From a virus: a DNA stretch of 27,059 bases. A program made the position numbers and the translations under genes. The stretch covers positions 1-27,059 of IMG/VR virus record IMGVR_UViG_3300037010_002127; one strand, written 5' to 3'. Positions 1 through 27,059 of the stretch are shown here, in pieces; within the stretch, counting starts at the first letter, position 1; each line of letters begins with the position of its first letter. The notes below the pieces were generated by a model that was given only the letters and a program-made list of their open reading frames with translations, did no database searches and was not told where the DNA came from.

Positions 1-1357
1 CAGAGATATGAATAAGGTTAGACTCGTTTAGGTTGCAGGCGGCTAGAACCTCGCCAGTGCTTATGCTCCTTATAACGAACGCCGTGTCGTCCCTACCAGA
101 CGCATTGGAGCTATCCACCCCCATTACTGTAGATCGTCTCATAGCCGCCTCTATTTCCTCTTCCTTGATATACCAGCGTACCACGTAGCCATGTGTCTTA
201 TGTATGGTTACGTGAAGTGGCTCTTTCTTCGACGCTGACAGTACCTCCAGTATACTCACCGGTAATGGGTGGGATGCGGTACCGGACGTCCACTTATTCC
301 CAAAGTCTCTATCAGCATCACTACCAACGGCACGCGACTCACGAATCGCTCTCGCTAACCACTCGTCTGTGTAGCCGAGTTGTCTGTGTGAGAAAGTGCA
401 GTTTACGGTTGCGTCATCGTTCTTGGATGCGGAACGCACCGCCTTTAATAACGCTTCTTCGTCCACGCAGTCATAGAACTGCTCAGTATGAGACGCCGCT
501 TGATCTAATAGGGAGTGGGCGTACGCGCCATCAGGGTCATCGAGCTTACCCGCGGTAGTCATGTATATAGAACCGTATGGTTCGCCATTTCTACGTGCTA
601 TATCCCGCACCGCTACCCCGCCTGCCAAGGCAACCGGTAAGCTTATGCCTATATTAGCGATGAAAGCAAGCTCGTCTATTAAGAAGATCGTGGTTGTTAG
701 ACCACGACCAACGTTAGCAGCCAGTTTCGGAGATCTATTAGGTACATGTCCGATGAACCTGTTACCAAGGCTACCGATGCTAAGTTCCTCGGTATTTGAT
801 TTGTCTTTGGAGGTTCTCTGTCTCATCCATGTTGGTAGTGTTAACTCGACCTCCCTTACCCTCCCAACGGTGCTGGCACGTAGGGTATCGTCCTTAGTCA
901 GCAACGCTATTTCTGTCTTTAGACATCGTATGTTCATTAACCAGGTGACCATACAGGTAGATGCAAACGTCTTACCTGTCTGACGTGGTTGCACCACTAT
1001 AGGCGTTATGTGGTTAAGGAAGTACCATGAAACCGCTATGAGGCTTCTATTAGCTGTGATGTATTCGTCATCCCCACCAGCCTGCCCCGGTGCCCGAAGA
1101 ACCTCCCTTAAAGCGTACCAGTAGTTAACCTTAGCCTCGTACGCTACCATCGCCTTCTGCTCGGTAGTGAGGAACGGGTCGTGCGGGTCTACCCCGATAA
1201 GCTCAGGGTTGTTCAGGGATAAGAGGAAAGCATAATTTTTTATACCCATAGACTTATATAATAGGGCGAGCCTAACGAACGAACGGTTCTTTGTTCCCCA
1301 GTCAATAGAAGCGGTGGGACATGATTCTATGTCTTTCTGAAATAAGTACTTACTCAT
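1..1357 (-). CDS. terL: Terminase large subunit (packaging ATPase/nuclease), partial
   Basis: This is the DNA-packaging motor and headful nuclease that works at the capsid portal. I translated 452 codons from ATG 1357; the frame is still open at base 1, so the C-terminus lies outside the window. Residues 123-130 read QPRQTGKT (Walker A). Residues about 224-230 read IFLIDEL, a Walker B with the catalytic Glu. Residues around 411-417 read VMGVDSS, which fits the first metal-binding Asp of the RNase H-like nuclease domain. The order ATPase then nuclease and the spacing match phage TerL. An AAGGA SD sits about 8 nt before the ATG. The next gene upstream in the same direction (2602-1370) ends 12 nt away, so the two are probably co-transcribed. 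The family is certain from the motifs; the subfamily (phiKZ gp25-like) is inferred. Confidence 0.95.
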   Translation of the reverse strand, partial: MSKYLFQKDIESCPTASIDWGTKNRSFVRLALLYKSMGIKNYAFLLSLNNPELIGVDPHDPFLTTEQKAMVAYEAKVNYWYALREVLRAPGQAGGDDEYITANRSLIAVSWYFLNHITPIVVQPRQTGKTFASTCMVTWLMNIRCLKTEIALLTKDDTLRASTVGRVREVELTLPTWMRQRTSKDKSNTEELSIGSLGNRFIGHVPNRSPKLAANVGRGLTTTIFLIDELAFIANIGISLPVALAGGVAVRDIARRNGEPYGSIYMTTAGKLDDPDGAYAHSLLDQAASHTEQFYDCVDEEALLKAVRSASKNDDATVNCTFSHRQLGYTDEWLARAIRESRAVGSDADRDFGNKWTSGTASHPLPVSILEVLSASKKEPLHVTIHKTHGYVVRWYIKEEEIEAAMRRSTVMGVDSSNASGRDDTAFVIRSISTGEVLAACNLNESNLIHIS

Positions 1358-1369
1358 ACTTTATTCCTT

Positions 1370-2602
1370 TTAAAGTTCGTTACCATACTTTGCCCTTAAG
1401 AACATATACATAATGACCGCGTTCCTTACGGCGGAGATCTGGTTGCTACTATGTGAGTTAACCGCCCCCATGATAACCATATCGCCCCTATCCCTGAGTT
1501 CTAAGGTGTTCTGGTCGGTGGTTCTGGATGAGGATAACCCACCCTTCAGTAACTTTATCTCTGTTAGCGGCGAGAAGGAGTTAGTAGTTTCATCATTGTT
1601 TAATGTCCTTGACAGAAAGTTAAAGGAGAAGGTGATAGCGGTTCTAGCTAACCACATGATATCCACATTGCTTTCGGTGTACGCGTTTTCTGTTATCCAC
1701 TCGAGCACATCTCTAAGCTCTTGACTACTGACCGTGGGGGTCTGTGAGATAGCGATGTGTAAAAGTTTCTCGCGTATCAGCTCAGACTTATTACCCACTA
1801 TGCTCTCCATGTAGTCAGCATAGAACCCGACCCCATTTAGCTTTACCTTAATAACCTCTTCCCCACTCATGTCAGTGCCAGTTAACGATGTCTGTTTGGT
1901 TACGTCCTTCTCCTTATGCGCTAACATCATCTCGCTGTATATGCTCTTCAGCGTGTCCTTCACCCGGTTGTGGGTATCCACAACCCAGTCAACCACATCC
2001 TGAGTATCAGCGAACACCAACATAGTATCTATATGTGGGTACTCTTTCTCTAGCACCTTCTGACCACGGTAGTCGAAGTACGCCTTCCAACTGCCTAATT
2101 CCTTAAGTATGTACCTTTTGCTTAATCTATCATATGTTCTCTGCGCCAAAGGTATGGGTACAAGGTACTTGTAGTCGCGTATACAGAGAGCACAGCAAGA
2201 GCGCATAGAACTTATTACTATGCAGTCGGAGACAGCCTTGAACCTCACAGAGTCCTTAATGGACGACTTCTCCGTATAGAAGCGATGAGCAGCGTAAACC
2301 ATAACAAAGTTGAATAAATCACCCGCTATCTTCCTCTCTTCAACTACCCCTTCCACCACAAGGAACTCTTTGGTGAGTGCCTTTACGTCAATTTTAAAGA
2401 CCTTCTCGTAGAGGTGGTTAAACTCGGTAGAAGTGAATCTAACTCTCTGCACCCCAGTTAAAACCCCTCCAAAGAACACCATATGGTCTTGGTTCTTATT
2501 TTGAAACCCAACCACGAAACTATATAATTCCTTAGCTAGCTTAACATCCCACTTCACCTTCTCGAACGCTTTGTCAAAGACAACTTTTAACGTATTATCC
2601 AC
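1370..2602 (-). CDS. Hypothetical protein upstream of terminase (possible late/virion protein)
   Basis: A 410-aa protein of unknown function. The start is GTG at 2602: a GGAG lies 7 nt upstream and no better ATG is nearby. The protein looks soluble and mixed alpha/beta, with a cysteine cluster around residues 134-142 (SCCALC) but no complete zinc motif that I can defend. The last ~60 residues are Ser/Asn-rich and then hydrophobic. It lies 12 nt before terL on the same strand, so it is probably made late with the packaging gene, and could be a packaging or head-associated protein. That role is inference from position only. I recognise no enzyme motif. Confidence 0.8.
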   Translation of the reverse strand: MDNTLKVVFDKAFEKVKWDVKLAKELYSFVVGFQNKNQDHMVFFGGVLTGVQRVRFTSTEFNHLYEKVFKIDVKALTKEFLVVEGVVEERKIAGDLFNFVMVYAAHRFYTEKSSIKDSVRFKAVSDCIVISSMRSCCALCIRDYKYLVPIPLAQRTYDRLSKRYILKELGSWKAYFDYRGQKVLEKEYPHIDTMLVFADTQDVVDWVVDTHNRVKDTLKSIYSEMMLAHKEKDVTKQTSLTGTDMSGEEVIKVKLNGVGFYADYMESIVGNKSELIREKLLHIAISQTPTVSSQELRDVLEWITENAYTESNVDIMWLARTAITFSFNFLSRTLNNDETTNSFSPLTEIKLLKGGLSSSRTTDQNTLELRDRGDMVIMGAVNSHSSNQISAVRNAVIMYMFLRAKYGNEL

Positions 2603-2793
2603 GGTATTACTCCTTATCCTAAAACATCAATGTAGTGGGCGCGGCTACCCACACTTATGATTATTAGCAACCAACAAGATAATTTCAACACCATACACTG
2701 AGCATAGCTATGCCCTGCTATAAAAAACCCAGACTACAGTTATAGTGAGGAATAGTATACATTTTATAAACAGACAGAAGGACGGTAAAGAAC
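2603..2793. promoter_or_regulatory. Divergent promoter region between the terminase operon and the tubulin gene
   Basis: A 191-bp AT-rich gap separates two divergent genes and must hold promoters for both. On the plus strand CATACAC occurs at 2692-2698, the same heptamer found in three other gene-start regions of this window. Closer to the tubulin start are the TATA-like stretches TATAAAAAA (about 2720), TTATAG (about 2740) and GTATACATTTTATAA (2755-2769). The tubulin SD (AGAAGGACGG, 2777-2786) precedes ATG 2794. The exact start points cannot be read from the sequence. Confidence 0.5.
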
Positions 2794-3732
2794 ATGAGCG
2801 AAAATAAAGTATGCATTTATGGGTTCGGTGGGCTGGGGTGCGGCACTGTTAAGAGCGTAGAGTCCGCCGCTAAGTCGCTGGTTGAGAAACCAGCCTTCGC
2901 ATACGCCGACACTGTTGCGGCAACATTCAAGCAGTATGAAACGGACCCATCTCGCTCGTATCTAATGGGCGATGGCGATGGTAAAAGTGGTGGCGGGAAA
3001 AGCTGGACAGAAACGTTCCCAGCAATACGCGAAGAGTTTGCCAACGGTGGGTTCTTTGTTAAGCATCCGCTGTCGGAGCGTATGAACATTTTCGTAGGCA
3101 GCAGTGGTGGTGGCGTCTCTGGCGCAGCATTGCAGGCTGCCGCCGAGAAATGTTTATCAGAGAAAGTGCCGTTCGTCCTGGTGGTTGGTGTATCTTCAGG
3201 GTTATCTTATGTGGACGCCGAAAACGCGTTTAAGTTCTTAGGTAACTTGGATTACTTTGGCGGCGTTGCAGAGGCTACCGTCCCTGCCTTAATCGTAGTC
3301 AGTAGTGCAAAAGGGCAGTATGACCCTACTGTACCGAAACGGATGTGCGAAAGCATGGTGCGAATCGCTGACATGGTTAGTGGGCAATCGTATGGCATCG
3401 ACAACAAAGACCTAGCACGTTTCATGAATCGCACATGGGCGGACGGAAACACTGGCGAGGGTCTGATGTGTTTGTCAGCGGAAGACCCAGGCGTCACACC
3501 GGTGGACGGCTTAATGCGGTTAGTTCCTGCGGACGGGTCTTTAGAGGCTGAGGCAGGACCACGTAATTGGTACAAGGAGTACCATGTCGACGGAATCACC
3601 CCTATCTCAATGAGCATCTCGCGTCAGCCTATCGAAGCCCTGTTCAAGGAGATCAGCGAACAGATGGAGGTCTTAAAAAGGGAAAAGGTAGCACCTAAGT
3701 CTAAGTCCCTGTCAAATGGGTTTAAGATATAA
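2794..3732 (+). CDS. phuZ: Phage tubulin/FtsZ-like GTPase (PhuZ-like)
   Basis: A 312-aa tubulin/FtsZ-superfamily GTPase. In nucleus-forming phages PhuZ polymers centre the phage nucleus and carry capsids to it. Residues 5-20 start KVCIYGFGGLGCGTVK, the beta-strand plus glycine loop seen at FtsZ N-termini. Residues 99-113 (IFVGSSGGGVSGAAL) occupy the place of the tubulin signature GGGTGTG, followed by a strand (VPFVLVVGV) as in FtsZ. Residues 201-206 (GIDNKD) align with FtsZ NxDxxD: the two Asp that drive GTP hydrolysis in the neighbouring subunit are both kept. Helix H7 and a shorter C-terminal domain follow, ending in a basic tail (KREK...KSKSLSNGFKI). Ten of its 11 Arg codons are CGN, unlike most neighbours, which suggests high expression. 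It forms its own unit between a promoter region and a strong terminator. TubZ-like rather than PhuZ proper remains possible. Confidence 0.85.
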   Translation: MSENKVCIYGFGGLGCGTVKSVESAAKSLVEKPAFAYADTVAATFKQYETDPSRSYLMGDGDGKSGGGKSWTETFPAIREEFANGGFFVKHPLSERMNIFVGSSGGGVSGAALQAAAEKCLSEKVPFVLVVGVSSGLSYVDAENAFKFLGNLDYFGGVAEATVPALIVVSSAKGQYDPTVPKRMCESMVRIADMVSGQSYGIDNKDLARFMNRTWADGNTGEGLMCLSAEDPGVTPVDGLMRLVPADGSLEAEAGPRNWYKEYHVDGITPISMSISRQPIEALFKEISEQMEVLKREKVAPKSKSLSNGFKI

Positions 3733-3745
3733 AGTAGTGTAGGTC

Positions 3746-3783
3746 AAAAGACCCCCTCAGCACTGCTGAGGGGGTCTTTTATA
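3746..3783 (+). terminator. Rho-independent terminator after the tubulin gene
   Basis: A perfect 16-bp stem (3746-3761 with 3765-3780) closes a 3-nt loop (ACT) and ends in TTTT. The stem starts with AAAA, so it can also work on the minus strand. It lies 14 bp after the tubulin stop and 15 bp before the next start, so the small-gene cluster that follows depends on read-through or on a promoter inside this short gap. Confidence 0.93.
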
Positions 3784-3798
3784 TGAAGAGGGTAAAAA

Positions 3799-4527
3799 AT
3801 GAGATCTTCTGACTTTTTAGTACCTAGAAGAGAGTTCAATGCACCGCTCGAGCGGTGCATAAGTGGCGAGTTACTCGCGGCGGTTAAGGCGGCAGCAGTA
3901 GTCGGTGTGTGGGACACTATAAGCGGTCAACTGTATATAGAGGAAGGTGAAGAGATAGAGCTGGTGACCCCTGGAGAGAGCAGAAGAACCGCCACGCTTG
4001 GCTATGACGTGTTAAAGGATGCTGAAGATGAGCTAGTGGCGAATCTAAGCGGCTCGGTTGTGATTCCAATAAAGGAGATACTAGCGGAGCATAGATACAC
4101 GTATCGCCCCCCTATTAACCTATTATGTCGGAAGTCTCTGGTAGTCACTGTGGCTAACATGCTGAGAGTCCAGGGGGTTTACTGTATTGGGGGTGGGTCG
4201 CTTACCATATACACCGCTAATGATAGGTTCTTTTCCGAGAAGTATCATGCTTTAGAAGATAGTTGTCTTCACTTAGCGGATATGGTAGAAGAGTGGATGG
4301 ATGGGTCTCCGGGGGTTCACCGGAGCGACATACGAAGTTGCCTCTTCAAGCTTACCGTCAGTAAACGGTACTCTGCGATGAAATTAGAGCAGCTAGGAAA
4401 CGGAGACACATATCGGAGACTTTTAGATGAAGAACGGGAGAGGTATGACCAACGGTCAGAGTACAATGATATACACGAAGGATTTAGAGCTAACCATCAT
4501 CGAAATATTGGTCGGGGTCTACCGTGA
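3799..4527 (+). CDS. Hypothetical protein, first gene of the small-gene cluster
   Basis: A 242-aa protein of unknown function. ATG 3799 is preceded by GAGGG (3788-3792) at a normal distance. The protein is soluble and acidic in its first half (GEEIELVTPGE), with likely helices around residues 27-40 and 145-165 and a basic C-terminal end (NHHRNIGRGLP). No catalytic motif is visible. A 22-bp perfect palindrome lies inside the coding sequence at codons 14-21. The 3' end overlaps the next gene by about 80 nt in another frame. It leads a run of seven closely packed genes ending at 6984, so it is probably co-expressed with them. Confidence 0.75.
   Translation: MRSSDFLVPRREFNAPLERCISGELLAAVKAAAVVGVWDTISGQLYIEEGEEIELVTPGESRRTATLGYDVLKDAEDELVANLSGSVVIPIKEILAEHRYTYRPPINLLCRKSLVVTVANMLRVQGVYCIGGGSLTIYTANDRFFSEKYHALEDSCLHLADMVEEWMDGSPGVHRSDIRSCLFKLTVSKRYSAMKLEQLGNGDTYRRLLDEERERYDQRSEYNDIHEGFRANHHRNIGRGLP
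3839..3860. repeat. 22-bp perfect palindrome inside the start of the 3799 gene
   Basis: Each half reads ATGCACCGCTC and its complement, with the centre between 3849 and 3850 and no loop bases. It lies about 40 nt inside the coding sequence and about 60 nt after the tubulin terminator. It could be a binding site for a dimeric protein or an RNA hairpin near the ribosome landing zone. It could also be chance. Confidence 0.6.
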
Positions 4528-4816
4528 AGTTGGGTGCGGTGATACAGACGTGAGGAGCATAGCTAACCGTATATTAGTCGGCGCTCTGACAATAAATGGA
4601 TACAATACCCCTTTAGCGACGCCACAAAACTTTGTCGATTTGATTAACGAAGTACTCGTACCCCCCTCCCTAGTAACTGCTGCTTCTATTCAAGAAGCCT
4701 ATTGGAGAATAGCGTACGAAGTGGGCGTGTATGTTAACCATTTTTTGCAGGAGTTAACACATGGCTACATACACGTACAGAAGTGCGGCGGGGGAGTCAT
4801 GTTAAGTAAGGAATGA
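4445..4816 (+). CDS. Hypothetical small helical protein
   Basis: A protein of about 123 aa with unknown function. I chose ATG 4445, which follows GGGAGAGG directly upstream; ATG 4427 has a weaker site, and ATG 4466 is also possible. It overlaps the preceding gene by 83 nt in a different frame. Predicted content is mostly amphipathic helix (DLELTIIEILVGVYREV; FVDLINEVLVPPSL; AYWRIAYEVGVYVNHFLQEL). No motif is recognised. Size and helix pattern resemble the next two genes (4836, 5314), but I see no convincing residue-level match. Confidence 0.65.
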   Translation: MTNGQSTMIYTKDLELTIIEILVGVYREVGCGDTDVRSIANRILVGALTINGYNTPLATPQNFVDLINEVLVPPSLVTAASIQEAYWRIAYEVGVYVNHFLQELTHGYIHVQKCGGGVMLSKE

Positions 4817-4835
4817 CAGCCGGATGGAGGCTCAT

Positions 4836-5327
4836 ATGAAAAATATACGGATGATCAGGGGTAAAGGTGTCGTAACAAGCAAGTACGTAAGAGAGCTACT
4901 AATCTCATTACAACCATTTTTCGATAATAAGGGGTTTATACCATACATTATCGAAGAGGTTGGTATGGAGAAGCTCATTGACTGGGTGGTAGAGATGGCT
5001 CTTTTTAGATTAGCCGATAGGGACTTCACCATAGATGATGAATTTATGAGTGCGATGGTGTCTTCTATTAGCGTCTACGTTATAGCAACTGGTGTGGATG
5101 AAGAGACGTCTAAAAACGATCTATTTAATAGTATGCTAGAAGGGATTGCTGGTGAGTGGTTAGATAGGGCTGTCAACCAGTTGGTGGCAGAGATGGTAAA
5201 CTGTGATAGGGCTGGTCTAGTAGTGTTAGAGCTAAAGAGGTGGGACTCTCGCGGCAAGTACTACTGGGACTGGGTAAGGTTGATGGGTAACCTGTTTGTA
5301 TTAGAGAGGATTAATGAAGATGGATAG
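4836..5327 (+). CDS. Hypothetical small acidic helical protein
   Basis: A 163-aa protein of unknown function. The start is set by GGAGG at 4826-4830, five bases before ATG 4836; the in-frame ATG at 4824 would put the SD inside the gene. The N-terminus is basic (KNIRMIRGKGVVTSKYVR) and the remainder acidic and helical (MEKLIDWVVEMALFRLADRD; MLEGIAGEWLDRAVNQLVAEM). No membrane segment or catalytic motif is visible. It overlaps the next gene by 14 nt, which points to translational coupling within the cluster. Confidence 0.72.
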   Translation: MKNIRMIRGKGVVTSKYVRELLISLQPFFDNKGFIPYIIEEVGMEKLIDWVVEMALFRLADRDFTIDDEFMSAMVSSISVYVIATGVDEETSKNDLFNSMLEGIAGEWLDRAVNQLVAEMVNCDRAGLVVLELKRWDSRGKYYWDWVRLMGNLFVLERINEDG

Positions 5328-5871
5328 TAGGCCTTATTTTGTGAGGGTTCCGCCATCGGCGTACTTACCCTCTTTACCAAGGACCATAGTAGAAGTGATT
5401 ATGGGGGGGCTTCACACACCCTTCAAGCCGTTCAATGGCCATTTGAATAATAGGTTAATGGATATGATAGTAACAGGGTTCAATGAGGTGCTTGTTGAAC
5501 TTGTGTTACTAGACGTAGTATCTGCTTTGTTGTCTGACGATGACGTGGTAGAAAATCTCTCGGATTCCATAAATGGAATCTACGAAACTGTCATTTACGC
5601 AATAGAGGAGGATGAGGAACTACGCTCGATTGTGGGCGAAGATGATGAGGACGGAACACCATTAGCAGCGCTTATCTGCGATGAGTTAATGAGCCGAATA
5701 GTGACTAGATTAGATAAGGTCAGCACCTCAATAGCTGATGAGTTGAGGCGTTACCCGTCTTGTGTTTCTTCGTTGAATGTTGTCATCTCACCAGAAGATG
5801 CCAACGATGGCGTGATGGTCACACTCGGCGTGTTCGGAAATTCTATCGCGGTTAGAAAGCACCGCTATTAA
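5314..5871 (+). CDS. Hypothetical small acidic helical protein
   Basis: A 185-aa protein of unknown function. ATG 5314 follows AGAGAGGA and lies inside the end of the previous gene; ATG 5320 is an alternative start. The middle is strongly acidic (AIEEDEELRSIVGEDDEDG, about residues 92-110), between two helical stretches (MDMIVTGFNEVLVELVLLDVV and LICDELMSRIVTRLDKVS). The C-terminus is short, beta-like and basic. It might bind a basic partner, but nothing in the sequence identifies one. The next gene follows after 16 nt. Confidence 0.72.
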   Translation: MKMDSRPYFVRVPPSAYLPSLPRTIVEVIMGGLHTPFKPFNGHLNNRLMDMIVTGFNEVLVELVLLDVVSALLSDDDVVENLSDSINGIYETVIYAIEEDEELRSIVGEDDEDGTPLAALICDELMSRIVTRLDKVSTSIADELRRYPSCVSSLNVVISPEDANDGVMVTLGVFGNSIAVRKHRY

Positions 5872-5887
5872 TTAGTGAGGAAAAGAT

Positions 5888-6283
5888 ATGAGTATTAATC
5901 CAGCATTGCTATTAGGTAAGAAGGTGAATATAGTCACCAAAGCACCTAATACCTTAGGCGCGGTTCACCTAGGTGTAACCGTTGTTAACAGCGGTATGCT
6001 ATACCAGACCGCTAAGCGCATGTTCCCAGTAGACGCGATAAGGTCGCATATTATCACAGAGGGGGTCGGCACAATCGCTGAGGCGGAAAAGGACGTTTAC
6101 TTCATAATACAGTCAGGTGAATTACAGCAGGTACTTGCGTTGAGTTGGGTAGAATCATGTACCGCCCCAGAGATAGTTACAGTAAACATGGAATTCACTG
6201 CGAGGTCGGTTGCTGAAGCCGCCGCGATCGTATCCGCAGTTGAAGGTATGGGCGGAAAGGTGGTGCGTTATGAATTCGCATAG
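5888..6283 (+). CDS. Hypothetical 131-aa beta-rich protein
   Basis: A compact 131-aa protein of unknown function. ATG 5888 has GTGAGGAAAAG upstream. The first ~70 residues look like alternating strands (KVNIVTKAP, LGVTVVN, YFIIQSGELQQVLALSWV). The last ~45 residues (EIVTVNMEFTARSVAEAAAIV...GGKVVRYEFA) look like strand-helix-strand, as in a small ferredoxin-like unit. It contains more CGN/GCN codons than its neighbours. It overlaps the next gene by 14 nt. I do not recognise the family. Confidence 0.72.
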   Translation: MSINPALLLGKKVNIVTKAPNTLGAVHLGVTVVNSGMLYQTAKRMFPVDAIRSHIITEGVGTIAEAEKDVYFIIQSGELQQVLALSWVESCTAPEIVTVNMEFTARSVAEAAAIVSAVEGMGGKVVRYEFA

Positions 6284-6668
6284 CGCCGAGTTATGGGACT
6301 TAGGGGATATGGTTTACCCTATGACCCCCACCCGAACTATATCTTTGGGGAAGACTGTTACCGTGGAGATTGGCGTTGGGAACGGCAACCCGTTTAGGTG
6401 CGTTGCCACATTTACCGACCCCTCAGGGGGCGGTGAGGGGCTCATTGACGTGATTCGTAACGGGGTTATGTTTCCCACCGTTGAAGCAGTAAGTGAGGGG
6501 AGACTCCCACATTCTTCTTACAGAGTCCCTATAGGTGGTTACAACTACGCCATTGTGCTAATCCCAAAAAGGGACTCCTACGTTTGGTTAAAAGGGGCCC
6601 TTTATGTATTCTATGCCAATGTACCGGTGGTGTTCTTTCCACCAGACGTGATCTTAACAATTCATTAA
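6270..6668 (+). CDS. Hypothetical 132-aa beta-rich protein
   Basis: A protein of unknown function. ATG 6270 is preceded by AAAGGTGG at 6 nt and overlaps the end of the preceding gene, a typical coupled arrangement. An upstream in-frame extension to 6210 has no SD. The content is almost all beta strand (TISLGKTVTVEIGVG, FRCVATFTDPSGGGEG, YNYAIVLIPKRD, YVFYANVPVVFFPPDVILTI). No signal peptide, no membrane helix and no catalytic motif. Probably expressed with the rest of the 3799-6984 cluster. Confidence 0.7.
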   Translation: MNSHSAELWDLGDMVYPMTPTRTISLGKTVTVEIGVGNGNPFRCVATFTDPSGGGEGLIDVIRNGVMFPTVEAVSEGRLPHSSYRVPIGGYNYAIVLIPKRDSYVWLKGALYVFYANVPVVFFPPDVILTIH

Positions 6669-6681
6669 TACGGAAGAGTAT

Positions 6682-6984
6682 ATGTGTAAGATGTTCGGGT
6701 ATCAATGTGAGATACATTTCACAGGCGAATGTATAGACATAAATAAAAAGGTTGAAGCCCGCGCCGATGAGGTTATGCGGATGTTGCTGTCGGTTCGTGG
6801 GGGTGCTGAATTAGAACTTAGAGATTTTACTAGGTTTGAAGCAAACGAGACTGGGGTATTATATAGCTTCTGGTGTGTGTGTCCTCCGCACAAATGGTTA
6901 AGAGAGGTTGTCAGTGCTGGCGTTGGTGTTAAAGCGTATTGTGCCTGCCGCATTGGTTTTACTGTCTTTAGAAGCCCAGTTTAA
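6682..6984 (+). CDS. Hypothetical 100-aa cysteine-containing protein
   Basis: The last small gene of the cluster. ATG 6682 follows GGAAGAG (6672-6678). The protein has several cysteines (MCKMFGYQC near the N-terminus; WCVCPPH near residue 65; YCACRIG near residue 92). Their spacing (CxC, CxC) could bind metal, but I cannot match it to a known zinc finger. No function recognised. A strong terminator begins 31 bp downstream and ends the cluster. Confidence 0.65.
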   Translation: MCKMFGYQCEIHFTGECIDINKKVEARADEVMRMLLSVRGGAELELRDFTRFEANETGVLYSFWCVCPPHKWLREVVSAGVGVKAYCACRIGFTVFRSPV

Positions 6985-7014
6985 TACCAATAAGTCATCG
7001 AAGAGTGGCGAACT

Positions 7015-7055
7015 AATAAGTGGTGGTACTTCCGTACCACCACTTATTCTTTTTT
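7015..7055 (+). terminator. Rho-independent terminator closing the small-gene cluster
   Basis: A perfect 15-bp stem (AATAAGTGGTGGTAC, 7015-7029, with 7034-7048) closes a TTCC loop and runs into CTTTTTT. It separates the small-gene cluster from the DNA polymerase gene. Only about 60 bp remain for a polymerase promoter, so partial read-through is likely. Confidence 0.93.
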
Positions 7056-7116
7056 ACTGCTCAACGGATAAAAAACGTCTACTGTGCATATGGTGAATAA
7101 AAACTTGGAGAAAGTC

Positions 7117-9306
7117 ATGGATGTAGTGAAGTTTACGCTTCCAGGAGAGTCGTACGAAAGAGACATCTCGGTTCATACACAGTATGTAGAACAAGCCGCA
7201 GTCGCGTTATCAAAAAGGTTCTCCATATCTATGGAAGAGGCTCGTGCCTATGTGGTGGATAAGGTAAGAGATATAAAAGAGCCGGTATCTCTAAAGGTGC
7301 GGGTTAGAGATATTGATACCGAGGACACGGAAGAGGTAACGATGGGAGTTAAGGAGTACCTATCCTTAGCCGTAAAAGATAGATCTCCTATGGCACCATC
7401 TGGAACTCAGTATTTCAATAGGAGGAAGAAAGAGTCTATGATTGCGGGACTTATAACAAAGAGAGCAATAGAGAGAAACGAAGTTAAAAAGAAAGCTCGT
7501 AGACAGCTAGCGATTGGCGATAAGCTAGGCGCTGAAAGAAGCACCGCTGAGCAAGGGGCGCTGAAGGACAAAAATAACCTTCTGACTGGTCTATATAATG
7601 TTAAGAAGGGGATATTCACTAATCCGTCTGGGCACTCTACGTGCACATCTGTGACAAGGGCTACGACTGCCATTGGTAATAGTCATAATGAACAGATGGT
7701 TGGCGGTAACCGTTTGTATTTCACCCTAGATGTGGTGGTTAACCACATAGTCTACATCTCTCACTTAGTGCGGCAAGACGGGTTTGGCGCTAAGATAATG
7801 GAGATGGTGGAAAAGTACGGCCTGAAGATACCAACCGACAATGATGTTCACGACCTAATAATACGCTCTACGTCACTCTACTTCAAGACCGGGGTTGCCG
7901 TAAATCGTTTCCTGTTACCGTATATAGAGGAAATGACCCCTGTAGAGCGCTGTGCCTTCGTGTACGCTGGCGACCAGTATCACCTCCTTACCCTCAACCC
8001 CTCTCTTTACAAAGGGCTTATAGGGGGGATTATAGCCCCTGTCACGGCATCTATCAGAGGTGACGATCTAGAGATGGTAAGGGGGTGTAACAATGAGCTT
8101 CTTACCTTAGCCATCAAGCTTAACGTGAACGATATGATATATTCGCCGCCATCTTACGACCCAGTTAAGACACCACCTCTTCCCTCCGTATACAGCGAGC
8201 CAGATATGTGGGACGTTCTACTGGTTAGAAACCCCCAGGGCTTGGCTAACGTCTTAGCAACTTACGAGAACATAGTGAGGGTAACTTCTGAGTATCGGGA
8301 TTTTCTGAATGTCTTCTACACAAACAAAGCAAACTTACCTATGACGGCATATGGTAGCGAGATGATACGGGTGAGTGGTATGATGGGGGATACAGACTCC
8401 ACCGTAACGACAGGTAATTTATGGAGGGAAAGGGAGGTCAACAACGGAAGCAGTATGGAGGTAGGGAGGAGAGCCGCTGTGACCGTACTATATATCTCTT
8501 CTCTTAGCATGGCGCACCAGCTTGCTTGCATATCGGGGCATATGGGGGTTGAACCAGATAAGATGTTCGACATCACAATGAAGTCGGAGTACTACTGGGG
8601 CGCTTTTGCGCTTACTTCAGGTGCTAAGACCTATGGGGCTACCACCATAGAGAAAGAAGGTAGTGTGTATGAACGTCCTTTACTTGAGATAAAGGGGGCT
8701 CTGCTAAAGAGTTCTAATAACCCCGAACGGGTTAGAATAGCTACAATGGACCTGGTAACAGATATGCTCAGAGCTGCTAAGGAGGGTAAGAATATACAGA
8801 TGAGGACCATATTAAAGAGGGTTGCTGATGTAGAGAGGCTGATAATCTCTTCTCTAAATAGTGGAGACCCTGAATTCTATAGAACCCTCAATATCAAAGG
8901 TGGTTACAAACTATCTGACGATAAGTCTAATATGCGGTATTATACCTTCTGGATGGCTGCGTTTAGCGAGACCTATGCAAATATGCCTTCAGTACCTTAC
9001 ACCGCGTATAAGATAAAGACCTCATTAGTAAATAGTACCGAGTTAGATCATTGGCTAGAAAACATGCAAGATAGGGTTGTGGCTAGGAACATAAAGGGTT
9101 GGCTCGACAAGTCGTGTAGAAAAGACATGAAGACTATCTACGCACCAATACAGCATGTAGTAGATCATGGTATACCACCAGAGATACTATCCGTTATGGA
9201 TTACACTTCCATAGTAGTTGACCTGATGAAGTCTTTATATGTATCTTTGGAGATGCTAAACTACTTCATACCACCGAAAACCCTTCTTTCAGACTTGGGT
9301 TATTAG
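7117..9306 (+). CDS. Family B DNA polymerase, C-terminal palm/thumb part
   Basis: A 729-aa replicative DNA polymerase fragment. The start is set by TTGGAG (7105-7110) six bases before ATG 7117; GTG 7084 and ATG 7090 lack an SD and follow the terminator closely. Residues 424-428 read GDTDS, family B motif C with both catalytic Asp. Residues about 501-508 (SGAKTYGA) and 523-532 (LEIKGALLKS) match the KKxYG and KG thumb motifs. Residues around 188 (GNSHNEQMVGG) are a degenerate motif B (NSxYG). I see no DxxSLYPS motif A and no DxE exonuclease motif, so the N-terminal exonuclease and motif A probably lie in a separate gene outside the window, as in other phiKZ-like phages. The B-to-C distance (about 235 residues) is unusually long. 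Confidence 0.85.
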   Translation: MDVVKFTLPGESYERDISVHTQYVEQAAVALSKRFSISMEEARAYVVDKVRDIKEPVSLKVRVRDIDTEDTEEVTMGVKEYLSLAVKDRSPMAPSGTQYFNRRKKESMIAGLITKRAIERNEVKKKARRQLAIGDKLGAERSTAEQGALKDKNNLLTGLYNVKKGIFTNPSGHSTCTSVTRATTAIGNSHNEQMVGGNRLYFTLDVVVNHIVYISHLVRQDGFGAKIMEMVEKYGLKIPTDNDVHDLIIRSTSLYFKTGVAVNRFLLPYIEEMTPVERCAFVYAGDQYHLLTLNPSLYKGLIGGIIAPVTASIRGDDLEMVRGCNNELLTLAIKLNVNDMIYSPPSYDPVKTPPLPSVYSEPDMWDVLLVRNPQGLANVLATYENIVRVTSEYRDFLNVFYTNKANLPMTAYGSEMIRVSGMMGDTDSTVTTGNLWREREVNNGSSMEVGRRAAVTVLYISSLSMAHQLACISGHMGVEPDKMFDITMKSEYYWGAFALTSGAKTYGATTIEKEGSVYERPLLEIKGALLKSSNNPERVRIATMDLVTDMLRAAKEGKNIQMRTILKRVADVERLIISSLNSGDPEFYRTLNIKGGYKLSDDKSNMRYYTFWMAAFSETYANMPSVPYTAYKIKTSLVNSTELDHWLENMQDRVVARNIKGWLDKSCRKDMKTIYAPIQHVVDHGIPPEILSVMDYTSIVVDLMKSLYVSLEMLNYFIPPKTLLSDLGY

Positions 9307-9317
9307 CTCAACGCGCA

Positions 9318-9353
9318 AAGCAAGGTACGTGCCATCTGGCACGTACCTTGCTT
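9318..9353. terminator. Perfect hairpin between convergent genes
   Basis: A 16-bp perfect stem (9318-9333 with 9338-9353) closes an ATCT loop. It lies between the polymerase stop and the stop of the convergent minus-strand gene at 9355. There is no long U-tract on either strand, so it is probably a bidirectional stop or 3'-end stabiliser that separates opposing transcription. Confidence 0.8.
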
Positions 9354-9354
9354 G

Positions 9355-9831
9355 CTACTTACCTCTTTCTTTTATATCCAAGAGCATCACATCCAATAGG
9401 TTGTGAACATTCTTGTAAACACGCATACCCTTTACCGCCCCATCCCCGAGAAGATAGATGTTTCTGGTATCTAAGCCCTCAGCCACAATCTCCTTTTCCA
9501 GAGTCTTCTTAAAATCCTTCTCGCCCATAACAATTAGCTCATCGGGTAGGGCGCTCTTAATAAGCTCCATATAAGAGTCCGGTTTAACGTCTGACACGGA
9601 GGCGCTAAAGGTAGGGTACATCTTATTAAGTGCGTCAGTGAAGATAGAAGATAGTGAATCCCCTACCTTTATTTTAATAGTTGGGCTACCCTTTCCCTTC
9701 TCTTTATCTTCGGGTTTTTTAAACAGTGTGGTGGCTTTGCTATCGTCGGCAGGTTCATTTCCATTATCAGCCACATCGTTGGTCGGTAGAACTTCTACCT
9801 CTTCCTGATCGTCGTATATTCGGTAATTCAT
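9355..9831 (-). CDS. Hypothetical acidic 158-aa protein
   Basis: A protein of unknown function. The first ~50 residues are acidic and disordered-looking (DDQEEVEV, NGNEPADDSKA), followed by a lysine-rich turn (FKKPEDKEKGKG) and a folded part of about 100 residues with likely helices (SLSSIFTDALNKMYP; DFKKTLEKEIVAEG) and strands. The GGTGAG SD lies within the end of the upstream gene 10107-9832. It is the last gene of a four-gene minus-strand operon starting at 12001, which I take to be late or virion-related from its strand and neighbours. Confidence 0.72.
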   Translation of the reverse strand: MNYRIYDDQEEVEVLPTNDVADNGNEPADDSKATTLFKKPEDKEKGKGSPTIKIKVGDSLSSIFTDALNKMYPTFSASVSDVKPDSYMELIKSALPDELIVMGEKDFKKTLEKEIVAEGLDTRNIYLLGDGAVKGMRVYKNVHNLLDVMLLDIKERGK

Positions 9832-10107
9832 TCACTCACCCCTAGGTGTTCCGGTTGTCTTAGGTATCTCGTCGCGATTGAGGTCACCGCTTTTGACGTA
9901 TGCTCTATTGAGCGCGGCGCACGCGGAGTGCTTTTCTATTGTGTGTTGAGGTTGCTGACTATCGGTATTTACCCAATTCCTGTACCGAAGGGTTGGCTGG
10001 TTAGGCGCAACACGTACGTACTTAACCATAGCAGTAGGTCTTCTTCGTATCATACACAATACTAATAGAAGTAATACCATAGTATCAACCCATGAAACCT
10101 CACCCAT
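9832..10107 (-). CDS. Small single-pass membrane protein, unknown function
   Basis: A 91-aa protein with one hydrophobic segment near the N-terminus (VDTMVLLLLVLCMI, about residues 7-20), directly followed by RRRP. The positive-inside rule would put the C-terminal 70 residues in the cytoplasm. The tail is polar and Gln/Asn/Arg-rich. AAGGTAAG lies 5-10 nt before ATG 10107. The stop TGA abuts the next ATG. A membrane role in lysis or particle egress is possible, but nothing shows it. Confidence 0.65.
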   Translation of the reverse strand: MGEVSWVDTMVLLLLVLCMIRRRPTAMVKYVRVAPNQPTLRYRNWVNTDSQQPQHTIEKHSACAALNRAYVKSGDLNRDEIPKTTGTPRGE

Positions 10108-10142
10108 TATTACTTACCTTTTTTAGCTGCGTTAAATTCATA

Positions 10143-10928
10143 TTAAAGAGACCATGTTACTTGCTGTCTGATAAACATATCATGCGTCTTCAGGTCGTTC
10201 ATGAATAGGATTTTCTGACCCTTCTCCAACATGTATAACTGATACTCAGCTTCAGCGCCTTCGTATTGCTCCACCACCCGCTTAATGGTCTCTAGAGAAG
10301 ACCCGTATTTCAGGTATGCTTCGTCTAAGTCAACGACTAGCTTATTGTATATATAAGCTTTTACGGCTAACTCGACCATCTTGCTGATGGCTAGATACGA
10401 CCTTGGTGAAATATTAGCTAGGTTCTCGTCGTTAGTCACCATGCACCTGATGAACGAAATCTGCCGCACCATCTGTACATCGTTGATGATGACGGTATTC
10501 TCGCCAACCAGCTCCGTCAGCACATTCGCTACTATCGGTATATCGGTGTGAGACGCGTCCAATCGTTGAAGGGCGCTAGCCACCTCATTCGTCCTAGGGG
10601 AAGCCGTACTCATAGAGCTAGCGCCACCATAATATATCGCGTCAAGCACCGAGACAATAGACCCACCCGCCGTGAGCGCGTGGGGTATCTCATAAAGGGT
10701 AGTGAATCTGTCTATTTGCCTAGGGTATAATCCCGTGACATTTATCATCATCTCACGACCACCTATGATATTGCATGTTAACAAAACCCTAGGGCGAACC
10801 ACAGCCGCCATGATTCTGGAATCTAGGCTATGTTGCTGCTGACCGCTGAGTGACGGGAAGGCTATCTCAAGCACTTCCCTGGGTACTCTGAATTTCAATT
10901 CCGATAATGCTGTTTGTACCGCATTCAT
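10143..10928 (-). CDS. Hypothetical protein, probable virion component
   Basis: A 261-aa protein of unknown function. It overlaps the upstream gene (12001-10925) through ATGA at 10925-10928, so the two are translated as a pair. Content is mixed: an N-terminal helix (MNAVQTALSELKF), a central strand/loop region (RPRVLLTCNIIGGREMMINV), and a long helical C-terminal half (MVELAVKAYIYNKLVVDLDEAYL; ETIKRVVEQYEGAEAEYQLY). phiKZ-like phages have pairs of structural proteins of this size near tail and head genes, but I cannot assign one. The minus strand is shared with terminase and the baseplate-like gene. Confidence 0.72.
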   Translation of the reverse strand: MNAVQTALSELKFRVPREVLEIAFPSLSGQQQHSLDSRIMAAVVRPRVLLTCNIIGGREMMINVTGLYPRQIDRFTTLYEIPHALTAGGSIVSVLDAIYYGGASSMSTASPRTNEVASALQRLDASHTDIPIVANVLTELVGENTVIINDVQMVRQISFIRCMVTNDENLANISPRSYLAISKMVELAVKAYIYNKLVVDLDEAYLKYGSSLETIKRVVEQYEGAEAEYQLYMLEKGQKILFMNDLKTHDMFIRQQVTWSL

Positions 10929-12001
10929 GCTCTTAAACTCCGTATTGATTCAGCCACTACTCTGGCTTTTCCATAATTAACCGAGTTTTGCCCGCTCGGT
11001 GGCGTGCCCTGCCTCAGATATCTATCCGCGTCTATGTGTAGTGCCGATAGGTCTGAAGTAGAGCATTTTAGTGCTAATGGGTATAGCTTAGCTAGCTTCA
11101 ACCACAACCCATTATATATCACGAAGGATACCCATCTGTTGTGTGTGGTGTAGTAGGTAGGTATTCGGTAAATGCTCTCTATCGGTCGGTTCGACTCCAG
11201 TGGCACTAACCCGTCTAACAGATTTTGAACAGGTACACTAGCCTTAATAATCGCCTTATGATAAGCCTTGAAATAATTTACTAGATTTACATTGTTGTCA
11301 ACCGAGCGAGTGTTGGTGTAGTAACCTGGTTTTAACTTACCTCTTGCTGCCTCAATAAGCATGTTAACCGCTGACAAGGATGAGTAACTTGTACGCAGGG
11401 CGGGGGTCATGTACCTTACGAAGTATTCCCTTATGATTGCTCTTGTAAACGCCCCCCGTCGCCTTTGCCCGCTATACCTAGCGTACTCCCTAATGCATAT
11501 CATCAGCCTAATCATATCCACCCCAAAGATAGCAGAGTCTCTGTCGTCATCTTTCTTTAATAGAGTTGGTGAGACGTAATGAAGTCGCGTTTGCCCGTGT
11601 TTAAGATAGCGCACTGGCGCATAGCTATCCCAATCTTCGGATACCTTTGTCAGGTATTCTGGAAACTCCACCGAGACATATAACTCGCTACCACCACTAT
11701 GGATTTCACCATGCTTTAACGAACCTGGACTACTCTCGCTAGTGACGCCAGAAGCCCAGCAAATCTCAGCCCTTAGCTTATCCGTCTTGGCTATTACAAG
11801 GTCTGTAGAGTCCTCTGAAGTCACGCCTAGAGTCTCTGCGATTCTAAGCAATGTAACGTACTTTGTGTTGCCAGTTATAGATTTAATCAACCATTCGTTA
11901 TGGATTATAATGTCGCTTCTAAATGTCTCTAGATAGGGCGGTGGTAGGGGCGTACCTGTTAGTACCACCTTTTGAGCAATCGGTCTATCAAAAACAGCCA
12001 T
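10925..12001 (-). CDS. Hypothetical protein, probable virion component
   Basis: A 358-aa protein, first gene of the minus-strand operon 12001-9355. ATG 12001 has GAGGAG about 10 nt upstream. It is basic and soluble, with strand-rich N-terminal sequence (LYVSVEFPEYL; TRLHYVSPTLL) and a helical, Tyr/Arg-rich C-terminal half (MIRLMICIREYARY; FTRAIIREYFVRYM; HNRWVSFVIYNGLWLKLAKLY). No enzyme motif is visible. Its promoter must lie in the 164-bp divergent gap shared with the 604-aa gene. I favour a structural role from strand and operon context; this is inference. Confidence 0.72.
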   Translation of the reverse strand: MAVFDRPIAQKVVLTGTPLPPPYLETFRSDIIIHNEWLIKSITGNTKYVTLLRIAETLGVTSEDSTDLVIAKTDKLRAEICWASGVTSESSPGSLKHGEIHSGGSELYVSVEFPEYLTKVSEDWDSYAPVRYLKHGQTRLHYVSPTLLKKDDDRDSAIFGVDMIRLMICIREYARYSGQRRRGAFTRAIIREYFVRYMTPALRTSYSSLSAVNMLIEAARGKLKPGYYTNTRSVDNNVNLVNYFKAYHKAIIKASVPVQNLLDGLVPLESNRPIESIYRIPTYYTTHNRWVSFVIYNGLWLKLAKLYPLALKCSTSDLSALHIDADRYLRQGTPPSGQNSVNYGKARVVAESIRSLRA

Positions 12002-12165
12002 ATTTAGTATTTCTCCTCTTCCGAGACCTCGAAAACCAGTACCCTAAAAAAATAAGCATACACACACTTACTGTAGCGTAGTTACTTTCGGCGCTACAAA
12101 AAAAACCGTAACAGTAACTAACGTGAACGTCAATTGATTCAACAGCACACCCATAGGATAATACG
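12002..12165. promoter_or_regulatory. Divergent promoter and 5' leader of the putative shell-protein gene
   Basis: A 164-bp gap between divergent genes. CATACAC lies at 12057-12063 in plus orientation, as in three other start regions. Downstream are two interleaved inverted repeats: TGTAGCG (12072-12078) with CGCTACA (12092-12098), and TAGTTACT (12079-12086) with AGTAACTA (12113-12120). This is the layout of an H-type pseudoknot with an A-rich third loop. An AGGA SD (12156-12159 region) precedes ATG 12166. Confidence 0.55.
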
Positions 12166-13980
12166 ATGACAAAATCAACCCAAGGCTTCGGTGGATTCTC
12201 CTTTAGTCCAGTTACGGATTCCGTAACGCCGGAGCGTGTCGCCCCACCACAACCACAAGTTCAAACTCAAACACAGGACCCACCAGCAATGCCACAATCC
12301 CCCCGCCCCGCCCCAGTTTTGGCGGAACTATTGAAGACACATGGCAGTGGTACTACTGCCAACATCCGCCGTGCTCAACCACTGGGTTGCACCGGAGCAG
12401 GCGGCGACGCCGCCGTGGCAATTCAAATCGCAAAGAGGTTTGAGGAGCTAAAGAACTCAACGGGAGAATCCGCTAGCCTTTACAAAACGGGAGTCTTTCT
12501 CCCTGAGAAGTTCGGCGCGGTCAAGGCAATCTGGATTGCGCTGCGCGGGGATGACGGTGTAGTGCTGTTCTATACTGCCGCTCTCCCTTCCCCTGAGCAG
12601 CGGAATCGCCGCATGGTACTTAACAACGGGCGTGACGCAGTACCGCAAAGCGTGGCCTCCATGACAGGCGGAGACTCGAACTGGGTGCACTCTATCAAGG
12701 GCGCAATCCATAAGAGCTACGAGCGTGAAGGTGGCGTTGAAGATCTGGAACACGTCGGTGGGGTTACTTTACCCCCAATCCCAGCAAGCCAGCAGGATGC
12801 CGACGCGCTGCTGAATTCGTTCTTGGATGACGCTACCCAGTGTCTATTCACAACTCTTGTCAACCGCGCGGGCGTTAATACTGGTAGCCAGGTGGCTGCG
12901 CTTCTGACCAGCAGCGCGGTGTCGGCGACACCACGCATGATTCAGTCGCCAATCATTCAGTATGATGGCGATATCGTGCAGGCAACTGTCGCTGTTGACT
13001 TAACACTGCCGATTGAGGGCGAGGTAACTCCGTGGGCAACCATTTTTGGCTACTTCGACTTCCAAACAGTCGAACCCACCAACCTCGGAGGTCCAGGGGT
13101 CGCTCCGACTAAGGACTGTTCACAGGCTATCTTCGTGGTGACTGCGATAAGTAGTCAGTATGGGTATCATCCCGGTTGGATGACGATGGCGGCAACGTCG
13201 TTGATGGGCTTCGAGCGCGGCGCGGCGTGGATGTCTTACGCATTCGCCAGCAAGGATGCGGCGCGACTGGAGTTGACAGAGATGGCGCTGCGTGCCGGAG
13301 AAGATTCCATTGTCTTCACTGGTGATGAGAGTCAGGTAGAACGTGTACAATTCATGAGTACGTTCTGTCGCGATAGCATCTCGGTAGAGGTGTCCATTAA
13401 GAAAGATGGAGCCTACGGGTGGGTTCTTCGCTCGTTGATGACTGATGGGGGCGCTGGTAGCTCACCACTTAACCTCGAAGAGATGGACAGCGTGATAAAC
13501 GAGGTCGCGCCCTCAAATACGCGTTATCCGCCTATCTTGCTACAGCGTAGCGTTGGTAAAGCACGTATGTATGGTGCTGGTAGCGAGGGGCGTGGTATGC
13601 TCCCAATCGAGCCAATGCTCACAGAGGCAAACATCAGAGCTTGTCTCCCGGCAGTAAATGATGGCACGAACCTCTATACTGAGTTCTCGAAGCCTAGCCC
13701 ATCGGTATCTGCGGTGTCAGCCCTAGTCGCGTCGCTGAGCGCAATATACACGAACGTGTCGTTCACCGGTCCGACACTGCGGCTGCCAATGAACCCAGCG
13801 TTCATGGAAGTCTTATCGGGCGCGTCAGCCGCTTGCGGTCTGAGTATCAACTTCTCAGGGCCGATGAACATCCAGCCGCGCATGTCGGGGAACTTTGTGG
13901 TGCGTACAGCGCACCGTTACGCAAGCTCCACCATCAACCAAGGTGGTCAGTCCTCAGGAGGTGCTTCTTACCAATGGTAA
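12166..13980 (+). CDS. Putative chimallin-type phage nucleus shell protein
   Basis: A 604-aa protein that I take to be the nuclear shell subunit (ChmA; phiKZ gp54 is about this size). What I see: a Pro/Gln-rich disordered N-terminal tail (residues ~20-55), a first folded part (~60-225), a second (~240-580), and a flexible Gly/Ser/Gln C-terminal tail (INQGGQSSGGASYQW). Chimallin likewise has two domains with terminal segments that dock on neighbouring subunits. Of 28 Arg codons 26 are CGN, while the next gene mostly uses AGA/AGG, as expected for a very abundant protein. It has its own promoter region and terminator, and the next gene is an RNAP beta-prime piece, as I recall for phiKZ gp54-gp55. 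A capsid or inner-body protein is the main alternative. The identity rests on size, tails, codon use and synteny, not on a catalytic motif. Confidence 0.6.
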   Translation: MTKSTQGFGGFSFSPVTDSVTPERVAPPQPQVQTQTQDPPAMPQSPRPAPVLAELLKTHGSGTTANIRRAQPLGCTGAGGDAAVAIQIAKRFEELKNSTGESASLYKTGVFLPEKFGAVKAIWIALRGDDGVVLFYTAALPSPEQRNRRMVLNNGRDAVPQSVASMTGGDSNWVHSIKGAIHKSYEREGGVEDLEHVGGVTLPPIPASQQDADALLNSFLDDATQCLFTTLVNRAGVNTGSQVAALLTSSAVSATPRMIQSPIIQYDGDIVQATVAVDLTLPIEGEVTPWATIFGYFDFQTVEPTNLGGPGVAPTKDCSQAIFVVTAISSQYGYHPGWMTMAATSLMGFERGAAWMSYAFASKDAARLELTEMALRAGEDSIVFTGDESQVERVQFMSTFCRDSISVEVSIKKDGAYGWVLRSLMTDGGAGSSPLNLEEMDSVINEVAPSNTRYPPILLQRSVGKARMYGAGSEGRGMLPIEPMLTEANIRACLPAVNDGTNLYTEFSKPSPSVSAVSALVASLSAIYTNVSFTGPTLRLPMNPAFMEVLSGASAACGLSINFSGPMNIQPRMSGNFVVRTAHRYASSTINQGGQSSGGASYQW

Positions 13981-14002
13981 GTTGCTAGTAGTAATAGTGT
14001 CA

Positions 14003-14031
14003 ATGCCCCCGATAACGGGGGCATTTTTTTC
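14003..14031 (+). terminator. Rho-independent terminator after the putative shell gene
   Basis: A 9-bp GC-rich stem (ATGCCCCCG with CGGGGGCAT) closes an ATAA loop, followed by seven T. It ends the 604-aa gene's transcript; RNA polymerase beta-prime N starts 24 bp later, so it probably gets only the read-through share. Confidence 0.93.
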
Positions 14032-14054
14032 TGTTAAAAGGGTTGGAGAGAATA

Positions 14055-15530
14055 ATGGTTATCAAAGGGACGTGCATATTAGTGCCGTTAGATCAAGACG
14101 AATTGTTCGAGAAAACAAGGTTGCAGCATAATGTCGTGGTGCTTAACGACGTCGACGTGAGCCAGCAGGCGGAAAGGGATAGGCTGCAAACCATGTTAGT
14201 GACGATAGTTAACGACGGTAAAGTACCGTCTAAGCCAAAATGTGAGTGCGGGGAACTGGAAGGTGACAGGTTTCTAGGGGTTTTCCACGATGCTCCATAC
14301 TGCAGAAGCACGGTAAGGGAAAGACACGGTGAACTTATCCATAATGTTTGGGTGCGCTGCCCTGACTCCGCTGCTGGCTTTCTAAATGGTAAGCTGTTCA
14401 TCATGCTCCAGAAGAGATTAAAGGTAAACGGGATTGACCTCGTTAGCTGGGTGTGCGACCCTACGTACCCTATACCAAACCGCGCAGCTAAGAAGCTAGG
14501 TAAACTAGCTCTAATGGGTGTTACAAGGGGGTATAATAACTTCATGCAGCATTTCCATGAGATAGTTCCAATTCTGTTACAGCAAGCTGGGCGTAGACCA
14601 GATGACGATATTTTCATGGAGGCGGTAAGGAGCTATGGAGACCTGTACCGTAACAGGTATTGGCCCGCGCCGAACGCCGAGCAAACTATCCTAGAGATAA
14701 CCTCTCTAGGGAAGTACACAACCGCGACAGCTAGCCCATTACTGAAGACCCTGTTAAGCATGGTCGGCCAGAATGGGAAGAAGATGACGGTTGGTCAAGA
14801 GGAGAAGATGGCGTATAACTTCATGAAATCAATGGCGACCATAGGAGCTAAAGAGTTTGCGGATACATTACAGGGTAAAGGAGGTGCCATCTTAGCTAAT
14901 CATGCTGGTGGCAAGACTCCTTATACGTGTCGGGCGGTTATAACGCAGTCAACACAGGACTTAGAGTATGATGAGATAGAGTTACCGTGGACTTTAGCCG
15001 TCACGATGTTCCACTACCACTTCACAAGCTTACTGATAAAGAAAACACCTAAGAGAAAAGGGTTGTCTTTACAAGAAGCTAATACAGAGTTGGCGAAGGG
15101 GGGGTATGCCGCATCCCCTAATTTGAGAGAGGTGAAAGACAGACTGCTAGCGGACGCTGGTGGTAGATTACCAGGGTTGTTAACAAGAAATCCCACCCTC
15201 CAACCGTTAAACATTGCGATGGTCTTCGCCAGTAATATTAAGGAGCCCCCAGAAGATCATGCCATATCCATACCTCTCCCGATGTTACCTGGGTATGCGG
15301 GAGACTTAGACGGCGACGCGCTAGCATTTCAGTATTTGACGGATAAGCATCTAGCACGCCTTGCAGAGCCAATGAGGGCTCATTACAGCGTATTCGGGTA
15401 TTCGACCCCTGGTGGGTTGGGTTGGCAGAAGTTGGCAGCCCCTATCATAAGCACTGCCGATAACTATATCTCGAATGCTGATGAAACAAGGTATAATGAC
15501 CAGTACACTATTGACCTTTACGGAGAGTGA
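14055..15530 (+). CDS. Phage multisubunit RNA polymerase, beta-prime N-terminal subunit
   Basis: A 491-aa protein holding the catalytic half of beta-prime. GGAGAG lies 5 nt before ATG 14055. Residues 413-423 (GYAGDLDGDAL) are the NADFDGD motif with the three metal-binding Asp (417, 419, 421). Residues ~274-297 (GKGGAILANHAGGKTPYTCRAVI) match the GKxGxxRxxLxGKRVdysGRSVI region, and ~377-386 (TRNPTLQPLN) matches the RxPtLHrl motif. Cysteines at 63, 65, 83 and 102 fit a zinc-binding element. The protein ends soon after the active site, so the bridge-helix and trigger-loop half must be a separate gene. Phages of the phiKZ type carry two such enzymes; size and position beside early-type genes suggest the non-virion one, which transcribes middle/late genes inside the phage nucleus. 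TGA abuts the next ATG. Confidence 0.92.
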   Translation: MVIKGTCILVPLDQDELFEKTRLQHNVVVLNDVDVSQQAERDRLQTMLVTIVNDGKVPSKPKCECGELEGDRFLGVFHDAPYCRSTVRERHGELIHNVWVRCPDSAAGFLNGKLFIMLQKRLKVNGIDLVSWVCDPTYPIPNRAAKKLGKLALMGVTRGYNNFMQHFHEIVPILLQQAGRRPDDDIFMEAVRSYGDLYRNRYWPAPNAEQTILEITSLGKYTTATASPLLKTLLSMVGQNGKKMTVGQEEKMAYNFMKSMATIGAKEFADTLQGKGGAILANHAGGKTPYTCRAVITQSTQDLEYDEIELPWTLAVTMFHYHFTSLLIKKTPKRKGLSLQEANTELAKGGYAASPNLREVKDRLLADAGGRLPGLLTRNPTLQPLNIAMVFASNIKEPPEDHAISIPLPMLPGYAGDLDGDALAFQYLTDKHLARLAEPMRAHYSVFGYSTPGGLGWQKLAAPIISTADNYISNADETRYNDQYTIDLYGE

Positions 15531-16088
15531 ATGATAGTTGTGGAAGGAAATGGGGTAGACTCTGGGTTAACTGGGGCTACTCACTATACGTATTACGCCA
15601 GCGAAGAAGACGTGTCTTCTAACGACTGGTACGGAAACAATTCGTCCCCCCCTGGGTGGGGGAGTAGCATTAAGGAGGCTGTTGAGCAACGGCGTTTAGC
15701 GCTATCGGTATATGGAAATGAAGTTTGGGAAGCTGGTACTCGTGATTCTTCTGCGGTGTGGCGCGATGTAAAAATCGAAGAGCTGCCAAGGTTGTCGGGC
15801 ATAACTCTCGACTACGTTAAAGGCGATCTCTTCACTGCCGCCTCCATTGATGACGGTTATATCGGTGGGTGGGGCGAACCCACCGAAGAAGAGAAGGCAG
15901 CCTGTCACAGTCTGTGGTTAAGTGTCAGAAGCGGATGGGGGGTAATCACAGAACATGGAACTGAAGTGTTCACTGTGGTTGGGCTTGAACCATCCTCGCT
16001 GTCAATAGAGCAGAAGTTCAGCCTATACCAAACCGGTATGATGGTGAGAACTGTATTGCTAGATGGGGAAGACCCATCTGCAGAATAA
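15531..16088 (+). CDS. Hypothetical acidic 185-aa protein
   Basis: A protein of unknown function, with its ATG directly after the TGA of the RNAP subunit, so translation is probably coupled. It is acidic and rich in Gly/Ser/Trp (YYASEEDVSSNDWYGNNSSPPGWG), with a helix around residues 45-60 and strands later (WGVITEHGTEVFTVVGL). No known motif. Position suggests an accessory to transcription, but no feature shows this. A terminator follows at once. Confidence 0.75.
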   Translation: MIVVEGNGVDSGLTGATHYTYYASEEDVSSNDWYGNNSSPPGWGSSIKEAVEQRRLALSVYGNEVWEAGTRDSSAVWRDVKIEELPRLSGITLDYVKGDLFTAASIDDGYIGGWGEPTEEEKAACHSLWLSVRSGWGVITEHGTEVFTVVGLEPSSLSIEQKFSLYQTGMMVRTVLLDGEDPSAE

Positions 16089-16089
16089 G

Positions 16090-16118
16090 AAAAAGGCTCC
16101 TTACGGAGCCTTTTTTTT
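16090..16118 (+). terminator. Rho-independent terminator
   Basis: An 11-bp perfect stem (AAAAAGGCTCC with GGAGCCTTTTT) closes a TTAC loop and runs into eight T in total after the GCC. It ends the transcript of the RNAP beta-prime N gene and its partner. Confidence 0.93.
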
Positions 16119-16164
16119 ACCGTGATTGGGTATCTGTTGAAGCAACTTAGGAGTGTATTTTCAC

Positions 16165-16554
16165 ATGAAAACTGTGCCAGTTCTTGGACCACAGGGGTGG
16201 TTATCTACCCCACACGACATATTATCCGCGTACGTCTCGCACGCAATAGGATGTATGCGTCATCAACATCGCCATTTAGCCACCCCGCCTACCAGCATAC
16301 CCTCAGCCTTCGCGGAGACCGGAGGAGACGCGGATAAGATGGCCGCACTCATTGAGAGTAGGTTCAAGACAGACATGTCGACTGTTTTTGATAACCAAGT
16401 AGATACTTCCGCTACCGTAGAGCCCATCTCACCTGGAAGTGATGACGCTCTTGTGGCGGTGGCGATGAGCGTAAGAGAAGGTAATGGTAACGAGGTCAAC
16501 GTTGCTCAGTCATTTAAGCTCAGTACAGTAAAACTTCCGTCAGATTCACAGTAA
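16165..16554 (+). CDS. Hypothetical 129-aa protein
   Basis: A protein of unknown function. I use ATG 16165; GGAG at 16150-16153 is 11 nt upstream, whereas the in-frame GTG 16153 would overlap the SD. The first ~45 residues are His/Pro-rich (VSHAIGCMRHQHRHLATPP). The rest is a likely helix (DADKMAALIESRFKTDM) and a Ser/Val-rich strand region (DALVAVAMSVREGNG). It starts a run of close genes to 19054: two small unknowns, then the SbcD-like nuclease. Confidence 0.7.
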   Translation: MKTVPVLGPQGWLSTPHDILSAYVSHAIGCMRHQHRHLATPPTSIPSAFAETGGDADKMAALIESRFKTDMSTVFDNQVDTSATVEPISPGSDDALVAVAMSVREGNGNEVNVAQSFKLSTVKLPSDSQ

Positions 16555-16565
16555 GGTAAAAAAAC

Positions 16566-17087
16566 ATGTCAGATTTTGAGAGAGATTTAGAATTCTTGAA
16601 TGGGGTGAACGAACCCCCTGAGAATCAGCGCGTAAGCTCAGTTCTATTTGAGAGAAACTTCCTCCAGAAGTTTTTTGATTTCCATCTGCTTAATACCGAG
16701 CAGCAAGGAGAGGTGATCCAGAGATGGATAATGATCTCTGGTGGTTCCCATAGACCAGTAGACGTTTACTCAGGCGCGACACTTCTTTACACAGTACCCG
16801 CGTTGATCGACGTAGAGGCTTATGACTCTAAGGACGGCGATAAACTAGCCGAGGTATTAGCAGAAAGCGCGGCGTACGTTGGTAAGGTAGGTGGGGAGAG
16901 TGAGCGCCTAATAAGAACGTTGGGCGCGGCTATAGTGGGAGGGAGTTCGGAGAGAAAGGACAACTGGGGCGAGATATTCTCGCGCTACATGCCTAAAAAT
17001 ACCGTAACCGTCATGCGGTCGGTAGCGCATTCAATGTCTGACTCCATCAACACAAACGATATAATTAGTGAGAGCGAATATGAGTAA
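16566..17087 (+). CDS. Hypothetical 173-aa protein coupled to the SbcD-like gene
   Basis: A protein of unknown function. GGTAAAAAAAC precedes ATG 16566. Content is mostly helical with an acidic C-terminus (NTNDIISESEYE). A central segment (RWIMISGGSHRPVDVYSGATLLYTVPALID) looks beta. It overlaps the SbcD-like gene by 8 nt (ATGAGTAA, 17080-17087), so the two are probably made in fixed ratio. A role with the nuclease is plausible, but no domain supports it; it is far too short to be SbcC. Confidence 0.75.
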   Translation: MSDFERDLEFLNGVNEPPENQRVSSVLFERNFLQKFFDFHLLNTEQQGEVIQRWIMISGGSHRPVDVYSGATLLYTVPALIDVEAYDSKDGDKLAEVLAESAAYVGKVGGESERLIRTLGAAIVGGSSERKDNWGEIFSRYMPKNTVTVMRSVAHSMSDSINTNDIISESEYE

Positions 17088-18192
17088 TAATGATTGGAGC
17101 TGGTGGACATCATCAGACTGGCATCTAGGACACAAGAAGGTCGGTTCGTCGGTCATCGCGTCAAATATCGGTAAGTATCTAGACGAAATAGCCCCGATGA
17201 TATGCGAGGTTGATCATATATTCGTAGCAGGTGACGTTTTCGATCATCTGTTGGAATGGCCATCTAAGGCGCTGACAGTATCCACAATGGCCATATATCG
17301 ACTCTGTTGTATGGCGGGTAAAGCTGGCGTCAAGATAAGCGTGTTAGAGGGTACGCCTAGCCACGATTGGAGGCAGAGCGAAATCTTTCTCTCTTTCTCG
17401 GATGTCTGCGATATTTCCTATCATGACACCTTATCCATCTCTAATGAGTCGGACGGGAGACGATTCCTGTTTATCCCAGATGAGTGGCGTGACACTACGG
17501 AACAGACATATGCCGAGGTTCTAGAGTTGATGCACGCGGAAGGACTCACCAAGGTAGACGCCATTATCATGCATGGGTTGTTCGAGCATCAAGCCCCCGT
17601 AGGTATCCAAGGTATCCAAGTTCATAAGGCGGAGAACTACTTGGCGCTAACCGATGGACCTATCCACATAGGTCATCACCACACACATAGTATAGAAGGG
17701 AGGATAGTCGCTCAAGGGTCTCCAGAGAGATTGACGCATGGTCAGGAGGAAGAGAAGGGTACTGTATTCGGGAAAATGGTTAATGGAGAAGTTTCTTATA
17801 AATTTTCGCCAAATAAACATTCTACCATCTTCAAGACCCTGAAGCTTAATGGAAAGTCTCACGACGATAACTTCCTTATTGTTAAGCGAGAGCTTAACAA
17901 GCTAACAGGGCGGCGGGCGCATATTAGATTACAGTACGTCGGTAAATCAGAGAATATCTTAAGCTTGAGAGAGCTGACAATGCTTTACCCGCAGCATCTT
18001 TTCACCGAACAACTACCTAAGACGCCACAAAAAGAAACACCCCAACCCTTCAGCAGCAGAGATACTGGGCTGCGCCTCTCAAGGGACGTGTTTGAAAGGG
18101 TTCTTTCTGTGGTTGGATCGACCGTCAGTACCGTACCCGCTGATATGCTACTAGCCATGCTGAGAGAGCTAGACGAAAGAGTTAATAATTAA
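17080..18192 (+). CDS. SbcD/Mre11-like metallophosphoesterase nuclease
   Basis: A 370-aa calcineurin-like DNA nuclease subunit. Metal-site motifs in order: DWH at residues 13-15 (DxH), GDVFD at 51-55, GTPSHD at 91-96 (in place of GNHD/E), MHG at 164-166, and GHHHTH at 198-203. These are followed by GSPERLTHGQEEEKG (~213-227), the SbcD/Mre11 segment after the last metal ligand. The C-terminal ~120 residues should form the capping and dimer region. SbcD normally works with an SbcC ATPase to open or trim DNA ends, during replication, recombination or host DNA breakdown; no SbcC is seen here. I chose ATG 17080 because it gives the 8-nt overlap; GTG 17068 lacks an SD. Confidence 0.9.
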   Translation: MSNNDWSWWTSSDWHLGHKKVGSSVIASNIGKYLDEIAPMICEVDHIFVAGDVFDHLLEWPSKALTVSTMAIYRLCCMAGKAGVKISVLEGTPSHDWRQSEIFLSFSDVCDISYHDTLSISNESDGRRFLFIPDEWRDTTEQTYAEVLELMHAEGLTKVDAIIMHGLFEHQAPVGIQGIQVHKAENYLALTDGPIHIGHHHTHSIEGRIVAQGSPERLTHGQEEEKGTVFGKMVNGEVSYKFSPNKHSTIFKTLKLNGKSHDDNFLIVKRELNKLTGRRAHIRLQYVGKSENILSLRELTMLYPQHLFTEQLPKTPQKETPQPFSSRDTGLRLSRDVFERVLSVVGSTVSTVPADMLLAMLRELDERVNN

Positions 18193-18202
18193 GGAGATTA
18201 CC

Positions 18203-19054
18203 ATGTTGGGCGGATATTCCGATAGAAAAACAAGCGACTTCCCTTTATCAATAGGAACTGGCTTGGCTATGAGGTCTTTATACAACTCTACTATGGATTC
18301 AGCAGCGGAGGCTTCGTCTACCCACCCAACCATTCCCGCTGGCTTAGACAGTGTACACGTAAATGTGAGCACCATAGCTAGAAACCTTAGCAACGCGACG
18401 GGGCAGTACTTCATAGAAGCTAACGAGAGGGAAACCGCCGACATTATAGAGTACGAGATGGCAGTGATACTTGACATCAGCAAAGGTGGTCTTCAACCGA
18501 TTTTCTATTTCAGGGACTATGACAAGCTAAGGGAAGAGGTTAAAAGGTACGGGGGTATAAGATCCCCGCAAACCCCGAAGGCGAGAAGGGTGGACGAGAA
18601 GATGTTCCACGCATTAAACCGTTTACAGCATCAGAGTAAGATACCCATAGTAGAGTACAGCAAGCTACCTGTGAGTGGAAAAGTTCTGATGTATACCCAC
18701 TGGCTACATGACCTATTAAACTTTAAAACCCAGCGGGGTCAATGGCTACTTGAATCACATACAGGATTAATAAAGGGGCGGGAAGTATGGGGTAGCAAGT
18801 ATCATAAAGTTCCTGGTACAGACCTCTCGTTTCTCCCCTTTACGCATCTCTTACTTAGGTTATTCGGAGACAGCAACTTATATCGCCCCGTGAGTATGCC
18901 GATAAGGACGGAAATACTGAAGGCTGCGATACACAACAAATGGTCGCCTGTAACCACGCCTAGGACGGTGGTTGATACGGTACGAGCAATTATTAATGAC
19001 CCATATTTAGAAGATGCGCTTGCCCCCCTCTATAGGAAGTATACAGCGGCATAA
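18203..19054 (+). CDS. Conserved-type phage protein of unknown function
   Basis: A 283-aa protein with AAGGAGATTACC directly before ATG 18203. N-terminal text YSDRKTSDFPLSIGTGLAMRS, a middle LQPIFYFRDYDKL, VLMYTHWLHDLL (~165-176), LLESHTGLIKGREVW (~187-201) and LPFTHLLLRLFGD (~215-227) form a pattern I recall from many large phages, where it is annotated only as hypothetical. The conserved THxxxDLL and ESHTG stretches look like functional residues. It follows the SbcD-like gene by 10 nt, so a link to DNA processing is possible. No enzyme class can be given. Confidence 0.78.
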   Translation: MLGGYSDRKTSDFPLSIGTGLAMRSLYNSTMDSAAEASSTHPTIPAGLDSVHVNVSTIARNLSNATGQYFIEANERETADIIEYEMAVILDISKGGLQPIFYFRDYDKLREEVKRYGGIRSPQTPKARRVDEKMFHALNRLQHQSKIPIVEYSKLPVSGKVLMYTHWLHDLLNFKTQRGQWLLESHTGLIKGREVWGSKYHKVPGTDLSFLPFTHLLLRLFGDSNLYRPVSMPIRTEILKAAIHNKWSPVTTPRTVVDTVRAIINDPYLEDALAPLYRKYTAA

Positions 19055-19105
19055 AAAAACCATAGTACCGATGCCTTGATCTTTAACACAAAAGGAAGTA
19101 TTCTC

Positions 19106-19720
19106 ATGTCAGACATTAAACCAGCAAAACCATCACATAACGTTTACAAGTTCTATGCGCCACGGTCAGTCGATGCAGCCACAGACGCTAGATCAGCCTG
19201 CGTCTCCATCTATTTTTATGGAACGTCATTACGCATTGGCGTTAGCGCCCCAGACCCTACCGGTCCCACCGCAGACAAATGGTCGTCAACCATCTTACCA
19301 CGGGTGGCTTTGGAGCACCTGATGAATGCGCTATTCGACTTAGATAAACTATCCTTGCCAATTCTTATCCGTATTCAAGGGTGGGGTGAGCTCACCGAAG
19401 ACGGTACCGCGCAATCGACAACGCCAGAATTCATGAGCATCGAGGTTCGTACAAATGAAAGAGGCATCGGTGTTATCCGATTCGTTGTGGTAGACGGACC
19501 AGCGTTTGACTACGTTCTTGATGTTACGCGCTTGCGGGTTAGCGTAGGTGGTGTAGATCAAACGCCCTCTGAGTTGAGCATGAAACGCGCCAATACGTTA
19601 AGCATGGACATGAGAACTCGTTACACGCATACTTTACAACGAGCGTACACGTATAACTCAGTTAGAGGCTCGGCGCAAGATATCCCCACCTCACTATCTG
19701 GGGATGATTTGCCATTCTAA
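19106..19720 (+). CDS. Putative single-strand nucleic acid-binding protein with SSB-type tail
   Basis: A 204-aa protein. AAAGGAAG is 7-8 nt before ATG 19106; an in-frame extension to 19076 has no SD. The C-terminus ends SGDDLPF, like the DDDIPF tip with which bacterial SSB recruits partners. The body alternates strands and one helix (ACVSIYFYGTSLRIGVSAP; LEHLMNALFDL; LPILIRIQGWG; MSIEVRTNERGIGVIRFVVVDG), which would fit an OB- or Whirly-type nucleic-acid-binding fold. CGN supplies 11 of 15 Arg codons, suggesting high expression. In nucleus-forming phages a nucleus-associated RNA-binding protein (ChmC), which I recall has a Whirly-like fold, is encoded between the shell gene and the gp68-like gene; this gene sits in that interval. 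So it is either an SSB or a ChmC-like protein. The tail is seen; fold and role are inferred. Confidence 0.6.
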   Translation: MSDIKPAKPSHNVYKFYAPRSVDAATDARSACVSIYFYGTSLRIGVSAPDPTGPTADKWSSTILPRVALEHLMNALFDLDKLSLPILIRIQGWGELTEDGTAQSTTPEFMSIEVRTNERGIGVIRFVVVDGPAFDYVLDVTRLRVSVGGVDQTPSELSMKRANTLSMDMRTRYTHTLQRAYTYNSVRGSAQDIPTSLSGDDLPF

Positions 19721-19778
19721 AAGAAATAGGTTTCATACACTATAGGTACTGTTGGTTAAGTATGAAAGGAGCAAGAGG
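19721..19778 (+). promoter_or_regulatory. Short promoter/leader before the 491-aa gene
   Basis: CATACAC at 19734-19740 is followed by TATAGG and, 39 nt after the heptamer begins to end, by the start codon. AAAGGAG at 19765-19771 is a full SD seven bases before ATG 19779; it decides that start over the in-frame GTG region at 19752. Confidence 0.5.
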
Positions 19779-21254
19779 ATGAGACTTTCCATAAAGAAGT
19801 ATGGGGCGCATAATGTGGGGGAACTAACTTCAGCGCACGGGGTTCAGACTACCTACCTGTACTCGACGGGTATGATGCGCCCTGTCGAGGTCGCTGAAGA
19901 GCTTAATAGGCTATTTGCGTGGCTACCACCGCATATATGTGACGCGCTTTTTTGGAAGTATCGAGAGACGCTGGACTTCCAGTCCAGCGGTGATGATGAA
20001 AGGGATATGCGGGTCATGATAGAAGCCGCACAATCTTTAATAGGCATAGTACCCCCTCATATGTTGGAGGGATATGTGGACAGCGGTGTTATAGAGTTTC
20101 CAGCAGGCTTGGTGGATACGTACATCCAAGAGAACGGGTACACGGAGGTGATGACATATACTAGGAATGACTACCGCCTGTTGTTGGTAGTCATTCTCTA
20201 CAGTAAACTGTTTTCGCCATACTATCACTCGATCTCTTCACTGGCAAGAGCCACTCGTGGTGAGTGGAGTAGAGAAATACCAATAGTGGATATATGGGAT
20301 TCACCATCAATCGTGGGGTACCCTGGGTTACAAAAGCTTATGTGTTATTTTAATAACATCATCAATGTTCAAACTGTCCCGCCCAGTGCTCTATACAGCG
20401 CCATCCCGGCAGAAATGGCGGTGCGCCAAACCCTTTCGATTCTGGTGGCTAGGCGGTTACCTAGCTTCCTACTTGGTAGGAGGTCAGATGGTGAGGTAGA
20501 CCATGCGCTAGCGCACATATCCACTTATTTACGATCAACACTTGTTGAAGGGAGGGGTGGGAACGATATATCTGTCAAGGCTAAACCAGCCGCCACAGGC
20601 GGCAGGGAAAGCTCGGATGGAACTGACACGCTTAGCAGTTACCTTGCGGTGTCGGCGGTGTCGCCAGGTGACAAGGTAACTATAAAGACATACCTAGAGG
20701 ATCCTAGATACGTCTACGAGTGGCTGGAAACACCGATCGAATACGGACAACTGCTGTCAGAATTGGAGATGGTGAAAAAGCACATCATCGCGGTGCCATC
20801 CGCTTTGCAGTTCACCTTGTTAACATTGGTTACACCACCGAGTCTGATACACCCAGCGAGTGTCCAGTACGCAAGCCCTGTCGGGGTTATTACGCTGATG
20901 TATAACATGTTTGCGCATCTTGCGATATCTGGGTACGCCCCAATAGCCGAGATGCTTATTAGTAGTCCAACGCCCAGGGGTGGAGGAGGATTTAATAGAG
21001 CGGCGGTCTCGAATGAGCGAGGTCGTTACGACGAGCTGGAGAGTCTCTATCCACACGTTATCCGTAACGGAAAGTCGGAGAAGTCTCCGGGGCTTCTTGC
21101 GTTAGTGGTGATGCTGGAAGAGTTCAGAGGTGGTCCAAGGTGGTGTGACCTACCTCAGACGTTGATGGAAAAGTATCGCCTTGAGTCACAAAGTAGTCCT
21201 ATCACATCAACAACGATAGGTTTAATTAAAGAGTTACTGGAGAAGAGAGTATGA
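19779..21254 (+). CDS. Candidate fifth subunit of the non-virion RNA polymerase (gp68-like)
   Basis: A 491-aa protein with no catalytic motif. It is mixed and largely helical (VAEELNRLFAWLPPHICDALFWKY; DYRLLLVVILYSKLFSPYY), with a Gly/Ser/Lys-rich linker at about residues 260-290 separating two folded halves. It begins a coupled set: its TGA overlaps the next ATG (21251). As I remember the phiKZ order, gp68 (an RNAP subunit without cellular homologue, thought to act in promoter recognition) is followed by gp69, gp70 and the beta C-terminal gene. Here the same relative positions hold, and beta C lies at 24544. This is inference from order and size only; a virion or replication protein is possible. 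Confidence 0.4.
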   Translation: MRLSIKKYGAHNVGELTSAHGVQTTYLYSTGMMRPVEVAEELNRLFAWLPPHICDALFWKYRETLDFQSSGDDERDMRVMIEAAQSLIGIVPPHMLEGYVDSGVIEFPAGLVDTYIQENGYTEVMTYTRNDYRLLLVVILYSKLFSPYYHSISSLARATRGEWSREIPIVDIWDSPSIVGYPGLQKLMCYFNNIINVQTVPPSALYSAIPAEMAVRQTLSILVARRLPSFLLGRRSDGEVDHALAHISTYLRSTLVEGRGGNDISVKAKPAATGGRESSDGTDTLSSYLAVSAVSPGDKVTIKTYLEDPRYVYEWLETPIEYGQLLSELEMVKKHIIAVPSALQFTLLTLVTPPSLIHPASVQYASPVGVITLMYNMFAHLAISGYAPIAEMLISSPTPRGGGGFNRAAVSNERGRYDELESLYPHVIRNGKSEKSPGLLALVVMLEEFRGGPRWCDLPQTLMEKYRLESQSSPITSTTIGLIKELLEKRV

Positions 21255-22708
21255 ACAACCAAATTACAACAATCCCGGGTATGTACCCACAGGAAAACAA
21301 CATGCGGCTGGAAGGAGTAAAAATTCGGGAGACTGTGTACGGGACCTTCCCGCCACCACAATACCGGTCGATGGAGATCAACCCAACCGATGGGGATGTG
21401 GCTAATCTGGAAAACGCCATTGACGCGATGGGTGGGCGGATACCTGAGCTTTACATGGGGCGGGTTGTCAACGAGTGCAGCTCTGTGAGCAGAGTCTCTG
21501 AGGGCGTCCCAGACACCTTCCTCGGTGGTAATACATGCGGTGTAATCACTATTCGGGTAATGGAAAAGTCTCGCCTAACCACACAACCTAGGGTGTACTA
21601 CGTATCGGCTTACACGTTCGACCCGCCAAGCGATGGGAATAAGCCCAACCGCCACGCGCGTTGGTACATAAATAGCGTGAAGTACGAGCGGCAGGGAGGA
21701 GGAGCACGCGACCATACCGCCTTCGATTACTCAGGACAAACTCCACTATACGTATCCACAGCGGCTAGCGTTGCCAGTGAAATCGCTGCGTCCATGACTT
21801 ATGGCGATTACCACGATGGCGGTGTCAACCATGCAGAAAAAGCTTGGCACGGCGTGATTGGGGGGCTAGAAGGTGATGTATACATGCCACGGGACATGTC
21901 TCGCCCCGGCGTGTTGGCGGTGGAAATGGTGAACAGCTACCTTCACGCTGTCAACACTGGGTATAGTGACCCTGCGTCAGCCATGCTTGAAGCTAGTCTT
22001 TCTGTTGGTCAACAGAGCAGGAGGCGTGGTTCTGAAGAAAGTGGCGGACATTATGAGGCGTGCGGTGGAAACGGGTTTCTGCGGGCTATTGGCGAGCTAA
22101 CTGGTACTACAGCAGTGGTGAATAGCTTCACCCTGACAGAAGTAGATATTGTGTTCGGCGGGATAGTCTCCAGATCTATTATGTCGTTAACCGACCCATT
22201 GGTGACATTTGAGCGCATCGGTAAAGCCAAAAATGTCGATATAAACGACGAGTTAGGGGGTCTGGAACTGGAAGTATCTATAGCTACGATGGCTATGAGC
22301 TTAGTTAGCAGTCATGCCGCCGCGACGCTATCCGCAGCCCTAATGATGAAAGGGTTGTTTGGTGAGAAGGCTAAGTTCGGCGCTAACCCAGTGACCGTTG
22401 TTTGGTGCACACCGCTGGGCAGTCAAATGACGCCAGCGGAGATCGCACAGTTAGAGAGGGCGCTCTTCGCGGAATTAGACCCTATCTTTGCTCACTATCC
22501 AGCCGGTGAGCTGTGGGTAGAGTGGAGTCCTGAGGGGGTATCAAGAGTGATGGTTCAACTCGACTCAGATAAGCCCAGAACATATCACTTCCATAGTTAT
22601 ATGGACGGAGCGACGTCTGCCCATATAAGTCCTAACCCGGCTGCGATCATGAACCCGTCTCAGGGAATCGCAACCATCATAGGTGCGTTAGGCGCATCTA
22701 TCATCTAA
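21251..22708 (+). CDS. Unknown 485-aa protein; syntenic candidate for nuclear import factor (gp69-like)
   Basis: A 485-aa soluble protein. It starts inside the stop of the preceding gene (ATGA overlap) with GGAG 9 nt upstream. Strand-rich N-terminal half (GVITIRVMEKSRL; PRVYYVSAYTF; ARWYINSVKYER), then an Ala/Ser-rich part, a Gly/Arg-rich loop (QQSRRRGSEESGG, ~256-268), and a C-terminal alpha/beta region (VSIATMAMSLVSSHAAATLSAALMMKGLFG; GELWVEWSPEGVSRVMVQL). No enzyme motif or membrane segment. By position between the gp68-like and gp70-like genes it corresponds to phiKZ gp69, which I recall as the factor that licenses protein import into the phage nucleus (Imp1/PicA). I cannot confirm that from sequence. 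Confidence 0.4.
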   Translation: MNNQITTIPGMYPQENNMRLEGVKIRETVYGTFPPPQYRSMEINPTDGDVANLENAIDAMGGRIPELYMGRVVNECSSVSRVSEGVPDTFLGGNTCGVITIRVMEKSRLTTQPRVYYVSAYTFDPPSDGNKPNRHARWYINSVKYERQGGGARDHTAFDYSGQTPLYVSTAASVASEIAASMTYGDYHDGGVNHAEKAWHGVIGGLEGDVYMPRDMSRPGVLAVEMVNSYLHAVNTGYSDPASAMLEASLSVGQQSRRRGSEESGGHYEACGGNGFLRAIGELTGTTAVVNSFTLTEVDIVFGGIVSRSIMSLTDPLVTFERIGKAKNVDINDELGGLELEVSIATMAMSLVSSHAAATLSAALMMKGLFGEKAKFGANPVTVVWCTPLGSQMTPAEIAQLERALFAELDPIFAHYPAGELWVEWSPEGVSRVMVQLDSDKPRTYHFHSYMDGATSAHISPNPAAIMNPSQGIATIIGALGASII

Positions 22709-22716
22709 GCAAATCT

Positions 22717-22739
22717 GTGCGGGGGTTAAACCCCCGCAC
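22717..22739 (+). terminator. GC-rich hairpin between the 485-aa and 423-aa genes
   Basis: A 9-bp stem (GTGCGGGGG with CCCCCGCAC) closes a TTAAA loop. No U-tract follows (only TATT), so it is more likely a partial terminator or mRNA 3'-end protector than a full stop. The next gene's SD (AAGGAG, 22744-22749) follows directly. Confidence 0.65.
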
Positions 22740-22757
22740 TATTAAGGAGTAGTACTA

Positions 22758-24029
22758 ATGAAGAACGTGACATTAAAGATAGCGGAAATGCTAGGTCTAA
22801 CCGTCAACGAAGACGGAATTGTGATATCAAGAGTAGATGAGTCAATAGCTCTTGATGTGGGAGGCTCGGTGGTTTACGCCCCTGGGTACGGGAAGTTGGA
22901 GAAAGGGAGACAGTATTTCTCACTCGTGCCTGAGATGGCAGGTAAGCCGGTTACCCCGGTACTAAAAGCAGCCACGAAGGCCGCGACAACACTGCTCTCA
23001 GCAGCGGCTAAGGAGTTGATGGGTGGTGTACTATCCATGAAAGCAGCGGCTAAGGGGGGGAGTTACGCTTGGGGAGACAGTTTGCTTGAGATGCCAGCAG
23101 TAACAAAGGCTGCTGTGAAGGAAATAAATGGGGTTCTCAAGAGCTCCACGAAGCAAGTGATAACAGTAGGGTTCAGCGCCGCCAAGGGTGATGGTAAGAG
23201 CGCTCGGCTGATGTACCCTCTCCGAGAGCATTTGCGCGAGGAGCTGAGTGGTAGCACCGTTAACGTGGCACTGTGGGTGCACGACTACGTTATGGGTCTC
23301 ACCGCTGGAGACTCAATTGACCCGTTCATCGGTCCAAAGGTCAAAGGAGGCTTAGGCTGCGCCATCTGGCTGTCGGCGGTAGGAGAACTTCTGGGTGAGG
23401 TTTCAGCGAGACTTACCACGCTTATAGGTGAATTCCCAGAAGAAATCAGCGCCGAATGGGTGGGCTTGGAGCATCTGAGCACTATTGGTGAAGTAGGTGT
23501 CATACCGCCTGATTTTGCCGACGGTAAGAAGATGCTTTCATATGGGAAGAAGCTGCCTCCTCAGGGGTCAGTATTGGATACAAGCCACATAGCACCACCA
23601 TCACCAACAGAGCTTGGCGGGTGGGATGTGCCTGAACCACAGCTTCCGTCACCCGCGCAGCCTACCAAAACTTGGAACGGAGGGAGGTCGCCGGAGCCAC
23701 TGAGTCCAGTTACGCCTAGATGGGTCGATACCCCACCACCACCTGTTGCAGGGTTGAGTGTCGGTGAATACTTCGCGAGACAAGCCGCTGAATCGCGTGC
23801 CGCGCAGCAGAACGCGTTGTTTCAACAGCAACAGCAATTTTCATCAAATCGCCATCAGGCGCCACCACGCTACGCTAACCGAGTTGCTGCCGGACAGTTC
23901 CGCAACCAGATTGACAACTACCCTCAGCGACCCGTAGGCGCGCGCGGTGCTGCGCCACTACCTAACGATGTGCCTTGGAATGATACCCCTCAGTATCCCA
24001 ATAGTTACCCAAATAACTATTGGGGGTAA
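22758..24029 (+). CDS. Unknown protein with long disordered Pro/Gln/Asn-rich tail (gp70-like by position)
   Basis: A 423-aa protein; AAGGAG lies 8 nt before ATG 22758. The first ~280 residues look folded, with an Ala/Lys-rich helical stretch (TPVLKAATKAATTLLSAAAKEL, ~65-86) and strand segments (VITVGFSAAKGDGKSARLMY). The last ~140 residues are low-complexity: Pro-rich (APPSPTELGGWDVPEPQLPSP), then a Gln run (FQQQQQFSS) and Asn/Pro/Tyr/Arg repeats (YPNSYPNNYWG). Such tails often mediate many weak contacts. It sits between the gp69-like gene and the RNAP beta C gene. Function unknown; a nucleus- or RNA-associated role is a guess from neighbours and tail. It is not a membrane or secreted protein. 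Confidence 0.7.
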   Translation: MKNVTLKIAEMLGLTVNEDGIVISRVDESIALDVGGSVVYAPGYGKLEKGRQYFSLVPEMAGKPVTPVLKAATKAATTLLSAAAKELMGGVLSMKAAAKGGSYAWGDSLLEMPAVTKAAVKEINGVLKSSTKQVITVGFSAAKGDGKSARLMYPLREHLREELSGSTVNVALWVHDYVMGLTAGDSIDPFIGPKVKGGLGCAIWLSAVGELLGEVSARLTTLIGEFPEEISAEWVGLEHLSTIGEVGVIPPDFADGKKMLSYGKKLPPQGSVLDTSHIAPPSPTELGGWDVPEPQLPSPAQPTKTWNGGRSPEPLSPVTPRWVDTPPPPVAGLSVGEYFARQAAESRAAQQNALFQQQQQFSSNRHQAPPRYANRVAAGQFRNQIDNYPQRPVGARGAAPLPNDVPWNDTPQYPNSYPNNYWG

Positions 24030-24044
24030 GTAGTAACATAAGAA

Positions 24045-24070
24045 GCCGAGCGACCATATGGTCGCTCGGC
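24045..24070. terminator. 26-bp perfect palindrome between convergent genes
   Basis: Each half reads GCCGAGCGACCAT and its complement, without spacer. It lies between the stops of the 423-aa plus gene and the minus gene 24403-24092. On the minus strand it is followed by few T. A bidirectional transcription stop is the simplest reading. Confidence 0.75.
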
Positions 24071-24091
24071 AATATACCCTAAATTCTTTTT

Positions 24092-24403
24092 TTACCCTAA
24101 GCTCAGCATGAGATCTTCTACCGATTCTCCATTCGGTACGATATAGGTATCGCCCGGTAATAACGGGGCTGTCAGACTCCTTGCCACATTAATAACGTCT
24201 ACTAACGAGTGAATCTGACGTGGTAGCCCAACGCTGGTATACCACGCGTGCCTATCATAACGATATCTATCAGCAGCAATTTCGTCTACTATAAGTAGCC
24301 TGCCATTCTTTATAAGCTCTTCTCTTCCTCTAAGAACTTCCGGTAGGATTTTATCATTCATGACCCATAAACTCTCACCTATCATATCACTAGATTTTGC
24401 CAT
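24092..24403 (-). CDS. Putative baseplate wedge protein (T4 gp53 / LysM-like)
   Basis: A 103-aa protein. Residues ~47-93 (RYRYDRHAWYTSVGLPRQIH...VINVARSLTAPLLPGDTYIVP) follow the pattern RY-x-D-x(6-10)-Y...N-x-I-x-dp-x-L-x-pGd-x-i-x-iP of gp53-type baseplate proteins and their LysM-like C-terminal module. In contractile-tailed phages this piece links wedge proteins in the baseplate. Size is that of the short gp53 module. The gene stands alone on the minus strand inside a plus-strand block, consistent with a late virion gene with its own promoter in 24404-24543. The match is by pattern, with weak residue identity. Confidence 0.5.
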   Translation of the reverse strand: MAKSSDMIGESLWVMNDKILPEVLRGREELIKNGRLLIVDEIAADRYRYDRHAWYTSVGLPRQIHSLVDVINVARSLTAPLLPGDTYIVPNGESVEDLMLSLG

Positions 24404-24543
24404 CTTTTCTTCACCTCACCAGTATTAAAAAACCATTTATCAGCATATTGTGGGGGAGTTCAATTTTAATAGGGTATCATACACTTTTAATAGGGTACCA
24501 TACCCTATAATCGTAACTATCAATAGAGGCAAGAGGATCATTT
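24404..24543. promoter_or_regulatory. Divergent promoter region with 19-bp tandem repeat upstream of RNAP beta C
   Basis: A 140-bp AT-rich gap. Two copies of TTTTAATAGGGTAYCATAC lie at 24464-24482 and 24485-24503, differing at one base and offset by 21 bp (two helical turns). The second copy runs into TATAAT (24506-24511), a perfect sigma70-like -10 box 33 nt before ATG 24544, though no good -35 is present. CATACAC (24478-24484) spans the repeat junction. AGAGG (24531-24535 region) is the SD. This is the best candidate operator in the window. Confidence 0.6.
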
Positions 24544-26646
24544 ATGAATCATCATGAAGAGTTATTAGAGAAGATAAGAGCGCACGCAAACGAAGAATTG
24601 CCTATGGAGCTCATGGGCATCTCCGCGCTGAACCCAGCAGGTGCGATGGCGTCGTCAGTAAGAACCGGGATGTTTTCCGGTTATAAAATTACGACAGTGG
24701 TAACAGAGTTGGCTGAACCACCTCTGGTAATGAGTGGGCTAGAATATAAGATGGGTGAAGGCACCATAGGTGTGGTTGTTCCATACGATTGTGTTGTGGT
24801 GGAAAGGATTTCACCATCCGCTAGACCCTACGGTGGAGGAGCTGGGGTCATAGTACGAAGGGTTGGCGACGATGAACTCGGCTGGATAGAGTTACCAAGA
24901 ACCCACCAGTCGCCAAACACGTTTACATGGGAGTACGTGTATTTACCAAATATAAACGAGCGACTCAGACCCGGTGCTATCCTCAGGGCTGGCGAAAGAC
25001 TTGCCAAATCACCGGCGTTGTTGGCGGATGGTACATGGGCGCAAGGTGTGCGTCTGAATGTTGCTTACGTTGATATTGGACACGCCTGTGAGGATGGTGT
25101 TGCTGTTAGCGCTAGAGCGAACCAGAAAGGGGCGCATAGAGTCAAACAGATAATCTCGGAGGGGTATGGCGCTAACACTCTTCCACGTAACCTGTACGGT
25201 AAGAATGGGAGTTTTCAGGCTTACCCTTTACCAGGAGAAACGATACGGGACGACGGTCTGATTCTCGCGCTATTCGACTACAGTGCGAAGGAGGCGCACT
25301 GGCAATTGTTACCAGAGGTGTTAGCAACACCAGACTATATGACGGACGAAACTTTTCGAGCCAAGTTCGCAGGCATGACTGTGACTGACGTGTCTATCAC
25401 CCCCAACCCTGATAAAGGCGGTAACGTTTCATCGTTAATGGGTGAGGTCGATAATGCCATCATTGCGAAGCAGCGGCAATACACTCAGAGGATAATAGCC
25501 GCCACCAAAAACTCTGGGTCAAACTTATCGCCAGAGTTGCATCGGAAGGTGGTGGTGGCACTCCTCAACAGAGAGGCAGAGTCTAACCCAAGGGTTAGAC
25601 TGAACCTAAAGAGGAAAACCCTGCCGCCCATAACGGTGACGGTGACACTGGAGAAAACGGTGACCCCTAGCGTGGCGGCTAAGTGGTCGGATAGCGTAGG
25701 GGATAAAGGGGTGGCGGTGAAGATATATGAACCTGGCGAAGAACCCATGACTGAGGATGGTAGATCGGTCGACATCCTGATCGAGCGGTCTACCATTATC
25801 AGAAGGATGACCCCTGGTGGTCTATGGGTTGTGTACCTAACCTCCTTAAACGAAGGTCACCTTGTCCGTCTGCGGACGGCGCTTGGGATTAAGGCAGATG
25901 GGATACCGATAAACATTCTAGCGAAGAGGGTTGCGTCTAGGGTAGATGCCCTTCTGGTTGAAAATCCTGATCTGGTCAATGAGACTATCAAAGAGTATAT
26001 TGACTTTATGGGAATTATGTACCCACAGCTCAAGGAGGTTATGTTGGCGGCAAGCAAAGCGGAGCTTATTGAATACCTAAAAGAGTCCCTAACTGAAGGG
26101 GTTAGGACTATCTATCCGGCTAACACTGGTCACGACAGGGTAAGTGCTGTGAAAATGGCGGAGGATAAGTTCCCGGGTACTTACAATCGCTTATCGGTAT
26201 TAGACCGACATGGGAAGAGGGTTCTCACAAATAACAAGGTGAGGGTGGCTAATATACCCATAACCCTGTTAGACAAAGCACCTAACTTTATGGGGTCGGC
26301 AATCGCAGTTCCGCCTATAAACATAAAAGGTATGCCGGGTTCGCTCTCTAAGCAACGTAGGTCTGCTGGGCCGACCAGACTAGCATCGACTAGGTTAGGG
26401 GCTGCCGAAACGGCAATGCTTGCTACCCATGCGGGTGTGGAGTTAGTGGCAGAGTTGCTAGATAACTCTAGTAACCCACGCACTATCGAGAAGACGGTAA
26501 AGGCGATAATAGAATCTGACACCCCCACCAATCTGGAAAGGGTGGTAGATAGGAGCTTACCTGATTGCGAATTCGCTCCAACGCCAAACAGATTGACCGA
26601 TCATATGCTGTCTTGCATGGGTATAAAGATAGAGTTTGTTGAATAA
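24544..26646 (+). CDS. Phage multisubunit RNA polymerase, beta C-terminal subunit
   Basis: A 700-aa protein holding the C-terminal half of beta. Residues 380-394 (KWSDSVGDKGVAVKI) match cellular KLAGRHGNKGVVSKI: Lys380 and Lys388 keep the eight-residue spacing of the two active-site lysines. They are followed by EPMTEDGRSVDILI, as in beta (DMPYDENGTPVDIVL). Residues ~174-191 (AYVDIGHACEDGVAVSAR) match the YNFEDSILISER region with the Glu-Asp pair. Residues ~28-42 (ALNPAGAMASSVRTG) fit the segment before it. The N-terminal half of beta is not in the window. With the beta-prime N gene at 14055 it belongs to a polymerase assembled from at least four pieces. In phiKZ the corresponding gene contains a self-splicing intron; here the frame is uninterrupted. 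Confidence 0.92.
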   Translation: MNHHEELLEKIRAHANEELPMELMGISALNPAGAMASSVRTGMFSGYKITTVVTELAEPPLVMSGLEYKMGEGTIGVVVPYDCVVVERISPSARPYGGGAGVIVRRVGDDELGWIELPRTHQSPNTFTWEYVYLPNINERLRPGAILRAGERLAKSPALLADGTWAQGVRLNVAYVDIGHACEDGVAVSARANQKGAHRVKQIISEGYGANTLPRNLYGKNGSFQAYPLPGETIRDDGLILALFDYSAKEAHWQLLPEVLATPDYMTDETFRAKFAGMTVTDVSITPNPDKGGNVSSLMGEVDNAIIAKQRQYTQRIIAATKNSGSNLSPELHRKVVVALLNREAESNPRVRLNLKRKTLPPITVTVTLEKTVTPSVAAKWSDSVGDKGVAVKIYEPGEEPMTEDGRSVDILIERSTIIRRMTPGGLWVVYLTSLNEGHLVRLRTALGIKADGIPINILAKRVASRVDALLVENPDLVNETIKEYIDFMGIMYPQLKEVMLAASKAELIEYLKESLTEGVRTIYPANTGHDRVSAVKMAEDKFPGTYNRLSVLDRHGKRVLTNNKVRVANIPITLLDKAPNFMGSAIAVPPINIKGMPGSLSKQRRSAGPTRLASTRLGAAETAMLATHAGVELVAELLDNSSNPRTIEKTVKAIIESDTPTNLERVVDRSLPDCEFAPTPNRLTDHMLSCMGIKIEFVE

Positions 26647-26657
26647 CTAAACGATAG

Positions 26658-26675
26658 GGGGCGGTTAACCGCCCC
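26658..26675 (+). terminator. Palindromic hairpin after RNAP beta C
   Basis: An 18-bp perfect palindrome (GGGGCGGTT and its complement) lies 12 bp after the stop of the beta C gene. No U-tract follows; the next SD (GGAG, 26681-26684) comes at once. Probably an attenuator or an mRNA processing or stability element within a shared transcript. Confidence 0.6.
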
Positions 26676-26689
26676 TCATAGGAGATTTG

Positions 26690-27059
26690 ATGTTACTATT
26701 AGCACAGAAGATGAGAGGGGTACACCCTGAGTCACTAGAAGATACCATACGCGGTGGGTTCTCTTTAAAGTTTGCGGATGGGGTCGTGTTGGAGACGAAT
26801 ATAGCAGAGACCATGTGGTCTTCATGTGTGTGGTGGGGGTTCAGGGATTGGGTGACCGAGATACCCTCATCCGCCCACTTCTTAACCGGTGGTGGCGGTA
26901 AACTACGCTCAAGAACCCACCATCCTGTCATTACCGCTATGCTCAAGCAATGTATGGCGGAGCATGGGATTAAATCTTTGGCGGAGGCGATGGAGAGTGG
27001 GTTGACTAAGTGTATACCAGCCTCCGTCCAAAACATAACAAAGTACATGGGGATAAGGA
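26690..27059 (+). CDS. Partial gene; candidate RNAP beta-prime C-terminal subunit by position
   Basis: 123 codons are visible; the frame is open at the right edge. ATG 26690 is preceded by GGAG five bases upstream. The text (SLEDTIRGGFSLKFADGVVLETN; SSCVWWGFRDWVTEIP; LTGGGGKLRSRTHHPVITAML) contains no diagnostic motif yet. In the phiKZ order, as I recall it, the gene after beta C (gp71-73) is gp74, the beta-prime C-terminal subunit. A plus-strand start with good SD makes it preferable to the overlapping minus-strand frame 27048-26665. Identity is inferred from position alone. Confidence 0.55.
   Translation, partial: MLLLAQKMRGVHPESLEDTIRGGFSLKFADGVVLETNIAETMWSSCVWWGFRDWVTEIPSSAHFLTGGGGKLRSRTHHPVITAMLKQCMAEHGIKSLAEAMESGLTKCIPASVQNITKYMGIR

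Follow-up and report, generated by a model that had tools for sequence, protein, structure and literature searches.

The 604-aa protein encoded by the open reading frame (ORF) at 12166-13980 on the plus strand of the window, the 27,059-nucleotide stretch of viral DNA that was analysed (IMG/VR record IMGVR_UViG_3300037010_002127, positions 1 to 27,059), is almost certainly the chimallin (ChmA) of a jumbo phage that forms a nucleus and branches deeply. Chimallin builds a protective protein shell around the DNA of certain giant bacterial viruses. The first-pass annotation had placed the ORF, which runs from ATG to stop, at exactly this position and had proposed a divergent candidate chimallin, and this proposal was upheld by gene order, by profile searches with controls, and by the predicted fold. 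The protein, labelled P0001 here, is a genuine addition to a known family, although not an unexpected one, and comes from a branch of the nucleus-forming phages that has been little sampled; in this slot of a phage carrying PhuZ and the nvRNAP, a chimallin is indeed expected. P0001 contributes a deep lineage and a protein of reduced length; it extends the sampled sequence range of the chimallin family and is an outlier useful for telling which shell contacts are truly required.

Gene order around the chmA slot

The features of the window that surround and include chmA are as follows, each with the evidence for it.

2794-3732 (+): PhuZ tubulin, upstream of chmA (PHROG 4733, E 2e-16; phmmer E 6.7e-7 to RAY PhuZ)
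7084-9306 (+): divergent family B DNA polymerase of the phiKZ gp50 type, before chmA (PF20286, E 2e-143; PHROG 2927, E 1e-145)
10925-12001 (-): gp52-slot gene (phiKZ gp52 / 201phi2-1 gp98), between the polymerase and chmA (PHROG 3938, E 1.7e-13)
12166-13980 (+): chmA, chimallin (nuclear shell protein) homologue, 604 aa (ORF call, ChmA HMM, hhalign, fold match to solved chimallins)
14002-14025 (+): intrinsic-terminator-like hairpin 3' of chmA, 10 pairs followed by a T run (hairpin scan, RNA fold)
14043-15530 (+): nvRNAP beta/beta' subunit (phiKZ gp55 / 201phi2-1 gp107 type), next after chmA (PHROG 2987, E 4e-74; phmmer E 1.5e-35 to 201phi2-1 gp107)
17068-18192 (+): SbcD-like nuclease subunit, a conserved downstream gene (PHROG 100, E 9.5e-31)
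18203-19054: gp66-like gene, downstream of SbcD
24544-26646: second RNAP subunit gene

P0001 occupies the chmA slot and adjoins an nvRNAP subunit, as gp54 adjoins gp55 in phiKZ; the RNAP subunit gene noticed next door on first reading is this nvRNAP beta/beta' gene. The order polymerase (+), gp52-like gene (-), ChmA (+), nvRNAP (+) was found in 201phi2-1, RAY, DT01, pVa-21, PhiEaH1 and Eowyn, and also in Goslar, phiKZ, EL, OBP, Aphrodite1 and AVP1, with small insertions in some of these phages, and homologues of the gp52-slot gene were present in 16 loci (for example at 12964-14115 (-) in L028). FLC6 has the same order at the ChmA locus, but its polymerase lies at the opposite end of the linear record, while the ChmA/nvRNAP pair is present in the part of the FLC9 genome that was examined, and JM-2012 keeps the genes of the locus in a changed order. 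Huxley has the same layout as 201phi2-1 and the other phages of that list, with a 603-aa ORF in the chmA slot. A terminase gene also lies upstream of chmA in the window. Within its 27 kb the fragment carries chmA, PhuZ, terminase, SbcD, the divergent polymerase and a pair of RNAP subunit genes; for the Chimalliviridae, the nucleus-forming phages, 72 core genes have been described (PMC10299810), a set that a fragment of this size could cover only in part.

Some further features of this region are worth recording. The window PhuZ matches PHROG 4733 over residues 1-213 of its 312 only, and its C-terminal part looks diverged; in other PhuZ proteins this part carries polymer contacts. A DUF7484 / PHROG 3179 gene (phiKZ gp42 homologue) at 10143-10928 (-) lies beside the gp52-slot gene, between the polymerase and chmA. 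The gp42 homologue is upstream of the polymerase in phiKZ, RAY, Huxley and locus L011, and its position in the window is a local rearrangement. The two ORFs at 9355-9831 and 9832-10107 (-), also in the gap between the polymerase and chmA, had neither a convincing match to a PHROG nor one by phmmer to the collected loci.

Profile searches and the predicted fold

Standard pairwise searches missed P0001: there was no tblastn match at E <= 0.01 in 50,697 phage records, no match when contigs of IMG/VR and of genomes were scanned with peptide patterns and tblastn, no Pfam match, and no match in the PDB by phmmer. Its match to PHROG 4795 ("nuclear shell protein") had an E-value of 0.019 and covered residues 529-595 only, or 1.5e-5 when scored on the window's record alone, and P0001 aligned with eight known ChmAs showed too little conservation for the alignment to serve as the seed of a contig scan. 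The identification therefore needed gene context and profiles. Metagenomic nucleus-forming phages include a lineage with a chimallin that is invisible to pairwise search, and counting such phages in metagenomes requires gene context together with profile search.

For the profile searches, IMG/VR loci were collected via their DNA polymerase and then searched for ChmA. An HMM of the eight named ChmAs recovered P0001 with an E-value of 5.2e-10 among 3,813 ORFs, and the same HMM also picked ORFs downstream of the polymerase in other loci. With a 48-sequence ChmA HMM built without P0001, the protein scored 48.1 bits (E 1.3e-13), whereas 1,000 shuffles reached at most 4.5. Similarly, hhalign with P0001 as a single sequence gave a probability of 97% over residues 128-566; on a rerun P0001 reached 96.9, compared to at most 1.1 for 60 shuffles and at most 1.2 for the other window proteins and the reversed sequence. 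The slot proteins of EL (annotated as nuclear shell protein), OBP, Aphrodite1 and AVP1, which are likewise absent from the 48-sequence HMM, scored 43.8, 32.2, 45.7 and 37.5 bits with it, all below P0001, indicating that the score of P0001 is normal for a remote member of the family. This group sits in the same gene slot and is similarly remote from the main profile (32-46 bits versus 48 for P0001); P0001 falls outside the group in the ChmA tree, which leaves its own place unsettled.

Structure prediction with AF2 failed on the single sequence (pLDDT 31.8) and, with 40 ChmA relatives, gave a model with a pLDDT of 64.9 and a pTM of 0.69. The comparison with the 201phi2-1 and Goslar proteins that had been suggested as a check showed that the predicted fold matches solved chimallins: all nine Foldseek matches in the PDB at E <= 0.001 were chimallins from Goslar, 201phi2-1 and phiPA3 (E 2e-20 to 2e-17), and an HK97-type or other virion fold, named beforehand as the observation that would speak against a chimallin, was absent among them. 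VIA-align superposed the model on the nine chimallin chains with Z-scores of 24-26 over 453-487 residues, and the next folds were mainly acetyltransferase-like, including AtaT, at Z 5-7, in agreement with the published GNAT-like C-terminal domain of chimallin (PMC9365700). Furthermore, the leading BFVD matches of the model include proteins from Noxifer, Eowyn, RSF1, RP12 and pTD1. Nonetheless, since the model was built on a chimallin alignment, which may bias it, and the prediction fails without relatives, the agreement in fold cannot be counted as an independent line of evidence. The core of P0001 is predicted to consist of an N-terminal domain of the chimallin-specific fold and a GNAT-like C-terminal domain.

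Among the solved proteins, 201phi2-1 ChmA (gp105; PDB 7SQQ/7SQR/7SQS, 8IGG) has, like P0001, a two-domain core with disordered N- and C-terminal tails, and the N-terminal domains of the two are equally long (167 aa); the structural Z is 24-26, and the gene order is the same. They differ in sequence (11-16% identity in structure alignments) and in size, the C-terminal domain of P0001 being about 28 residues shorter, its C-terminal tail 10 residues shorter and the loop at 271-289 nearly absent. Goslar ChmA (PDB 7SQT/7SQU/7SQV), encoded in the same gene slot, was the best Foldseek match (E 2.2e-20) and also has an N-terminal domain of 167 aa; its identity to P0001 is 11-14%, and here too the C-terminal domain of P0001 is the shorter one. 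PhuN of phiPA3 (PDB 8FNE) aligned with a Z of 25.4 over 457 residues at 11-13% identity. AtaT (6AJM), a GNAT-fold tRNA-acetylating toxin, and other acetyltransferases would share the general fold of the modelled C-terminal domain, although the match, at Z 5-7 over about 115-158 residues, is far below that between P0001 and the chimallins.

Tails, shortened parts and divergence

The alignments and the AF2 model divide P0001 into the following parts, all on the plus strand.

12166-12381 (+): N-terminal tail, residues 1-72, Pro/Gln-rich, disordered (pLDDT <50 to residue 79; alignment lengths)
12382-12882 (+): N-terminal domain, residues ~73-239, 167 aa (alignment to 201phi2-1 62-228; structural alignment begins at residue 76-83)
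12883-13863 (+): predicted C-terminal GNAT-like domain, residues ~240-566 (alignment; weaker acetyltransferase matches including AtaT, Z 5-7)
13006-13026 (+): shortened loop, residues ~281-287, LPIEGEV (equivalent to 201phi2-1 271-289)
13864-13977 (+): C-terminal tail, residues ~567-604, equivalent of the CTS1/CTS2 region, Trp last (pLDDT <50 from 568)

The model bears out the earlier description of a folded core between disordered tails, with pLDDT below 50 at residues 1-79 and 568-604. By alignment the tails are 72 and 46 residues long, which is inside the range of the chimallin family, and the end of the N-terminal tail (about residues 59-72) aligns with the NTS segment of 201phi2-1 ChmA (48-61), as defined in PMC9365700. 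Residues 22-50 contain 34% proline and 21% glutamine, and serine, glycine and glutamine abound in the last 35. The Pro/Gln-rich tail had been put forward as a distinctive variant, and comparison with 48 chimallins ruled this out: the P+Q fraction of the first 50 residues is 0.36 in P0001, a higher 0.48 in RAY, 0.36 in locus L075 and a similar 0.34 in 201phi2-1. The G+S fraction of the last 35 residues is 0.31 versus a family median of 0.29. The final residue is tryptophan in 16/58 chimallins, and an aromatic residue lies among the last three in 46/58.

By analogy with 201phi2-1 and phiPA3, the two-domain protomer would form tetramers through docking of the N-terminal segment on a neighbour, and the flexible C-terminal tail would staple the tetramers into a lattice one protein thick. 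Such a lattice would enclose the replicating phage DNA and exclude host defence nucleases; the usual chimallin lattice is square, of ~11.5 nm. Docking of the N-terminal segment and stapling by the C-terminal tail have been shown for 201phi2-1 (PMC9365700) and phiPA3 (PMC9938867).

In a sample of 58 aligned chimallins, from which the Huxley-type slot protein was left out by its failure to match, the C-terminal domain of P0001 was the shortest and its C-terminal tail the second shortest. The loop equivalent to 201phi2-1 271-289 spans 22 residues between anchors in P0001 versus 26-43 in the 57 others, and the AF2 model has strands at 275-283 and 286-301; this loop is reported to be among the parts that set the cuboid of 201phi2-1 apart from the sheet of phiPA3 (PMC9938867). 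The phiPA3 'Loop' (272-291), deletion of which was tested in the same study, is not the equivalent of this very short loop: by numbering offset it is the next one, where P0001, with 30 residues versus 28-53, lies near the low end of the range. The shortest C-terminal domain sampled and the near-absence of the 271-289 equivalent suggest a tentative reading, which we consider unlikely on balance, that through this natural shortening the P0001 shell lattice would differ from the known ones in tetramer-tetramer geometry or symmetry.

The identity of P0001 is 14-19% to the eight named ChmAs and 10-18% to 40 ChmAs from IMG/VR. Several residues conserved across most chimallins are altered, and the P-x-R-x-D motif (201phi2-1 261-265) reads I-x-Q-x-T. 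In the ChmA tree its branch was the longest of 58 (4.09), and its placement was not resolved by the tree; the same held for the window polymerase, whose branch was also the longest in the polymerase tree (2.86) and was likewise not placed. Identity of the polymerase to the others recovered is about 30%, except for one sister contig at 97%. These findings indicate that the whole lineage is distant. The sister contig (L010; IMGVR_UViG_3300036715_002593; 16.9 kb) reaches beyond the start of the window and stops inside its polymerase gene, before any chmA. We also considered whether P0001 is the most divergent chimallin of all, and rejected this in view of the Huxley slot ORF (12739-14550 in L096), which scored lower, at 14.4 bits, with the 48-sequence HMM, yet reached 96.7% by hhalign with the same alignment. 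Its product is a candidate chimallin, on sequence grounds, more remote than P0001, and the claim of extreme divergence for P0001 is lowered accordingly. A special link between the two proteins was not supported (BLASTP E 0.034 over 24 residues; hhalign 0.4%).

The longest branch of the tree, the shortest C-terminal domain, the shortest loop 1 and the altered P-x-R-x-D motif could together point to a protein that descends from ChmA and has lost or changed its shell role, forming no closed lattice or serving as a minor shell component. We regard this as very improbable, since the long polymerase branch makes the lineage distant overall, both tails and the PhuZ and nvRNAP genes are retained, EL and OBP types depart from the motif too, the Huxley slot protein is even more remote, and P0001 is the only ChmA match in the record, which is a 27-kb fragment. 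A structural role for P0001 in the virion, as a capsid or decoration protein encoded by chance beside an RNAP gene, is still less credible and can be practically dismissed. Annotations of phiKZ, EL and OBP do make the gp52-like neighbour, on the opposite strand, a head or virion protein, so virion genes do occur in the chmA block, but the PDB matches at E <= 0.001 are all chimallins, the profiles match ChmA with controls, and in annotated phages it is ChmA that occupies the slot.

Codon usage and flanking signals of chmA

As the first-pass annotation had counted, 26/28 arginine codons of chmA are CGN, versus 127/326 in 13 other window genes (Fisher p = 1.3e-8). The bias is consistent with high expression, itself inferred. 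It is not unique to this chmA, as the loci L011, L067, L029 and AVP1 are at 100%. Furthermore, the GC content of chmA exceeded that of the polymerase gene in 58/58 loci, which makes the higher GC a family trait.

The gene had also been credited with its own promoter and terminator, and of these the terminator stood, whereas the promoter proved weak. The strong hairpin at 14002-14025 folds 3.9 standard deviations better than shuffles (z = -3.9). The sole promoter match on the chmA strand is TTGATT-17-GATAAT at 12134-12162, with 9/12 bases, and the chmA region had 3 promoter-type sites where chance would give 1.7. The end of the GATAAT is 3 nt from the chmA ATG, and this hexamer coincides in part with the likely AGGA ribosome-binding site. 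A shared upstream motif was rejected as evidence for a chmA promoter, the intergenic regions compared having in common only short 8-9-mers, none of them convincing. Elsewhere in the window, at 24404-24543, a repeated TAATAGGGTA(T/C)CATAC-like motif precedes the second RNAP subunit gene and is a candidate phage promoter or operator.
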